Below, in pieces: positions 1 to 64,000 of a stretch of 64,000 nucleotides of DNA. The notes beneath the pieces are model-generated. The model was not told the origin of the DNA, did not search any database, and saw only the letters and a program-made list of their open reading frames with translations. The translations under genes were made by a program, and so were the position numbers. This DNA is from an uncultured Paraprevotella sp. (GTDB taxonomy: Bacteria; Bacteroidota; Bacteroidia; Bacteroidales; Bacteroidaceae), in assembly GCA_944321525.1 (NCBI GenBank), contig CALULQ010000004.1, positions 62,001 through 126,000 of the forward strand, written 5' to 3'. Each line of letters begins with the position of its first letter. Positions within the stretch are counted from its first letter, which is position 1.

Positions 1-3000
1 TTAGTGGAACAGCTGTAGGTAAGTCTACTGTTGAAATCTACGACAACGATGTGTTGATTGGACAAACCACATCATTGGCAAATGGTGTATGGAGTACAAC
101 ATGTGAACTGAATGAACCCTATAATTTGTCAATTCATAAATTGCATGCCAAAGTAACGACAAAACAGAATCTTATATTGACCTCTGAGGAAAAAGATCTG
201 TTTTATAATATAAATGCAATTGAGATTAAGACTGTTACAATGTTGAATACCGCCCATACAGCGGCTAGTTTGGATTTATACGAATACAAAACAGTTTATG
301 ATTTTCAAAATCCATCAGCTGAGTCGGCAGTATATTGGTACTGGCCTTCTTATCCTGACTTTACTTTTTTGATTGATTTTACGGATAATTCTCCCGATAA
401 AGTAAGTAATGTTCATCTTCATGTTTTATGTTTGGACAATTCGATAAAAAGTATACGGGCTTCATATGACGCAAGAAAAAATCTTTGGGTCGCCACGGCT
501 CCTTTTACTAGTCGGACAAAACCCATAAATTGTTCTGTTACCTGGGATGCTGAAAATGAGTTGTTATTGGATCGTAAAATGCTTGATGACTATTCTAACG
601 AGTTGGATTCAATAATTAGGAGTTACCATACTGATATAGACGATAGTGTTGATCTCGACATTGCAATTGATGAGTCGTTAAGTGAATATCTTTCTACGTT
701 GTCAGAGGAACAATTGGATAGTTTGCTGGAATATCATCAAAATGCTTTTGATAAGAATAATGCTCGTTTATTGGAACAGACCGATAAGATGTTTGCAACA
801 AATGCTTCAGATTCAATCGTCTCGGATTATGTCGATATTATTAGTCATCCTTTTGTGTGGAACTCTGAAAGTGATTTAATAAGTGATGGTTACGAAAAGA
901 TAGAATTGACAGATAGTACTGCCATATATCGGAAGCAGGAGGCGTCTTCCGTATTTTTGGTCGATTTCTCAGAAAGATCATTTGTAGAGATTATTGCACA
1001 TCCTGAACTGGCGACAATCAATGAGATGCTTCTACGGGGTAATGCCAATAGGGATTTAGGAAATGCTATCTATGAGTTTGAAAAGAAAATTATTAGCGCT
1101 TTAAACAAAATAAGAAATGTCTATTTCGAGATTCAAAACAACTTTGATAAACTGATAGATGAATTTGTGGAGAATCAAAAAGAAGCAAAATATGTGATTA
1201 ATGTGCAGAAGTTTACACATACGCAAAAGGAAAAGAAATTAAATAATCTTTTAAAACAGTATTATGCCGCCACAGACCCTGATGAAATAGCGCGCCTGGC
1301 AAAAGAGGTCAATAAGACACAAGATGAAATAGCAGAAGTAACAAAACTTATTTCTGATAATCAAAAGAAGTTAAAGGACGCAACTAATGCAATCAGGGAT
1401 GTTAAGTATTTCAAAGGTTGGATCGGTGAAGTAATTCCATTGGCGAATTATATAGCATTAGGTTTGGAAACAATAGATAATGTATCTAAAGTATACAATA
1501 TGCACTCACAAGTTCCTGCAGAGGAAAGTTGTAAGTGTGAAGATGCTAAAGACATGATTTCTGCCACGCATTCTTATATTGAGAATTTTCTTTTCGGAGA
1601 AGTAACTTACTATACGGTTAAATGGGAGGTTGAAATTTTAAATGATATAACCAGTGTGTTGGGGTTGACCGCATCATTAGGTACTGCTTTACCAGCAGTA
1701 GCATTAAAACAGTTAGTTAAGAAAATCGTCGTTGATTGGGGAATAGATTTTGCCCATGGTGCTATTTTCTCTTTTGTGGAAAAAGATATTCGTAAAGATA
1801 TTAGTTCTATAAAACAAGAATGCAACAGTTGTGATGATGAGGAGGATGATGGCGATGGTGATGGCGACGGCGATGGTGATGGCGACGATGGTGATGGTGA
1901 CGATGGTGATGGCGATGGTGATGGTGACGATGGTGATGGAAACGATGGTGATGGTGACGATGGTGATGGTGACGATGGTGATGGTGACGATGGTGATGGT
2001 GACGATGGTGATGGCAACGATGGTGATGGTGGCGATGATGATGGCAACGATGGTGATGGTGGCGATGATGACGGTGACGGCGATGACGATGGCTTTGGTG
2101 ACAATGGAAATAGTTCGGGAGATTCTGGAAATGGACATTCAGAAGGCGTTGAGGACCCTTCTGGTTATGTTTATGAAGGCGTTGCGACAAACCGTCTTGA
2201 AGGTGTAACGGCAACTTGTTTCTATAAGGAAATTATAGAGGATATGTATGGTGATATGCATGAAAATGTAGTGAAATGGAATGCCGAAGAATATGCGCAG
2301 GAAAATCCTCTCTTCACTGACGAGAACGGATACTATCGTTGGGACGTGCCCCAAGGTCTTTGGCAGGTGAAGTTCGAGAAAGAGGGTTATGAAACCACTT
2401 ATTCCGAATGGTTGCCAGTTCCCCCTCCCCAGTTGGAAGTGAATGTTGCCATGACGCAAAACCGTCAGCCTGAAGTAAAATCTGCTCGTGCATTTGTTGA
2501 TGCTGTAGAGATTGAGTTTGATAAGTATATGATGCCAGAGCATCTGACGACTGATAATATCTTTGTAATGGATGGCGAGAATGTAGTGGATGGCAGTATT
2601 GTATTGCTCAATGAAGAAGTTTCCTACGAAGGAGAAAACACTAAGTATGCCTCTAAAATTCGTTTTAATAGCGATGTTCCTTTTTCAAATGAAGAGATCA
2701 CGTTACATGTGAGCAATCGCGTTAAGAGTTATGCTGGCATCCGTATGGAGAATGATTTCGTTCAAAAGTTCTCCGTAGAACTTGAGGTGGGAAAGATTGA
2801 GGCAGACTCCATTGCGAATGTCTTCTGTGGTGACTCTATAAGCCTAACCATATCGGTACTTCCCGCAAAGGCATCTGCTGGCAAGGCTCTAACTGTTAGA
2901 AATACTTCTTCTATGATACTTGGCGTAGATAAGGAACGTGTAATCATTGATAACAAGGGTAATGCTGTGGTTGTTGTTCGAGGAGAATTACCGGGAACTG

Positions 3001-3593
3001 CAGCTGTTGTCTTTGGTGTTGAAGGTTATGATCTCGCCGCAACTACTATGGTGGCAGTTAAGCATGCACCGGAACACACAAAGACTCCTACCGCCAATAT
3101 TGCTTCTGGTACAATTGTTGAAAAGGGGACAGAAATAACTTTGTCCTGTGCAACGCCTGATGCGGTGATCTATTACACATTGGATGGCTCTTGCCCTTGT
3201 GGCAATAATGCTTTGATTTACGATGGAACCCCAATCGTTATCAACGAAACGACAACTCTCAAGATAATGGCGATGGCTTCAGATATGTATGAAAGCGAAA
3301 TCGTAGAGTATATCTATATTGTTGATGCGGATGATGCAGTTGATGAACTCTTGCTTGATGAAGATGTTATGATTTATCCATTGCCGATAAAGAACAGATT
3401 ACACGTATCCGTTAGAGGCAGGGCCATTAGTTCAATACAGATAATAAGCATCAATGGTGCAATAGTGCGAAGCTATAATGTATCAGCAGAGGACATTTCG
3501 CTTAATGTTGGCGGTTTGTCGGCAGGGACATACGTTATAAATATTGTTGCAGGGGATGAAATGCATAGCAAAAAGGTTATAAAGGTTGAATAA
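1..3593 (+). CDS. Giant secreted multidomain protein with Asp/Gly repeat and type IX sorting domain (5' partial)
   Basis: The reading frame is open from base 3, so the gene begins upstream; the GTG at 51 is internal. The first residues look like a bacterial Ig-like repeat (SGTAVGKSTVEIYDND). A long helical, coiled-coil-like region follows (about nt 1050-1830), then an Asp/Gly tandem repeat (about nt 1840-2100), a carboxypeptidase-regulatory-like beta fold (about nt 2155-2460), an Ig/SbsA-like segment (about 2460-2780), a chitobiase C-terminal-like domain (about 3080-3320), and a final domain of about 75 residues ending KKVIKVE that matches type IX secretion sorting domains (YPLPIKNRLHV, LSAGTYVINI). 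It is therefore probably exported and anchored at or released from the surface. The gene is clearly AT-richer than its neighbours, suggesting transfer or a different compositional history. No enzymatic domain was recognised; adhesin or surface scaffold is the best guess. Confidence 0.8.
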   Translation, partial: SGTAVGKSTVEIYDNDVLIGQTTSLANGVWSTTCELNEPYNLSIHKLHAKVTTKQNLILTSEEKDLFYNINAIEIKTVTMLNTAHTAASLDLYEYKTVYDFQNPSAESAVYWYWPSYPDFTFLIDFTDNSPDKVSNVHLHVLCLDNSIKSIRASYDARKNLWVATAPFTSRTKPINCSVTWDAENELLLDRKMLDDYSNELDSIIRSYHTDIDDSVDLDIAIDESLSEYLSTLSEEQLDSLLEYHQNAFDKNNARLLEQTDKMFATNASDSIVSDYVDIISHPFVWNSESDLISDGYEKIELTDSTAIYRKQEASSVFLVDFSERSFVEIIAHPELATINEMLLRGNANRDLGNAIYEFEKKIISALNKIRNVYFEIQNNFDKLIDEFVENQKEAKYVINVQKFTHTQKEKKLNNLLKQYYAATDPDEIARLAKEVNKTQDEIAEVTKLISDNQKKLKDATNAIRDVKYFKGWIGEVIPLANYIALGLETIDNVSKVYNMHSQVPAEESCKCEDAKDMISATHSYIENFLFGEVTYYTVKWEVEILNDITSVLGLTASLGTALPAVALKQLVKKIVVDWGIDFAHGAIFSFVEKDIRKDISSIKQECNSCDDEEDDGDGDGDGDGDGDDGDGDDGDGDGDGDDGDGNDGDGDDGDGDDGDGDDGDGDDGDGNDGDGGDDDGNDGDGGDDDGDGDDDGFGDNGNSSGDSGNGHSEGVEDPSGYVYEGVATNRLEGVTATCFYKEIIEDMYGDMHENVVKWNAEEYAQENPLFTDENGYYRWDVPQGLWQVKFEKEGYETTYSEWLPVPPPQLEVNVAMTQNRQPEVKSARAFVDAVEIEFDKYMMPEHLTTDNIFVMDGENVVDGSIVLLNEEVSYEGENTKYASKIRFNSDVPFSNEEITLHVSNRVKSYAGIRMENDFVQKFSVELEVGKIEADSIANVFCGDSISLTISVLPAKASAGKALTVRNTSSMILGVDKERVIIDNKGNAVVVVRGELPGTAAVVFGVEGYDLAATTMVAVKHAPEHTKTPTANIASGTIVEKGTEITLSCATPDAVIYYTLDGSCPCGNNALIYDGTPIVINETTTLKIMAMASDMYESEIVEYIYIVDADDAVDELLLDEDVMIYPLPIKNRLHVSVRGRAISSIQIISINGAIVRSYNVSAEDISLNVGGLSAGTYVINIVAGDEMHSKKVIKVE
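1840..2100 (+). repeat. In-frame Asp/Gly-coding tandem repeat
   Basis: About 260 bases made of variants of a 15-base unit (gacgatggtgatggt and relatives) encode runs of D-D-G-D-G with occasional Asn. Low-complexity acidic repeats like this are typical of Ca2+-binding or flexible stalk linkers in surface proteins. Internal repetition makes copy number prone to change by slippage. Long open frames on the opposite strand here are a by-product of the repeat. Confidence 0.9.
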
Positions 3594-3621
3594 AAGATAC
3601 AGCTAATCCATCAAATACTTC

Positions 3622-3660
3622 AAGCCGTCTCTCATAATTGTGAGTGGCGGCTTGATTATT
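3622..3660 (+). terminator. Terminator of the giant secreted protein gene
   Basis: Imperfect hairpin 30 bases after the stop: aagccgtctctca pairs with tgagtggcggctt around a short loop, followed by the T-rich stretch gattattatt. Confidence 0.65.
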
Positions 3661-3716
3661 ATTGCCCAATTAGAACTTCATTACTTGATAGCCCCAAGGT
3701 ACTACTCCTATATACG

Positions 3717-3762
3717 ACAATAGCGACTATCACTATAAAACTATGGTTACAGTCGCTATTGT
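3717..3762. repeat. 12-bp perfect inverted repeat between convergent genes
   Basis: acaatagcgact (3717-3728) and agtcgctattgt (3751-3762) are exact reverse complements with a 22-base spacer. It lies just past the ric stop codon on the minus strand. It lacks a strong T-tract, so it is either a weak terminator for the hcp-ric transcript or a structured 3' end. Confidence 0.5.
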
Positions 3763-3804
3763 TATGTATAAAGGTTTGACTTGTAGTTAGTCGAGTGCTT
3801 GCTT

Positions 3805-4551
3805 TTATTCCGCTTTTGCTGTATTAAACTGCTCCATCTCCAATGCGCGTGGGAAGATGAGGTTGTTCTCCAGGTGGATGTGTTCGTGGAGGGCGTCCTT
3901 GAACTGTTGGAGCTGTTGCAGGGCGAGGCGGTAGCTGGGGCAGGCGTCTTCGGGCGGAGTGAAGTCGGCCGTCAGGGAGGCGATTTCCTCGAAGCGGGCT
4001 CCTTCGTGGCTGTGCTCCTCTTCCATCACGTGGATGGGGTAGAGGATGGTGCCGCAATGGAATGAAGCGGGGCGTTCGCCTTCGGCCTGCGCCCGGCACA
4101 TTTCATAGATGTAGGGGAACAGCACTTGTTCTTCCTTTTGCAGGTGGCTTTCCAAGGCGAGCAACGCTTCGTGGAACAGGCGGCGCACAGGCCGGAGTTC
4201 GGGATGGCGTTCCGCGTGTGCCGCCACGACCTTGTCCAGCAGGGCCTCCAGTTCGGGGCCTTGGGAGCGGATGTTGCGGTGGTGCGTCTTCAGCACGTAG
4301 TCCACCAGCAGGTCCAGCGGCCATCCGGAGAAGTCCGGGGCGGAGGCTGTGGGACTGCTTTGCAGCCGGTCCAGTTCCTCGGCCACGAGTGCGGGCGACA
4401 CGTTCCGGTTCCGGCAGGCTTCGGCGAACGGCACATTGCCGTGGCAGCAGAAGTCGATGCGGTGGCGGGCAAACACGCGGGCGGTCTCGAAGCGGTCGGC
4501 CACGATTTGACCGACGGTGCGGGATGAATAATCTTTCTGTGGCATGTTCAT
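3805..4551 (-). CDS. ric: Iron-sulfur cluster repair di-iron protein (RIC/YtfE/ScdA family)
   Basis: 248 residues. The N-terminus has the ScdA_N (DUF542) domain with the diagnostic double cysteine (IDFCCHGN, about residues 32-39). It is followed by a hemerythrin-like four-helix domain rich in His and Glu (THHRNI, ESHLQKEEQVLFPY, HVMEEEHSHEG, HEHIHLENNLIFPR) that would bind a di-iron centre. The family repairs Fe-S clusters damaged by nitric oxide and oxidants in the cytoplasm. It starts 10 bases after the hcp stop on the same strand, so the two are almost certainly one operon for nitrosative stress. ATG at 4551 was used; the Met two codons downstream is an equal alternative. Confidence 0.93.
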   Translation of the reverse strand: MNMPQKDYSSRTVGQIVADRFETARVFARHRIDFCCHGNVPFAEACRNRNVSPALVAEELDRLQSSPTASAPDFSGWPLDLLVDYVLKTHHRNIRSQGPELEALLDKVVAAHAERHPELRPVRRLFHEALLALESHLQKEEQVLFPYIYEMCRAQAEGERPASFHCGTILYPIHVMEEEHSHEGARFEEIASLTADFTPPEDACPSYRLALQQLQQFKDALHEHIHLENNLIFPRALEMEQFNTAKAE

Positions 4552-4561
4552 TTCCTTTTTC

Positions 4562-6220
4562 TTATGCGTTCTTTAATCCGAATTTCTCCAAGTCTTCGTC
4601 CACGGTTCCGATGCCGCTGATGCCGAAGTTCTCGACCAGCACTTTCGCCACGTTCGGGGAGAGGAAGGCCGGGAGGGTAGGTCCCAGGTGGATGTCCTTC
4701 ACCCCCAGGCTGAGCAGGGCCAGCAAGACGATGACGGCCTTCTGTTCGTACCAAGCGATGTTGTAGACGATGGGCAGTTCGTTGAGGTCCTGCAGTCCGA
4801 ACACCTCTTTCAGTTTGAGGGCGATGACGGCCAGCGAGTAGCTGTCGTTGCATTGCCCGGCGTCCAGCACGCGCGGGATGCCGTTGATGTCGCCTAGGGG
4901 CAGTTTGTTGTAGCGGTATTTGGCGCATCCGGCCGTGAGGATGACCGTGTCCTTGGGCAGGCTTTCGGCAAAGGCCGTGTAGTAGTCCCGTCCGCGCATC
5001 CGTCCGTCGCACCCCGCCATGACGATGAATTTCCTTATGGCTCCGCTCTTGACGGCCTCGACCACCTTGTCGGCCAGTTGCAGCACCTGGTTGTGGGCGA
5101 ATCCGCCGACGATGGTCCCGTGCTCTATTTCGGTGGGCGGCTGGCACGTCTTGGCCATTTCTATGATTTCCGAATAGTCCTTGTGCCCGTCCGTTCCGTT
5201 TCCGATGTGCTTGCAGCCCGGGAAGCCCGTGGCGTTGGTCGTGAACATGCGGCTTTTGTATTCGGCATTGGGGAGGGGCGGCACGATGCAGTTGGTCGTG
5301 AAGAGGATAGGCCCGTTGAACGAGGCGAACTCCTCGCGCTGTTTCCACCAGGCATTCCCGTAGTTGCCGGCAAAGTGCGGGTATTTCTTGAAGGCCGGAT
5401 AGTAGTGTGCCGGCAACATTTCGCCGTGGGTGTAGATGTCGATGCCGGTGTCGCGGGTCTGTTCCAGCAGCTCTTCCAGGTCGTGCAGGTCGTGTCCGCT
5501 GATGAGGATGCCCGGTCGATGCCGGACGCCGATGTCCACGCTGGTCATTTCAGGATGCCCGTAGGCGGTCGTGTTTGCGCGGTCCAGCAGGGCCATGGTC
5601 TGCACGCCCACTTCGCCCGTCTTCAGCGCCAGGGCCGTCCATTCGGCCGCCGAGAGGTTGCCGGTGGCGGTTTGGGCCAACGTGTGTTGCATGAACCGAT
5701 GTATGCTTTCGTCGTCGTGTCCCAGGCGCATGGCGTGCTCCAGATAGGCGGCCATGCCCTTCAGGCCGTAGACAATCAGTTCCTTCAGCGAGCGCAGGTC
5801 TTCGTCCTTTTCGCGCAGGACGCCCACCGTGGCCGCTTTGCCGTCGTAAGCCTCTCGTTCGCCCGTCCACTCCAGCTCATCCACGGCGGGGAGGGAGACG
5901 CCGCGTGCCACGGCCTGCGCCTTGAGGCTGTCGCGCATTTGCAGTCCGTCGTCGAGGCGCCGCACGATGCTTTCGTCGTCGAAGTTCGCGTTGGTGATGG
6001 TGCTGAAGAGGGCGTCCACGACGAAACTGTCCACTTTCCTGTCCACCGGCACGTTGTTTTCGCGCAGCTGGTCGGCCACTACCGAAATGCCGCGCACCAC
6101 GAAGAGCAGCAAGTCCATATACCGTGCCGTAGTAGCGTTCTTGCCACATACGCCTTTCAGGATGCAACTTGTTCCTTTTGCCGTTTCCTGGCATTGGAAG
6201 CAAAACATGTTATTCTCCAT
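4562..6220 (-). CDS. hcp: Hydroxylamine reductase / hybrid cluster protein
   Basis: 552 residues, normal family length. The N-terminal cysteines C7, C10, C19 and C25 (spacing C-x2-C-x8-C-x5-C) fit the class I proximal [4Fe-4S] cluster. Downstream Cys/His/Glu residues for the hybrid Fe-S-O cluster are present in recognisable contexts ([30 protein letters not shown]). The family reduces hydroxylamine in vitro and acts physiologically as an NO reductase in anaerobes. First gene of an operon with ric. A TAnnTTTG promoter and a palindromic Crp/Fnr-type site lie directly upstream, with the regulator gene divergent. Confidence 0.96.
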
Positions 6221-6262
6221 TTCTTTTCTCGTTTTAAGGGATTTCTGTTATTTTTGTCTGTG

Positions 6263-6270
6263 CAAAAGTA
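6263..6270 (-). promoter_or_regulatory. hcp promoter, -7 box TACTTTTG
   Basis: On the minus strand this reads TACTTTTG, an exact match to the Bacteroidetes -7 consensus TAnnTTTG, 43 bases upstream of the hcp start codon. No good TTG -33 box sits at the usual spacing, which fits an activator-dependent promoter. Confidence 0.65.
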
Positions 6271-6291
6271 GGGTGTCTTTCATCCTTATAT

Positions 6292-6307
6292 TGTACCAAT
6301 TGGTACA
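6292..6307. promoter_or_regulatory. Perfect 16-bp palindrome, probable Crp/Fnr-family operator
   Basis: tgtaccaattggtaca is its own reverse complement. Its centre lies about 40-42 bases upstream of the transcription start predicted from the hcp -7 box, the usual position for class II activation by Crp/Fnr proteins. It is also 28 bases before the start codon of the divergent Crp/Fnr-type regulator, so autoregulation is possible. Confidence 0.65.
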
Positions 6308-6335
6308 TTCGGTGCGAATATTAGTTAAAAGTGAC

Positions 6336-6935
6336 ATGGAATTGACTACATTGCTCGGAACCCCTCCGTTCCAAGGCTTGGCAGAAGAAGATCTGGCGGC
6401 TTTCCTGTTCGGGACGCCCAACAGTTTGAGGCGGTTCAATCCCGGCGAGTTCATCGCCTTGCAAGGCGACTTGTGCCGTGGCCTGTACGTGCTGGCTGCG
6501 GGGACGGTGCGCGCCGGTATGCTGGGCGGCGAGGGCAAGGAACTGACCGTGGAAGAAATCCAGGCCCCGGCCCTGCTGGCTTCGGCCTTCATCTTTGCCA
6601 CGGAAAGCCGTTTCCCCGTGCAGGTGGAAGCGGTGACGGCCTGCGAAATCTTTGTCATAGGCAAGGAGCGCTTCCTGGATTTCATGCAGCGGCACCCGTC
6701 GGTGATGCGGGATTTCTTGCGCGACATCTCAGACCGCAGCGTCTTCCTGAGCCGGAAGCTGAACGAGTTTGCCCTGCTGGACCTGAAGCGCCGCATACTG
6801 AAGTATCTGGAAACCCATCCCGGGGTGTACAACCAGCGCGAGGTGGTAAAGAAACTGGGCGTGACCCGCCCTTCGCTGGCCCGTGCCCTGTCGGAACTGG
6901 CGCGCGAAGGGAAGGCCCATGGCGTGAAGCCATGA
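6336..6935 (+). CDS. Crp/Fnr-family transcriptional regulator, probable regulator of hcp-ric
   Basis: 199 residues from the ATG at 6336; the open frame runs further upstream, but that part overlaps the promoter region and reads as hcp antisense. Residues about 10-120 form a cyclic-nucleotide-binding-type beta barrel (FNPGEFIALQGDLCRGLYVL-like; RFPVQVEAVTACEIFVIGKE). Residues about 145-199 hold the Crp-type helix-turn-helix (REVVKKLGVTRPSLARALSE). Its divergent placement opposite hcp with a shared palindrome matches the HcpR-type arrangement in anaerobes. The protein stops soon after the recognition helix (LAREGKAHGVKP), so the usual beta wing is short or missing. No Fnr-type N-terminal cysteine cluster is seen, so sensing may be by heme or direct NO binding; that is inference. 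Confidence 0.88.
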   Translation: MELTTLLGTPPFQGLAEEDLAAFLFGTPNSLRRFNPGEFIALQGDLCRGLYVLAAGTVRAGMLGGEGKELTVEEIQAPALLASAFIFATESRFPVQVEAVTACEIFVIGKERFLDFMQRHPSVMRDFLRDISDRSVFLSRKLNEFALLDLKRRILKYLETHPGVYNQREVVKKLGVTRPSLARALSELAREGKAHGVKP

Positions 6936-7050
6936 AGCATGCGGCCAAGGTCCGGACGATAAGGAATTTTCGCGGCGCAGGGATGAGGGAAATGTCTGGC
7001 CCGCCATGGCGCAGGAGCAAGACGGCCGCCCCGGAAGGCGGGCGGACGCC

Positions 7051-7146
7051 GTGCGGAGTGGCGGATTGTACTCTCCGCGGAGTACTCGAGTACTTGCCGC
7101 AGAGTACTCGCGTGCTTTCCGCAAAGTGCGCTCGCGTGCTCCGCAC
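7051..7146. repeat. Palindromic 3 x 22-bp intergenic element, copy 1
   Basis: Three contiguous 22-base units start at 7075, 7097 and 7119. Each begins CCGC, and the first contains the palindrome AGTACTCGAGTACT. The element is bounded by the inverted octamers gtgcggag (7051) and ctccgcac (7139). Weaker similarity to copy 2 continues outward on both sides (roughly 7027-7185). It fills the middle of the 403-base gap between the Crp/Fnr-type gene and the macroglobulin gene. I see no gene in the rest of that gap. Confidence 0.85.
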
Positions 7147-7338
7147 GTCATTGCGGGACGTCGGGCAGAGCCGGGCGCGAACGGGCCGTTGCCAACCGGG
7201 CTGTTTTATCCGGCCGGCAAAAAAGTAGCCTCAACCTCGCGTGTTAGGATTTTATAACGTGAAAAAGTTTCCCGTCACGGCGATATTGCTTTTATTTGCA
7301 TAATAATATTCATCTTTAAACAATAAGGAAACCGAACT

Positions 7339-10300
7339 ATGAAACGATTCATCTTGTGTGGGCTTTGCGTCGTGTCGCTTTGCGGCATGGCCGCGCAAGT
7401 CCGGGCAGCCAGCTATGACAACTTGTGGAAACAAGTGAAGGAATATGAGCGGAAAGACTTGCCGAAATCGGCTTACGCCGTGGTGGAGCAAATCGCGGCC
7501 AAGGCCGGCAAGGAGGGGAAGAAAGGGCAGCGGATGGCGGCCTTGCTCTATGGTTGCAAGCTTCGCCAGCAGGTGGTGCCGGACAGCTTTTATACCGACA
7601 TGCTGAGGCTGGAGCGGCTCAAGCGGCAGGCCACGGACGAGGTGGAGCGGGCCGTGCTGGCTTCGGTGCTGGCCGGACTTTATGAGGACAACGCCGGACG
7701 GAACCGGAACAACAGCCGGCGGACGGACGCGCATCCGGACAGCATCCGCGAGTGGTCGAGGGCGCAGTTCTGGAAGGCGGCTTCGGAGAACTACCGCTTG
7801 TCGATGGCGCATCCCGCGTTGCTGGCCGAAGCCCGTGCGGCCGACTACCTGCCCTTCGTGGAGCGGGGAGAGAATGCCTCGTATTTCAACGGCGACCTGC
7901 TGAACGTCATCGGGCGGCGGGCGGCCTACGGATGGAATCCCGAGGACCTCGATGCCGGCCGCCTAGCCGTGTATGGCCGGATGCTGGAGGCGTATCGGTC
8001 GAAGGGCAGCCGCGAGGCGGAACTGCTGGTCCTGCTGGATTCGGTGGCGGTGGTGAGCGACGAGGAGCGGAGGTATGCTTGGGATGCATACGATGAGGAA
8101 CATGCGGAAGAATGTGAGCGATGGGTGCTGTCTTCCTCGTCGTCTTACAAGGCCTACCGGCAAATGCTCTCCCGCTTTGGCGACTTGCCGCTGGCGGCCG
8201 AGATTTATATCGCGATGGTAGACCGCCTGCCCGTGACGGACTCTTTGAAAGTGCAATGGGTGGAGGAAGGTTACGGGAAATACAAGGACTATCCGAGGGC
8301 CAAGGCATTGCTGAACGATAAGGAAAGGCTGGAGGCTCCTTCGCTGACCTTGGGATTTCCGGCGATGGCGAATCCGGATGTTCCTTTTGAAGGAGTCGTG
8401 GAGCACTGCAACGTGTCCGGAATGGAACTCCGGTGGTATCTTTTGCCGGGCGGGGTCCCGAAGGAAGAATCGTTGCGTGCGGCCTATCATAAGGACGAGG
8501 AGGCATACGCGAAGAAACATGGCCGGCTCATGAAGACACAGCGGTTGGAGTGGGCGGCTCGTCCGGCTTGGGCGGAGGTGCGGGACACGTTCATGCTCTC
8601 TTGCCCCGGCGTGGGATATTATGTGGTGGTGGGGAAGGCCGACGGCGTGAAGGACGCGTCGGGCGACTGGGCCGTGGCGCTGCCCTCCACGCGTCTGGAA
8701 CTGGTGGGCGGCGTCTTGCCGGACAGCACCAGTTTCTACACCGTGTTGGACGGACGGACGGGCCGCCCTGTGCCGGGCGCGACCGTGGAATGGCTCTCGG
8801 GAGAGAAGGCTGTGCATTCCGCCGTGACGGACGCGGAAGGCAAGGTCCGCTGGACGGAGGCCGCCCGTTGGACGGAGAAGAACAACCGGCGTTCCTTTTC
8901 GGTGAAAGTCCATAAGGGGGAAGACCGTTATCATAAGGGAATGACGGCTTGGCTCTCTTCTGTTCCTTTTAATGAACATGACGGGGCGAGGGAGACGGAA
9001 CGCCTCTATACCGACCGGTCCATCTACCGTCCCGGACAGACGGTGTACGTGGGTGGCCTGTGCACGGACGAGCGGCGCGGAGAGGAACGTGCGGTGGCCG
9101 GGCGCAAGGTGGCGCTGGAACTCCGCGACCCGAACGGGAAGACCGTGGCGGAGCAGACGGTGGAGAGTGACGGGATGGGAACGGTTGTCGCCACCTTCAC
9201 CCTGCCCGCCACGGGGTTGTCCGGAGAATACGTGGTGAAGACGAAAAACAGTGCGGTGACCTTTACGGTGGAGGAATACAAACGGCCTACGTTTGAAGTC
9301 ACCTTGGATGAACTCGCCGACCGTTACCGGCCCGGCGACACGCTGCGGCTGACGGGGGTGGCCATGAACTACAACGGCGTGCCTTTGCGTGCGGCCCGCG
9401 TGTCGGCGACATCCTACGTGTCGCGATGGTTCTATCGGCGGGGTGTGTGGAAGGAGCCTGTCCAGCTGGATACGGTCTATACCGATGCCGAGGGACGTTT
9501 CGTCTTGTCCGTTCCGGTCCGTGAGATGGAAAAAGAGAGGTTGAAGGGTGTCGGCGGCTTCCGGCAGGTGGTGGACGTGGCAGTCTTGAGCGCCTCGGGA
9601 GAGACACAGAAGGCGCAGACATCTTTCCCCTTGTCGAAAGAAGGTCTGCAATTGTCCCTGGAGGGCTTGTCTTCCACATTGGTGAAAGAGGCGCTTCCGA
9701 GTCTGGAAGTCTTGGTGCGAACCGCGGCCGGAACGCAATGGAAAGAGACGGTGACGGTGACATGCGACATCTTCCACGCGCCGGAAGGAGGACCGAAGAA
9801 GAAGGTCGTTTCCGGCATCCAGTTGCCGGCGGGCCGGTCGGTGCGGGTGGCGGAATTGTCCGCCTTGCCGTCCGGATGCTACGAATTGGCTTTGCGGGCC
9901 GTGGCGGCGGAAGATACGACTGAATATGCGCAAAGCTTCAGGATTTTTAGTTTGTCGGATGCCCGTCCGGCGGACGGTGTGAAGGATTGGTTCTATTGTG
10001 TGAACGACACGGTGGCGCCGGGGCGGCCGGGACATCTGAAGGTCGGCAGTGCGGCGGACAGTGTGTCGCTCTACTATATGCTTTTCTGCCGCGACCGCGT
10101 TCTGGAAGAGAAGGTGGTCCAGTTCTCCGATTCCATCTTGGACTTCACTTATCCGGAGATACCGGAAGGGGCGGACGGCATGCAGGCCGTGTTCTATTTC
10201 GTGAAGGACGGAGAGTATTACAATTACAGTCAGCATCTTGTGCGCTGTCGGCCCGACCGCAGTCTCCGCCTGTCATGGCTGACGTTCCGCGACCGTCTGC

Positions 10301-13074
10301 AGCCGGGGACGGAAGAGACGTGGCGGCTCCGAGTGACGCTGCCAGACGGGCGGCCGGCCCCGGCGCAGCTCATGTCGGTGCTGTATGACGCCTCGTTGGA
10401 CGGCATACGGCCGCACGCTTGGCAGTTGCAGCTGTATTTCACCTACGCTTTGCCGCATGTGTCGCTCAATAAGATGTGGTGGTTCGGTGGGAATTCCATG
10501 ACGTGGACGGCTCCCTTCCGGATGGCAACGGTGAAAAGCCTGAGCTTCGACCGTTTCTCCGACCTGATGCTGTTCTGGGGCAGCACTCGCGAAGAGGTCT
10601 TCGCCTTGCAGAGCGTTCCGGAAGTGAAGATGGTGGCCCGGAATGCCGGGATGGGGCGTGTGGGCAGCACCGTGATGCCCAAGACGGTGACGCTTAACAT
10701 CGCGGAGACCGATGCCGTGGCGCTAGAGGGGAGCATTGCCGGGCTGGATCTGGATGCCAAGGAAGAGGAACAAGCGGGCGTGACGACAGCGGGGCACATC
10801 GCCGTGCGCGGCGACCTGCGCGAGACGGCTTTCTTCTATCCTCGCTTGATGGCGGATTCCGCCGGTGTCGTGACCTTGCGGTTCACGCTGCCCGAAGGAC
10901 TGACCACGTGGAAGTTCATGGCCTTGGCACACACGGCGGACATGTATGCCGGGACGTTCACCGACGAGGTGGTGGCACAGAAAGAGGTGATGGCACAGCT
11001 GGCCCTGCCGCGTTTCGTGCGGCTGGGCGACCGGGCCACGCTTTCGGCCTCGCTCTTCAACTTGACGGAGCAACCGCTGCAGGGCACGGTGACGATGGAG
11101 GTGTTCGACCCCGCCACGGAGAAAATCTTATGGAGCGGTTCGACGAAGGTGAGTCTGGACGCGGAGACCGATTCCGTGGTAAGTTTCGTGTATGAGCCGG
11201 AGCCCGGGGTGTCGCTGCCCGCCTGCCGGGTGCTGTTCGAGGCCGGGGAATATACGGACGGCGAACAGCGCTACCTGCCCATTCTGGAGGACAAGGAATG
11301 GCTGACGCAAACGCGTCCCTTCGTCGTGTCGCACAGGGGCGATACGCTCATCCGGCTGGACGGACTGTTCCAGAACAACCACCGGGAGGCGGACCGTCGG
11401 CGGCTGACGGTGGAGTATACGGCCAATCCCTTGTGGTATGCCGTGCAGGCCTTGCCGTCTGTCCAGCAACCGCGGACGGACGATGTGCTGTCGCTCGCGG
11501 CGGCTTATTATGCCTCTACGTTGTCGGACAAGCTGGCCGGACAGTATCCGCAGATGAAGACGGCTATAGACTCTTGGATGCAGGAAGGCGGCGAGGCGGC
11601 GACGGGTATGCAGGCCGAACTGGCTGGTATCGTGCTGGAAGAAACTCCGTGGGTGGCCGATGCCGAAGCGGGGACGCAACGGATGATGGCGCTGCAACAG
11701 CTGTTCGACGCCAACCGTCAGGCCGACCTCCGGCGGCAGTTCGCCGTTTCGCTGGGCAAGCTGCAGCACGAGGACGGCGCCTTTGGTTGGTTCGGCGGAA
11801 TGGAAGGCAATGCTTATCTGACGCGGCGGGCGGCACGCCTGCTGTTGCGGAGCGGGGCCGGACGGACGGCTGACGAGACATTGGCTTCTGCCGTGGACGT
11901 GAAGAAGATGATGCGTTACCTGATGGACGAGGCGCATGACGATATTTTGAAGGACAGGGAGCACAAGGCGGAGCATAAGACTTACCTTTATTCCGCTTCC
12001 GACTGGCTGGAGACGCTGTACTTGCTGAACTTGTGCGACGCGTCGTGGTGGGATGCCGCGGACCGCAAGGATGCGGACTACATGTTGGCCCGCCTGACGG
12101 AAGGGATGCACGGGCTGGCGTTGGCGGACAAGGCCGAGGCGGCCGTGGTGCTGACGGACATGGGCAAGCCGGACGAGGCGGCGCAACTGTTGGCTTCCAT
12201 CCGCGAACATCTGGTAGACGGTGCGGAGGGACTGCACATCGAATATCCGTCGAACGGCTTTGTGGGTTCGGACCGCAAGATGGCCGTGCACACGGCACTG
12301 ATGGAGGCATTGGCCTTGGCGGGCGGTGCGGACCGGGCGGAGGCGGACGGCCTTTGCCGCTGGCTGCTGTCGCAGAAGCGCCTGCAGGACTGGGGCACTT
12401 CCACGGCCACGATGGATGCCGTCTATGCCTTGCTGCAGGGACAAGGGCAGGACTTGACGCTGCATGCCGGTGACCAAGTGCGGCTGGAGTCGCCCAAAGG
12501 CGAGGAATGGGCTGTGTTGCGGACGGCGACCGACGGCGTGGCCGGTCTGGGCACGGTGACGGCCACAGTGGAAGGTCGCGAACTGGACGGCGGGGCCGGC
12601 GTGCTGAAAGTCACGAAGCAGGAGGAAACGCCGTCGGCTTGGGGAGCGGCCTACGCGCAGTTCCGCTTGCCGTTGGCGGAGGTAGAGGGAGCGGCCGCGG
12701 GATTGCGGGTCCGCGTGGAGACGGACAACGAATCGCCAAAGGTGGGCGACCGGCTGACGCTCCGTTATGTCATCACGTCCGACCGCGACTATGAATACGT
12801 GCGCCTGAAAGCCGGGCGTGCGGCTTGTCTGGAGCCGGTGGAGGCCTTGTCGGGCTATGAACGCTGCAACGGCTTGGGATATTACAAGGAAGTGAAGGAC
12901 GCCTCGACGAACTATTTCTTCGAGCGCCTGCCCAAGGGCACTTATGTGCTGGAGATGGAATGTTACGTGGAGCGCGCAGGACGCTATACGGTGGGCGCGG
13001 CGAAGCTGAACGGCGTATATGCGCCTGAGTTCAGTGCCTACGCTTCCGGCATGACATTGGAGGTACGTCCATGA
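7339..13074 (+). CDS. Alpha-2-macroglobulin family protein lacking the thioester motif
   Basis: 1911 residues with a Sec signal peptide (residues 1 to about 26). An MG2-type domain is marked by ERLYTDRSIYRPGQTVYVG near residue 553. The A2M signature segment (FFYPRLMADSAGVVTLRFT, then LPEGLTTWKFMA) lies around 1160-1200, a helical toroid region about 1370-1700, and a receptor-binding-like C-terminal domain near 1800. At the place of the usual CxEQ thioester it reads LPSVQQPRTDDVLSL, with no Cys-Gly-Glu-Gln, so covalent trapping of proteases is not expected. Bacterial members are periplasmic or outer-membrane protease-trap or envelope-defence proteins. First gene of an operon: it overlaps the next gene by 4 bases (ATGA). 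Confidence 0.92.
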   Translation: MKRFILCGLCVVSLCGMAAQVRAASYDNLWKQVKEYERKDLPKSAYAVVEQIAAKAGKEGKKGQRMAALLYGCKLRQQVVPDSFYTDMLRLERLKRQATDEVERAVLASVLAGLYEDNAGRNRNNSRRTDAHPDSIREWSRAQFWKAASENYRLSMAHPALLAEARAADYLPFVERGENASYFNGDLLNVIGRRAAYGWNPEDLDAGRLAVYGRMLEAYRSKGSREAELLVLLDSVAVVSDEERRYAWDAYDEEHAEECERWVLSSSSSYKAYRQMLSRFGDLPLAAEIYIAMVDRLPVTDSLKVQWVEEGYGKYKDYPRAKALLNDKERLEAPSLTLGFPAMANPDVPFEGVVEHCNVSGMELRWYLLPGGVPKEESLRAAYHKDEEAYAKKHGRLMKTQRLEWAARPAWAEVRDTFMLSCPGVGYYVVVGKADGVKDASGDWAVALPSTRLELVGGVLPDSTSFYTVLDGRTGRPVPGATVEWLSGEKAVHSAVTDAEGKVRWTEAARWTEKNNRRSFSVKVHKGEDRYHKGMTAWLSSVPFNEHDGARETERLYTDRSIYRPGQTVYVGGLCTDERRGEERAVAGRKVALELRDPNGKTVAEQTVESDGMGTVVATFTLPATGLSGEYVVKTKNSAVTFTVEEYKRPTFEVTLDELADRYRPGDTLRLTGVAMNYNGVPLRAARVSATSYVSRWFYRRGVWKEPVQLDTVYTDAEGRFVLSVPVREMEKERLKGVGGFRQVVDVAVLSASGETQKAQTSFPLSKEGLQLSLEGLSSTLVKEALPSLEVLVRTAAGTQWKETVTVTCDIFHAPEGGPKKKVVSGIQLPAGRSVRVAELSALPSGCYELALRAVAAEDTTEYAQSFRIFSLSDARPADGVKDWFYCVNDTVAPGRPGHLKVGSAADSVSLYYMLFCRDRVLEEKVVQFSDSILDFTYPEIPEGADGMQAVFYFVKDGEYYNYSQHLVRCRPDRSLRLSWLTFRDRLQPGTEETWRLRVTLPDGRPAPAQLMSVLYDASLDGIRPHAWQLQLYFTYALPHVSLNKMWWFGGNSMTWTAPFRMATVKSLSFDRFSDLMLFWGSTREEVFALQSVPEVKMVARNAGMGRVGSTVMPKTVTLNIAETDAVALEGSIAGLDLDAKEEEQAGVTTAGHIAVRGDLRETAFFYPRLMADSAGVVTLRFTLPEGLTTWKFMALAHTADMYAGTFTDEVVAQKEVMAQLALPRFVRLGDRATLSASLFNLTEQPLQGTVTMEVFDPATEKILWSGSTKVSLDAETDSVVSFVYEPEPGVSLPACRVLFEAGEYTDGEQRYLPILEDKEWLTQTRPFVVSHRGDTLIRLDGLFQNNHREADRRRLTVEYTANPLWYAVQALPSVQQPRTDDVLSLAAAYYASTLSDKLAGQYPQMKTAIDSWMQEGGEAATGMQAELAGIVLEETPWVADAEAGTQRMMALQQLFDANRQADLRRQFAVSLGKLQHEDGAFGWFGGMEGNAYLTRRAARLLLRSGAGRTADETLASAVDVKKMMRYLMDEAHDDILKDREHKAEHKTYLYSASDWLETLYLLNLCDASWWDAADRKDADYMLARLTEGMHGLALADKAEAAVVLTDMGKPDEAAQLLASIREHLVDGAEGLHIEYPSNGFVGSDRKMAVHTALMEALALAGGADRAEADGLCRWLLSQKRLQDWGTSTATMDAVYALLQGQGQDLTLHAGDQVRLESPKGEEWAVLRTATDGVAGLGTVTATVEGRELDGGAGVLKVTKQEETPSAWGAAYAQFRLPLAEVEGAAAGLRVRVETDNESPKVGDRLTLRYVITSDRDYEYVRLKAGRAACLEPVEALSGYERCNGLGYYKEVKDASTNYFFERLPKGTYVLEMECYVERAGRYTVGAAKLNGVYAPEFSAYASGMTLEVRP

Positions 13075-14117
13075 ACCGGTGTCTGGTGCGGTGGGGCATG
13101 GCGGCGGCGTGCGCCGGTTGGGCCGCAGGCTTGATGGCGCAGACTGCCGTGGCGCTTGCCCCCCGCGACTTGGCCCGATGGCAGGTGGCGCCGGGCAATT
13201 ACAGTGGGATTACGCCGCTGGGGCGCGGGCGCTATGCCGTGGTGAGCGACAAGGACGTGCGGGACGGTTTCTTCGTGTTTCGTGTCGTGCAGGATTCGCT
13301 GACCGGGCAAGTGACGGAGGTGGTGGACGAAGGCTTCCGGGGCGTGGCTTCGGATTTGGCCGGCGGACGCGATGCCGAGGGGGTGGCTTTCACTCCGGAG
13401 GATTCCTTGGTGTGGATTAGCGGGGAGGCCGACCAGCGCATCGTGGCCTGCCGCATGGACGGGACGAAAGCGGGACGGGAACTGGACGTTCCTGCTTTGC
13501 TGGGCGTGGCGGCCATTCATCCCAACTATGGCTTCGAGGCGTTGGGCTATGACCACGTGAAGGGCCTGTTTTGGACGATGACGGAGAACGTCCTGAAGGC
13601 CGACGGCTTGCCGGTGGGGCCGGGCGTTCAAGGGCAGGCGGCTTTGCGCTTGCAGAGTTTCGGGCGCGACGGCCAGCCCCGGGCAACTTACTCATACAAG
13701 CTGGACCCTCCGCAGGTGGAAGCCCGGGGACGGCAGTATGCCTTCGGAGCTGTGGCTTTGTGTCCGGTGGGCGACGGGCGGTTGTGGGTGATGGAGCGCG
13801 AAGCCAACGTGCCGAAGCGGCGGTTGAAGTCGCGCGTATATATAAAGGTATATGAGATACGCCCCGTTGAAGGGCAGGCCGGACCGGCGCTGGAGAAGCG
13901 TCGCGTGGCGGCCTTTTCCACCCGGATGCGCCTGTTCCGCCCCAAGTGGGCCAACTATGAGGGGCTGTGCGAAGGCCGACGGTTGGCCGACGGGCGTCGC
14001 ACGTGGCTGCTGGTGAGCGACTCGCAAGGCGGCTACGGCAACAGGTTTTGCCATTTGCGTGATTGGATAAGAGTGTTGGTTCAAGAGAAGGAGACGGACA
14101 AACATGAAAAGGAATAA
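13071..14117 (+). CDS. Esterase-like phytase domain protein
   Basis: 348 residues with a signal peptide (cleavage about residue 24, after LMAQ). The body resembles the esterase-like activity of phytase family (PF13449) beta propeller: DAEGVAFTPEDSLVWISGEADQ-like text near residues 100-125, YGFEALGYD near 154, and WANYEGLCEGRRL followed by a VSDSQGG turn near 290-325. It is predicted periplasmic or exported. The family is named for weak phosphatase/esterase activity; the true substrate is unknown. Its start overlaps the macroglobulin stop and its end overlaps the next gene by 14 bases, so the three are translationally coupled. Confidence 0.8.
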   Translation: MNRCLVRWGMAAACAGWAAGLMAQTAVALAPRDLARWQVAPGNYSGITPLGRGRYAVVSDKDVRDGFFVFRVVQDSLTGQVTEVVDEGFRGVASDLAGGRDAEGVAFTPEDSLVWISGEADQRIVACRMDGTKAGRELDVPALLGVAAIHPNYGFEALGYDHVKGLFWTMTENVLKADGLPVGPGVQGQAALRLQSFGRDGQPRATYSYKLDPPQVEARGRQYAFGAVALCPVGDGRLWVMEREANVPKRRLKSRVYIKVYEIRPVEGQAGPALEKRRVAAFSTRMRLFRPKWANYEGLCEGRRLADGRRTWLLVSDSQGGYGNRFCHLRDWIRVLVQEKETDKHEKE

Positions 14118-15120
14118 GTGGTTCCGGGCCGGGTGGACGGCCCTTTGCATGGCATGCCTCATGTCGGCATGCGGCGGGAAAGAAGAGAAGAAAGTCTCAC
14201 TCGGCAATTCCAAGGGATTGCCGGGCGAGTTGTTGCTTATCGTGGACCCTTCGTTGTGGAAGACCGATGCGAGGGATTCGCTGGAAGGGGTGTTCAAGGG
14301 CAGCGTGCCAGCCTTGCCGCAGCACGAGCCGATGTTCCGCATGATGAGGATTTTCCCGGAGAACTATTCGGCCAAGTTCTCCACCCTGCGCAACATCGTT
14401 GAGGTGCGCGAGGACCCCAAGGTGGAGAACGTGGAGATGGGCGTGGCCTACAACGTGAAGGCCGCGCCGCAGGTGTATGTCAGCATCAAGGCGCACGACG
14501 CGGCGGCGCTCAACTGCTTCTTGTCGGAATACCGTGAGCGTCTCACGGGCTATTTCGTGGAAGGCGAATTGCGTTGGGAGGGCGCCCTACTGAAGAAGAA
14601 ATACAGCGCGATGGTGGACAAGGCTTCGCGGGAAATCTTCGGATGGAGCGTGAAGACGCCCTCCGGAATCCGGAGCATGAAGCGGGCGGAGGATTTCCTC
14701 TGGGCCTCCACCGACCTGCCGGACCAAGACATGAACTACGTGTGCTACGCCCTGCCGCTGGCCGACAGCGCACGGATGCTCACGGAGCGTTGGGTGGAGC
14801 TTCGCGACTCGGTCATGAAGCGCAACATTCCCGGTGCGAAGCCCGAAAACTGGATGACCACCACGTATGAGAACGGCCAGCCGCTGGTGGTGCAGCGCCG
14901 CGTGGTGCTGCCCGACGGGCGCGAGGCATACGAGATGCGCGGCTTGTGGGAGATGCGCCGCGGGGCGCTGGGCGGACCTTTTGTCTCGTTGGCCTTTCCC
15001 GACCCGGAGCACGGTCGCCTGCTGGTGGCGGAAGGGTTCATCTATTCACCCAAGTCGAAGAAGCGCGACCTGGTGCGCCGTATGGAAGCGGCCCTGCGAA
15101 CGCTGGCGCCGGTGCGTTGA
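14104..15120 (+). CDS. DUF4837 family lipoprotein
   Basis: 338 residues. The N-terminus is a lipoprotein signal with the acceptor cysteine at residue 23 (LMSACGG), so an outer- or inner-membrane-anchored periplasmic protein is likely. The rest matches the DUF4837 pattern found across Bacteroidetes (LLIVDPSLW near residue 40; FRMMRIFPENYSAKFSTLRN near 80; a C-terminal QRRVVLPDGREAYEMRGLWE-type segment). Function unknown. Last gene of the macroglobulin operon, so it may act in the same envelope process. It ends 19 bases from the stop of the convergent metallophosphoesterase. Confidence 0.83.
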   Translation: MKRNKWFRAGWTALCMACLMSACGGKEEKKVSLGNSKGLPGELLLIVDPSLWKTDARDSLEGVFKGSVPALPQHEPMFRMMRIFPENYSAKFSTLRNIVEVREDPKVENVEMGVAYNVKAAPQVYVSIKAHDAAALNCFLSEYRERLTGYFVEGELRWEGALLKKKYSAMVDKASREIFGWSVKTPSGIRSMKRAEDFLWASTDLPDQDMNYVCYALPLADSARMLTERWVELRDSVMKRNIPGAKPENWMTTTYENGQPLVVQRRVVLPDGREAYEMRGLWEMRRGALGGPFVSLAFPDPEHGRLLVAEGFIYSPKSKKRDLVRRMEAALRTLAPVR

Positions 15121-15139
15121 CCGCCCGTTGCCCTTCCGT

Positions 15140-17371
15140 TCAACGCGCCGTCTCGTGCAGTGAGGCTTTGCCTTCGGAGAAGTCGATCACGAAATCGCCG
15201 TCGGGTTCGCTCTCGGCGAATGCTTTCATCATGGCGCAAATGTCGCGCAATGCCGACTGGATGGTGGCAGGTGTCTTCTTGCCGCTGCCGGCTGTGGCTG
15301 CACATGCGTCCCACAAGGCCCGGTATTGCGCCATCCGCGACCGGGGAATGTGGCGTCGGGAGAGGCTTCCGGCGAAGTGCAGGCGGTAGAGGTCGGTGAC
15401 GAGGTCCATGCCCGTCCATGCCACGGTGTCGCCTTCCGCCACATGGAGGCCGGCCAGCCGCATGAGTGCGGCCCCGTCCATGCGGGCGATGCTGTCGCGC
15501 ACCACGGCGGGCATTTCCTTTTCCAGGTAACGCGAGGTCACGAGGGAGCGGAAGTGCCGGTCGCAGAACGCGGCATAGTCGGGCGAGTAGAGGATGTCGG
15601 TGTCCCAGACACCGGGCGCCAGCGCCCTTTCTTTCATGTAGCGCGGCCATAAGTCGCGGAAACCGCCCACGGTGTCGAGTACGACGGTTTCCACGCGGAA
15701 GCGGCCGGGGCTTTCCAATGTGAGGATTTTGTAAGCAGGCACGTCGGCCGCCGTCGATGGAACCTGTATGTTGTACAAGGAACGCCCTTGCCCGTCGGAG
15801 ACTACGGCCGTGTGGTTCTGATGCAGGTGTCCCGCGAAGTGCAGCCCGATGCCGGCTTCCAGCAAGGCAGTGCCCACTTCCCGGGGCGGAACGCGGTGCA
15901 GGTTCATGGCCTTGGGCTTCATGAAGTTGGAAATCTGTTCGCCTGCTCCGTTGTGGAAGTCCGTGGCCGGATAGTGGCAAAACGCCACGAGCGTCTTGCC
16001 CAGTCTTCGTGCGTCGGCCGCCACGCGTCCTGTCCATTCGATGAGGAACCGTTTGTGTTTCCATACGTTGGCATAGCCAGCCGACGGGCTTCGATAGACG
16101 TCCTTTGAGTCGTCCGTGCGTTCGGGCAGAAACACGTTTCCGTCTATGGCCAGCAGCCATAGGCCCTCTACGGGTTCCACGACGTAGCTTGCGTCCACGC
16201 CTTGCAGGCTGTCACCCAGCATGTAGCGGCGCATCTGCGGCGTTGCGGCTTTTTCCGCCTCGTCGAGGGTGTAGTCTTCGTAGTCATACTTGCTGAAAGG
16301 TGTGGACCAATATAAGTATTCTTCGCGCGGCGAATAGCCGAAAGCCGCCCATGCCCTCATCAGTTCTTCGTATCCCAGGCAATGCAGCGTGGTGTCTACG
16401 GGCAGCTTCCCGCTGCCCAGTTCCTTGCTGCTTGCCATGGCCGTGCGCCGCCCGTCGGCCGAGAGCAGGTCGTCGGCCACGTAGTCTTTGCCGCGGGGCT
16501 GCGCGGGGTCGTGGTTGCCTGTGGTGACGAAGAACATCATCCCGTGCCGCTTCATGTAGGCGTCGAGCATCCGCCGGACAGCTTCCACGTTTGCGGCCTG
16601 CCCGTTGTCGGTCAGGTCGCCCGGCAGGACGACCAGCCGTATGCCGCGTGCGGCCACGTCGTCGAGGGCAGAGCGGAAGGCATGGATGTTTTCGTTGAAG
16701 AGCCGGGTGGAGCCGAGCTGTGCCGCCATCGTGCGGGCCAGTTCGGGGCGCGACACGACATCCTGCACGTGCGGGTCGGCGATGAAGGCCACGCGCAGCT
16801 TGCCGTCGGCGCGGCTCATGGCTTCGGCCACGTTGGTCACCGTCCAGTCGATGCCGAGCGGGTTGCCCTTCATGCGCCAGACGAGCGGCAGGCGCAGATC
16901 GTCGACAATCCACATTTCGCAGCCTTCGGTCCGGTCTGCCACGTGGAGCGACTTCAGTCCCGGTGCGGCCGGCAGGCTGTCCACCAGGTCGTAGCGCGTG
17001 TTGCCGTAGACGAAATGCAGGCTGTCGTGCAGTTGCCGCAGCGCCTTTCGGGAGAGCATGAAGGCCGTTTCATCGGCCGGCACGTCGATGGCCTTGCCGT
17101 GTCCGGGCTGCAGGAAGCAGAGTCGGCTTCCGTCCTCCACCGACCTTTTCCCCATCCGGTATGTGCCGCCGTAAACCTTCCCGTGGCGCGGCATGCTCCA
17201 GCGGATGGCGACCGAATCGTCCACCGGTTCGAATTTCATGGCAAATCGCCGTGTCTGCCCGTAGAGGGCAAATTCGAAACGGAAGGTGTCGGGCGAGAAA
17301 GCCCCGGCGCGGGTGCCTTCAGCGCAGCGGGGGAGGAAGAGCATTAATAATAGCAGTATGCAAGTTCTCAT
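15140..17371 (-). CDS. Secreted calcineurin-like metallophosphoesterase
   Basis: 743 residues from the ATG at 17371. The upstream open frame runs through a non-coding repeat and was discarded; MRTCILLLLMLFLPRC is a clear signal peptide. Residues about 20-185 are a beta-rich N-terminal domain. The phosphoesterase core has all five signature blocks: D199-x-H201 (FIADPH), GDLTDNG with D252, GNHD at 285-288, an FCHYPATD block, and GHLH at 514-517. These ligate two metal ions. A helical C-terminal domain follows. Probable role: periplasmic phosphomonoester or phosphodiester hydrolysis, perhaps acting on products of the neighbouring GDPD-GH92 enzyme. A 315-base gap with repeat copy 2 separates it from that gene, so co-transcription is uncertain. 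Confidence 0.88.
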   Translation of the reverse strand: MRTCILLLLMLFLPRCAEGTRAGAFSPDTFRFEFALYGQTRRFAMKFEPVDDSVAIRWSMPRHGKVYGGTYRMGKRSVEDGSRLCFLQPGHGKAIDVPADETAFMLSRKALRQLHDSLHFVYGNTRYDLVDSLPAAPGLKSLHVADRTEGCEMWIVDDLRLPLVWRMKGNPLGIDWTVTNVAEAMSRADGKLRVAFIADPHVQDVVSRPELARTMAAQLGSTRLFNENIHAFRSALDDVAARGIRLVVLPGDLTDNGQAANVEAVRRMLDAYMKRHGMMFFVTTGNHDPAQPRGKDYVADDLLSADGRRTAMASSKELGSGKLPVDTTLHCLGYEELMRAWAAFGYSPREEYLYWSTPFSKYDYEDYTLDEAEKAATPQMRRYMLGDSLQGVDASYVVEPVEGLWLLAIDGNVFLPERTDDSKDVYRSPSAGYANVWKHKRFLIEWTGRVAADARRLGKTLVAFCHYPATDFHNGAGEQISNFMKPKAMNLHRVPPREVGTALLEAGIGLHFAGHLHQNHTAVVSDGQGRSLYNIQVPSTAADVPAYKILTLESPGRFRVETVVLDTVGGFRDLWPRYMKERALAPGVWDTDILYSPDYAAFCDRHFRSLVTSRYLEKEMPAVVRDSIARMDGAALMRLAGLHVAEGDTVAWTGMDLVTDLYRLHFAGSLSRRHIPRSRMAQYRALWDACAATAGSGKKTPATIQSALRDICAMMKAFAESEPDGDFVIDFSEGKASLHETAR

Positions 17372-17478
17372 ATTGTTCTGATTTTGTCGTTCGATAAGGA
17401 TGGTTGGTGAATCGTCCCTGTCCGATGAGGCGTCGCCCCCGTTTCCGCCCGTCCCGCCGCGGAAGGCGGGATGTTGCC

Positions 17479-17568
17479 TTGCGGAGTGCGGAACTGTACT
17501 TTCCGCAAGGTACTTGAGTACTCTCCGCAGAGTACTCGAGTACTTGCCGCAGGGTACTGCGCCCGCTT
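17479..17568. repeat. Palindromic 3 x 22-bp intergenic element, copy 2
   Basis: Units start at 17503, 17525 and 17547, each beginning CCGCA; the second contains AGTACTCGAGTACT. The left end keeps ttgcggag, but the right inverted end is degenerate (gcgcccgc). Flanking similarity to copy 1 extends from about 17458 (cgcggaaggcggg) to about 17610 (cgtcgggcaagtccgggcgc). It fills most of the 315-base gap between the GDPD-GH92 gene and the metallophosphoesterase gene, both on the minus strand. Confidence 0.85.
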
Positions 17569-17686
17569 CTGCCCGCTGCGGCGAGGCGTCGGGCAAGTCC
17601 GGGCGCTTGCTTGCCGGGCAGGCACAGGTGCTTGGCGGCCTCATGTGGCAGGACTGTCTGTCATGTTCTTTTGTTTTTAATCTTTG

Positions 17687-20600
17687 TCAGAACCCCGCCT
17701 CTTGGTTGCCGGGGAACATCTCGCGTCCCCAGTCGCCGGGTTCGCTTCCCATTTCCAACACCAGTTCGCCGCCCGCCACGATGTCGGCGTGGCGCAGGGT
17801 GGAGTAGGGATAGGGGCGGCCGTTGAGCGTGGCCGAGCGCACGTAGCGGTTGCGTGGGCTGAGTTCCCGGGCTTCGATGGTGAACGTCGCTCCCGGCCGC
17901 GGGTGCAGCACCGTGCGCTCCATCATGGGCGCGTTGATGAGGTAGTAGTCCTGCCCCGCGTTGGGATAGAGGCCCATCATCTGGAAGGCCAGCCACGACG
18001 ACATGGCGCCCGAGTCGTCGTTGCCCGGCAACCCGTCGGGCCGGTCGGAGTAGCTTTCGTCCACAATGGCGCGGATGCGGTCGCTGCTGCGCCACGGCTT
18101 GCCTAGCCAGTGGTAGAGGCAGGGCGTGAGGAACGACGGTTCGTTGTTCACATTGAAATACCCGCGGTCGAAGAAGCGGTCGAGCCGCCGTTCGAAGGCT
18201 TCTGCCCCGCCCGAGGCCGCAATCAGCCCCGGCACGTCGTGAGGGATGCTCAGGGAGTATTCCCACGATGTGCCTTCGTAGAAAAACATGTCCCACCATG
18301 CCGTGTACCACGGGCCCTCGATGGTCAGCGGCGTGTAGCGAAAGGTGGGGTGCTGCAGGCGTGAGCGCCCGAAGGGCAGGTCGTCGAGCCATCGCCCCTC
18401 GGCGTCGCGCGGCATGATGAAACCGCGCGCCCCGTCGTGCTCGTAGTCCGCGCGCCACAGGTTCTTCCAGTTGCCCGACTGGCGGAGGTATTTCGCCGCG
18501 AGGCTGTCGTGTCCCAGTCCGCGTGCCACGGTGGCGATGGCGTAGTCGCAGTAGGAATATTCCACCGTGCGGCTGCCGGCCCTTGCCACGCCGTGGGGAA
18601 TGTAGCCCAGTTGCAGGTAGGGCGCGAGCCCGCCCCGGCCCTCGGCCTCCTCGTTGCCGCCGGGGGGCACGGTGGCGTCCTTGAGCATGGCCTGCAGCGC
18701 CAGTTCGTAGTCGATGCCCCGCAGCCCCTTCACGAAGGCGTCGGCCACCACGATTTCGGCGTTCGAGCCGCCCTGCGTCCGTCCGTTGCAGTTGCCGCTG
18801 CGCGCGTCGGGCATGTATCCGTCGCGCTTGTAGATGTTCACCAGCGCGCGCACGATGTCCGTCTGCCTGTCGGGGTCGATGAGCGTGATGAGCGGCGACG
18901 ACGTGCGGTAGGTGTCCCAGATGGCGTAGAAGTCGTCGTAGTAAGGCTCGCCGTCGGTCCAGAGCGGATTGTCGCCCGTTCGGTCCACGGGCATGAGCAT
19001 GGTGTGGTAGAGCGCGGTGTAGAACATCCTTTTGTATTCGTCGGGCAGGTCGTCGGGGATTTCAATGCGGTGGAAGAGGCGCTCCCACTCGTGCACCAGC
19101 CCGCTCCTCACCTCGTCGAACGACCATCGCGGAATGTCCTCCCGGCAGTTCTGCCGCGCCTTGAGTTCGCTGACGAACGAGATGCCCACCTTCAGCCTCA
19201 CGGTGTCGTTCCCGCCGCGGACGTCGAATTCCACGATGGCGCCCGTCTTCTCGCCCGAGTCGAATTGTTCCCGCGCGTCGCCCACGTGGCTGCCTTTCCA
19301 TGTGCGCACGCGGCGGAACGGCCGGTCGGCTACGGCGTGGAAATACACCGTGTAGGCCCGTCCGTTGTTCCAGCCCCCGCGGATGCGGCTGTATCCCTCG
19401 ATTTCGTGGTCGGACACCACCCTTACCTGTGAGCCTACGAACTGTTGTGCCTCGCGTGCGTCCGGCACGGGATTTTCGCCCAGGAAGAAGCCGGCGTCCA
19501 CCAGCAGCCCTTGCCGCGCTCCTTGGGGGTAGGTGAAGCGGTAGAACGACGCCCGGCGTGCGGCCGTCAGCTCCGCCTTCACCCCCGATGCGGCCAGCTC
19601 CGTGGCATAGTAGCCCAGGGCGATCTCCTCCGTCTTGCGGCGGTCGGGACGGCTCGTGCTTCCCAGCGTGTCGTCTGCGGCCGGGGCGAAGGGCATCACG
19701 AGGATGTTGCCGTATTTCGGTCCGCCGCCCGTGCCGCTCACGTGCACTTGGGCGAAGCCGTCCACCTGCTCGGGCATCGGCAGCCAGCCGCTGTTGGGAT
19801 GCACGGTGCAGTCGGGCGAAGGCTTCGCCATGCCGAAGGGGCACGAAGGGCCTACGAACACGCGCCCCAGACCTTCGCTCCCGATGCGCGGGTCCACGTA
19901 GCCGGCCAGCGGCCGGCGGCGGATGCGTTCTTCTTCGTCAATGTCGGCCATCACCTTGGCGAACAGTTCCGGACGGTCGAGGTTCACCAGGTCGGGCTGC
20001 CGCGCGATGGCTTCCTTGTAGGCCGCTTCTTCTTCGCCTTGCACGGCGGCCATGATGCGGATGCCGTTCCGGCGGCAGAAGTCGCGCACTTCCCCGGTGA
20101 TGCGTCCGGGCGCGATTTCCACGTAAGACGGGCGGCATACGCCCATCCAGCGCCTGATGCCCTCCACGTCCGAGGCGTTGACCTTCACTTTCATTTCCGG
20201 CGCCAAGCGCGTGAACTCCTTCAGCATTGCCGTGTCGGCGAACCAGAAGAAACTCTTGTCGCCGCCGAAGCCCTTGGCGTGGACGAGGGCGATGAGCGGG
20301 GCCACGGGCGCGCCCGGCTTCACGTCGAAGAAGACGCGGGCGCGGCCCCGCAGCGAGTCGAGCATTTCGGACACGCGGGGGACGCGCACGCCCCGGAATT
20401 CCGGGGAAAACCACGAGCCGGCATCGAGCCGGTCCACGTCGGCCGACAGCATGTCGGCCAGGAACCCCCTTCCGTTGGTCGTGCGGTCCAGCGTCGGGTC
20501 GTGCAGGTTGTAGAGCACGCCGTCCTTGCTCGCCCTGACGTCCACTTCAACCCAGTCGGCGCCATGTTCCAGGGCCGCGAAGGCCGACGCCACGGTGTTT

Positions 20601-20743
20601 TCCGGTGCCAGATGGTTGGCGCCGCGGTGCACCACCACCTCTATTCTTCTGCCAAAGCCACGTTCATTGCCGCGGGCGGCGGCAATGAACGTGGCGGGTA
20701 GAAGGATGAATAAAAACAGAGCAAATTGTTTCTTCATGTCCAT
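17687..20743 (-). CDS. Fusion of glycerophosphodiester phosphodiesterase (GDPD) and GH92 alpha-mannosidase
   Basis: 1018 residues with a signal peptide (1 to about 24). Residues about 33-268 are a complete GDPD domain: H39-R40-G, PENT at 47-50, E66-x-D68, H81-D82-P, and FFDVKP near 150; these are the metal and catalytic positions of the family. Residues about 275-1018 are a full-length GH92 exo-mannosidase, opening YVDPRIGSEGLG, with the general-acid motif TVEYSYCDYAIA (E728) and the base motif GNDDSGAMSSW (D909/D910). GH92 enzymes are Ca2+-dependent inverting alpha-mannosidases. Having both in one chain suggests stepwise attack on a mannoside bearing a glycerophospho- or similar phosphodiester group. 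The start is 6 bases after the SusD stop (an alternative Met is two codons in), so it is operonic with susCD. Periplasmic or surface location inferred from the signal peptide. Confidence 0.93.
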   Translation of the reverse strand: MDMKKQFALFLFILLPATFIAAARGNERGFGRRIEVVVHRGANHLAPENTVASAFAALEHGADWVEVDVRASKDGVLYNLHDPTLDRTTNGRGFLADMLSADVDRLDAGSWFSPEFRGVRVPRVSEMLDSLRGRARVFFDVKPGAPVAPLIALVHAKGFGGDKSFFWFADTAMLKEFTRLAPEMKVKVNASDVEGIRRWMGVCRPSYVEIAPGRITGEVRDFCRRNGIRIMAAVQGEEEAAYKEAIARQPDLVNLDRPELFAKVMADIDEEERIRRRPLAGYVDPRIGSEGLGRVFVGPSCPFGMAKPSPDCTVHPNSGWLPMPEQVDGFAQVHVSGTGGGPKYGNILVMPFAPAADDTLGSTSRPDRRKTEEIALGYYATELAASGVKAELTAARRASFYRFTYPQGARQGLLVDAGFFLGENPVPDAREAQQFVGSQVRVVSDHEIEGYSRIRGGWNNGRAYTVYFHAVADRPFRRVRTWKGSHVGDAREQFDSGEKTGAIVEFDVRGGNDTVRLKVGISFVSELKARQNCREDIPRWSFDEVRSGLVHEWERLFHRIEIPDDLPDEYKRMFYTALYHTMLMPVDRTGDNPLWTDGEPYYDDFYAIWDTYRTSSPLITLIDPDRQTDIVRALVNIYKRDGYMPDARSGNCNGRTQGGSNAEIVVADAFVKGLRGIDYELALQAMLKDATVPPGGNEEAEGRGGLAPYLQLGYIPHGVARAGSRTVEYSYCDYAIATVARGLGHDSLAAKYLRQSGNWKNLWRADYEHDGARGFIMPRDAEGRWLDDLPFGRSRLQHPTFRYTPLTIEGPWYTAWWDMFFYEGTSWEYSLSIPHDVPGLIAASGGAEAFERRLDRFFDRGYFNVNNEPSFLTPCLYHWLGKPWRSSDRIRAIVDESYSDRPDGLPGNDDSGAMSSWLAFQMMGLYPNAGQDYYLINAPMMERTVLHPRPGATFTIEARELSPRNRYVRSATLNGRPYPYSTLRHADIVAGGELVLEMGSEPGDWGREMFPGNQEAGF

Positions 20744-20749
20744 GGTCTT

Positions 20750-22399
20750 TTAATAACCTTCATTCTGTTTCCAGTGCGTGTTGGTGTTCAGCACCGACGT
20801 GGGGATGGGGAACACGCGGCGGAACTTCTCCTCCATGCCCTCGGGATAGAGGTAGCGGAATCCCCAGTTGTCCTCGAAGCGGCCGAAGCGTATCAGGTCG
20901 TTCCTGCGCCATCCCTCGTCGGCAAACTCCCTCGCGCGCTCGTCGAGCAGTTCGTCCAGCGTGGGGTCTGCCGCCAGCAGCGGGGCGTGCACGTAGGTGC
21001 GTATCTGGTTCATCAGGCTCATGGGCGTGTCGCCCTTCGTGGCCGTCCCCCCGCGGAGTATGGCTTCAGCCTTCATCAGCACGATGTCGGCATAGCGGAA
21101 TATGGGCATGTCGTTGCTTTGGTTGTGCCCTTGCGAGGCCGTGGCCTCCACGTCGGGGTAGAACTTGATGGAGCGTGCTCCCGCGGCCCGCCCGCTTTGG
21201 TCGTTGCCCACGTCGAGCGTGCCCTCGCCTCCCGTTCGGAGCGGTATTTCGCGGGTGTAGTCCATTTGCCATTCTATCGGGTCGTCCTTGTCAGCCGCCA
21301 GATAGTCTTGGTCGAGCCCGTTCTTGGTAGTCTCGATGATGAAGGGGCGGTCGGTGCGTTCGTAGTTTTCCCAGTAATATTGCGGTCCCACGAGATATTG
21401 CGCGTTGCGGTCGTCGCCGGGCAGGCAGAACTTGTCGAGGAACTCCGGCAGGCAGCGCAGGTTGCCGGCAGGGCCGGAAGCCACCACGCCGAACTGGTCC
21501 TTGCCGCTGCGGCTTTTCCAGAAGCGGGCGTGCACCATGCCCTGCTGCGTCTCGCGGTCGAAGGGCATCACGAAGATGAAGTCGCGGATGTGCGGCCCGT
21601 TGTCCGGGCGGAACTTCACCATGAAGCTGTCCGTCAGGGCGAAATGCCCGCTTTCGATGAGCGCGTCGCACATGGCGATGCAGTCGTCGAGCTTGGGATT
21701 CGGGGTCGCCGGCGTGTAGTCGTCCACCCGTTCGGCCGTATAGACGTTCCAGTTCAGGTAAAGCTTGGCCAGCAAGGCCTCGGCCATGTATCGGGTGGCC
21801 TTGCCGTAGGTGGCCTCCGACACTTCTTCCGGCAGCAGGTCTTTGACGTCGAGCAGTTCCTTCTCGATGAAACGGCACACGTCGGCGCGTTTGCTGCGTT
21901 CGGGGTGCGACGTGGCGTCGTCATCCATGATGGGCACGTCGCCGAAGTTGTCCATCAGCAGGAAGTGGTAGTAGGCCCTCATGGCGCGCACGGGTGCCAG
22001 GTCCTCGGGGCTTTTCCCTTCGAGCATCTTGCGTATCTGGTTGCAGGTGGTGATGCCCGTCATGGCGCCGTCCCACATCGTGCCCAGCATGCCGTTGTCG
22101 GCGTTCCAGTCGTGCACGGTCATCTGCCGGTACACGCCGCCGTCGTAGTAGTCGGCTCCCATGGCGACTCCCGCCATTTCGTCGGTCGACATGCACTGCG
22201 CCATCCAGTGCTGGCGCCCCATGGCCGTGCGGTAGGGGTTATAGATGGCGGCGCTTACGGCCTCTATGGCTTCCGGCGTGTCGGGAATCTCGGTGTATTG
22301 TGATTTGATGTCCACGTCCAAGTCGGTGCAGGCCGTAGCCATCAGTGCGGCCGTGCAGCCCAGCACGATTGTCTTCAAACAGTTTCTTGATTTCTTCAT
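20750..22399 (-). CDS. SusD/RagB-family outer-membrane glycan-binding lipoprotein
   Basis: 549 residues. Lipoprotein signal with Cys24 (LMATACTDLD). The sequence follows the RagB/SusD plan: an N-terminal SusD-like helical part (TPEAIEAVSAAIYNPYR), TPR-like helices (MRAYYHFLLMDNFGDVPI), and a typical C-terminal block (LDELLDERAREFADEGWRR followed by DLIRFGRF). It would sit as a lid on the SusC channel and capture the glycan. It lies 21 bases after susC and 6 bases before the GDPD-GH92 gene in one operon. Confidence 0.95.
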   Translation of the reverse strand: MKKSRNCLKTIVLGCTAALMATACTDLDVDIKSQYTEIPDTPEAIEAVSAAIYNPYRTAMGRQHWMAQCMSTDEMAGVAMGADYYDGGVYRQMTVHDWNADNGMLGTMWDGAMTGITTCNQIRKMLEGKSPEDLAPVRAMRAYYHFLLMDNFGDVPIMDDDATSHPERSKRADVCRFIEKELLDVKDLLPEEVSEATYGKATRYMAEALLAKLYLNWNVYTAERVDDYTPATPNPKLDDCIAMCDALIESGHFALTDSFMVKFRPDNGPHIRDFIFVMPFDRETQQGMVHARFWKSRSGKDQFGVVASGPAGNLRCLPEFLDKFCLPGDDRNAQYLVGPQYYWENYERTDRPFIIETTKNGLDQDYLAADKDDPIEWQMDYTREIPLRTGGEGTLDVGNDQSGRAAGARSIKFYPDVEATASQGHNQSNDMPIFRYADIVLMKAEAILRGGTATKGDTPMSLMNQIRTYVHAPLLAADPTLDELLDERAREFADEGWRRNDLIRFGRFEDNWGFRYLYPEGMEEKFRRVFPIPTSVLNTNTHWKQNEGY

Positions 22400-22420
22400 G
22401 ATTGTATATTCCGTTTAGAA

Positions 22421-25400
22421 TTAGAAGTTGATGTTTACGCCCAGCATGTAGGTCCTGGCGCGCGGATAGGTGCGGCGGTTGTCGATGCCCGGCGTGAGCC
22501 CGCCCAAGTTCACTTCCGGGTCGATGCCCGAGTAACCGGTCAGGGTGAACACGTTGTTGCAGGTGAAGGCCAGCTTCAGGCTGTTGATCCAGTCGCCCAC
22601 CCGGCCGAAGTCGTAGCCCAGCGACAGGGTGGAGAGGCGCAGGTAGCTGCCGTTCTCCAGATAGCGGTCAGAGAGATAGTGCGAGTTGTAGTCCGTGGCG
22701 CGGTTCTCCTCCGCGTAGCTCGTCAGCCAGTTCCTCACTCCTGCGTCGGCCACGTTGGAGAGGCGCGCCTTCGTGCCGTTCATGATTTTGTTGCCGAAGG
22801 TGCCTTGGAAGAATGCCGTGAGTGAAAAGCGTTTGTACGTCAGCGTGTTGTTCCAACCCATGGTCAGTTTCGGTTGTGCGCTTCCGGTGCATGCGCGGTC
22901 GGTGCTCAGCGGCGTGGTGGTGGTTTCGCCGGTGCGTTCTCCCGTCACGGGGTCGTGCACGTAGAAGGTCGACACTCCGTTCTCGTCATATCCGGCCCAC
23001 TCCCAAGTGTAGAACTGGCCGATGGGATGCCCTTCCATGATGCGCTGCTGCTTGATGTTGCTCTGCCCGGCTCCGCCCAGGTCGGCTTCCCCGGGTTCTA
23101 TGTAGTCCACCGAGAACTCGTCGTTCGACAGTTTTTCCACCACGTTTTTGTTGTGCGACAGGTTGAGGGCCGTGGTCCACCGGAAGTTTTTCGTCTGCAC
23201 GGGCACGGCGTTGATGGTTACTTCCACGCCCTTGTTGCTGATTTCGCCCACGTTGGCTGTCAGCTCGCCGTAGATGTATTCCGTGGTCGACACGGGATAG
23301 GCGTAGATGAGGTCTTTCGTGCGCTTGGTGTAGTATTCCACGGTTCCGCCCAAGCGTCCGCCGAAGAAGGCGAAGTCGAGTCCCACGTTGAACATGCCTG
23401 TGCGTTCCCACTTCAGGTCAGGGTTGGCGTTGCTCAGTGCGCCGATGGTGTGTACTTCCTTGCCTTCCGAGTCAGTGAACCATCCCGTCACGCCGTAGCG
23501 CATGCGTGCCGTGAAGGCGTCGAATCCGAGCGAATTGCCGCTCACGCCGTAGCCCGCGCGGATTTTCAAGTCGTCGAACACGCCGAGGTCCTTGATGAAC
23601 TTCTCCTCCGACAGGCGCCATGCCGCAGATGCCGAGGGGAAGGTGGCCCAGCGGTTGTTCTCCCCGAAGGCCGATGAGCCGTCGCGGCGCACGGTGGCTT
23701 GGAGCAAGTATTTGCCAAGGAAGGAATAGTTGGCGCGGGCGTAGAATGAGATCATGCGCAGGGTGGAAAGGTTGTAGTTGCCCAGTCCGGCTTCCGTGCG
23801 GTCGATGGAGTTGGCCATGCCCATGTTGTGATACGTCAGGTCGTCGCTGAAGAAGTCGTAGGCGCGCAACTGGAAGCCGTCGTCGGTGTTGTCTTCTTGC
23901 CAAGAGTAACCCGCCATGAGGCCGAGCTTGTGCGCCTCCTTGAAGGTATGGTCGTAGTTGAGGTACATTTCCATCACCTTGCTGTCGTTCTGCACGCTCG
24001 AGCGCTGGGCCTGTCCGTCCATCCCGGCAGCGATGAGCGAGTTGGCGGTGTTGTAGACGTTGTTGTTGATGTGTTCGTTCTCATACGAGAGCATGAGGTT
24101 GTATTTCAGTCCCCATCCTATGTCGAGCCCGGCTTTCGCGGTGGCCTGTATGCGCTGGCTTTTGGTGAAGTCGGTGTTTTCCTCGATGAGCGCCACGGGG
24201 TTGTAGTATTGTGTGCGCGAGGCATGTTCGAACCAGTTGCCGTTTTCGTCTTTCACGGGCGAGAAGGGCAGGTAGTAGTTCATGGCATCGTAGACCGAGG
24301 CCCCATCCGTATAGTCGGGCACTTGGTTTTGTTCGGTCAGGCTGGCGTTAAGGTTGAATGAAAGGTCCAAGCGGTCGTGCAAGGTCTTGGTTCCCACGTA
24401 GGCACGTCCGTTGAGGCGTTTCAGGTTGTCGCCTTTGATGATGCCTTGGTTATTGAAATAGTTGATGCTGGCACTATAGTTCGTCTTGCCAGTGCCGCCG
24501 CTGATCGACACGTTGTGGTTGTGCGACACCCCCGTGCGTTGCACCTCTTTCTGCCAGTCGGTATGCGCCCCGAGGTCGTCGGTCGGGTCGATGGACAGGC
24601 CGTTGCTCAAGACGAAGTCGCGGTATTCGTCGGCGCCCATCATGTCGAGGTTTTTCGACACTTGGTCGAAGGCCACGTAGGCGCTGTAGTTCACCGAAGC
24701 CCGCCCTTCCTTGCCTTTCTTCGTGGTGACGAGGATGACACCGTTGGCGGCTTTCGAGCCGTAGATGGCCGTGGCCGAAGCGTCGCGCAACACGTCGATG
24801 CTCTCGATGTCTTCCGGTGAAATGAGCGAAATGTCCATTCCCGGCACGCCGTCGATGACGTAATACGGTTCCATGGCAGCTCCCTCGCGCAGGGTCGAGG
24901 CGCCGCGCAGGGTGACCGACGACGAGGCATTGGGGTCGCTGCTGGTGGTGATTTGCAGACCCGGCACTTTGCCTTGCAGCAACTGCGCCGGCGACTGGTA
25001 TACACCTACGTTGAAATCTTCACTTTTCACGGTGGTGATGGAGCTGGTCACGTCCTTGCGGCGCATGTATCCATAACCTACCACGACCACCTCGTTGAGC
25101 AGCTTGTTGTCTTCTTTCATTACAAAGGTTGCCCCGTTGGAGAGCTTGGCCGTGAGAGTCTGGAAGCCAATGTAGGAGATTTCGACGGCAGCTCCGGCGT
25201 CCACGCCTTTTAGTTCGAAGTTGCCGTCGAAGTCCGTGACGGTCTTCGCGGAGGACCCCTTTACCACGATGGTGGCTCCTATCACGGTTTCGCCTTTTTC
25301 ATCGATGACTTTCCCTTTGATGGACCTGACGTCCGGCGCAACAGCTTGTACCACTGCGTCGTTTCTGCCTTGTTCGGCCTGCCGGTTGTCGGCTGCAGAG

Positions 25401-25462
25401 GCCGGCAAACAGGCTGAACCAGACAATAACAAGGCCCAAAGTAGATTACCTTTAAATTCCAT
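22421..25462 (-). CDS. SusC/RagA-family TonB-dependent transporter
   Basis: 1013 residues from the ATG at 25462. The frame is open further upstream, but that part spans the promoter and has no signal; MEFKGNLLWALLLSGSACL is a signal peptide. Residues about 46-115 are the carboxypeptidase-regulatory-like domain (IKGKVIDEKGETVIGATIVV). A TonB-interacting segment follows (LNEVVVVGYG, about 122-131), then the plug (about 135-240, with the PEDIESIDVLRDASATAIYG type motif) and the 22-strand barrel ending in the typical aromatic terminus (LGVNINF). It imports oligosaccharides using TonB energy. No anti-sigma/sigma pair or SusR-type regulator is adjacent. Confidence 0.95.
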   Translation of the reverse strand: MEFKGNLLWALLLSGSACLPASAADNRQAEQGRNDAVVQAVAPDVRSIKGKVIDEKGETVIGATIVVKGSSAKTVTDFDGNFELKGVDAGAAVEISYIGFQTLTAKLSNGATFVMKEDNKLLNEVVVVGYGYMRRKDVTSSITTVKSEDFNVGVYQSPAQLLQGKVPGLQITTSSDPNASSSVTLRGASTLREGAAMEPYYVIDGVPGMDISLISPEDIESIDVLRDASATAIYGSKAANGVILVTTKKGKEGRASVNYSAYVAFDQVSKNLDMMGADEYRDFVLSNGLSIDPTDDLGAHTDWQKEVQRTGVSHNHNVSISGGTGKTNYSASINYFNNQGIIKGDNLKRLNGRAYVGTKTLHDRLDLSFNLNASLTEQNQVPDYTDGASVYDAMNYYLPFSPVKDENGNWFEHASRTQYYNPVALIEENTDFTKSQRIQATAKAGLDIGWGLKYNLMLSYENEHINNNVYNTANSLIAAGMDGQAQRSSVQNDSKVMEMYLNYDHTFKEAHKLGLMAGYSWQEDNTDDGFQLRAYDFFSDDLTYHNMGMANSIDRTEAGLGNYNLSTLRMISFYARANYSFLGKYLLQATVRRDGSSAFGENNRWATFPSASAAWRLSEEKFIKDLGVFDDLKIRAGYGVSGNSLGFDAFTARMRYGVTGWFTDSEGKEVHTIGALSNANPDLKWERTGMFNVGLDFAFFGGRLGGTVEYYTKRTKDLIYAYPVSTTEYIYGELTANVGEISNKGVEVTINAVPVQTKNFRWTTALNLSHNKNVVEKLSNDEFSVDYIEPGEADLGGAGQSNIKQQRIMEGHPIGQFYTWEWAGYDENGVSTFYVHDPVTGERTGETTTTPLSTDRACTGSAQPKLTMGWNNTLTYKRFSLTAFFQGTFGNKIMNGTKARLSNVADAGVRNWLTSYAEENRATDYNSHYLSDRYLENGSYLRLSTLSLGYDFGRVGDWINSLKLAFTCNNVFTLTGYSGIDPEVNLGGLTPGIDNRRTYPRARTYMLGVNINF

Positions 25463-25520
25463 TGTTTTTGTAATTAGGTTATTGTTTAAAACTTTAATGG
25501 TTATTCTTAAAAACACGCTG

Positions 25521-25528
25521 CAAAAGTA
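25521..25528 (-). promoter_or_regulatory. susC operon promoter, -7 box TACTTTTG
   Basis: On the minus strand TACTTTTG matches TAnnTTTG exactly, 58 bases ahead of the susC start, leaving an A/T-rich leader. No clear -33 TTTG at standard spacing. Confidence 0.6.
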
Positions 25529-25696
25529 CGGTCGTGGTATTACATGTTTCTTACGCGACGGATAATTAATGGTTACATGGCGGAAAAAGGCTGCGGCGAT
25601 GGTGGCTCCTGTCCGTTCTTCCGAATCGTTCAAATGCAATCTGACTTTTGTTTGTAATCAGTTCCTTTTTTTGTTCATTCCCTCGCTTTTTTGCAC

Positions 25697-25704
25697 TATC
25701 TTTG
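25697..25704 (+). promoter_or_regulatory. Promoter of the DUF1573-meaB operon, -7 box TATCTTTG
   Basis: TATCTTTG matches the -7 consensus 21 bases before the start codon chosen for the DUF1573 gene. It supports that start, because the longer open frame would begin upstream of the promoter. Confidence 0.65.
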
Positions 25705-25725
25705 TCGCAAAATGAAAATACAAGT

Positions 25726-26799
25726 ATGGTGATAAAAAGAAGTTTTGCATATATGGCGGGGATGATGCTGGCCGTGGCGGCCGTGGCGCAGCCCCGCGTG
25801 GAGCTGGACCGCGACGTGGCCAACATGGGCGAAATCATGTTCCAGTTGCCGTCGAAGGTGAGTTTCACGTTGAAGAATGCGGGCGACGAGCCGTTGGGCA
25901 TCACGGAAGTCATCCCTTCGTGTGGCTGCACGGCGGTGGAGTGGACGCGCGAACTGATAGCCCCGGGCGCCGAAGGCACGATTACCGCCGTCTACGACGC
26001 CAAGATGCTGGGCAGTTTCCAAAAAGACCTGGAGGTATATACCAACGCTTCGGAAGAGCCCATGTACCTGCACATGCAGGGGCGTGTGGTGTCCAAGCTG
26101 TCGGACTATTCGGGCACCTTCCCCATCGACTTGGGCAACGTGCGCCTGAACGTGAACAACGTGGAGTTCGACAACGTGAACCGGGGCGACCATCCGGTGA
26201 TGGAATTACAGATCCTCAACACGGGGCGCAAGAGCTACAAGCCGTATCTGATGCACTTGCCCTCCTACCTTTCCGCGGAATATTTCCCCGAGCAGCTCAA
26301 CGGAGGCCGAATGGGAAAGATAATGTTGACCTTGGACAGCGAGAAACTGCACCAGATGGGACTGACGCAGACGTCCATCTATCTGGCCCGCGAGGTGGGC
26401 GACAAGGTGTCGGAGGAGAATGAAATCACCGTGTCGTCCGTCCTGCTGCCGGACTTCTCTTCGCTGTCGGCGCGCGACCGCGAACTGGCACCGCGGTTGG
26501 TGCTCTCGGCCGACACGCTGGACATGGGCGAGATGGGGCGGAAACGGAAGAAATCCATGACCGTGGAGGTGCGCAACGAGGGGAAACGCACCTTGCAGGT
26601 GCGCACCTTGCAGGTGTTCAATAAAGCGCTGAGCGTCTCCTTGAGCGAGAGAAACATCGCCCCGGGAGAGACGGCCAAACTGAAGGTGACCGTGGCGGCC
26701 AAATATCTGTCGAAGGTGAAGAGCAGTCCGCGCGTGTTGCTCATCACGAACGACCCCGCCCGCTCGAAAGAGATTATAACCATCAACGTGAAACCTTAA
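25726..26799 (+). CDS. DUF1573 domain protein (ASH/HYDIN-like Ig folds), exported
   Basis: 357 residues from the ATG at 25726. Signal peptide of about 21 residues ending AAVAQ. The first domain carries the DUF1573 signature: FTLKNAGDEPLGITEVIPSC followed by GCT, then PGAEGTITAVYDA. Two more Ig-like beta domains follow (residues about 110-230 and 255-357, the last with VEVRNEGKRTLQVRTLQV). These proteins are periplasmic or outer-membrane-associated and common in Bacteroidetes; their role is unknown. It shares a transcript with meaB (14-base gap). A short duplication, VRTLQVR-type (gtgcgcaccttgcag twice near 26590-26620), is visible. Confidence 0.82.
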   Translation: MVIKRSFAYMAGMMLAVAAVAQPRVELDRDVANMGEIMFQLPSKVSFTLKNAGDEPLGITEVIPSCGCTAVEWTRELIAPGAEGTITAVYDAKMLGSFQKDLEVYTNASEEPMYLHMQGRVVSKLSDYSGTFPIDLGNVRLNVNNVEFDNVNRGDHPVMELQILNTGRKSYKPYLMHLPSYLSAEYFPEQLNGGRMGKIMLTLDSEKLHQMGLTQTSIYLAREVGDKVSEENEITVSSVLLPDFSSLSARDRELAPRLVLSADTLDMGEMGRKRKKSMTVEVRNEGKRTLQVRTLQVFNKALSVSLSERNIAPGETAKLKVTVAAKYLSKVKSSPRVLLITNDPARSKEIITINVKP

Positions 26800-26813
26800 A
26801 CGGACTTGTATTT

Positions 26814-27923
26814 ATGGAGCATCCCGAAAACAGCGAGGAATATAGGGGACTGACCGTGAACAGCGGAGTGGCGCAGCCTTCGATAGTGAACCCCTACCTG
26901 AAGCGCGGCCGTTACCGCCACCGCGAGCTGTCGGCCGCCGACTACGTGGAAGGCATACGCAAGGGCGACGTCACGGTGCTGGGCCGCGCCGTCACTTTGG
27001 TGGAAAGCACGAACCCCGCCCACCAGGCCGTGGCCCAAGAGGTGATAGAAAAATGCCTGCCCTACTCGGGGCAGTCGGTCCGCGTGGGCATCAGCGGCGT
27101 GCCGGGCGCGGGGAAGAGCACGAGCATCGACGCTTTCGGCATACACGTGCTGGAACAATACGGGGGCAAGCTGGCCGTTCTGGCCATCGACCCCAGCAGC
27201 GAGCGCAGCAAGGGCAGCATCCTGGGCGACAAGACGCGCATGGAGAAGCTGGCCGTGCATCCCGACTCGTTCATCCGTCCCAGCCCCTCGGCCGGCTCGC
27301 TCGGCGGCGTGGCCCGCAAGACGCGCGAGACCATCATCCTTTGCGAGGCCGCGGGCTTCGACAAGATTTTCGTGGAGACGGTCGGCGTGGGGCAGAGCGA
27401 GACGGCCTGCCATTCCATGGTGGACTTCTTCCTGCTGATTCAGCTGGCTGGAACGGGCGACGAGCTGCAGGGCATCAAGCGCGGCATCATGGAGATGGCC
27501 GACGGCATCGTCATCAACAAGTGTGACGGGAACAACGTGGACAAGTGCCAGCTGGCGGCCACGCAGTTCCGCAACGCCCTCCACCTCTTTCCGGCACCGG
27601 AGAGCGGCTGGACGCCGAAGGTGATGACCTATTCGGGTTTCTACAACCTGGGCATCAAGGAAATCTGGGACATGGTCTTCCAATATGTGGATTTCGTGAA
27701 GCAGAACGGCTATTTCGAGCATCGGCGCAACGAGCAGGCCAAATATTGGATGTATGAGACCATCAACGAGCAGTTGCGCAACAGTTTCTTCCAGAATCCC
27801 GAAATCGAGTCCCGCCTGCCCGAAGCCGAGCAGATGGTGCTTTCGGGCCGGCAGACCTCGTTCGTGGCAGCCAAACAGCTGCTCGACGCTTATTTCGCCG
27901 CAGTGCGCGGCAGCGAGGGCTGA
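26814..27923 (+). CDS. meaB: Methylmalonyl-CoA mutase-associated GTPase MeaB (ArgK family)
   Basis: 369 residues. P-loop GVPGAGKS at 95-102, the base-interaction loop ETVGVGQSE at 188-196, and NKCD at 235-238 are the G-protein motifs. The IDPSSERSKGSILGDKTRM block is diagnostic for MeaB/ArgK. It gates B12 cofactor loading and protects the mutase from inactivation, using GTP in the cytoplasm. Its client subunits mutA/mutB are encoded near the other end of this window rather than next to it. Second gene after the DUF1573 gene. Confidence 0.95.
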   Translation: MEHPENSEEYRGLTVNSGVAQPSIVNPYLKRGRYRHRELSAADYVEGIRKGDVTVLGRAVTLVESTNPAHQAVAQEVIEKCLPYSGQSVRVGISGVPGAGKSTSIDAFGIHVLEQYGGKLAVLAIDPSSERSKGSILGDKTRMEKLAVHPDSFIRPSPSAGSLGGVARKTRETIILCEAAGFDKIFVETVGVGQSETACHSMVDFFLLIQLAGTGDELQGIKRGIMEMADGIVINKCDGNNVDKCQLAATQFRNALHLFPAPESGWTPKVMTYSGFYNLGIKEIWDMVFQYVDFVKQNGYFEHRRNEQAKYWMYETINEQLRNSFFQNPEIESRLPEAEQMVLSGRQTSFVAAKQLLDAYFAAVRGSEG

Positions 27924-28011
27924 GGCTGCGTGGCGACGGATGCAGGATTTTTTGATTGTTTGACAAGAGAAACAGGCCGACTGCGGTCCGGAAGCGGGCC
28001 GCAGCGTGATA

Positions 28012-28054
28012 ACGGACGGGGCCGGGAGTCGTTTCGATTCCCGGCCCCGTCCGT
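28012..28054 (+). terminator. 16-bp perfect hairpin downstream of meaB
   Basis: acggacggggccggga (28012-28027) and tcccggccccgtccgt (28039-28054) pair perfectly around an 11-base loop. It sits 88 bases past the meaB stop. The tail is not T-rich (tgtggcat), so it may be a terminator, a 3' RNA stabiliser, or part of the adjacent repeat-rich gap. Confidence 0.5.
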
Positions 28055-28117
28055 TGTGGCATACCCCGCAGGGACGTTTCCCGGGGCATGGCACTCAGGA
28101 AAACCGTAAGAGGGGAT

Positions 28118-28216
28118 GCGCCGTGCGGAGCAGTACTCTCCGCGGAATACTCGAGTACTTCCCGCAGAGTACTCGAGTACTTGCCGCAAAGTACTTTCGC
28201 GTGCTCCGCACGGCGC
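28118..28216. repeat. Palindromic 3 x 22-bp intergenic element, copy 3 (best preserved)
   Basis: Ends are perfect 15-base inverted repeats: gcgccgtgcggagca (28118-28132) and tgctccgcacggcgc (28202-28216). Inside are three contiguous 22-base units starting at 28140, 28162 and 28184, each opening CCGC; the second contains AGTACTCGAGTACT exactly. It lies in the 518-base gap between the convergent meaB and ispH genes. Apart from this element and three hairpins (28012, 28363, 28403) the gap holds nothing I can recognise. Confidence 0.88.
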
Positions 28217-28362
28217 ATTCGCGCAAGCAGGCAAGCGGCGCTGCGTGTCGCGGCCGGGGGCGGTCCGGTTTGCCGCCGGGGGCCGGGGACGGGAATGGAA
28301 GGCAAGGGGCGGGGCGTGCCGCCTTGCCGGCGTTTCAATGCCTTGTGATGATGGAATAAAAA

Positions 28363-28379
28363 GCGGACAATTTGTCCGC
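28363..28379. repeat. 17-base palindrome gcggacaatttgtccgc
   Basis: Eight-base arms around one base, between meaB and ispH. It could extend the transcript-end structures of either gene. No promoter nearby, so an operator role is less likely. Confidence 0.35.
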
Positions 28380-28402
28380 GTGCAGGGGGAGGGATGAAAC
28401 GA

Positions 28403-28434
28403 CAGGTCCGGGCATCGCGCGATGTCCGGACCTG
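28403..28434 (-). terminator. Hairpin at the 3' end of the porQ-cmk-ispH operon
   Basis: caggtccgggcatcg pairs with cgatgtccggacctg with one G-T mismatch and a 2-base centre, 7 bases beyond the ispH stop on the minus strand. The following minus-strand bases (tcgtttcatcc) are only mildly T-rich. Confidence 0.55.
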
Positions 28435-28441
28435 TAAGGGT

Positions 28442-29302
28442 TCATAAGCGCCGCCTGATGGCGTCGGCGCATTCCTCCATCAGCCATTTGGGGGTGGAGG
28501 TGGCTCCACAGATGCCTACCGAACGGCAACCGTCGAGCCAAGCGAAGTCGATTTCGTCCGCCGCGTCCACCATGTAGGAGCGCGGGTTCACGTTCCGGCA
28601 TTCGTTGTAGAGCACCCGTCCGTTGGAGCTTTTCTTCCCGCAGACGAAGAGGATCACGTCGTGGCGCACGGCAAAGTCGCGGATGTGGGGCATGCGGTTG
28701 GCCACTTGGCGGCAGATGGTGTCGTAGTAGCGGAACGTGGCCGATGGCGAGATGTGCGCCTGGATGTATTCCACGATTTGGCGGAAGCCCTCGAGCGGCT
28801 TCGTGGTCTGCGAATAGAGGCAGATGTCTTTGCTGAAATCAAGCTTTCCCACTTCTTCCGGCGACTCGATGACGATGGCCGTGCCGTCGGTCTGTCCCAC
28901 GAGGCCGAGCACTTCGGCGTGTCCGTTTTTGCCGTAGATGACGATTTGCCGTCCGGGCGTCCCGCCGGAGAGGTATTCCTTCTTGATGCGCTCCTGCAGG
29001 TGGAGCACCACGGGGCAGGTGGCGTCGATGATGTCGATGTCGTTGGCTTGTGCCTGCTGGTAGGTGGCGGGCGGTTCGCCGTGGGCGCGGAGCAGCACCT
29101 TGGCGTGGTGCAGGCGGGCGAAGGCGGCATGGTCGATGGTGATGAGTCCCATCTTCTTCAGCCGGTCGCACTCCTTGCCGTTGTGCACGATGTCGCCCAG
29201 GCAGTAGAGCGTGGCGCCTTGTGCCAGCTCTTCCTCGGCCTTGTTGATGGCGCGGGTCACGCCGAAGCAGAATCCCGACCCTTGGTCTATTTCAATGTTC
29301 AT
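28442..29302 (-). CDS. ispH: 4-hydroxy-3-methylbut-2-enyl diphosphate reductase
   Basis: 286 residues, family length. The three cysteines binding the [4Fe-4S] cluster are at C12 (GFCFGV), C96 (DATCPVV) and C197 (DTICRQVANR). Conserved HGEPP and IYGKNGHAEVLG segments are present. It catalyses the last step of the MEP isoprenoid pathway, forming IPP and DMAPP in the cytoplasm. Third gene of the porQ-cmk-ispH cluster, 57 bases after cmk. Confidence 0.96.
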   Translation of the reverse strand: MNIEIDQGSGFCFGVTRAINKAEEELAQGATLYCLGDIVHNGKECDRLKKMGLITIDHAAFARLHHAKVLLRAHGEPPATYQQAQANDIDIIDATCPVVLHLQERIKKEYLSGGTPGRQIVIYGKNGHAEVLGLVGQTDGTAIVIESPEEVGKLDFSKDICLYSQTTKPLEGFRQIVEYIQAHISPSATFRYYDTICRQVANRMPHIRDFAVRHDVILFVCGKKSSNGRVLYNECRNVNPRSYMVDAADEIDFAWLDGCRSVGICGATSTPKWLMEECADAIRRRL

Positions 29303-29359
29303 GCTTGCTGTCTTTTGTTTCGTTCGCTTTTCCTTCCCGGCGGCCCTTCGTGGTGGCGC

Positions 29360-30058
29360 TCATTCGGCTTCGGCCGCCCTGCGGTATTGCGCCAGCAGCC
29401 ATTCCTTCTGTTCCGGGATGGTCAGGTGGCTGTTGTCCAGTTCTATGGCGTCGTCCGCCTTGCGGAGCGGGCTGACGTCGCGTGTGGTGTCTATCCGGTC
29501 GCGCTCCTTCACGTTCTCCAGGATTTCCTCGAAACTACCCGTTTCGCCTTTGGCCTGCAACTCGTCGAAGCGCCGCTGGGCGCGGATTTCGGGCGAAGCC
29601 GTGACGAAAATCTTCAGTTCGGCGTCGGGGAACACCGTGGTGCCGATGTCGCGCCCGTCCATGACGATGCCCTTCTCGCGCCCCATCTGTTGCTGGAGGC
29701 CTACCATGGCTTCGCGCACGAAGCCGAGGGCGGCCACGATGCTGACTTTCGAGGACACGGCCATCGTGCGGATTTCGTTCTCCACGAGCCGTCCGTTCAG
29801 GTAAGTCTGCGGCCGTCCCGTTTCGGGGTTGAGCCTGAAGGCGATGTCCAGGTGGGGCAGGGCGGCGCGCAGGGCTTCCGTGTCCACTTCGTCGCCGCGG
29901 AACAGCCCGTTTTCGAGGCAGTAGAGGGTGACGGCGCGATACATGGCGCCGCTGTCGATGTAGATGTATCCGATTTCGCGGGCCAAATCTTTGGCCATCG
30001 TGCTTTTACCGCACGAGGAGAAGCCGTCTATGGCAATGGTGATTCTTTTTGTGTGCAT
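29360..30058 (-). CDS. cmk: Cytidylate kinase
   Basis: 232 residues from the ATG at 30058; an upstream extension of the frame overlaps the end of porQ and was rejected. P-loop GFSSCGKST at 12-20, [13 protein letters not shown] at about 34-46, [14 protein letters not shown] near 124-137, and the lid segment [13 protein letters not shown]. It phosphorylates CMP and dCMP. The porQ-cmk-ispH order matches my recollection of Porphyromonas gingivalis, which supports the neighbour assignments. Confidence 0.96.
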
Positions 30059-30095
30059 GCTGTTTCTTATATATATATAATAATGTATAGCTGTG

Positions 30096-31067
30096 TCAGA
30101 GGCAATAAGAGGCGTTGAATACGAAGGACGGGGCCGAGAGATGGTATTGCGCGTAGGCCATCCCGAAACTGAAGCGGGAGAGCAGGATGCCGGCGCCGGC
30201 GCAGAGTCCGGCGGCGTGCGACGAACCGGCCGCATCCATCTCGTTGGCCTTGCGGAAGTTGTAGCCCATCGAGACGTACAGGTAATCGGTGGGCAGGAAG
30301 TCGACGCCCGCTGTCAGGTGGTTCATGAGAATCTTTCCGGTGGAAGGCTCTTCGCCCGAAACGAAGTAGTAGTCTTTGTCCCAACGGGTCAGGTCTACGA
30401 GGGTGACGGAAACGCGGAAGGGAGCGTGCGCCAGCCTTTTCGTGAACCCCATCTGCAGGGAGAAAGGCAGTTTCTCGTGCGTGTCGCCGAAGGCCTTGAC
30501 TTGCCCGCCCAGGTTGCGCGCCACGACGGAGAAAGAAAAGTCGGAATGCTCGTCATAGTAGTTCACGCCAAGGTCTACGGCCAAGGCCACGGAGGAATAG
30601 TCGGCGTATTTGGAGTAGATGAACTTGCCTGTGGCGCCTCCCGCCCAGCGGTCGCTCAGGTTGTAGGCGTACATGCCGCTCAGGGCCATGTCCATGGCGG
30701 AAAACGAGCCGACGGTCACGTTGTCTGCCGTGGTCTCGTCCATGCTGCCGTAGTGGGCATATTGCGCCGTGACGCCCATGGTAGACCGTTCGCCCAGCAC
30801 CTTGACGAACGCCGCGCTGCCCACGTTGCAGCCTTGCAGGTAGGTCATATAGTTGAGGTTGAGCGTCTTGTCGGTGACGGAACTGAGCAGTGCCGGATTG
30901 GCAAACACCAGCGACGCATCGTCGGAAATCAGGGAAATGTTGCGGCCGCCCAAAGCCGTGGCGTGGGCCGACACGGGCATTTCCAGAAAGTTGAACACCG
31001 AGTTGGTTTCCTGGGCTGCCGCGGCGGTGGCGAGCAGGGCATATAGCGCGAAAATGAACTTTCTCAT
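30096..31067 (-). CDS. porQ: Type IX secretion system protein PorQ
   Basis: 323 residues from the ATG at 31067. Signal peptide ending TAAAAQ. The rest is an FadL-like outer-membrane beta-barrel pattern with the PorQ opening ([19 protein letters not shown], then [14 protein letters not shown]). PorQ is part of the outer-membrane attachment step of type IX secretion with PorU, PorV and PorZ. It stands first in an operon with cmk and ispH. The presence of PorQ implies an active type IX system elsewhere in the genome. Confidence 0.88.
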
Positions 31068-31089
31068 TCTTTTGAGCAAATTTAATGGC

Positions 31090-31097
31090 CAAAGATA
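31090..31097 (-). promoter_or_regulatory. porQ operon promoter, -7 box TATCTTTG
   Basis: On the minus strand TATCTTTG, 23 bases before the porQ start codon. It supports the shorter start, since the longer open frame would begin upstream of the promoter. Confidence 0.65.
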
Positions 31098-31267
31098 CGG
31101 CATTTTCTGAAATATCTGGTTATATTTGTGCGACATTTCCGAAGGGGCGTGCCGCGACCTTACATAATTATAACGCGCGAAAGGGCGATTTAGGGTGCGG
31201 AATGAAAAAAAATGTTCCCGACGAAAAAAAATGAGGCAAAGCGTGTGGCTATATGAAAAAAATGTGC

Positions 31268-31275
31268 TACTTTTG
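31268..31275 (+). promoter_or_regulatory. Promoter of the TonB gene, -7 box TACTTTTG
   Basis: Exact TAnnTTTG match 35 bases ahead of the TonB start. The upstream part of the 242-base gap to porQ is A-rich. Confidence 0.65.
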
Positions 31276-31309
31276 TCACGTTATGAAGAATACGTAAAAA
31301 AGTTATGAT

Positions 31310-32029
31310 ATGGAAGTAAAAAAATCAGTTAAGGCGGACCTCGAGGGAACCAAGAGCACCAGTTGGCTCATCGGTTTGGTGCTGGTGATGGCAGCCATGT
31401 TCGTGGCTTTCGAGTGGACGCAGCATGACATCAAAGTCATCGACAACAGCGAGCCGGTGTTCACGGCGGCCATTGAGGAGGACATGATTCCTATTTCGCA
31501 CCAGCAGGAAGAGGTGGCAGCGCCCCCTCCAGCAGCAGCGCCCAAGGTGGCCGAAATCCTGAACATCGTGGACAACGAGACGGAATTGGCCGAAGAGGAG
31601 ATTGAAACCTCAGAGGAAGTCAACCAAGCCATCGTGGCGGTACATGGAACCGGAACCGTAGGGCCTGTGGCTACCGGCCCGGTTGGTCCCGTGGTGGAAG
31701 AAGTGGACGAGAACATGATTTATGATATCGTGGAGGAGAACCCCCGCTTCCCCGGTGGCGAAGAGGCGTGCATGAAATGGTTGTCCGACAACATCAAGTA
31801 TCCGCCCATCTGCGTTGAGCAGGGCATCCAGGGACGTGTTTATGCACAGTTCGTGGTGAACAAGGACGGTTCTATCGTGGACATCAAGATTGTCCGCAGT
31901 CCGGACCCCTACTTGTCGAAAGAGGCCGAGCGCGTCTTGAAGATGATGCCGAAGTGGAGCCCCGGCAAGCAGAGAGGTAAACCAGTGCGCGTGAAGTTCT
32001 CATTGCCGGTGATGTTCAGATTGCAATAA
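31310..32029 (+). CDS. TonB-family energy transducer
   Basis: 239 residues. One inner-membrane anchor near residues 19-36 (WLIGLVLVMAAMFVAF), a periplasmic acidic and proline-containing spacer (AAPPPAAAPK, about 65-75), and a C-terminal TonB domain from about 150 (FPGGEEACMKWL, IQGRVYAQFVVNKDGSIVDI, RGKPVRVKFSLPVMF). TonB couples the ExbB/ExbD proton motor to outer-membrane transporters such as SusC. It is followed by a strong terminator, so it is monocistronic. Confidence 0.93.
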   Translation: MEVKKSVKADLEGTKSTSWLIGLVLVMAAMFVAFEWTQHDIKVIDNSEPVFTAAIEEDMIPISHQQEEVAAPPPAAAPKVAEILNIVDNETELAEEEIETSEEVNQAIVAVHGTGTVGPVATGPVGPVVEEVDENMIYDIVEENPRFPGGEEACMKWLSDNIKYPPICVEQGIQGRVYAQFVVNKDGSIVDIKIVRSPDPYLSKEAERVLKMMPKWSPGKQRGKPVRVKFSLPVMFRLQ

Positions 32030-32047
32030 TATAATAATGTAATAAGG

Positions 32048-32075
32048 AGAGGCTGCTCGCGGGCAGCCTCTTTTT
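32048..32075 (+). terminator. Rho-independent terminator of the TonB gene
   Basis: agaggctgc and gcagcctct form a perfect 9-bp stem with a 6-base loop, immediately followed by a run of T. Confidence 0.9.
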
Positions 32076-32096
32076 GTTCGGAAAAGACTGTTGGTT

Positions 32097-33080
32097 ATGT
32101 ATAATTGGAAGGAAGTTTTAAATCAAGTGAACGAGGCGCTTGCCGCAATGCCTTTCGGGCGCAAGCCGGCCGAGCTCTATGCCCCCATACGCTATGTCCT
32201 GTCGCTCGGCGGGAAGCGCATCCGCCCCGTGCTGATGCTTATGGCTTATAATCTGTACAAGGAAGATGTGGGAACCATATCCTCGCAAGCCTTGGCCATC
32301 GAAATCTACCATAATTACACCCTCTTGCACGACGACCTGATGGACAAGGCCGACATGCGGCGCGGAATGCCCACCGTGCATAAGAAGTGGAACGACAACG
32401 CGGCCATACTTAGCGGCGATTCCATGCTCGTCATGGCCTATCAATACATGATGAAGGACTGTCCGGCTGGAAAGGTGGCCGACGTGATGGGACTGTTCAC
32501 CGAAACGGCGCTCGAGATTGGGGAAGGGCAACAGTATGACATCGAGTTTGAAACGCGCTCCGACGTCACCGAGGACGAGTATATCGAGATGATTCGTCTG
32601 AAGACTTCTGTGCTCTTGGCTTGTGCCTTGAAGATAGGGGCGGTGCTGGCCGATGCTCCTGTCCGGGATGCGGACAGGCTGTATCGTTTCGGCGAGAGCC
32701 TGGGGCTGGCCTTCCAGTTGCAGGACGACTACTTGGACGTGTATGGCGATCCGGCCGTATTCGGGAAAAAGGTGGGAGGCGACATCCTCTGCAACAAGAA
32801 AACTTACATGCTCATCAATGCCCTCGCGAAGGCGCGGGATGACGACAAGGCCGCGCTGGAGGAATGGCTGGCCAAGCCGGAGGGGACTTATGCGCCGGAA
32901 GAGAAGATCCGGGCGGTCACCGAACTCTATAATAAGATAGGTATACGCGAACTTTGCGACCGGAAAATACGCTATTATTTCGACCAGGCCCGCGAAATTC
33001 TCGCGCAGGTGGACTTGCCGGACAGCCGTAAGGCTTTTTTGTGGGACATGGCCCAAAGCCTGTTGGGGCGCAAGGCTTAG
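32097..33080 (+). CDS. Polyprenyl diphosphate synthase (isoprenyl transferase, FPP/OPP type)
   Basis: 327 residues from the ATG at 32097; a TTG two codons upstream is less likely. The first Asp-rich motif is DDLMD (79-83) within LLHDDLMDKADMRRG, and the second is DDYLD (210-214) within FQLQDDYLDVYGD. These bind Mg-diphosphate. GGKRIRPVL at 38-46 is also typical. The enzyme elongates IPP, made by the MEP pathway that includes ispH upstream. Product chain length (farnesyl/geranylgeranyl or octaprenyl) cannot be read with confidence. Likely co-transcribed with tatD (22-base gap). Confidence 0.92.
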   Translation: MYNWKEVLNQVNEALAAMPFGRKPAELYAPIRYVLSLGGKRIRPVLMLMAYNLYKEDVGTISSQALAIEIYHNYTLLHDDLMDKADMRRGMPTVHKKWNDNAAILSGDSMLVMAYQYMMKDCPAGKVADVMGLFTETALEIGEGQQYDIEFETRSDVTEDEYIEMIRLKTSVLLACALKIGAVLADAPVRDADRLYRFGESLGLAFQLQDDYLDVYGDPAVFGKKVGGDILCNKKTYMLINALAKARDDDKAALEEWLAKPEGTYAPEEKIRAVTELYNKIGIRELCDRKIRYYFDQAREILAQVDLPDSRKAFLWDMAQSLLGRKA

Positions 33081-33102
33081 GCTGAAGGAAGGAAACGGCG
33101 TC

Positions 33103-33885
33103 ATGGAAATCATAGACACGCATGCCCATCTGTTTGATGAAGCTTTTGCCGGCGACTTGGACGAAGTGGTGGCAAGGGCAAAGGAATGCCATATAGAAAA
33201 GGTGTTTCTGCCCAACATTGATGAAAGCACCGTACCGGGGATGCTTTCCCTGTGCGGGCGCTGGCCCGGCTTCTTCTATCCCATGCTGGGGCTTCATCCC
33301 ACGGAGGTGCGTCCCGGTTATGGCGAGGTGCTCGACCGCATGGAAGTCCGGCTGGCTTCCGGCAATCCCTTCATCGGGATAGGGGAGGTGGGACTGGACT
33401 ATTATTGGGACCGCACTTATTACAAGGAGCAGCAGGATGCCTTTCGCCGCCAAGTGGAATGGTCGTTGGCCTACGGCCTTCCCCTCATGATTCATTCCCG
33501 TTCGGCGCACGAGGAGCTGTTAGAGGTCCTTTCCCCTTATAAGGCGGAGGGGATAAGCGGCGTGTTCCATAGTTTCGGCGGGACGGCGGAAGAAGCCGCC
33601 GATCTCTTGTCGTTCGAGGGATTCATGATCGGCATCAACGGGGTGCTCACCTTTAAGAAATCATCCCTGCCCGATGTCTTGCGCACCATTCCTTTGTGCC
33701 GTGTAGTCCTGGAAACCGATTCTCCCTACCTGGCTCCCGTGCCTTTCCGCGGCAAGCGGAACGAGAGTGCCTACGTCTGCCGCACGCTGGAACGAATGGC
33801 GGAAGTCTACGGCCTGCCGGTGGAGGAAGTCGCACGGCAAACTCGTGAAAATGCATTAAGAATATACCCGAAAGCTGCCAAATAA
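33103..33885 (+). CDS. tatD: TatD-family metal-dependent hydrolase
   Basis: 260 residues, standard length. Metal ligands: H7 and H9 in DTHAHL, E95 in IGEVGLDYY, a His in LMIHSR, a His in GVFHSFGG, and D in LETDSPYLAP. The family has 3'-5' exonuclease or DNase activity, with roles in DNA repair and quality control. Second gene after the polyprenyl synthase. Confidence 0.94.
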   Translation: MEIIDTHAHLFDEAFAGDLDEVVARAKECHIEKVFLPNIDESTVPGMLSLCGRWPGFFYPMLGLHPTEVRPGYGEVLDRMEVRLASGNPFIGIGEVGLDYYWDRTYYKEQQDAFRRQVEWSLAYGLPLMIHSRSAHEELLEVLSPYKAEGISGVFHSFGGTAEEAADLLSFEGFMIGINGVLTFKKSSLPDVLRTIPLCRVVLETDSPYLAPVPFRGKRNESAYVCRTLERMAEVYGLPVEEVARQTRENALRIYPKAAK

Positions 33886-33971
33886 GGCCTCCGAAAGGTT
33901 AAAATTAAGTTTTTTGAGGGGTGAAACAAACTTTTTTTGCATAGAATGGTGGTAGTCCAGAAAAAAAAGAA

Positions 33972-33979
33972 TATTTTTG
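33972..33979 (+). promoter_or_regulatory. Promoter of tRNA-Ser, possibly also exbB operon, -7 box TATTTTTG
   Basis: Exact TAnnTTTG match 58 bases upstream of the tRNA. No second box was found in the 62 bases between tRNA and exbB, so read-through into exbB is possible. Confidence 0.5.
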
Positions 33980-34037
33980 TAGCGGAAAACGGAAGTATGT
34001 TTGTTACTCTTGTGCTCGCTGCCGTTTTTGCGTAAAA

Positions 34038-34125
34038 GGAGAGATGCTCGAGTGGCTGAAGAGGCACGCCTGGAAAGCGTGTATACGCCGAAAGCGTATC
34101 GGGGGTTCGAATCCCCCTCTCTCCG
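34038..34125 (+). tRNA. tRNA-Ser (anticodon GGA)
   Basis: 88 bases that fold as a class II tRNA. The acceptor arm ggagaga pairs with tctctcc, followed by discriminator G. The D arm reads tgctcgagtggctgaagaggca. The anticodon stem-loop carries ctGGAaa (anticodon 34072-34074), then a long variable arm (tacgccgaaagcgta) and the T arm gggggttcgaatccccc. CCA is not encoded. Confidence 0.97.
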
Positions 34126-34187
34126 CAAACTTGAATAATGAGAAAACAAAAACAAATTAATATTAATCTTAAAAAATTAGACACACA

Positions 34188-35018
34188 ATGAAAAAGTTTT
34201 TTGCAATTATTGCGATGTTTGGAGTTTTTGCATTCGGTGCGACTCAGTCGATGATGGCACAGGAGGATTCGTTGGCCGTTGCAGATTCTGCTGCCGTAGT
34301 TGATTCCGCTGCCGTAGACACGGCTGCAGTTGAAGAAGAAGTGGCCGAGGCCCCCGAGGCTGTTGCGCCCATCGTAGAAGAGGAAAGCTTCCACAAGGAA
34401 CTGAAGACGAAGTTCATCGAAGGTGACGCCGGCTTTATGTCGTTGGTTGCCATCGCACTCGTGTTCGGTCTGGCTTTCTGCATCGAACGTATCATTTACC
34501 TGAGCTTGGCTGAAATCGACTCCAAGAAGTTGATGGCCGACATCGAGAAGTTGGTGAACGCCGGCGACATCGAAGGCGCAAAGACTTTGTGCCGCAACAC
34601 TCGCGGTCCTATCGCTTCTATCTGCTACCAGGGTCTGATGCGTTTCAATGACGGCGTAGAAGACGTGGAGCGCTCCATCACCGCATACGGCAGCGTGCAG
34701 GCCAGCTACTTGGAGAGCGGTTGCTCTTGGATTACCTTGTTTATCGCCATGGCACCGTCACTCGGGTTCTTGGGTACTGTGATTGGTATGGTGATGGCGT
34801 TCGATGACATCCAGGCAGCCGGCGATATCTCCCCGACCATTGTGGCAGGCGGTATGAAGGTGGCCTTGATCACTACGATCTTCGGTATCATCGTGGCCTT
34901 GATTCTCCAGATTTTCTACAACTACATTCTTTCTAAGATTGAATCTATCACTGCCAACATGGAGGAAGCTACGATTTCTCTGCTTGACATGTGCATGAAG
35001 TATAACCTCAAAAAATAA
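34188..35018 (+). CDS. exbB: ExbB/MotA/TolQ-type proton channel protein
   Basis: 276 residues. N-terminal signal-like segment, then an Ala/Glu/Asp-rich low-complexity stretch (about residues 25-70) before the first core membrane helix (GFMSLVAIALVFGLAFCIE, about 82-100). Two more helices hold the family signature (FIAMAPSLGFLGTVIGMVMAF at about 184-204, and VALITTIFGIIVALILQIF at about 224-242). With ExbD it forms the proton-driven motor that energises TonB. First protein-coding gene of exbB-4TM-exbD-exbD. Confidence 0.94.
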   Translation: MKKFFAIIAMFGVFAFGATQSMMAQEDSLAVADSAAVVDSAAVDTAAVEEEVAEAPEAVAPIVEEESFHKELKTKFIEGDAGFMSLVAIALVFGLAFCIERIIYLSLAEIDSKKLMADIEKLVNAGDIEGAKTLCRNTRGPIASICYQGLMRFNDGVEDVERSITAYGSVQASYLESGCSWITLFIAMAPSLGFLGTVIGMVMAFDDIQAAGDISPTIVAGGMKVALITTIFGIIVALILQIFYNYILSKIESITANMEEATISLLDMCMKYNLKK

Positions 35019-35028
35019 GATTTGAACC

Positions 35029-35517
35029 ATGGCAGCAAAGAAATATATGACATCATACTATGTCCTGTATGCCTGCTTTGCGATTATCATCGTAATGTTC
35101 GCGGCATTCTTCGGATATCGGTATGATAACATGAATGAGGACGGCCTGAATGCCCCCTATTGCACGGAAGGGCTGATGTGGCTGATGTACGGTATGTTCT
35201 TCGTGACTTGCATCTTGGCGCTTTGGAGCGTGGTGCGCAGCATCAAGATCTCCATGAGTGCAAAGGGCGAAAACATCACGGGCGTGCCGGGCGGAAAGGT
35301 GATGGCTTTCTCGTTCATCTTCATGTTCCTTTCTCTGGCAATCGGTCTGGTTTGCAACTTGAACGAGCCTGAGTTTGTGGCAGCGGATGGCAACGTGACG
35401 CCGGGTTACTTGGTGACCGTGACGGATATGTTCCTTTATTCTACTTATATTCTCTTGGCATTTACGGCATTGGCTATGCTCGTGAACATGTCGGGAGTGA
35501 TGAAGAAAAGAAAGTAA
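35029..35517 (+). CDS. Conserved four-helix membrane protein of the exbB-exbD operon
   Basis: 162 residues with four predicted membrane helices (about 10-28, 46-63, 91-110 and 130-150), e.g. YACFAIIIVMFAAFFGY and AFSFIFMFLSLAIGLVC. No enzymatic motif. Its place between exbB and the two exbD genes, 10 bases after exbB, argues for an accessory role in the Ton motor. I recall the same gene order in other Bacteroidales, but the function is undescribed as far as I know. Confidence 0.8.
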   Translation: MAAKKYMTSYYVLYACFAIIIVMFAAFFGYRYDNMNEDGLNAPYCTEGLMWLMYGMFFVTCILALWSVVRSIKISMSAKGENITGVPGGKVMAFSFIFMFLSLAIGLVCNLNEPEFVAADGNVTPGYLVTVTDMFLYSTYILLAFTALAMLVNMSGVMKKRK

Positions 35518-35549
35518 GTAAAACGAATCTTTGATAAGGAGAGTAGATA

Positions 35550-36143
35550 ATGGCAAAAGGAAAAAGAAAAGTCCCTGGAATTAACGCCAGCTCCACGGCC
35601 GACATTTCTTTCATCTTGCTCATCTTCTTCTTGGTGACGACATCAATGGATTCCGACAAGGGTTTGGCCAGGCGTTTGCCGCCTCCGCCCGAGAACGAGC
35701 AGCAGGACGCTGAAATTGATGTGAAAGAGAGGAATGTGTTGAAAGTGAGAGTGAATGCGGCAGGGCAGCTTCTCTGCGGGGATGACTTCATAGAAATTTC
35801 ACAGTTGTGCGACAAGGCGAAGGAGTTCATCAAGAATGAGAACAACAGCCCTAACCTGCCGGAGAAGCACAACAAGAACATCCCGTTGCTGGGTAACTGC
35901 GTGGTGACGGACAAGCATGTGATTTCTGTGCAGACCGACCGCGGAACGAGCTACAACGTGTACTTCCAGGTGCAGAATGAGCTGGTGCGCGCTTACAACG
36001 AGTTGCGCGACGAGTTGAGCAAGGCTAAATTCGGACGGGTATACAGCATGTTGGATGACGAGCATCAGGCAGCCATTCGCGAGTATTATCCCCAGAAGAT
36101 ATCGGAAGCAGAACCTAAAAATTATGGAGGAGACAAACAATGA
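35550..36143 (+). CDS. exbD: ExbD/TolR-family biopolymer transport protein (first copy)
   Basis: 197 residues. One N-terminal membrane helix with the proton-carrying Asp18 (STADISFILLIFFLVTTSM), then a periplasmic ExbD domain. It is longer than usual: there is extra sequence in the middle (NENNSPNLPEKHNKNIPLLG, about 93-112). The 3' end overlaps the second exbD by 4 bases (ATGA). Confidence 0.92.
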   Translation: MAKGKRKVPGINASSTADISFILLIFFLVTTSMDSDKGLARRLPPPPENEQQDAEIDVKERNVLKVRVNAAGQLLCGDDFIEISQLCDKAKEFIKNENNSPNLPEKHNKNIPLLGNCVVTDKHVISVQTDRGTSYNVYFQVQNELVRAYNELRDELSKAKFGRVYSMLDDEHQAAIREYYPQKISEAEPKNYGGDKQ

Positions 36144-36604
36144 GCAGATTTAGCAAAGGTGGCGGCCGGGAGATGCCGGAATTGAATACCTCTTCGTTGC
36201 CCGACTTGATTTTCTCTATCTTGTTCTTCTTTATGATTGTGGTGACGATGCGTGAAGTTGAATTGAAAGTGCACTTCACGATTCCGGCTGGTACGGAGTT
36301 GGAGAAGCTGGAGAAGAAATCAGCCGTATCCTACATTTATGTAGGACCTCCCACGCAACAGTTCAGGGCATCCATGGGTTCGGGTACGCGAATCCAGCTC
36401 AACGACAGGTTCGCAGAGCCTGCGGAGGTCATGGACTTCATCGCCGAGGAGCGCACGCACATGTACGACCAGACGGCACAGGTGGTTTCTTTGAAAGTAG
36501 ACCAGAACACGCAGATGGGTATCATCACGGATATCAAGCAAGTTCTGCGTAAGTCTTGGGCTTTGAAGATTAATTATTCGGCCACGTCGCGTGGTGATAA
36601 TTAA
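36140..36604 (+). CDS. exbD: ExbD/TolR-family biopolymer transport protein (second copy)
   Basis: 154 residues. Membrane helix with Asp22 (LPDLIFSILFFFMIVVTM) and a periplasmic domain ending in a QVLRKSWALKINY-type strand. Two distinct ExbD chains from one operon could form a heterodimer inside the ExbB pentamer. Translationally coupled to the first copy and followed by a strong terminator. Confidence 0.92.
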   Translation: MSRFSKGGGREMPELNTSSLPDLIFSILFFFMIVVTMREVELKVHFTIPAGTELEKLEKKSAVSYIYVGPPTQQFRASMGSGTRIQLNDRFAEPAEVMDFIAEERTHMYDQTAQVVSLKVDQNTQMGIITDIKQVLRKSWALKINYSATSRGDN

Positions 36605-36621
36605 ATTAGGATTTTATAAAG

Positions 36622-36656
36622 AAGCGGCATTTTTATTATAAAATGCCGCTTTTTTT
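36622..36656 (+). terminator. Terminator of the exbB-exbD operon
   Basis: aagcggcatttt and aaaatgccgctt form a perfect 12-bp stem with a 6-base loop, then TTTTTT. Confidence 0.92.
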
Positions 36657-36689
36657 ATTGCTTTTATTTCAGGGTCTTGGTTTTTTCCT

Positions 36690-36697
36690 TATTTTTG
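36690..36697 (+). promoter_or_regulatory. Promoter of the Lrp-type regulator, -7 box TATTTTTG
   Basis: Exact TAnnTTTG match 21 bases before the ATG at 36719. It supports that start over the longer frame. Confidence 0.6.
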
Positions 36698-36718
36698 CAG
36701 CAAATAATATGTTTGACT

Positions 36719-37237
36719 ATGGGGATTGCAAATATGGACGCTCTAGATGAGCAGATTCTGAAGATGATAGCTGACAACGCACGCATTCCTTTTCTGGAAG
36801 TGGCGCGGGCCTGCCGAGTGTCGGGCGCGGCGATTCATCAGCGCATTCAGAAGTTGACCCGGATGGGGGTGTTGAAAGGTTCGCATTATGTATTGGACCC
36901 GGAAAAAATCGGGTATGACACATGCGCTTTCGTGGGTTTGTTCTTGAAAGACCCGTCGGATTTTGATCGCGTGGTGGAGAAGTTACGGGAGATTCCCGAA
37001 GTGGTGGAATGTCATTACACCACCGGCGGTTATGACATGTTCATCAAGATCTACGCGCGGAACAACCATCACATGCTGAGTATCATACACGATAAGTTGC
37101 AGCCATTGGGCCTGCAGCGTTCGGAAACCATCATTTCGTTCCATGAAGCGATAAACCGCCAGATGCCGATTCCGGAAATCAAGGATAAGAAGGCGGTGCT
37201 GTCCAACGAGATGGAAGAACCGGAAACGGAAGAATAA
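36719..37237 (+). CDS. Lrp/AsnC-family transcriptional regulator
   Basis: 172 residues from the ATG at 36719 (an alternative is MDALDEQ at 36734). N-terminal winged helix (LDEQILKMIADNARIPFLEV, then VSGAAIHQRIQKLTRMGVL), then the RAM ligand-binding domain (VVECHYTTGGYDMFIKIYA). Such proteins respond to amino acids and form octamers; the targets are unknown here. A short charged tail (EMEEPETEE) extends past the usual end. Confidence 0.93.
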   Translation: MGIANMDALDEQILKMIADNARIPFLEVARACRVSGAAIHQRIQKLTRMGVLKGSHYVLDPEKIGYDTCAFVGLFLKDPSDFDRVVEKLREIPEVVECHYTTGGYDMFIKIYARNNHHMLSIIHDKLQPLGLQRSETIISFHEAINRQMPIPEIKDKKAVLSNEMEEPETEE

Positions 37238-37250
37238 TAAAAGGGAAAAG

Positions 37251-37292
37251 AAACGCAAGGAGGAAGCCTCAACGGGCTTCCTCCTTGCGTTT
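37251..37292. terminator. Bidirectional terminator between the lrp-type gene and folA
   Basis: 18-bp perfect stem (37251-37268 with 37275-37292) and a 6-base loop. The folA stop codon overlaps the loop and the right arm encodes the folA C-terminus. A-rich on one side and T-rich on the other, so it can serve both converging transcripts. Confidence 0.85.
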
Positions 37293-37769
37293 ATAGTCAT
37301 TGAATACGAAGCGGAACCGATGCTTTTCATCCACATCATGTGGTGCGCTCTGCTCGAGTTCCCATTCCGGCAAGACGATGGGCGGGAAAAAAGCGTCGGC
37401 TTTTTCCGGCGTATCGTCTATTTCCGTGAGGTAGAGTTTGTGTGCCAAGGGGAGCGCTTCCTTATATACGCTTTCCCCTCCGATGATGAAGATTTCCTCT
37501 TCTCCTGCGCAATGGGCCAAGGCCTTTTCCAAACTCTGGAAAGTCTCTGCCCCGGGGAACGACTTGGCGCTGTCGCGGCTCAGCACGATGTTTCGTCGGT
37601 TGGGCAGCGCGCCTTTTGGGAAAGATTCAAAGGTCTTGCGTCCCATGATGATGGTGTGCCCAGTGGTGAGCGCCTTGAAGCGCTTCAGGTCGTCGGGCAG
37701 CCAATACAGCAGTTTGTTTTCAAAGCCAATGGCCCGGTTCCTGGCAATGGCAGCTATGATGGATATCAT
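37269..37769 (-). CDS. folA: Dihydrofolate reductase
   Basis: 166 residues. ISIIAAIARNRAIGFENKLLYWLPDDLKRFK carries the substrate-binding Asp near residue 26-27. Also GHTIIMGRKTFESFP (NADPH site) and EEIFIIGGESVYKEALP. It regenerates tetrahydrofolate from the dihydrofolate left by ThyA, encoded 18 bases upstream in the same operon. The C-terminal codons double as the arm of a bidirectional terminator. Confidence 0.96.
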   Translation of the reverse strand: MISIIAAIARNRAIGFENKLLYWLPDDLKRFKALTTGHTIIMGRKTFESFPKGALPNRRNIVLSRDSAKSFPGAETFQSLEKALAHCAGEEEIFIIGGESVYKEALPLAHKLYLTEIDDTPEKADAFFPPIVLPEWELEQSAPHDVDEKHRFRFVFNDYKRKEEAR

Positions 37770-37787
37770 GATGTGAGTGTTTTATTG

Positions 37788-38582
37788 TTATACGGAAACT
37801 GTGCCGGCTATGTGCGGCCAGGGGGTATAGTCTTCCAGCGCGAAGTCCTCGTATTGGAAGTCGAAGATGCTTTTCACGTCCGGGTTCAGCCTCATGCGCG
37901 GCAGGGGGCGCGGCGTGCGTGTGAGTTGCAGTTTCACCTGTTCCAGATGGTTGTTGTAGATGTGCGTGTCGCCCAGCGTGTGGATGAAGTCACCCGGTTC
38001 CAGCCCGGTCACTTGTGCCATCATCATGAGCAGCAAGGCATACGAGGCGATGTTGAAGGGCACGCCCAGGAACGAGTCCGCGCTTCGCTGGTAGAGTTGC
38101 AGGCTGAGCCGCCCGTTGGCCACGTAGAATTGGAAGAAAGCGTGGCATGGCGGCAGGTTCATGTTGTCCAAGTCGCCCACGTTCCATGCGCTGACGATGA
38201 TGCGCCGCGAGTCCGGATTGTTTTTGATGGTGTCCACGGCCTCTTGTATCTGGTCGACGAATCCCCCCTTGTAGTCCGGCCACGAGCGCCATTGGTAGCC
38301 GTATATATGTCCCAAGTCGCCGTTCTCGTCGGCCCATTCATTCCAGATTCTCACGCCGTGTTCCTGCAGGTATTTCACGTTCGTGTCGCCTTTCAGGAAC
38401 CACAGCAGTTCGTAGATGATGGATTTGAGGTGCAGTTTTTTGGTCGTGAGCAACGGAAAGCCGTCTTGCATCCGGAACCTCATTTGGTGTCCGAACACGC
38501 TGATGGTGCCCGTCCCGGTGCGGTCGGCTTTTTCCACGCCTTCGTCCAAGATGCGTTGCAGTAAGTCGAGATATTGTTTCAT
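37788..38582 (-). CDS. thyA: Thymidylate synthase
   Basis: 264 residues, the same length as E. coli ThyA. Catalytic Cys146 is in [12 protein letters not shown]; also RTGTGT (21-26), [31 protein letters not shown] and HIYNNH. It makes dTMP from dUMP with methylene-THF. Middle gene of the membrane protein-thyA-folA operon. Confidence 0.97.
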
Positions 38583-38596
38583 GTTTCAGTTGGATT

Positions 38597-39190
38597 TTAG
38601 TGCGGTTCTTTCTTCTTTGAGACGAGGGCCGTCAGCCAGTCGCCTGCGGCGATGCAGAGCAGCACGACGCCCGCCACGTGGAGCAGGCTGGTCAGGTCGA
38701 TGATCCATTCCACGGCGATAAGTCCCACGCCCCAGCAGGCATATTTGATGGCCGATTGCTTCAGCAGCCGGCTCCTCTTTTCCTCGTCCACGGTCTTGCG
38801 TGTCGGGTCGTAGGCTTCCCGTTCTATTTCCATCCGCTTGTTGCGCGAGGAGCGGTAAATCAGGTAGGCAATCAGGGCCACGGCGAGCAGCGGCAGCAGG
38901 AAGGCCACGATGCTGGCCAGGATGAGCAGTATGCCCGTCATGCCCATGATGCCCGACAGGAAGTCGAAGACGCCTCCATCGTCGAAAACGTCGTGGGAGA
39001 AGAAGTGTGCTCCGGGGACTACCGCCGGGCTTTGCCGCACGCTGTCGTCCGCGGCGTCTTCCAAGACCGATACCGTGTCGGAATACACCGTGATGCCGCC
39101 TTGCGCGTGCCCCATGGCCGGAGCCAGGCCCACCCACAAGAGAGCCAGGCATGCCGCTTTGTGCAGGAAGTGGTAAATGTGCTGTTTCAT
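38597..39190 (-). CDS. Conserved membrane protein with signal peptide, upstream of thyA
   Basis: 197 residues from the ATG at 39190; the much longer open frame upstream is antisense to the methylase gene. Signal peptide ending PAMGHAQ, then a loop, a helix (FLSGIMGMTGILLILASIVAFLLPLLAVALIAYLI as one or two spans, about 78-112), a basic cytoplasmic segment (RSSRNKRMEIEREAYDPTRK), and two more helices near 143-185. I recall similar DUF6249-like proteins in Bacteroidales, but the assignment is weak. It is 14 bases before thyA, so co-transcribed. Confidence 0.75.
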   Translation of the reverse strand: MKQHIYHFLHKAACLALLWVGLAPAMGHAQGGITVYSDTVSVLEDAADDSVRQSPAVVPGAHFFSHDVFDDGGVFDFLSGIMGMTGILLILASIVAFLLPLLAVALIAYLIYRSSRNKRMEIEREAYDPTRKTVDEEKRSRLLKQSAIKYACWGVGLIAVEWIIDLTSLLHVAGVVLLCIAAGDWLTALVSKKKEPH

Positions 39191-39216
39191 GCAGTTGGCT
39201 GTTTGTTTTTGCCTTG

Positions 39217-39224
39217 CAAAGATA
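39217..39224 (-). promoter_or_regulatory. Promoter of the membrane protein-thyA-folA operon, -7 box TATCTTTG
   Basis: On the minus strand TATCTTTG followed by C, 27 bases ahead of the start codon at 39190. Confidence 0.65.
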
Positions 39225-39319
39225 CCTTTTTTTCTTTGAGGGCAGGGCATAAAAGCCCGATTTAGTTGTCCGCCCCGTTTTTTTTGTCTACTTTTATCCG
39301 CACAAATGAAGGCAAGAAA

Positions 39320-40798
39320 ATGACACAAGAGATACCACAAGAATTCCGCGATTATGCCTGCCGTTTGTTGGGGCAGGAGCATTACGACTGTTTTGCGCGT
39401 GCTTTGGCCGAACCGCCGTCGGTGAGCGTGCGCCTGAATCCCTTTAAAGCCGCCCGTGTCGGGTTGTCGCCCGGCGGGCTGCATGGAGCCGATGGCCCTG
39501 TGCCTTGGGCCTCCGGCGAAGGTTGCTATCTTCAGGGCCGCCCCTCCTTTACGGCCGATCCTCTTTTCCATGCCGGCGCCTATTACGTGCAGGAGGCTTC
39601 TTCCATGTTCTTGGGCCAAGCTTTGCGGCAGCATGTTTCCGGTCCGGCCGTAGTGCTCGACCTCTGTGCTGCTCCGGGAGGCAAGTCCACCCACATCCGT
39701 TCGCTGTTGCCGGAAGGCAGCCTGCTGGTCTCCAACGAGCCGGTGAAGGCCCGGGCGCAGGTGTTGTTGGAGAACATGACCAAGTGGGGTTACCCCGACG
39801 TGGCGGTCACGAACGCCTACCCGCAGGATTTTGCCCGCCTTTCGTCTTTTTTCGATGTGCTGGTGGCCGACGTGCCTTGCTCCGGCGAGGGCATGTTCCG
39901 CAAGGAAGAGGCTGCCGTCGAGGGCTGGAGCATGGACAACGTGCTGATGTGCCGCGACCGACAGCGAGCCATCCTGCGCGATGTCTGGCCGGCCCTGAAG
40001 CCCGGCGGACTGCTGGTGTACAGCACTTGCACGCTCAATGCCTACGAAGACGAGGAGAACGTGGCTTGGGTGGCGGCGGAACTGGGGGCCGAGGTGCTGG
40101 GCGTGGAAGTGGCCCCGCAGTGGGGCGTGGTGGGCAACTTGCTCCCGCCCGATGCCGCAGGTTCCTTCCCGGCCTACCATTTCATCCCCGGTTTCACCCG
40201 TGGCGAAGGTTTCTTCTTGGCAGTGTTGCGCAAGTCGGCTGACGCTTCCTCCTCCTCCATGGGCGCGTCCGGCCGCGGAGCAGGGCGGAAGCGGGCCGTC
40301 GCGCGCCAAGCGTCGTCCGTGGCCTTGCCCAAGTCGTGCAAGGCTTGGCTGGCGCATCCCGACGGGTTCGATTTCCTGCCCGATGGCGACGGCTGGTGTG
40401 CGGTGCGCAGTGCGTTCGCTTCGCGGCTGGAGGCATTGCGCCGTGCTGTCAAGGTGTGGCAGTACGGCATTCCCCTGGCCGTGGCGAAGGGGAAGGACTG
40501 GCAACCCACTCAGGCATTGGCCTTGTCCACGGAGCTCTCCCTGCCGGCCTTTCCCGCTGTGGCCGTGTCTTACTCCACGGCCGTGGCTTATCTGCGCAAG
40601 GAGACGCTCTCCCTGCCGTCCGACGTGCCGCGCGGATTTGTCCTGCTCACGTTCCAAGGCCTTCCGCTCGGGTTCGTGAAGAACATCGGCGGCCGGGCAA
40701 ACAACCTCTATCCGCAGGAGTGGAAAATCCGTTCGTCCCATATCCCGGAATTCACCGTGTGCGAGAACACAGGTGAGGATTTATCGGTGAATGATTAA
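39320..40798 (+). CDS. RsmF/NOL1-NOP2-Sun family rRNA cytosine-C5 methyltransferase
   Basis: 492 residues from the ATG at 39320. SAM motif I is LDLCAAPGGKST (113-124). Catalytic cysteines are C187 in DVPCSGEGMF and C237 in YSTCTL. The C-terminal part (about 300-490) is the PUA/RsmF-type RNA-binding extension (RGFVLLTFQGLPLGFVKNIG, RANNLYPQEWKIRS). It methylates a cytosine in 16S rRNA; the exact position is not readable. The upstream TACTTTTA (about 39289) is a near match to a -7 box. Confidence 0.92.
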   Translation: MTQEIPQEFRDYACRLLGQEHYDCFARALAEPPSVSVRLNPFKAARVGLSPGGLHGADGPVPWASGEGCYLQGRPSFTADPLFHAGAYYVQEASSMFLGQALRQHVSGPAVVLDLCAAPGGKSTHIRSLLPEGSLLVSNEPVKARAQVLLENMTKWGYPDVAVTNAYPQDFARLSSFFDVLVADVPCSGEGMFRKEEAAVEGWSMDNVLMCRDRQRAILRDVWPALKPGGLLVYSTCTLNAYEDEENVAWVAAELGAEVLGVEVAPQWGVVGNLLPPDAAGSFPAYHFIPGFTRGEGFFLAVLRKSADASSSSMGASGRGAGRKRAVARQASSVALPKSCKAWLAHPDGFDFLPDGDGWCAVRSAFASRLEALRRAVKVWQYGIPLAVAKGKDWQPTQALALSTELSLPAFPAVAVSYSTAVAYLRKETLSLPSDVPRGFVLLTFQGLPLGFVKNIGGRANNLYPQEWKIRSSHIPEFTVCENTGEDLSVND

Positions 40799-40834
40799 AA
40801 AAGATAAAAACCCGAAAGATTGTAGCGCAAAACA

Positions 40835-40865
40835 TTTGCTTTTTGAAAGCAAAATGTTATATTTG
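40835..40865 (+). promoter_or_regulatory. Promoter of the phosphatase-like gene, TTTG-N19-TATATTTG
   Basis: TTTG at 40835-40838, 19 bases, then TATATTTG at 40858-40865: both boxes and the spacing match the Bacteroidetes consensus, the best promoter in the window. The leader to the start codon is about 85 bases. The inverted repeat catttgcttt/aaagcaaaatg lies across the spacer and could be an operator. Confidence 0.75.
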
Positions 40866-40954
40866 CCCCATGAGAGTTCTAACCCGGTGTACACGTTGGG
40901 GGAAGCCCTTGTGGCGGGGAAACCGGAATGTTTCACTTTAATCTGAGTCGCGCT

Positions 40955-41425
40955 ATGAAAATCTTGTTTATTGGATCCGGATGCGCCTGCAGGTTGCCTT
41001 TTGTGGAATATCTCTTTAAGAAAAAGCTGCAAGAGGAGCAGGTTCAAGACGTAGAAGTCGAGACGGCCGACATGGCCGTTTGGGGAGTCACTTCGAGTGG
41101 GGACGTTGCACCGCAGAGCAGTGGCCCCGACAAAGTGGGAAAATTGTTGGAAGAGGCTGATTTCATCGTTGTGATGGAAAGCAAGCAGCGCAACTTCCTG
41201 ACCCGTTTCATGGATTATGCCAGCTGGAACAAGATCCATGAGTTCTTGGATTATTGTTCTGCCAAGAAAGGCCAATGGACCAGTTCCTTGTATGGTTATG
41301 TGGACTACCATACGCAGGACGACGAAATGTCGGATGGTTGCAAGAACCTGATAGGCCGGGTTAAAGCCTTCCTGAAGGAACATCTGACCGAAAAGGCAGA
41401 AAACGAAATGCTGGTACCGGCATAG
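40955..41425 (+). CDS. Low-molecular-weight tyrosine phosphatase-like protein, catalytic Cys replaced
   Basis: 156 residues from the ATG at 40955 (the frame is open from 40928). The opening MKILFIGSGCACRLPFVEYL aligns with the LMW-PTP P-loop V-C-x4-x-C-R-S-P, but the nucleophile position is Gly; only the second Cys-Arg pair remains and Ser-Pro has become Leu-Pro. The DFIVVMESKQRNFL segment matches the family's D-x-I-x-V-M-D region, and the usual DP general-acid region is not evident. It may be an inactive, ligand-binding relative or use the shifted Cys. Single gene with its own promoter and terminator. Confidence 0.6.
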   Translation: MKILFIGSGCACRLPFVEYLFKKKLQEEQVQDVEVETADMAVWGVTSSGDVAPQSSGPDKVGKLLEEADFIVVMESKQRNFLTRFMDYASWNKIHEFLDYCSAKKGQWTSSLYGYVDYHTQDDEMSDGCKNLIGRVKAFLKEHLTEKAENEMLVPA

Positions 41426-41527
41426 GCCGCAACAGCGACCTGCGTGGGGAAGCCGGTTTCAGGGGAGCCGGATTCGCGTTTGTGCATCATGGGTATGGGC
41501 GTGGTGCCCATGCTTCGAGTGAATAAT

Positions 41528-41562
41528 GCTCTGTCGGGGGATTCATCCGGCAGGGCTTTTTT
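41528..41562 (+). terminator. Terminator of the phosphatase-like gene
   Basis: gctctgtcgg and ccggcagggc pair with a few G-T wobbles around a 9-base loop, followed by TTTTTT; it lies about 100 bases past the stop codon. Confidence 0.75.
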
Positions 41563-41623
41563 GTGCCCTTCCCGGCCGGGGGATACGGCGGCTGCGGGCG
41601 GCGGCTACGCTCTTGTCCTCAGG

Positions 41624-41822
41624 CTTCGGCTCACGTTCCGGATTTTTGACTTTGTTCGTATTCCCACGGGGCATTCTTCCATCGTATGCCGATGTTTTTT
41701 GTGGTTTCATGCCGTTTCCGGCCGGATGTTGTTTCCGGATGAAGCCTTCAGTCTGCGTCCTTATTTCTATTTGTTTTTTAATCAGTCTTTCTGTGGATTT
41801 TCTTCTATACGTTTCGGGCACC
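41624..41822. repeat. Duplicated intergenic element, copy A
   Basis: About 200 bases homologous to 45051-45248 in the same orientation. The best stretch (cacgttccggatttttgac through tttccggccggatgttgtt, about 41635-41745) differs at only about a dozen positions. It continues more weakly to the shared end cgtttcgggca. On the minus strand it could encode a short peptide (MKPQKTSAYDGR...) conserved with copy B. It occupies the gap between the phosphatase-like gene and the acetyltransferase; the rest of that 472-base gap holds only the terminator. Confidence 0.8.
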
Positions 41823-41897
41823 CTCCGGAAGCGAGCAGAACGGGTTAAACATTGTAGCAAGATAGGAAGATTTTTAGACGTGGGCAAGAGGGGAAAC

Positions 41898-42410
41898 CTA
41901 TAATGTGTCTTCTTTCAGCAACTCGAAACAATGGCAATCCAGAAACTGCCCATTCTTGAAGCAAGCACTATGCTGAATGCCTGTTTTCTGGAAACCAGCC
42001 TTTTCCAATACCCGCATAGAGGCAAAGTTGTAGGCATAGACATTGGCAAAAATCCGCATGATATCAGTTTTGCTGAAATAATCGCTGACAGCTTGACACA
42101 AAGCCTGCGTCATAATCCCTTTATTCCAATGTGGTTCGGCAATCCAATAACCTATTTCCGCATTGAAGCGTTCTACGTCCGTGCCCCTGTCGAAGCTGAT
42201 GTTTCCCACTGCTTCCGCATTTACTTCAATGCAATAATTGTTTTGCACGTCTTGGGACTTGGCGTATTGTATGAATGAAGCTGCATCTTCGGAGGTATAA
42301 GGATAAGGCAATCTGTCCCGGCAGTTGTCCCAAATCTTTTTATTATTGAGATATTTTGCCAAAGCGGGAACATCTGATTCCTGCCATGGGCGAAGGATAA
42401 ATGAATTCAT
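41898..42410 (-). CDS. GNAT-family N-acetyltransferase (RimJ/RimL type)
   Basis: 170 residues from the ATG at 42410; the longer frame would pass through the promoter region. Acetyltransferase motif A is seen in IGYWIAEPHWNKGIMTQALC and motif B in YNFASMRVLEKAGFQKTG, the hallmarks of the ribosomal-protein-serine acetyltransferase-like group. It uses acetyl-CoA; the substrate is unknown. A near-match -7 box (TATCTTCG, 42427-42434 on the minus strand) precedes it. Lower GC than the surrounding housekeeping genes. Confidence 0.9.
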   Translation of the reverse strand: MNSFILRPWQESDVPALAKYLNNKKIWDNCRDRLPYPYTSEDAASFIQYAKSQDVQNNYCIEVNAEAVGNISFDRGTDVERFNAEIGYWIAEPHWNKGIMTQALCQAVSDYFSKTDIMRIFANVYAYNFASMRVLEKAGFQKTGIQHSACFKNGQFLDCHCFELLKEDTL

Positions 42411-42514
42411 ATTTTCAATGTTTTTGCGAAGATAAGGAAAATCGGGGAGCGGGGCAAGCCATAAACAGAAAAGCACTCCCGAAGCGTCCTTCCGAGGATG
42501 CCTGTCTGTGTTTG

Positions 42515-43516
42515 TTACCTGTCCACACTATCCGGCACAGTACCGAGTTTAGTGATGTCCTTGCCGTCCCGGTCGTCGTGTATCTCTATCTTGTCCAAGG
42601 CGGCGGTGAGGGCGGCGTATTCCTCATCAGTCAGTTCGATGTCCGCCGCGCCGAGGTTTTCCGTGATGCGGCTCTCGCTGCGCATTCCGGGGATGGGCAC
42701 GATGAAGTCGCCGCCCTTCAATACCCACGCGAGGCTGATTTGTGCCGCCGTGCATCCTTTCCGGTCGGCATAGCGGTGAACCAAGTCGAGCAGCGGCTGG
42801 TTTGCCTCCATGTTCTCCGGCGAGAAACGGGTGATGACCCGGCGCACGTCATCCCCTTGGAACTTGTCCGACGGGGTGTACTTGCCGCTCAGGAAACCGT
42901 TGCCCATCGGCGAGAACGCCACGAAGCCGATGCCGAGTTCGCGGCAGAGCGGCAGCACGTCCTTTTCCCATTTGCGCTCCATCATCGAATATTCGCTCTG
43001 TATGGCGGTGAGGGGCGTGACGGCATTCGCCTTGCGGATCTGTCCGGCAGAGGGGGACGACTGTCCCCAACCGCGAATCTTGCCTTCCTTGATGAGCTGC
43101 CCCATCACGTAAGCCACTTGTTCCTCGCTTCCGTCCTCCATCTGATGCTCCGTGTAAATCTCGATGTAATCCGTCTGGAGACGCTTCAACGAGCCTTCGA
43201 TGGACTTGTGGATGCCTGCCTCGCTCAGTTTCCTTTCGGGCATTGCCTGCCCGGGCAAGGGCTGCGGCCAAAATTTGTCGGAGATGACCACTCGGTCGCG
43301 CGGCAGTTCTTTGAGCGCCTTGCCCACGAACTCCTCGTTCTTGAAGAAGGAATACATTTCCGCCGTATCAAAGAAAGTGCAGCACCGGTCGAATGCCCGG
43401 TGCACCAACCGTATGGCTTCCTTTTCCTCGGGCGCTTTGCCGTAGGCGTGGGTGAAGCCCATGCAGTCCATGCCGATGGCGGATACTTCGATGTTTCTTA
43501 ATTTTCTCGTTTTCAT
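42515..43516 (-). CDS. Aldo/keto reductase
   Basis: 333 residues from the ATG at 43516; upstream frame rejected because it overlaps the preceding gene. The catalytic tetrad D50, Y55, K81 and H123 is intact (FFDTAEMYSF, VISDKFWP, DYIEIYTEHQ). The NADPH segment IPGMRSESRITENLGA lies near the C-terminus. Closest in form to plant-auxin-induced-like or YajO/YghZ-type bacterial reductases. Last gene of a three-gene minus-strand oxidoreductase operon (flavodoxin-like, SDR, AKR). Confidence 0.93.
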   Translation of the reverse strand: MKTRKLRNIEVSAIGMDCMGFTHAYGKAPEEKEAIRLVHRAFDRCCTFFDTAEMYSFFKNEEFVGKALKELPRDRVVISDKFWPQPLPGQAMPERKLSEAGIHKSIEGSLKRLQTDYIEIYTEHQMEDGSEEQVAYVMGQLIKEGKIRGWGQSSPSAGQIRKANAVTPLTAIQSEYSMMERKWEKDVLPLCRELGIGFVAFSPMGNGFLSGKYTPSDKFQGDDVRRVITRFSPENMEANQPLLDLVHRYADRKGCTAAQISLAWVLKGGDFIVPIPGMRSESRITENLGAADIELTDEEYAALTAALDKIEIHDDRDGKDITKLGTVPDSVDR

Positions 43517-43526
43517 TGTCTGTCTG

Positions 43527-44255
43527 TTATTTATACTTCTCTGCCAGTTCATAGGCTTTCGCCCAATACTCCTGCGCGGAAAGGGCGCTTCCTTGCAGTT
43601 CGGGATATTCGTAACGGACTTCCCACGCACCGCGTTCATTGTACATCAGCCAATAGGTTTCCGCCATCCGTGCCGGGGCGAAATAGGTGTCTATGCCTAT
43701 TGAGCCGCATACCGTCACCGTGCCTACGAAGATGCCTTTCGGTTGCAGTTCGTCGTGCAGCAGGCAAGCCAATGCACGGAGTGCCGCCTTGTCAATGGAA
43801 AGAGGTGTGAACGACGCCAGCGGATGCGTTGCCAGTCCGCCGCCCGTGAAGAGGATAACGCCTTGCTTCTTGCCGAAATCCTCGTCGGCCACCAGACGCG
43901 CACAATGCCATGCACTCGCCACATCCGTCTGATAATGGCGCATCAGTTCCGCGCTCGTCATCTTGTCCGGTTCGTCCGCTGCCGTGATGCCCACATTATA
44001 GATAAGGACATCCGGCGTTCCGAACTGCCCCTTCACCCAAGCAAAAGCGGTGTCCAAAGTTTCCGTCCGTTCCGCGTCCGCCTCGTGTACAAAGGTTTCA
44101 ATGCCATCTTCGGCAAATTCCTGCTGATAGCGTTTCAACGACTTGCCGTCACGTGCCATCAGCACGACGCGAAAACCTTCTTTTCCAAATCTCTTTGCCA
44201 CGTGGTAGCCAAGGCCTTGCCCGGCCCCTACCACTACGATTGTCTTTTTATCCAT
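43527..44255 (-). CDS. Short-chain dehydrogenase-like protein with altered active site
   Basis: 242 residues. The Rossmann motif GAGQGLG (10-16) and the NVG turn (87-89, for the usual NAG) are present. At the usual YxxxK the chain reads L152-S-I-D-K156, and the upstream Ser position is Gly139 within FTGGGLATHP, so both the catalytic Tyr and Ser appear missing. The Lys is kept, so cofactor binding is plausible but classical hydride transfer is doubtful. It starts 6 bases after the flavodoxin-like gene and ends 10 bases before the aldo/keto reductase. Confidence 0.85.
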   Translation of the reverse strand: MDKKTIVVVGAGQGLGYHVAKRFGKEGFRVVLMARDGKSLKRYQQEFAEDGIETFVHEADAERTETLDTAFAWVKGQFGTPDVLIYNVGITAADEPDKMTSAELMRHYQTDVASAWHCARLVADEDFGKKQGVILFTGGGLATHPLASFTPLSIDKAALRALACLLHDELQPKGIFVGTVTVCGSIGIDTYFAPARMAETYWLMYNERGAWEVRYEYPELQGSALSAQEYWAKAYELAEKYK

Positions 44256-44261
44256 TGTATA

Positions 44262-44720
44262 TTACGTTAATAAATTGGTTCCCAATCTTTCCGCTTCTCT
44301 TAAATCCGTAGCCATTCCCTTGTAATTCAAGCCGAACAAACGGCAGAAAATCCCCATCGTATAGTTCCCGGCTTCAAGCATGGCTGAGGATGGTCCGGCT
44401 CCTTGAAAAATGAAGTAAAGGTCTTTCCCTCTCAACTGATGCTTGTAAGAGGATTCATAAATGCGGTCGAGTAATGTCCTGAACAGTCCGGTCATAGAGT
44501 GCCAATAAACGGGAGAACCCATTACGAGAATATCCGCAGCCGTGATTTTTTGCATTACTTCATCAAACTGGTCGTCGGCAAAAGATTGTCCCAAAGGATA
44601 AATCTTGTAATCGACAAGATGCAATGTTTCACATTCTTTGCCGGAGAGCAGCCGATGTGCCATTGCTGCCGTATTGCCGTTTCTGTTAGGACTTCCGTTT
44701 ATAAATAGAATCTGTTTCAT
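44262..44720 (-). CDS. NAD(P)H-dependent FMN reductase / flavodoxin-family protein
   Basis: 152 residues. The FMN phosphate loop is NGSPNRNGNTAAMA (8-21), and GSPVYWHSMTG (67-77) is the isoalloxazine-contact loop of this family. The fold is short but complete. First gene of the three-oxidoreductase operon, preceded by a good -7 box. Together the operon looks like a reductive detoxification set for quinones, aldehydes or similar electrophiles (inference). Confidence 0.9.
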   Translation of the reverse strand: MKQILFINGSPNRNGNTAAMAHRLLSGKECETLHLVDYKIYPLGQSFADDQFDEVMQKITAADILVMGSPVYWHSMTGLFRTLLDRIYESSYKHQLRGKDLYFIFQGAGPSSAMLEAGNYTMGIFCRLFGLNYKGMATDLREAERLGTNLLT

Positions 44721-44759
44721 CGTTTCTACCTATTGCTTTATTACATCTGATTTGTGATG

Positions 44760-44767
44760 CAAAGGTA
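44760..44767 (-). promoter_or_regulatory. Promoter of the oxidoreductase operon, -7 box TACCTTTG
   Basis: Exact TAnnTTTG match on the minus strand, 40 bases before the flavodoxin-like start codon. Confidence 0.65.
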
Positions 44768-44819
44768 GAGTGTCTGCCGTTTTGGGAAGTTGCTGTGAGG
44801 CTCAAAGTTCCGTTGCTCT

Positions 44820-44957
44820 ATGGCTCAAGTAAAAGCATACTTTCCCAGAGGCGCACAATTGCATGAGAAGCATCTTCAAAAGGAACAACCGCGGTGTCAG
44901 TTCCACAAACGGTTGTATGAAATGGCATTCGGGAAACAGGCCTTCATGCCTCCTTGA
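44820..44957 (+). other. Small unassigned open frame, possibly a remnant
   Basis: An ATG-started frame of 45 codons (MAQVKAYFPRGAQLHEKHLQ...) lies in the 916-base gap between the oxidoreductase operon and the TonB-domain gene. The opposite strand is also open here. No family was recognised and no promoter faces it. A divergent regulator would be expected at this place, so it could be debris of a lost gene. Very uncertain. Confidence 0.15.
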
Positions 44958-45050
44958 TACTGTTGAGATGGTAGTCCTTGAAGTGCGGCACGTGCTGAAA
45001 TGGTAGCACACCGGGACGGTCATAATATCGCTTTTGGACATCCTGCCCGG

Positions 45051-45248
45051 ACGGCTTCGGCGCACGTTCCGGATTTTTGACTTTATCCGTATTCCCATGG
45101 GATTTCCTTCCATCGTATGCCGATGTTTTTTCTGGTTTCATGTCGTTTCCGGCCGGATGTTGTTCACGGATGAAGTCGTCAGCCTGTTTTCTTGTTTCTA
45201 TTCATCAGTAAATCAATTTCTTACGGGTCTCTTCTGCCCGTTTCGGGC
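45051..45248. repeat. Duplicated intergenic element, copy B
   Basis: Homologous to 41624-41822, same orientation, sharing ggcttcgg at the left end and cgtttcgggca at the right. The minus-strand frame gives MKPEKTSAYDGRKSHGNTDK, matching the copy A peptide apart from a few changes. It abuts palindromic 22-bp element copy 4 (from about 45262). Confidence 0.8.
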
Positions 45249-45261
45249 AAGTTGGCCCGTC

Positions 45262-45360
45262 GCTTTGCGGAAAACGGGAGCGTACTCTGCGGAGCGTACT
45301 CGAGTACTTGCCGCAGAGTACTCGAGTGTTGTGCGGCAAGTACTGTCCGCAGCTCCGCAC
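45262..45360. repeat. Palindromic 3 x 22-bp intergenic element, copy 4
   Basis: Units start at 45289, 45311 and 45333. The first carries GTACTCGAGTACTT and the second AGTACTCGAGTGTT. The right end is ctccgcac (45353-45360), and a degenerate inverted partner (tttgcgg, 45265) is on the left. It lies between duplicated element copy B and the TonB-domain gene. I see no gene in the remainder (45361-45636). Confidence 0.83.
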
Positions 45361-45636
45361 GGCGCGGTTCCGGATTGGGCAAGGCCGTGCGCGCGCCTGC
45401 TCTCTTCGTCCTTCTTCCGCGGTCTTAATTTCATACAAAATGGCTTTGCCTGACTTCGGAGTGTCCGCTTTCGCTGAGTGTTTCGTGCAGTCTGTGCTCC
45501 TTTCCTTGTCTTTTGTGTGCGTCTCCTTTTGCTTGTATTTGCTTTTTTCTTAATTTTGAAAGGCGGAACATTGTGCAGGCCATTGAAGCAGGCGTTCCGC
45601 CATGGATATTTCTTTGTGGTACTTAAACGGCAGATT

Positions 45637-46644
45637 ATGAAAAGGATGTCTTTCCAATTCAGATTGATGATAATGATGAAACGAATGTTTCTGGTTTTGT
45701 GCCTGTGTGCCGCGGGGTGCGGAGGCGCCCAAGCCCAGGGATGGGCCGTGGTGGAGCGCGATTCGGTTTCCGTGGCGGTCGATGGCGGGAGTTGGAGCGG
45801 CGGTTGGAGTCCTGCCCTGCAAGGGACAGTGTTGTGGCTGAGGGCGGCGGAGGCCGGGAGCGGCGGAGTGCCGGTGTGGTATCTTGGCATTCCCGCACGG
45901 GTGCCGGCTGCGGCTGTTTCCGTGTTCCGCTGGTCGGCGGTTCCGCTCGAGGCCTTGTGCCGCACTTACGACCTGAAGGCTTGCTACGGGGGGAAGGAGA
46001 GCGTGGCCCGGGTGGACTTTGTCCCCTTCGACAGTTTGCTGCTGATGCGCCTGCGCTGGGTCGAAACAGACCGTGAGCCCGACTATTACGAACTGGGCCT
46101 GGACTCCGCGTGCATGTGGTCCAGCCGCGAATGGTCGGGCACGATGCCTTCGGGGAAAGAAGCCTTGTGGGACTTCGTGCCCGCGCTGAAGAGCGTTCGC
46201 GAGTTTCGCTACGATGCCGATAAGCGTGCCTTCTACGATGGGAGCGATTTCTATATGGTGGAAGTTCCCGAGGTGCCGCCCAAGGATTTTTCAGTGTTTT
46301 CCCCTGTGTTCAGATGGGTGGAGCGCTCTGTCGCCCGCATGGCGGCAGAAACCGGCGTGGACCGGCCGGAGTTTCCCGGCGGACTGCAAGCTCTTGCCGG
46401 CTTCATGCAGGAGCAACTCCAGACCGTCAGCATAGACGTGGAGGCCGGCATGGCGGGAGAGGTTGATGTGCGGTTTGTCGTGGAGAAGGACGGCAGCGTC
46501 AGCCAAATCAGGGTCGTGCGCACCCCGCACCCCCTTTTGGCGCAATACGTGCGGTCGGCCTTATGGAGCATGCCGAGGTGGAAGCCCGCCATGCGCGGCG
46601 GGCAACCGGTGCGGACGAAGCTGACCTTGCCTGTGAAGTTTTAG
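45637..46644 (+). CDS. Exported protein with C-terminal TonB domain
   Basis: 335 residues from the ATG at 45637; the Met at 45667 (MIMMKRMFLVLCLCAAGC) is an equally good start and gives a tighter signal peptide, possibly a lipoprotein signal at Cys. The middle part (about 40-230) matches no family I know. The last about 80 residues are a TonB C-terminal domain (GEVDVRFVVEKDGSVSQIRV, MRGGQPVRTKLTLPVKF) after a PEFPGGLQALAGFMQEQL lead. There is no separate membrane anchor or proline-rich spacer as in true TonB, so it is probably a periplasmic TonB-domain protein rather than the transducer. The stop overlaps the convergent PorE-like stop by 3 bases. Confidence 0.82.
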   Translation: MKRMSFQFRLMIMMKRMFLVLCLCAAGCGGAQAQGWAVVERDSVSVAVDGGSWSGGWSPALQGTVLWLRAAEAGSGGVPVWYLGIPARVPAAAVSVFRWSAVPLEALCRTYDLKACYGGKESVARVDFVPFDSLLLMRLRWVETDREPDYYELGLDSACMWSSREWSGTMPSGKEALWDFVPALKSVREFRYDADKRAFYDGSDFYMVEVPEVPPKDFSVFSPVFRWVERSVARMAAETGVDRPEFPGGLQALAGFMQEQLQTVSIDVEAGMAGEVDVRFVVEKDGSVSQIRVVRTPHPLLAQYVRSALWSMPRWKPAMRGGQPVRTKLTLPVKF

Positions 46645-48737
46645 TCGTTGGGGGGTGCGGGCCGGGCGTTGGCGTCGGCGGGAGTCTGTTTTTCCTCCTT
46701 TCGTGCCTCGCCTTCAGGCTTCGTGGCCTCGGTGTTGGAGGCGGGCGCGAGTTCCGGAGTGTCGAACAAACCATAGGTGGTGCGCAGCACGCGGAATTCC
46801 GTGCGGCGGTTCAGGGCGTTGCAGATTTCCTGCTGCTCCTCGGGCAGTTTCAGGATGAAGGCCTCCGTCAGGGTGTCGTTCTCGTGCAGGAAGGGGTAAC
46901 GCTCCGTCAGCCGTTTGCGGATCACCTTGGGGCGCTTCTCTCCATAGCCGATGGGCGTGAGGCGGTCCATGGCCACGCCGTGGGCGATGAGGTAGTTGAC
47001 GACCGACTCCGCGCGGCGTTGCGACAGCCGCTCGTTGTAGGCGTCGTTGCCACGGTAGTCGCAGTGCGAACTCAGTTCTATCGTGATGTTCGGGTTGTCT
47101 TCCATGAGGATGACGAGCGAGTCCAGCGCCAGTGTGGACGAGTCGGTGAGTTCGGCACTGTCGAAAGCGTAGAACACGTTGTCCACCAGCACCGGAGCCG
47201 TGATGGAGGCCAGCTCGAACTGTAGGACGTATTCCTTGCTCACGCTGCTAGTGTCCACGCGCAATTGCTCCTTGTGGTTGAGGAATCCCTTGCAGGTGCC
47301 CAGGAACACATAGTCCACGTTCGGTTGTATTTCCTGCGTGAAGGAGCCGTCGCCCTTCACGCTCAGTTTCAGGTTTGTGCCGTCGTTGCCCACCATGTAC
47401 ACCAGTCCGTTGGGCAGTTCGTAGCCGTCTTTCTCATACACCCATCCTTTCACCGTGAGCAGCACTTCAGGACATTCGAAGCTCATGATGTGGTCCCATC
47501 CGCGCGCGTCTCCCCTGTTGGTGCAGAAGTAACCGCGGTTGTGCAGTCCCTCGAACGTCATGCCGAAGTCGTCGCCCTGCGAGTTCATGGGCGCTTTCAG
47601 GTTTTCCACGCTCCATTCGCCCGTGCTGTCCTGCTCGGCCTTGAATAGGTCCAGTCCGCCCATGCCCACGTGGCCGTCGGAGGAGAAGTAAAGCTCCCCG
47701 TTGGGGCGGAACGAGGGGAACATCTCGTTGCCCGGCGTGTTGATGGGCTCGCCCAGGTTGTCCACCGCGCCCAGCCCGTGTTCGTCCAGCTGCACGCGCC
47801 AGATGTCCAGTCCGCCCACGCCCCCCGGCATGTCCGAAACGAAATAAAGCCATTGCCCGTCCGGCGAAACGGTGGGGTGTGCGAAGGAAGAAAGCGTGTC
47901 TTTGGTGATTTCCAGCGGTTCGGGCGCGCTCCAGCTGGCGTCCGACCTCGTGGAGGTGTAGATTTGCGCGTAGCGCGGGTATTCCGGGTCGTGCGTACAG
48001 CGGGTGAAGTACATGGTCTGCCCGTCCGGTGAGAAGGCGCACGCCCCCTCGTCGTATTCACTGTTGATTTCCGACTCCACCCATTCCGGCGCCAGCCATT
48101 TGCCTTTGTCGTCCTTGCGGGTGACGAAGAAGTCGCCCGGTTTCACGCCCGTGATGCCGCTCAGTTCGTTGCCCGAGGCCTGCGGCCGTGTGGATGTCAG
48201 GTAGAGAATGTCCATGTCGTCGCCCGTCAGCATGGGACAATAGTCCGACCGCCGCCCGTTGAGCAGCGGTTCTTTCTTCACGGAGTATCGCGTGGAGTGC
48301 TTCTTCCAGATGGGGGCCAACTGGCAGCCCTGCAGCCCGTTTTGCGCCAACACGTCGTCCGGTTTGTACTGAAGGTAAAGTTCGTAGTTCTGCGCCGCCT
48401 TTTTGTAGTCGCCGTTTTTGCGTTGCATCTCCGCCAAATAAAAGAATACGATACTGTCGGGGTAGTTGTAACGCACGGCGTTCTGGTACGAGCCCATGGC
48501 GCGGCTGGTGTAGTTGATGCGGCGGTAGCAGTCGGCGGCCTTGTAGGCCCGTTCGCCGCGTTTGGCCCGATCCTTGGGCTTGGTGCGCATGTAGGCCTTG
48601 CGGTATTCGGCGCCCGCTTCGAAGTATTCCCCGATGGCGTAGAACTTATCGCCTTTTTTCACGTTGCTTTCCGCGCTACAGCCTGCCAGCCATAGCGCAA
48701 TGAGAATACTGCTGAAAAGGGTCGCCCATTTTTTCAT
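46641..48737 (-). CDS. porE: PorE-like lipoprotein: TPR, PD40 propeller, CRD and OmpA domain (type IX secretion)
   Basis: 698 residues. Lipoprotein signal with LAGC20. TPR helices at about 25-130 (GEYFEAGAEYRKAYMRTKP, DYKKAAQNYELYLQYKPDD), PD40/WD-like propeller blades at about 150-420 (ACAFSPDGQTMYFTR, HPTVSPDGQWLYFVSDMPGG, FPSFRPNGELYFSSDG), a carboxypeptidase-regulatory-like domain at about 425-500, and an OmpA peptidoglycan-binding domain at about 510-660 (ELSSHCDYRGNDAYNERLSQRRAES as separate blocks). This order is that of PorE, which links the type IX machinery to peptidoglycan. A Glu/Lys/Pro-rich tail follows. Gene-specific promoter upstream; convergent with the TonB-domain gene. Confidence 0.85.
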   Translation of the reverse strand: MKKWATLFSSILIALWLAGCSAESNVKKGDKFYAIGEYFEAGAEYRKAYMRTKPKDRAKRGERAYKAADCYRRINYTSRAMGSYQNAVRYNYPDSIVFFYLAEMQRKNGDYKKAAQNYELYLQYKPDDVLAQNGLQGCQLAPIWKKHSTRYSVKKEPLLNGRRSDYCPMLTGDDMDILYLTSTRPQASGNELSGITGVKPGDFFVTRKDDKGKWLAPEWVESEINSEYDEGACAFSPDGQTMYFTRCTHDPEYPRYAQIYTSTRSDASWSAPEPLEITKDTLSSFAHPTVSPDGQWLYFVSDMPGGVGGLDIWRVQLDEHGLGAVDNLGEPINTPGNEMFPSFRPNGELYFSSDGHVGMGGLDLFKAEQDSTGEWSVENLKAPMNSQGDDFGMTFEGLHNRGYFCTNRGDARGWDHIMSFECPEVLLTVKGWVYEKDGYELPNGLVYMVGNDGTNLKLSVKGDGSFTQEIQPNVDYVFLGTCKGFLNHKEQLRVDTSSVSKEYVLQFELASITAPVLVDNVFYAFDSAELTDSSTLALDSLVILMEDNPNITIELSSHCDYRGNDAYNERLSQRRAESVVNYLIAHGVAMDRLTPIGYGEKRPKVIRKRLTERYPFLHENDTLTEAFILKLPEEQQEICNALNRRTEFRVLRTTYGLFDTPELAPASNTEATKPEGEARKEEKQTPADANARPAPPND

Positions 48738-48753
48738 ATCGCACTTCGGAGTG

Positions 48754-48761
48754 CAAATATA
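48754..48761 (-). promoter_or_regulatory. Promoter of the PorE-like gene, -7 box TATATTTG
   Basis: Exact match on the minus strand, 17 bases before the start codon. A small hairpin (gcact/agtgc, 48741-48754) lies between it and the start, so the 5' leader is very short and structured. Confidence 0.6.
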
Positions 48762-48846
48762 ATTTATTTATTTCATTCGCTGCAGCCTGCGGGCGGATTT
48801 TTTGCCGCACCCGGTCAAAAGGGCGTGCCTTGGGGGCAAAAAGGAA

Positions 48847-48879
48847 GGGAGCCGTCCCGCAGACTGCGGAGCGGCTCCC
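48847..48879 (-). terminator. Terminator of the polysaccharide lyase gene
   Basis: gggagccg pairs with cggctccc, with a second inner stem ccgcag/ctgcgg. On the minus strand it is followed by ttcctttttg. It sits 30 bases past the lyase stop. Confidence 0.8.
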
Positions 48880-48908
48880 CCGATGTGCCGTTGCGGCATG
48901 CGGGAATG

Positions 48909-51900
48909 TTATGGGAAGGCCACTTTTTCGTGCTTCACGGTGCCGTTGTCGTAGCGGGTCTGCCGGATGTAGATGCCTTTGCCCGGCCGGTCCACCTTGA
49001 TGCCGCCCAACGTGTAGTAGGTGCGCGCCACGGCGTTCCCCCGTTGCATCTCCGCGTCGCCGATGCTGCTGCCTTCCACGGGGATGAATTCAAAGGGATA
49101 GGCTGTGGGTTGCGCAGTGGCGGTGAAGTTGATGCGGCCGTCCTCGTCCACTTGCCAGAAGATGTTGCCCGTCCGCGCGGACTTCTGGATGGCCACTTCG
49201 TCCACGCCCACTGCGCCGCTCAGGCGGAAGGGCTTGGTGGAGCCGGTTTGCCACGACCCGTCGTCCTTCAGGTAAGCCTGGTCCAGGAGCGACTGGAAGC
49301 CGTAGGTGGTGGAAGGCGGCGTGTTCTCCACCCGCCATTGCTGGGCCGGGTTGCCTTCGCGTTGCGGCTGGAAACTGGGCGCTTGTCCGTCGCCGGGGTT
49401 CGTCAGATACGTGCCGTAGGTGAGGTGCCGGATATAGTAGTCGCCGGCCGGGATGGTGGCATACCCGTCGGCCTTCACATACACTTGGTAGTCGAGGACG
49501 CTGGTCACGCCTTCCACGGTGTATTCCAGCGTGTATGTGCCCGATGTCGTCACCTGTCCCAAGGCGAGCACTTCGCCCGTCGACCCGTCGCTCCACCGGT
49601 AAGTGCCGCCGTCCTTGCCGTCGGCCGGTGTGGCCGTGAGGGTCACGTCGTCGCCCTCTTCCACGATAATCATCGGGGTATCGGTGTGCGTGCCGCCGTT
49701 GACGACGATGTCCGGGCGGATGTATTGCACATTGATGTGGAACGTCAGCTTCTGTCTCCGCCCGCCTTGTCCGGTGAAGATGACCGCGACGTCGCGTGAG
49801 GTGGTCACGTGGGGCAGGGTGATGGACGAAGCCGTGCTGCCCGTTTCCCATTCATAGAACCCCCATCCGTCCGTGGGTGTGATGGAGAGCCCCACTTCGC
49901 TGCCGTAGAAGGCGTTGACGGTGGACGCTTCCCGTGTCGTGCCGTTGTAGGTGACGTTGGGGCGCAGGGTGCATTCCTCGCAGTCGCCTTCCACGGCGAT
50001 GGTGAACACCTGTTCGCTTTCCACCCCGTTTTCGTTCGTGTAGGTGGCGCGCCACACGCCGCTCCGGTCTGCCACGATGGTGATGTCCTTGGAGGTCTCG
50101 CCGGTGTTCCAGCGCCAGTTGCCCGTGTCGGCGGTGCCTTGCGGCAGTTGTGGCTTGAGGGTGACGACGGTTCCTGCGGGCAGGGTTTCCGTCGGTTCCA
50201 GCCTGTAAGTGCTCTTCAGGCCGCCCAGTTCGTTGTGCTCCACGCTCACGCCGTTGTATTCCATGACGGGGGTGAGCGGCGTGGGCACCTTGTCGGCCGG
50301 GGCGAGCTGTTCGTCGCGTGTGTTCATCAGCACGGAGTATCCCATGTGGTCGTATCCCCCGCTGGTGCTTCCTTCGCCTCCGCCGTCTATGCCCATTTGT
50401 TCGTAAGCCCATTCGGAGAACGGCATCTTCACGCCTTTCACGCCCTCATAATGGCCGATGACGGTGCCCCAGTACGGACGGATGGCCGCGCCCAGCGCGG
50501 GGCCCGTTTGCAGCCATGCCCTGGAGTCGGACCAATAGTACCCGTTGGTGGCGTAGTGGTAGTTCGTCCACGGCAGCCCTTGTATGCCTTGGCATTGTGC
50601 GGCGAGGTATTCGATGCCGGCCGCCAGGCGGTGGTCCATGTACGAGAAGAGGTCGTCGCCTTGGTTCCATCCTATGTGCGCCAGGTCCACGGCCAGTCCG
50701 CCGGCCATGGCCGCATGGCCCATGTCGCGTCCGCTTTCCTGCATTTGTCCCAGTTTGCCGTAGGCGCCGGTTTCGAGGTCAGATTCCGTTGTGGTCACAA
50801 CGAGGTTACCCAGGAACTCCGTCAAGCCGTCGTTCAGGATGGGGTTGGCGGTGCGCGGGTCTTGGAACGTGCCCACTTGGTCGTATTTGAAGAACGACAT
50901 GCCTTGGTTGTAGATGAAGACGTCGTCGCACAAGATGCCGATGCTCACCACGGCCAGCGCGTTGCAGAGCCCCCAGTTCGACCAGTAGTGTCCCGGGCAG
51001 TCCCACCACTTGTCGGCGTTGTCCCACGTGCCGTTGCGGTGGCGCAGGAAGCCGATGCAGGACGGGTACCACACGTCGAGCATCCAGCGGCGGAAGGCTT
51101 CGAAATCGTCCGCATTCCAGCCTTCGTAGTCGCGCATCAGCTCGGCGGCGTTGGCGAAGGCATAGCCGTAGAGTCCTGCGGCGAGCGCATAGTTCGAGTT
51201 GCCGCCGATGCCGGTGGTGGTGCGTGCCCAGGCGTTCAGGATGCGCACGGCGTTGTCGGCGTGCTCCGTCGTGCCGTCTATTTTCCAGCGCAGGGCGTTC
51301 TGGTAGGCGATGGCCCCCGCGCGCGCCGCCTGGATGTAGTTTTCGGCCCCTTCGCCGCGGATGATGGTCACCACGGGCACCACGTCGGCGTTGGCCTGCG
51401 AGTAGGCCGCGCTTTTCAGTTTGTTGTAGGCCGCCACCACCTTTTCGTTTCCGTTGGCGATTTGTTGGCGTATGCGTTCAAAGTCGGCATCGGTGTGGAG
51501 CGCGCCGGGGTGGCGGAATCCGCGGTCGGTGTCGTATCCCTCCGCGATGCCCGTGTCGTCGAAGTCGAATCCGGCCGTGGCCTCCAGGTTGCGCTGTGCG
51601 CTCTCCAGCGCCTTGAGCCTGTCGTCGATGATGTCTTGGTTCACCAGTCCTTCCCGTGCGATGTCCTGCGACAGGTTGATTTCATCCTGCAGCAGTGCCA
51701 CCGCGGCGGCCGGATAGTCGCCGGCATGTTCCGCCACGAACCCGGTGGCTTTTTCGATGGCGGCGTTCAGTTCGGTGAAGTCGCCCGGCGTGCCGTACAT
51801 GTAGTCATGGTCCAGTGCGTCGGTGGTTTCGGACAAAGTTTTGATTTCCTCCGTGCCGAGCACACGGTCGTAAAGCCGGATGTCGGCCACGAGCGTCTGC

Positions 51901-52568
51901 TTCAGATATTGGTCGGCCGAGAAGGGCGGCCGGCCTATCCAGGCGTAGGGCACGTCTTCGGTGAAGTTGGCCGTGTTGAGCGGCATGTCCGTGCTCGAGC
52001 CCCGCTGTTTGCCGTTCAGGTAAAGGGTGCCGTTGGCGCCGTTTTGGGTGTAGAGCACGTGCATCCATTTCCCTTTCTCCGACGGGGCGCCGATTTCAAT
52101 GCCGTGTTCGTTGCCCCAGCCTCCGGTGGAGTTGGCGAAGCGTTGTGCGTTGAGGCGGTAGGCCGAGAATTTTCCTGCCGTCTGGGTGCAGGCGGCTTCG
52201 GTGGAGAACGACCACAGGAAGAAGCCCGCGCCGGAGAGCGAGGCTTCGTCCGCCACACGGTAGTACATGGAGATGGTGTACGAGTCCAGCCCCCTGAACA
52301 AGTTGCCGGCCTGCGCGCCCAGATCCAGGTAGCCGTTGCCGTTGCCCAGGTCGAGCACGTGGCGTTCGCCCATTTCCTTCACTGCGGCCCCGTTCTTGAG
52401 CGAGGCCGTGATGCCGGAAGCCGTCTTGTCCGCCACGGAAGTGCCGCTGGCATTGTCGAAATCAAAATGCAGGCGCAGTCCTTCCTCCTGAGCTTGGAGA
52501 AATTGCCCGCCGAAAGCCGCGAGGCCGATGGCCAGCAGCGTCTTTAGAAAGTGTCTTTTGTTTCTCAT
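48909..52568 (-). CDS. Secreted polysaccharide lyase-like protein (LamG, alginate-lyase-type domain, probable sorting domain)
   Basis: 1219 residues with a signal peptide (ending FLQAQ). Residues about 28-240 are a LamG/concanavalin-like fold (LHFDFDNASGTSVADKTASG, YAWIGRPPFSADQYL). A FIVAR-like helical hairpin is at about 260-330. The (alpha/alpha) toroid of the alginate lyase family (PF05426) is at about 350-690, with RHPGALHTDADFERIRQQI, NGTWDNADKWWDCPGHYWSNW and HYATNGYYWSD. Beta-sandwich modules follow to about 1030, then a segment with a ricin-like or carbohydrate-binding look. The last about 40 residues (YTLGGIKVDRPGKGIYI) resemble a sorting domain. Substrate could be alginate, glucuronan or another uronate polymer; not decidable here. 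Confidence 0.8.
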   Translation of the reverse strand: MRNKRHFLKTLLAIGLAAFGGQFLQAQEEGLRLHFDFDNASGTSVADKTASGITASLKNGAAVKEMGERHVLDLGNGNGYLDLGAQAGNLFRGLDSYTISMYYRVADEASLSGAGFFLWSFSTEAACTQTAGKFSAYRLNAQRFANSTGGWGNEHGIEIGAPSEKGKWMHVLYTQNGANGTLYLNGKQRGSSTDMPLNTANFTEDVPYAWIGRPPFSADQYLKQTLVADIRLYDRVLGTEEIKTLSETTDALDHDYMYGTPGDFTELNAAIEKATGFVAEHAGDYPAAAVALLQDEINLSQDIAREGLVNQDIIDDRLKALESAQRNLEATAGFDFDDTGIAEGYDTDRGFRHPGALHTDADFERIRQQIANGNEKVVAAYNKLKSAAYSQANADVVPVVTIIRGEGAENYIQAARAGAIAYQNALRWKIDGTTEHADNAVRILNAWARTTTGIGGNSNYALAAGLYGYAFANAAELMRDYEGWNADDFEAFRRWMLDVWYPSCIGFLRHRNGTWDNADKWWDCPGHYWSNWGLCNALAVVSIGILCDDVFIYNQGMSFFKYDQVGTFQDPRTANPILNDGLTEFLGNLVVTTTESDLETGAYGKLGQMQESGRDMGHAAMAGGLAVDLAHIGWNQGDDLFSYMDHRLAAGIEYLAAQCQGIQGLPWTNYHYATNGYYWSDSRAWLQTGPALGAAIRPYWGTVIGHYEGVKGVKMPFSEWAYEQMGIDGGGEGSTSGGYDHMGYSVLMNTRDEQLAPADKVPTPLTPVMEYNGVSVEHNELGGLKSTYRLEPTETLPAGTVVTLKPQLPQGTADTGNWRWNTGETSKDITIVADRSGVWRATYTNENGVESEQVFTIAVEGDCEECTLRPNVTYNGTTREASTVNAFYGSEVGLSITPTDGWGFYEWETGSTASSITLPHVTTSRDVAVIFTGQGGRRQKLTFHINVQYIRPDIVVNGGTHTDTPMIIVEEGDDVTLTATPADGKDGGTYRWSDGSTGEVLALGQVTTSGTYTLEYTVEGVTSVLDYQVYVKADGYATIPAGDYYIRHLTYGTYLTNPGDGQAPSFQPQREGNPAQQWRVENTPPSTTYGFQSLLDQAYLKDDGSWQTGSTKPFRLSGAVGVDEVAIQKSARTGNIFWQVDEDGRINFTATAQPTAYPFEFIPVEGSSIGDAEMQRGNAVARTYYTLGGIKVDRPGKGIYIRQTRYDNGTVKHEKVAFP

Positions 52569-52687
52569 TTTTATGTGTGATAGGGTAGATGAATGATTCT
52601 GTTGCGCAATAAGTCTTTCTTAATTATACGAACGAAGGCGGCCGACTACCTATCCCTGCGTGGCGGATAGGCGTGGAAAAATGCAAA

Positions 52688-52727
52688 ATCCGCCGGAAGC
52701 GGCCCGTCTGGGTCGTCTCCGGCGGAT
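52688..52727 (-). terminator. Terminator of the tandem GH43 gene
   Basis: atccgccgga and tccggcggat form a perfect 10-bp stem. On the minus strand it is followed by tttgcattttt. It lies 63 bases past the GH43 stop and before the lyase gene, so the two genes are separate transcripts. Confidence 0.8.
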
Positions 52728-52789
52728 AATGGATGGCGTGGCGGTGGTCCGGTGTGGGGCTTCCCGGTTTCAGCCGCTTGGTGTCCACG

Positions 52790-55279
52790 TCAGTCTTGCC
52801 CGGCGTTGTTCCAATATTGTTCCAGCCGGTTGGCTTCCTCCTGGGTCAGGTGGATGACGGCCCCGTGCTTGGGCGCCTTGAAGTTGCTGGCCTTCATTTT
52901 GCTGGCCGGTTCCGTGAAGCGCCCGATGTTCTCGAAGTGCACGAAGTCGCTGGTCTCCACGAAACCGAAGTTGTGCGGGTTGATGCTGAACACGTCGTAC
53001 ATCAGCACCCACTTGTCCTCGCCGATGCGCTTCCACACGGTGGGCGCCTCGCAGGCCCCCGGTTCGAAGTCGATCCAGCGCGGGTCGTAGGCATATCCGC
53101 CGTCGATGCGGTCGGACACGGCATGCTTGATGCCCGAGCCGCCTTCGTGCGACACGTAGAACAAGTGATATTCCATCTTCTGCTTTTCCTCGTTCCAGAG
53201 CGGGGTGATGTCGCCGTCGATGGCCGACACGCCCGCCACCGGGTATTCGAAGAGAATCTGCGGCGTGGACTCGATGCGGTTGAAATCCTGGTTCACGTAG
53301 ACGTAGTAGAGCCGGTTCTGCTCATTGCCGAAACGCATGGTGAAGTAGACCATCATCCGTCCCGTGGCGGGGTCGTAGACCGTTTCGGGCGCCCATGCGC
53401 AGCCAATCTGCGCGAACTCCTTCGACAGCTGGTCGAAGCGGATATTGGCGCGCGTCCAGTGTATGAGGTCGAACGACTTCATCAGCACCAGCCCGCGGTT
53501 GTTGCCCCATCCGTAGAGTTTCCCGTCGCGTTCCCATTCCGTGTCGCGGTATCCCTCGCGCTGCGCGTAGATGTGCAGGTCGGTCATGGCCAGGTAGAAC
53601 CCGCCGTCCGGGCCGCGGTAGATGTGCGGGTCGCGTATGCCTTTCTGGTCGGCGATGGTGTCGCCGGCAATGATGGGTTTCCCGTCGTTGAGCGCCGTGA
53701 AGGTGTAGCCGTCGCGGCTGATGGCGGCGTGCAGGCTGTGGTCCTCGTCCTGGTGGTAGACCATGAGATAGGCCGCCATGTCCTTCTCCTGTGCCACGGC
53801 GTTGCGGTATTCGAAACCGGCGAAGGTCGTCTTGCCCTTTCCGGCGGCGAGCAGTGCCGGGCGCAGGGCGTAGAACCCGCCATGGTTGTTGTGGTGGTAA
53901 CCGGAGACGTCGATGCCCTCGGCCAGCTGTTCCCAAGCCTGCCCGTCGGGACTGACGGAGATGGACAGCCGGTTGGCGCGGTTGAGCAACCGCACGTGGA
54001 AGTGGCGCTTGCAGTCCGAGCGCAGGGTCTGCGCCGGTTTCCCGTCGCGGTAGATGATGAAGTCCTTGCCGTCCGATGCCAGTCCGGCGAAGGCCTCCTC
54101 GTCGTAGAAGAGCACGAGGCCGCCGGTGGCGCCTTTCGCGAGGCGGATTTCCGTCTCCACCTCATAGCTCTTGTCCGTGGCGGTGACCGTCAGCAGGCGT
54201 CCGTCGGCGGGCGATTTCCCCTTGCCTTTCACGGTGAGCCCCGTCTGGCCGAAGGAGAGGGCTTCGGGGGCATACTCCTTCCAGAACGCCCATTGCAGTC
54301 CCAGTTCCGTGCCCGAGAAGTCGTCCGACAGCGTCATGGCCTGTTCCGGCGATGCCGTTGCGGCCATGGGTGCGGCGTCGCGCTTCAGTTTGAGCCAGCC
54401 GTCGGCGGTCCATTCCACCGGGTCGATGAGCGTCTGGCGTCCCAGCGTGTGGTAGCCTTGCGCGTAGGCGTGGTAGACAATCCACCAGTTGCCGTCGGCG
54501 TCGTCGATTACGGTGCCATGGCCTTTCGACCACCACGGTTCGCTGGCGTTGTAAGTGTGCACGAGCGGATTGTAGGGCGAGTTCTCCCATGGGCCGAACA
54601 CGCTTTTCGAGCGCGCCACCACGGCCATGTGGCTGGTGGCCGGTCCGGCCGTTCCGCCTTCGGCCGACACCATGTAATAGTAGCCGTCGTGGAAGAGCAG
54701 TTTGGGGCTTTCGAGGAACATCTCCTTGCCTTCTGTCTCCCAGTTGCGCGGCCACTGCCAGCCGTCGTACACCTTGCGCTTCTCGCCGGTCACTTTCAGC
54801 CCATCGTCGCTCAGCGGGGCGATGATGCCTTTGTCCACGAAGAGATAGCGCCGTCCGTCCTCGCCCACCACGTGGCCGGGGTCGATGCCGCCCAGTTCGA
54901 GCTTCACCGGCTGGCTCCACGGGCCGCGTATGTCGTCGGCATAGATGACGTAGTTGGCGCCGGCCGCGGGGTAATAGATGTAGTAGCGCCCCTCGTGCTT
55001 CACCAGTTCAGGGGCGAACACGGAGCCGTTGCACGACGTCAGCGCGCGGGTCACGGGCTTCCAGTTCACCAAGTCGGTGGAGTGCCATATCAGCAGCCCC
55101 GGCGCATAATAGAAAGAAGAATGCGTCATGTAGAAATCTTTTCCGTCCCTGATGATAGAAGGGTCGGGGTAGTCTCCGGCCAGCATCAGGCGGGGGACGG
55201 TCTGTGCCCGTCCGGCCGTGAAGCCCATGCAGAGCAACAGCAGGCCGAGCAGGAGTTTGTTCCTAAGGGAATGTTTCAT
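52790..55279 (-). CDS. Secreted enzyme with two GH43-like domains
   Basis: 829 residues with a signal peptide (about 1-25). Domain 1 (about 30-305) is a GH43 five-bladed propeller: base in GDYPDPSIIRDG, pKa-modulating Asp in GGIDPGHVVGEDG, acid in EMFLESPKLLFHDGYYYM. A beta-sandwich (about 315-500) follows (LSDDFSGTELGLQWAFWKEY). Domain 2 (about 505-800) is again propeller-like: GIRDPHIYRGPDGGFYLAM, CAWAPETVYD and VSAIDGDITPLW supply Asp, Glu and Asp at matching places. GH43 enzymes are mostly alpha-L-arabinofuranosidases, beta-xylosidases or galactosidases. Tandem domains suggest cleavage of two linkages in one glycan. Own promoter and terminator. Confidence 0.88.
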   Translation of the reverse strand: MKHSLRNKLLLGLLLLCMGFTAGRAQTVPRLMLAGDYPDPSIIRDGKDFYMTHSSFYYAPGLLIWHSTDLVNWKPVTRALTSCNGSVFAPELVKHEGRYYIYYPAAGANYVIYADDIRGPWSQPVKLELGGIDPGHVVGEDGRRYLFVDKGIIAPLSDDGLKVTGEKRKVYDGWQWPRNWETEGKEMFLESPKLLFHDGYYYMVSAEGGTAGPATSHMAVVARSKSVFGPWENSPYNPLVHTYNASEPWWSKGHGTVIDDADGNWWIVYHAYAQGYHTLGRQTLIDPVEWTADGWLKLKRDAAPMAATASPEQAMTLSDDFSGTELGLQWAFWKEYAPEALSFGQTGLTVKGKGKSPADGRLLTVTATDKSYEVETEIRLAKGATGGLVLFYDEEAFAGLASDGKDFIIYRDGKPAQTLRSDCKRHFHVRLLNRANRLSISVSPDGQAWEQLAEGIDVSGYHHNNHGGFYALRPALLAAGKGKTTFAGFEYRNAVAQEKDMAAYLMVYHQDEDHSLHAAISRDGYTFTALNDGKPIIAGDTIADQKGIRDPHIYRGPDGGFYLAMTDLHIYAQREGYRDTEWERDGKLYGWGNNRGLVLMKSFDLIHWTRANIRFDQLSKEFAQIGCAWAPETVYDPATGRMMVYFTMRFGNEQNRLYYVYVNQDFNRIESTPQILFEYPVAGVSAIDGDITPLWNEEKQKMEYHLFYVSHEGGSGIKHAVSDRIDGGYAYDPRWIDFEPGACEAPTVWKRIGEDKWVLMYDVFSINPHNFGFVETSDFVHFENIGRFTEPASKMKASNFKAPKHGAVIHLTQEEANRLEQYWNNAGQD

Positions 55280-56162
55280 GGATGATAGTTTTAAAAAGTG
55301 AATAAGTGTATTGTGTGCCCAAAGTTATATAATTTGAAGGTGAGAGGGGGAGTGCGGGGCGGCAGAGGGCCTCCGTTTTAAAATTGTTTAACGCAATCGG
55401 AGTCCTTCCCGGCCTTTTGGCTCTGCCGGGGCGCCTGCCCGGCGCGGTTGACGTTTTGTCAAATTGTCATTTGCGGCGGCGGAGAATCGCGTATTTGCGG
55501 ACGGGTGGCGGATTGTTCCCGAACAGCTGATTCTCGCGCGGCGGGGGCCGGACAAAATGAAAGGCAAAGCCCGGCGCGGGCTTTGCGGCTGCGCGCGGGG
55601 AATGGGGCGCATGCCGCAAGGCGCACGGCGGTGAGTCAGCAAAAAGCCTGTTTTCCTGTCATTCCGACAATGGCGGGAGTGGTGGCGGAAGGCGCCGGTT
55701 AGATGAAAAAGAGGGCCGGGACGCGGTGTCCGGAGTCGTTTCCTGCACGAAAACAAGGCGGCGTGCGGGAAGCGGAACACCGCCTTGCGCACAAAAAAAG
55801 TGTTTATTGCGCATTGCGATGGCCTTTGGAGCGCCCGGAAACCGGCTGTTTTGCCCCTTTTTGAGTCAGTTTGTGCCGCCGATAGTTAATTTTTGCATGC
55901 AAAATCTGGCTCTTTCAAGCTTGCTGTCGGAATGCCCGGTCAGCAAAAAACGATGAAACCCTTTCTTCTTGTCGTTGAGGAAGGCTTTTTGCTGTCACCT
56001 TGTCCTGATGGTTTTATTGTTTGAATAAAAGGTTCATTCGCTTCCTATCCTCGTTCGGCGGCGTCTGTTTGTAAGCCTTCTTCGCCGCGCGGTTGGAGGA
56101 GAGTTGGTGCGGATTTCGTTTTAGTGCGTCTTCTTGTCAAGTCGGTGCCCGGTTGCGTCGCC
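55280..56162. other. 883-base gap without a recognisable gene
   Basis: Between the GH43 gene and topB. It contains the GH43 promoter, a 9-bp perfect hairpin gcaaagccc/gggctttgc (55564-55586), and a second hairpin caaggcggcgtg/caccgccttg (55754-55787) that on the minus strand is followed by ttttcg. Open frames here show no family resemblance. The second hairpin is a plausible late terminator for topB or for an unannotated small transcript. Confidence 0.5.
55320..55327 (-). promoter_or_regulatory. Promoter of the tandem GH43 gene, -7 box TAACTTTG
   Basis: Exact TAnnTTTG match on the minus strand, 41 bases ahead of the GH43 start. Confidence 0.6.
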
Positions 56163-58292
56163 CTATGCCGGATGCTCGAAAGGCAGGCGGAAGGCGCACC
56201 CGTTCTTCCATTCCGAGCAGCCGAAGGCCGTTTTGCCCCGTATGATGTGCCCCTTGCCACAGAGCGGACAGGGGTCGCCCTCCTTGGGTTGCGATGCGGT
56301 GGTCGCCGCGTTGTCGGGCCGGGGTGTGGCGGCCTTCTTGCGTGCCGTCTTCTTGGGTGCGGCGTTTTTGGTTTTGGTTGCCGTCTTCTTGCCTTTGGGC
56401 GCGGGCGCTTCTTCCCTTGCCTCCGTGACGCGGCGGTTGGAGTTGTCCGCCAGCACGGTGTGCACGATGTCGGTCACCATCTGTTTCAGTTCGTCGAGGA
56501 ACGTCTTGGCGTCGTAGTCCTTCTTCTCGATGAGGCGCAGTTTGCGTTCCCAGATGCCGGTGAGTTCGGCGCTCTTGAGCAGTTCTTCGTGGATGAGGCT
56601 GATGAGTTCCACGCCCGTCGGGGTGGCGAAGAGGCTTTTCCGCTCCTGCCGTATGTAGTGGCGCTTGAAGAGCGTCTGTATGATGGCGGCGCGGGTGGAC
56701 GGGCGGCCTATGCCGTTCTCCTTCAGTGCGTCGCGCAGTTCGTCGTCGTCCACGAGCCGTCCGGCCGTCTCCATGGCGCGGAGCAGCGTGGCCTCGGTGT
56801 ACGGCTTGGGCGGTTGTGTCCATTTCTCGGCCAGGTCCGGCACGTGCGGTCCGCTTTCCCCCTTCACGAAGGCGGGCAGCGTGCGCTCCTCTTCGGTGGG
56901 TTTGCCGCCGTTGTCCCGTGCCTTGGCGGCGTCCTGTGCGTAGACGTCGCGCCAGCCCGGTTCCAGGATTTGCTTGCCCGTGGCCTTGAAGGGAATGCCT
57001 GCCGTCTCGCCCAGCACCGTGGTGGTGGCAAAGCGGCAGTCGGGATAGAAGGCGGCGATGAAGCGGCGGGCCACCATGTCGAACACTTTCTGCTCGTCCG
57101 GCGTGAGGCCGCGCGGGGCCACGCCCGTAGGAATGATGGCGTGGTGGTCGGTCACCTTCGACGAGTCGAACACCTTCTTGCTCTTCTTCAGCGGCGCGCC
57201 GCGCAGGGGGGCGAGCAGCGGCCCGTATTCCCCGGCGATGCCGTTGAGGATGCCGCCCGCCTTGGGGTAGATGTCGTCGCTCAGGAAGGTGGTGTCCACG
57301 CGCGGGTAGGTGGTCACCTTTTTTTCGTATAAGGATTGGATGAGTTGCAGGGTGAGGTCGGACGAGAAACCCAGCCGGCGGTTGCACTCCACCTGCAGCG
57401 ACGTCAGGTCGTAGAGGCGCGGCGGGGCCTCGGTGCCGTTCTTCTTCGTCACGGAAGTGATGGTGAACGGCGCGTCTTTGATGAGTTCCAAGGCTTTCCG
57501 TCCCTCTTCCTCCGAGGCGAATCCGCGGCGGGCGGCGTCGTTGCCCTTGTTGCTTTTCTTTTCCTCGCCGTCGGTTTCCCCTTCCTCGTCCTGTCCTTCG
57601 AGCACGACGGTGAAGGTCGTGTCGCGGTAGTTGGTGGTCAGCACCCAATAAGGTTCGGGCTTGAAGTTCTCGATTTCCTGCTGCCGGTGGACGATGAGGG
57701 CGAGGGTGGGGGTCTGCACGCGGCCGATGCTCAGCACCTGCCGCCCCTGCGCGTATTTCAGGGTGTAGAGGCGCGTGGCGTTCATGCCGAGGGTCCAGTC
57801 GCCGATGGCGCGGCTCAGCCCCGCCTCGTAGAGCGACTGATATTCGCTTTGGTCCTTCAGGTTCTGGAATCCTTCGCGTATGGCCTCTTCCGTGAGCGAG
57901 GAAATCCAGAGCCGCTTCACGGGGCAGTGCGCTCCCGCCTTCTGCATCACCCAGCGCTGTATGAGTTCGCCTTCCTGTCCGGCATCCCCGCAGTTGATGA
58001 TGAGTTCGGCGGCCTGCATGAGCTGTTCTATGACGCGGAACTGCTCCTCGATCCCGCGGTCGTTCTTCAGCTTGATGCCGAAGCGCGGGGGAATCATGGG
58101 CAACGAAGAAAGGCTCCACGCCTTCCAGAGCGGGGAATATTCGTGCGGTTCCTTCAGCTCACAGAGATGGCCGAAGGTCCAGGTCACCTGGTAGCCGTTT
58201 CCTTCCATGTATTGGCGGTGGTCTTGTGTGGCACCCAGCACTTTGGCGATGTCTCGGCCCACGCTGGGTTTCTCGGCAATGCAAACAATCAT
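56163..58292 (-). CDS. topB: DNA topoisomerase III
   Basis: 709 residues from the ATG at 58292; the longer frame runs through the promoter into the antiporter region. TOPRIM domain at 1 to about 140 (IVCIAEKPSVGRDIA; acidic DAGQEGE at 103-109). Catalytic tyrosine Y329 in TTYPRVDT; IGRPSTRAAIIQTL near 555. The C-terminus has an Ala/Lys-rich linker (about 620-665) and one zinc ribbon (CPLCGKGH, then GCSEWKNGC). It relaxes and decatenates DNA by single-strand passage. Nothing mobile surrounds it, so it looks like the chromosomal copy. Confidence 0.96.
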   Translation of the reverse strand: MIVCIAEKPSVGRDIAKVLGATQDHRQYMEGNGYQVTWTFGHLCELKEPHEYSPLWKAWSLSSLPMIPPRFGIKLKNDRGIEEQFRVIEQLMQAAELIINCGDAGQEGELIQRWVMQKAGAHCPVKRLWISSLTEEAIREGFQNLKDQSEYQSLYEAGLSRAIGDWTLGMNATRLYTLKYAQGRQVLSIGRVQTPTLALIVHRQQEIENFKPEPYWVLTTNYRDTTFTVVLEGQDEEGETDGEEKKSNKGNDAARRGFASEEEGRKALELIKDAPFTITSVTKKNGTEAPPRLYDLTSLQVECNRRLGFSSDLTLQLIQSLYEKKVTTYPRVDTTFLSDDIYPKAGGILNGIAGEYGPLLAPLRGAPLKKSKKVFDSSKVTDHHAIIPTGVAPRGLTPDEQKVFDMVARRFIAAFYPDCRFATTTVLGETAGIPFKATGKQILEPGWRDVYAQDAAKARDNGGKPTEEERTLPAFVKGESGPHVPDLAEKWTQPPKPYTEATLLRAMETAGRLVDDDELRDALKENGIGRPSTRAAIIQTLFKRHYIRQERKSLFATPTGVELISLIHEELLKSAELTGIWERKLRLIEKKDYDAKTFLDELKQMVTDIVHTVLADNSNRRVTEAREEAPAPKGKKTATKTKNAAPKKTARKKAATPRPDNAATTASQPKEGDPCPLCGKGHIIRGKTAFGCSEWKNGCAFRLPFEHPA

Positions 58293-58319
58293 GCGGTTCT
58301 TCTGAATGAATTCGAGGTG

Positions 58320-58327
58320 CAAAGATA
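58320..58327 (-). promoter_or_regulatory. topB promoter, -7 box TATCTTTG
   Basis: Exact match on the minus strand, 27 bases before the topB start. It is the mirror image of the antiporter box at 58349. Confidence 0.65.
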
Positions 58328-58348
58328 CGCTTTTTGAGGGAAAAAGAG

Positions 58349-58356
58349 TATCTTTG
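58349..58356 (+). promoter_or_regulatory. Antiporter promoter, -7 box TATCTTTG
   Basis: Exact match on the plus strand, leaving a leader of about 130 bases before the antiporter start. The two divergent -7 boxes are 21 bases apart and form an inverted repeat (caaagata ... tatctttg). Confidence 0.6.
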
Positions 58357-58490
58357 CAGAGGCGTAAATGAGTAGAAATATTGAGGGACGGCAGGCTTTC
58401 CCGGCGGTGTCCCTTTGGGTGTCGACCGGCAGCCCGGACCATGAAAGCGGCGACCGGGGCATTAACCGTATTTAAAGAAAAACAAGAACG

Positions 58491-59936
58491 ATGAACGTAT
58501 CCGTGGAGATGGGGCTGCTGGTGGCAGCCGTGTTGATTTTTTGCAGTATCCTGATTAGCAAGACGGGCTACCGCTTCGGCGTGCCCACGTTGCTGATGTT
58601 CCTGGTGGCCGGCATGTGTTTCGGTACCGACGGGCTGGGCATCCAGTTCGACGACGCTTCCGGGGCGCAAAGCATAGGAATGGTGGCCTTGAGCATCATC
58701 CTTTTCACGGGTGGAATGGACACCAAGATAGAAGAAATCCGCCCGGTGTGGAAGCCGGGCGCGGTGCTGGCCACGCTGGGCGTGCTGCTCACCACGGTGT
58801 TCACCGGCCTTTTTGTCTACGGAATCTCGTTGTGGAAGCACGAAGCCGTGATTGGTTTCAGCCTGATTGGTTCATTGCTGCTGGCGGCCACCATGTCGTC
58901 CACCGACTCGGCTTCGGTGTTCAACATCCTGCGCTCGCAACGCATCCGGCTGAAGGAGAACCTCCGTCCGCTGCTGGAGCTGGAGAGCGGTAGCAACGAC
59001 CCCATGGCCTATCTGCTCACCATCATCCTCATCCAGTGCATGCAGGCGGGGCAGGTGACGGCTTGGGGCGTGGCGTCTTCCTTCCTGTTGCAGTTTGTCG
59101 TGGGCGTGGCGGGCGGTTACGTGTTGGGCCGCGCGGCGGTGTGGGTGGTCAACCACGTGGGGTTGCGCAATGCCGAGCTGTATTCCATCATGGTGCTCAC
59201 CTTTGTCTTCATCATTTATTGCTCCGTCTACTTGTGCCAGGGCAATGGCTACCTGGCGGTGTATGTGGCCGGCATGGTGATGGGCAACAGCCGCCTGTTC
59301 AAGAAACGCGAGGTGACGCGTTTCCTCGACGGTATGACGTGGCTTCTGCAGGTGGTGATGTTCCTCATCCTTGGGTTGCTGGTCAATCCGCACGAGATGC
59401 TTCCGGTGGCGGTGGTGAGCGTGCTGGTGGGTGTCTTCATGATTGTGGTGGGCCGTCCGCTCAGCGTTTGGCTTTGCCTGTTGCCCTTCAGGAGGAAGTT
59501 CTCGCCGCGTGCGCAAGTGTTCATCTCATGGGTGGGGCTCCGCGGGGCGGCTCCGATACTGTTTGCCACCTATCCCGTTGTGGCCGAGGTGGAAGGTGCG
59601 CGGCAGATTTTCAACATCGTGTTTTTCGTCACTCTCCTGTCGTTGCTCTTCCAAGGCATGTCCTTGCCTTGGGCGGCACGCCGGCTAGGCCTGACCGACA
59701 ATGCGCCGGAGACGGGCGACAACTTCGGGGTGGAAATTCCGGAGGATGTGGGCACGGCTTTGCGCGAGGTGCCCTGCACGGCCGAGATGCTTGCCCGCGG
59801 CCGCTACATCCGCGACCTGGCCTTGCCGCCGGGCGTGCTGGTGATGATGGTCAAGCGGGGCGACCGCTACATCGTGCCGGGCGGGAGCGTGGAACTGCAG
59901 GAAGGCGACGTGCTTTTGCTTATATCTGAAAAATAG
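58491..59936 (+). CDS. Potassium/proton antiporter, CPA1 family (NhaP2/CvrA type)
   Basis: 481 residues with about 12-13 membrane helices over residues 1-395. The ion-site signatures are seen in STDSASVFNILRSQ and LELESGSNDPMAYLLT, and VGLRGAAPILFATYPVVA near residue 346. The C-terminal cytoplasmic part (about 415-481) is a TrkA-C/RCK-like domain (LALPPGVLVMMVKRGDRYIV, VELQEGDVLLLIS). It exchanges cytoplasmic K+ (or Na+) for H+. Single gene, divergent from topB. Confidence 0.93.
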   Translation: MNVSVEMGLLVAAVLIFCSILISKTGYRFGVPTLLMFLVAGMCFGTDGLGIQFDDASGAQSIGMVALSIILFTGGMDTKIEEIRPVWKPGAVLATLGVLLTTVFTGLFVYGISLWKHEAVIGFSLIGSLLLAATMSSTDSASVFNILRSQRIRLKENLRPLLELESGSNDPMAYLLTIILIQCMQAGQVTAWGVASSFLLQFVVGVAGGYVLGRAAVWVVNHVGLRNAELYSIMVLTFVFIIYCSVYLCQGNGYLAVYVAGMVMGNSRLFKKREVTRFLDGMTWLLQVVMFLILGLLVNPHEMLPVAVVSVLVGVFMIVVGRPLSVWLCLLPFRRKFSPRAQVFISWVGLRGAAPILFATYPVVAEVEGARQIFNIVFFVTLLSLLFQGMSLPWAARRLGLTDNAPETGDNFGVEIPEDVGTALREVPCTAEMLARGRYIRDLALPPGVLVMMVKRGDRYIVPGGSVELQEGDVLLLISEK

Positions 59937-60067
59937 GTGATGCCGCGCCGCGGCGTCACGGAGAATAATGCGCAGCCGCAGGCAGAGCCGACAACAGGCT
60001 CCGTCTGCGGCTACGTCGTGGAAGCCCCGTAGCCGGAAGAGGGTAAGGGGACAGTCCGAAACGGAAA

Positions 60068-60103
60068 CGCCCCGCCGACGGACTTGCGTTCCGTGGCGGG
60101 GCG
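60068..60103 (-). terminator. Terminator of the mutA-mutB operon
   Basis: cgccccgcc and ggcggggcg form a perfect 9-bp stem, with an inner acgga/tccgt stem. On the minus strand it is followed by tttccgtttc. It sits 35 bases past the mutB stop. Confidence 0.7.
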
Positions 60104-60137
60104 GGATAGCGTGCCTCTTGTTAAAAGGCGGCGTGGC

Positions 60138-62306
60138 TTATTCCTCTTTGTCGAGCAGGATTTTCATCATCTCGCAGGCGGCCTTGGCCACCGACGTGCC
60201 CGGGCCGAAGATGGCGGCCACGCCGGCACGGTAGAGGAAGTCATAGTCCTGGGCGGGGATGACACCGCCGGCAATGACCATGATGTCCTCGCGGCCCAGG
60301 CGCTTCAGCTCGTCGATGACTTGCGGGACGAGCGTCTTGTGCCCGGCGGCCAGCGAACTTACGCCGAGGATGTTCACGTCGTTCTCTACGGCTTCGCGTG
60401 CGGCTTCGGCCGGAGTCTGGAACAGCGGCCCCATGTCGACGTCGAAACCGCAGTCGGCATAACCCGTGGCACACACTTTCGCTCCGCGGTCGTGCCCGTC
60501 CTGTCCCATCTTGGCAATCATGATGCGCGGGCGGCGGCCCTCCTGCTTGGCGAACTCTTCCGTCAACTCGCACGCCCGTGCGAAGTCGGCGTCTTTTTGG
60601 CTTTCAGATGAATACACTTGTGAAATGGTTCTGATGACAGCTTTATACCGGCCCACGACAGCTTCGCAGGCGTCTGAAATCTCTCCCAACGTGGCGCGTA
60701 CGCCGGCAGCCTTCACGGCCAGGTCGAGCAAGTTGTGCTCGCTCTTCTTCCCGTCGTGCCATTCGCGCACGCACTCGGTGATGTCGGCCAGCGCTTTCTT
60801 CACGGCTTCGTTGTCGCGGGTGGCGCGGAGCTGCTTCAGGTGCTCGACCTGCTCGTTGCGCACGGCCGTGTTGTCCACCTCGAGGATGTCGATGGGGTCT
60901 TCGTGCGGCAGGCGGTACTTGTTCACGCCCACGATGGTCTGTGCGCCCGAGTCGATACGGGCCTGCGTGCGTGCAGCCGCTTCCTCAATGCGCATCTTGG
61001 GCAATCCGGTCTCAATGGCTTTGGCCATGCCGCCGAGCTTCTCGATTTCCTGGATGTGTTCCCAAGCCTTGTGCGCCAGTTCGTTGGTGAGCGTCTCCAC
61101 GTAGTAAGAGCCGGCCCACGGGTCGATGTGCTTGCACACCTGCGTCTCGTTCTGGATGTAAATCTGCGTGTTGCGCGCGATGCGGGCCGAGAAGTCGGTC
61201 GGCAGGGCGATGGCCTCGTCCAGCGAGTTGGTGTGGAGCGACTGGGTGTGTCCCAGCACGGCGGCCATGGCCTCGATGCACGTGCGGCCCACGTTGTTGA
61301 ACGGGTCCTGCTCGGTGAGCGACCAGCCGGAAGTCTGCGAGTGGGTGCGCAGCGCCATGGACTTCGGGTTCTTCGCGCCGAAGCTCTTCACGATTTTGGC
61401 CCACAGCATGCGGGCGGCCCTCATCTTGGCGATTTCCATGAAATGGTTCATGCCGATGGCCCAGAAGAAGGAAAGGCGCGGGGCGAAGGCGTCGATGTCG
61501 ATGCCGGCGTTCACGCCCGCACGGATGTAGTCGATACCGTCGGCCAGCGTGTAGGCCAGCTCGATGTCAGCCGTGGCTCCTGCTTCCTGCATGTGGTAGC
61601 CCGAGATGGAGATGGAGTTGAACTTCGGCATCTTCTGAGAAGTGTACTCGAAGATGTCGGCGATGATCTTCATGGAGAAGGCGGGCGGATAGATGTACGT
61701 ATTGCGCACCATGAACTCCTTGAGGATGTCGTTCTGGATTGTTCCGGCCATTTCTTCCAATTGTGCGCCTTGTTCCAGCCCGGCGTTGATATAGAAGGCC
61801 AGCACGGGCAGCACGGCGCCGTTCATGGTCATGGACACCGACATCTTGTTCAAGGGAATGCCCTCGAAGAGCACCTTCATGTTCTCCAGCGAGCAGATGG
61901 AGACGCCGGCCTTGCCCACGTCGCCCACCACGCGCTCATTGTCCGGGTCGTAGCCCCGGTGCGTGGGAAGGTCGAAGGCCACGGAGAGGCCTTTTTGTCC
62001 GCTCGCCAGGTTGCGGCGGTAGAAGGCATTGCTCTCCTCCGCGGTGGAGAACCCGGCGTATTGGCGGATGGTCCACGGGCGGAAGGGGTACATCATGCTG
62101 TACGGGCCACGCAGGAACGGCGGAATGCCGGCGGCGAAGTCCAAGTGCTCCATGCCCTCCAAGTCTTCCTTGGTGTACACGGGTTGGATGTCAATCTGTT
62201 CCGGCGTCTTCCAGTTGGCGGTGATGCCGTTCTCCTTTTGCCAGTCTCGGCCGTTCTCATGGGCGAAACCGGCGAATATGTCTATGTCTTTGAAATTCTG
62301 TCTCAT
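60138..62306 (-). CDS. mutB: Methylmalonyl-CoA mutase large (alpha) subunit
   Basis: 722 residues. N-terminal TIM barrel with the acyl-CoA site ([22 protein letters not shown] and [14 protein letters not shown] as separate blocks). C-terminal B12-binding domain (about 590-720) with the base-off motif D603-G-H605-D-R-G608 and [14 protein letters not shown]-like GVSSLAAGH. It converts succinyl-CoA and methylmalonyl-CoA into each other in propionate formation. Start overlaps the mutA stop by 4 bases (ATGA). MeaB at 26.8 kb is the expected chaperone. Confidence 0.97.
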
Positions 62307-64000
62307 TTGATTCCCAATTTAGCGTTAAACTCTTTCAGTGTCTGGAGCTGGTCTACGCGCACGTGGATGAAGTTCTCTATGCCGGCGGCCTTCAGGTCGT
62401 CCATGCAGGCCGGTGCGCCGGCCACCACGAACATGGCGCGGCCACCCAGTGCCTTAAAGGCCGGGATGGCATATTCGGCATATTCGTCGTCGCTGGAGCA
62501 GAGGACCACGATGTCGGCGCCGGCCTTCATGGCGGCTTCCACTCCTTCTTCCACGGTGGGGAATCCCAGATTGTCTATCACTTTGTAGCCGGCGCAGGCC
62601 AAGAAGTTGCAGCTGAATTGCGCACGGGCCTGGCGCATGGCCAGGTTGCCGATGGTGAGCATGAAGGCCACGGGCTGCTTGCCGGCCTGTTCGGTCTGCA
62701 GGCGCAAAGTCTCGAAGCCGGAAGCCAGACGGCTGGTTTCCAGTTTGGCAAACGGTTTCTCGCATCCTTCGCCGTGGCTGTGGCAGCATCCGCAGGCTTC
62801 GAGTGGAGCCTTGCCTTCGCTCTTTTCGTTGAAGTTGGGGAATTGGTTCGTGCCCAGCAGGAACTCCTTGCGCTTGGCGGCGTCGGCGTGGCGCGTGGCG
62901 TCGGTGTCGTTGAGTGCTTTCTGCACGGAACCGGCTTTGGCAGCTGCCAGGAAGCCGCCTTCGTCCTCCACGGCGAGGAACAGTTTCCAAGCCTGCTCGG
63001 CCAGCGAGCGGGTGAGCTTCTCCACGAAGTAGGAGCCTCCGGCCACGTCCACGATCTTGTCGAAGTGGCTTTCTTCCTGCAGCAGGAGCTGCTGGTTGCG
63101 GGCGATGCGCTCGGCGAAGTCGGTCGGCGTTTCGTAGGGCGCGTCGAACGGCGTCACCACGATGGAATCCACGTTGGCCAATGCGGCGCTCATCGCTTCC
63201 GTCTGGCTGCGGAGCATGTTTACGTAGCTGTCGAAGACGGTCATGTTGTACGTCGTGGTCGTGGCGTTGACCTGCATCTTGCAGGCGCAGTTGCAGAACT
63301 TGTCCGCGCCCGTGTTCTCGCAGTCCTCACGCGGGCATACCGGGCTGTACTGCTTGACGATGTTGGCCCAGAGCATGCGTGCGGCGCGGAACTTGGCGAT
63401 TTCCATGAAATAGACGCCACCGATGCCGAAGTTGAACTTGATTTTCTTGGCGGCCAGTGCGGCGGGAATGCCGGCTTCCACCATCTGTGCGAGGTATTCG
63501 TTGCCCCATGCCAATGCGTAGCCCAGTTCCTGATAGGTGTAGGCGCCGGCGTTGCAGAGCGTGTCGGCGTTCACGCATACGCAGCGGAACTTGGGGAACG
63601 GTGCCAGCGTCTGCACCAGTTCGGCCAGCTGTCCCAGGAGCGGGGTGGTGTCCTTTCCTTTGGTGAGCATCTTCTGCACCGGGTCGAAGTTGACGCTGCC
63701 GACCAGCGATTTCGGGTCGTAGCCTTTGCCGTTGAAGTAGTCCGCCAGCAGCCGGGCCAGCTCCACGGTATGTCCCTGGCACGTCTGGAAGTTCAGTTCC
63801 ACCGTGTCGGCCTTGATGCCTTCGAGCAGGGTGGCGATGAATTCAGCGCTTAGTTCCTTGCGGGGAATCTTGAAGCCCAGGGAGGTGACGCCTTTGTCCA
63901 GCAGGTCGAGCGCCTTGGCGTTGGCCTCGCGGGCGTCGGCCGCGTCGATGTTCTGGCGCACGTACCAGCGGTTGTTGTCTTTCTTGTTGCCTCTCACGTA
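62303..64000 (-). CDS. mutA: Methylmalonyl-CoA mutase small (beta) subunit (5' partial)
   Basis: At least 565 residues are visible. The frame continues past the right edge ([19 protein letters not shown]), so the true N-terminus lies outside. It has the TIM-barrel part and a C-terminal B12-like domain that lacks the DxHxxG base-off histidine ([20 protein letters not shown]), as expected of the non-catalytic subunit. Cysteine-rich inserts are notable: [19 protein letters not shown] and, later, [11 protein letters not shown]. Translationally coupled to mutB. Confidence 0.95.

Follow-up and report, generated by a model that had tools for sequence, protein, structure and literature searches.

Two kinds of described system resemble parts of the locus reported here. 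The first comprises polysaccharide utilization loci of Bacteroides for high-mannose and plant N-glycans, which combine SusC/SusD with alpha-mannosidases of family GH92 (BT3990, BT2199, BT3130 and a B. massiliensis GH92). The window analysed here, a stretch of 64,000 nucleotides from an uncultured Paraprevotella sp., likewise encodes SusC/SusD together with a GH92 domain, whose model aligns with those enzymes at Z 41-44. However, the window GH92 is just 27-31% identical to them, the loop before its NEP motif is shortened, and its clade has inositol-phosphate enzymes as companions where the Bacteroides loci have a PNGase or endoglycosidase. The second is the liberation of inositol-phosphate glycans from plant glycosyl-inositol-phosphoryl-ceramides (GIPC) by a microbe, which we propose for the window locus and which is described for a GIPC phospholipase C of Botrytis cinerea (PMC11496612), although that enzyme is fungal and sphingomyelinase-type, and a glycan-import locus was not described.

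The individual enzymes also have known relatives. The GDPD domain of the window has the complete fold and the catalytic H/E/D/H residues of the Agrobacterium protein 1zcc (PF03009), to which it is 40% identical across 239 residues, but unlike that protein it is fused to GH92, secreted and encoded beside SusC/SusD. Among solved structures, the catalytic domain of the window phosphoesterase is nearest in fold to Lmo2642 (2xmo) and SMPDL3/acid sphingomyelinase, yet it is only 12-17% identical to them and is fused to a further domain, which we call X. MINPP (BtMinpp, 4fdt) and PI-PLC-C1 adjoin GH92 genes of the window's clade in sister loci, and MINPP is also found fused to GH92 or to X; both are missing from the window locus, where a GDPD and a metallophosphoesterase stand in their places. 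In the open-access literature, we found no report matching GDPD with GH92, GIPC with a polysaccharide utilization locus (PUL), or GPI with a PUL, and no bacterial locus for GIPC breakdown. A 2025 review of gut inositol derivatives (PMC12482443), searched for GIPC terms, yielded no mention of these lipids.

The locus and its fused chain

The locus consists of four genes called as ORFs on the reverse strand, running from position 25462 to 15140 of the window (Table 1). SusC and SusD are separated by 21 bp, SusD and the fusion by 6 bp, and the fusion and the metallophosphoesterase by 315 bp. As is characteristic of PULs, susC and susD adjoin degradative enzymes. No linked regulator of the HTCS, ECF/anti-sigma or SARP type was recognised among the annotated flanking genes; an HTCS occurs in some sister loci. 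ORFs and profile matches thus confirm the order of SusC, SusD, a 1018-residue fusion and a phosphoesterase that had been read from the sequence alone.

Table 1. Features of the window locus and their positions in the window
Feature	Position	Strand	Evidence
SusC/RagA TonB-dependent outer-membrane transporter, 1013 aa	22421..25462	-	TIGR04056 E 1.6e-241; 75% identical to L120 SusC
SusD-family surface glycan-binding lipoprotein, 549 aa	20750..22399	-	PF07980, PF14322; 79% identical to L120 SusD
GDPD-GH92 fusion protein, 1018 aa	17687..20743	-	N-terminal signal peptide; no lipobox seen
GDPD domain, residues ~33-273	19925..20647	-	PF03009; 1zcc Z 33.1; H39, E66, D68, H81 present
GH92 alpha-mannosidase domain, residues ~277-1014	17702..19915	-	PF17678, PF07971; E728, D909, D910 present
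Secreted domain X + calcineurin-type metallophosphoesterase, 743 aa	15140..17371	-	PF00149; motifs; model mean pLDDT 84.7
Domain X, residues ~28-180, beta-rich	16832..17290	-	homologous to X in sister loci; no Pfam family
Metallophosphoesterase catalytic domain, residues ~190-735	15167..16804	-	fold matches; nearest Lmo2642 2xmo

Within the fused chain, both GH92 Pfam domains are matched end to end (PF17678, 1-236 of 236, E 1.5e-57; PF07971, 1-464 of 464, E 2.5e-146), and the chain has the two-domain fold of the family with its catalytic Glu and Asp. The AlphaFold model (mean pLDDT 86) aligns with GH92 structures at Z 35-44 over 640-676 residues with 23-32% identity, reaching Z 44.1 over 669 residues with BT2199. 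The PF03009 match (E 5e-24) spans just residues 39-130. Because phmmer matches residues 35-268 to 1zcc (E 5e-50) and the AlphaFold model aligns with the same structure, we judge that the GDPD domain is complete despite this partial Pfam coverage, forming a predicted TIM barrel with an HR..E.D..H active site. Every catalytic residue named in the sequence-only reading is present on checking, and Pfam, phmmer and AlphaFold alignments agree with its view that one chain holds both domains in full.

That reading had also asked whether the frame might be an artefact joining two genes. A sequencing error or frameshift is ruled out: GC3 is high over the entire fusion gene, and four other genomes encode homologues of the GDPD-GH92 chain with lengths of 999-1009 aa, namely Bacteroides mediterraneensis (L104), Phocaeicola plebeius DSM 17135 (L105), an uncultured Bacteroides MAG (L110) and a Muribaculaceae MAG (L120). 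The last is the closest locus, with a GDPD-GH92 and an X-phosphoesterase chain in the same gene order as in the window. These four chains, and a distant fusion of 1244 aa (L036; 26% in GDPD, 33% in GH92) that also has PA14 and CHB_HEX_C domains, mean that the combination is not unique to the window, contrary to the novelty that had been implied. No full-length GDPD-GH92 fusion was found among plasmids.

Among the 301 genomes of the window's family that were searched, 29 besides the host encode orthologues of the GH92 domain at 51-73% identity, nearly all of them unfused. On the GH92 tree, fusions fall into two lineages or more and are so scattered that supported branches force at least six label changes; judging from this tree, therefore, the fusion has been repeatedly gained or lost. 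The L124 sequence ends at a contig edge and may also carry a fusion.

For the metallophosphoesterase, we set the start at ATG 17371 (signal peptide MRTCILLLLMLFL), because the tail gained by starting the ORF at 17644 is missing in homologues. Its motifs DPH199, GD251, GNHD285 and GHLH514 correspond to the D-x-H, GD, GNHD and GH-x-H motifs of PF00149, which its fold also matches. The profile, all four motifs and the signal peptide bear out the calcineurin-type phosphoesterase, predicted to be secreted, that was previously proposed beside the fusion. The closest folds are Lmo2642 (2xmo, Z 32.7), 2nxf (Z 23.7) and GpdQ (2zo9, Z 21.5), with SMPDL3A (Z 18.8) and acid sphingomyelinase (Z 17.5) ranked lower; SMPDL3 proteins (Z 18.5-18.8) are level with purple acid phosphatases. 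A fold in common is no proof of function.

Domain X, of ~150 beta-rich residues, matched no Pfam family and gave no convincing PDB match by sequence. Foldseek returned weak matches to LolB, RseB, LprG and a PNGase N-terminal domain (E 0.007-0.3, ~170-200 alignment columns); as the output gave no aligned range, they do no more than hint at a lipid-binding fold. Homologues of X in sister loci are fused to GH92, GDPD or MINPP, or stand alone, in which case they are mostly downstream of GH92 (34 loci).

Companion genes of the GH92 clade

We compared 80 named loci of this GH92 clade with 40 control GH92 loci from the window's family, counting genes within 10 kb. Domain X was near GH92 in 59/80 loci but in none of the 40 controls, and the same total absence from controls holds for NAGLU (GH89; 27/80), NagX/HGSNAT (27/80), MINPP (20/80) and GDPD (10/80). 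GH28 is the commonest companion hydrolase (39/80 versus 2/40), and the metallophosphoesterase is not significantly enriched (7/80 versus 1/40). The resulting P values (down to 1e-16) overstate certainty, as the 80 loci are related, their counts are non-independent and the cases are taxonomically wider than the controls; the zero counts among controls are the solid part of the comparison. Metallophosphoesterase and MINPP co-occur in 0/80 loci, but with a P of 0.12 we rejected this exclusion as proof that the two perform one step.

Several companions point to inositol phosphate. The MINPP proteins match multiple inositol polyphosphate phosphatase structures (E 1.9e-67 to 7r5y; 3e-56 to the 4fdt chain), and PI-PLC-C1 (PF16670, E 6e-127) adjoins GH92 in five environmental loci (L140, L144, L145, L153 and L154). 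In all of these except L154, it lies between SusD and GH92, a slot that holds a GDPD in L147-L149 and the fused GDPD in the window. The closest proteobacterial plasmid GH92s, which are 38-40% identical, include those of two Asticcacaulis plasmids, where an ABC importer lies before the GH92 and an inositol operon (iolG and iolCDEB) after it. PafA alkaline phosphatase is found in L175, L181 and L157, and CehA/McbA hydrolases, a sodium-solute symporter and GH43 in other sister loci. No GH76 or GH125 was identified among the annotated loci. Many hosts of sister loci are plant- or soil-associated, and several loci have 2-3 GH92 genes.

The same modules are joined in varying combinations. GH92-X chains occur in 17 loci, X-MINPP in 4, X-GDPD in 3 and X-phosphoesterase in 1 besides the window, while L091 and L094 have MINPP-GH92 chains and L234 a GH28-GDPD chain. 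The partner of GDPD can thus be GH92, X or GH28, or it can be encoded separately.

Known alpha-1,2 enzymes of GH92 have Trp, His and Glu at the +1 site, with the His and Glu C-terminal (PMC9522356). Our clade shares the motifs NIYKRDGYMPDARSGN-NGRTQGGSNAE and FNVNNEPSFLTP, and the window GH92 has a shortened loop before its NEP motif (GYFNVNNEPSF). Since the clade is missing the ~25-residue loop of BT3990 and BT2199, which we take to hold the His/Glu pair of the +1 subsite, its members are probably not standard alpha-1,2-mannosidases.

Candidate substrates

We consider it close to an even chance that the locus is a small PUL-type system whose target is an inositol-phosphate glycolipid headgroup, most probably that of mannose-type GIPC (Man-GlcA-Ins-P-ceramide) or of fungal Man-Ins-P-ceramide. 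In GIPC headgroups, GlcA-Ins-P-Cer is substituted with Man, GlcN or GlcNAc, beyond which come Ara and Gal (PMC12201980, PMC8099651). The match rests on the fact that phosphate, inositol, mannose, free glucosamine and uronic acid are all accounted for by the enzymes of the clade. The acid-sphingomyelinase-like enzymes among the closest folds of the phosphoesterase also speak for it. The GDPD domain would cut the inositol-lipid phosphodiester in the manner of PI-PLC, via the phosphate-adjacent hydroxyl of inositol, a role that we infer because PI-PLC replaces GDPD in sister loci. The GH92 domain on the same chain would then release alpha-mannose, the X-metallophosphoesterase would strip the leftover phosphate or cut a second diester, and the freed glycan would be imported by SusC/SusD. 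A possible role for domain X is to bind the lipid end or the inositol-phosphate end. In sister loci, PI-PLC would serve in place of GDPD, and MINPP or PafA in place of the phosphoesterase, with NagX and GH89 acting on GlcN(Ac)-type heads, where HGSNAT/NagX acetylates terminal glucosamine, and GH28 on the uronic acid.

The host genome bears on which headgroups would be used. The phosphodiesterase, phosphatase and alpha-mannosidase that would form the core of the proposed GIPC-degrading set are present in the window (15140-20743), and the fusion is the sole GH92 of the 3.5-Mb genome, which encodes a second GDPD elsewhere (307-aa frame) and has one marginal match to His_Phos_2. NAGLU and HGSNAT/NagX, the pair that GlcN-type headgroups would call for, are both missing from it. 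The host would thus handle only mannose-type headgroups, and the window locus is best read as a putative specialist for these. The same absences speak against GIPC: with no NAGLU or NagX and with two weak GH28 matches unlinked to the locus, these enzymes would not finish a GlcN/GlcA headgroup. The 2-3 GH92 genes of several sister loci are also more than the simplest GIPC, with its one mannose, would call for, and GDPD is in just 10/80 loci.

The main rival, which we regard as unlikely, is the GPI-anchor glycan Man-Man-Man(a1,4)GlcN-Ins-P-lipid from dietary or host cells. Here, GDPD or PI-PLC would free the glycan, GH92 enzymes would take the mannose, NagX would acetylate GlcN for removal by GH89, and the metallophosphoesterase would strip ethanolamine phosphate, as do the eukaryotic PGAP5/Cdc1/Ted1. 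Free alpha-GlcN requires NagX and GH89, both of which are enriched, and the multiple GH92 genes per locus and the presence of PI-PLC also fit, as does the existence of GPI-acting enzymes among both GDPDs (GDE2) and metallophosphoesterases (PGAP5). However, this glycan contains no uronic acid, yet GH28 accompanies nearly half of the loci and is fused to GDPD in one; many hosts live with plants or in soil; and the window genome has one GH92 without NagX or GH89. Deacylated phosphatidylinositol mannosides, from which GDPD would yield glycerol-3-phosphate and GH92 mannose, are improbable. Glycerophosphodiesters are the usual GDPD substrate, and MINPP and PI-PLC indicate inositol phosphate, but the NagX, GH89 and GH28 of sister loci would be left unexplained. 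GIPC would cover all of the parts, GPI all except GH28, and the mannosides phosphate, inositol and mannose only.

Yeast phosphomannan (Man-1-P-6-Man) can be nearly dismissed. Yeast-mannan loci of Bacteroides contain GH92 and phosphatases, but this polymer is without inositol, GlcN and uronic acid, leaving the inositol phosphatase, PI-PLC, NagX, GH89 and GH28 unexplained, and neither GH76 nor GH125 is among the enzymes identified in the annotated loci. CcMan5, a GH92 that cleaves Man-1-P, is without a general acid, whereas the window GH92 keeps its general acid E728. It is also improbable that the two domains share no substrate, with GDPD scavenging phosphate from glycerophosphodiesters and GH92 acting on an unrelated mannoside. 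The minority of loci with GDPD would suit this, but the fusion recurs on the GH92 tree, GDPDs of this clade are found joined to X or to GH28 as well, and the GDPD slot can hold PI-PLC. The dedicated pathway for a phosphodiester-bearing mannoside proposed in the sequence-only reading gains partial support from a GH92 clade that repeatedly adjoins GDPD, MINPP and X or is joined to them in one chain, and that in some loci lies next to PI-PLC. Among its candidates, GPI and phosphatidylinositol mannoside glycans are possible and phosphomannan is unlikely; plant GIPC headgroups, which it had not named, are suggested as a better match to the combination of NagX, GH89, GH28 and inositol phosphatase.

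A broader and more doubtful proposal is that bacteria possess a widespread GIPC-digesting system, as yet undescribed. It would comprise a GH92 clade of new specificity (for mannose on GlcA-inositol or inositol), GH28 members that serve as inositol alpha-glucuronidases, and domain X as a new module that would offer the amphipathic substrate to each enzyme and be shuffled among them by fusion. To our knowledge, GH28 enzymes act on galacturonides, and an alpha-glucuronidase in that family would lack precedent. If the substrate were instead GPI, these would be the first loci known to us for that glycan.

As GIPCs are described as the main sphingolipids of plants (PMC8099651, PMC11907402), they are part of the daily diet of people and herbivores. 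If the GIPC reading is true, they would add a class of nutrient to those known for Bacteroidota of gut and soil, the GH92, GH28 and phosphoesterase clades would gain functions and domain X would be defined, and the enzymes would be of use in the analysis of GIPC structure.

Combinations of GDPD with glycosidases

The GDPD domain of the window fusion has a relative joined to a different glycosidase: in L234, a locus from another Bacteroidales genome, a GDPD of the same clade is fused to GH28, immediately downstream of SusC/SusD. A distant GDPD-GH92 fusion (L036), which adjoins two further GH92 genes, is probably an independent fusion event. GDPD also adjoins GH92 in L038, from a different family of the same order, where a protein with two GH92 units lies next to one that has a GDPD domain at its end. 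The split of SusC in the Bacteroides mediterraneensis fusion locus L079 is a frameshift or assembly error.

Features of the window and of compared loci in other genomes
Locus	Positions	Strand	Feature
Window	7339-13074		Bacterial alpha-2-macroglobulin, 1911 aa
Window	13071-14117	+	'Phytase-like esterase' (profile family PF13449)
L034	14881-24758		GH92, sugar ABC importer, iol genes; Asticcacaulis plasmid
L233	9878-19862		GH92, sugar ABC importer, iol genes; Asticcacaulis plasmid
L036	5449-9183	-	Distant GDPD-GH92 fusion; C-terminal CHB_HEX_C and PA14 domains
L038	7608-15999	-	Double-GH92 protein (1857 aa, open end) and 710-aa protein
L079	1963-4977	+	SusC in two ORFs (700 + 295 aa)
L144	12835-14067		CehA/McbA-family metallohydrolase
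L163	4351-5868		CehA/McbA-family metallohydrolase
L234	7730-10024	+	GH28-GDPD fusion, 764 aa

Neighbouring genes

CehA/McbA-family metallohydrolases are repeated neighbours of the GH92 clade to which the window fusion belongs, and form an additional phosphoesterase-like companion. In the window, the PF13449 gene is two genes away from the GDPD-GH92 locus on the opposite strand, between the alpha-2-macroglobulin gene and a DUF4837 gene. The Asticcacaulis GH92 genes (L034, L233), which are related to the clade, are flanked by the importer and a complete inositol catabolism (iol) set.

Host range of the GH92 clade

Two loci labelled as Clostridia/Clostridium MAGs (L112, L160) look like misbinned Bacteroidota contigs. 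The clade is also found in two Alteromonas genomes (L164, L168), which suggests transfer out of Bacteroidota.
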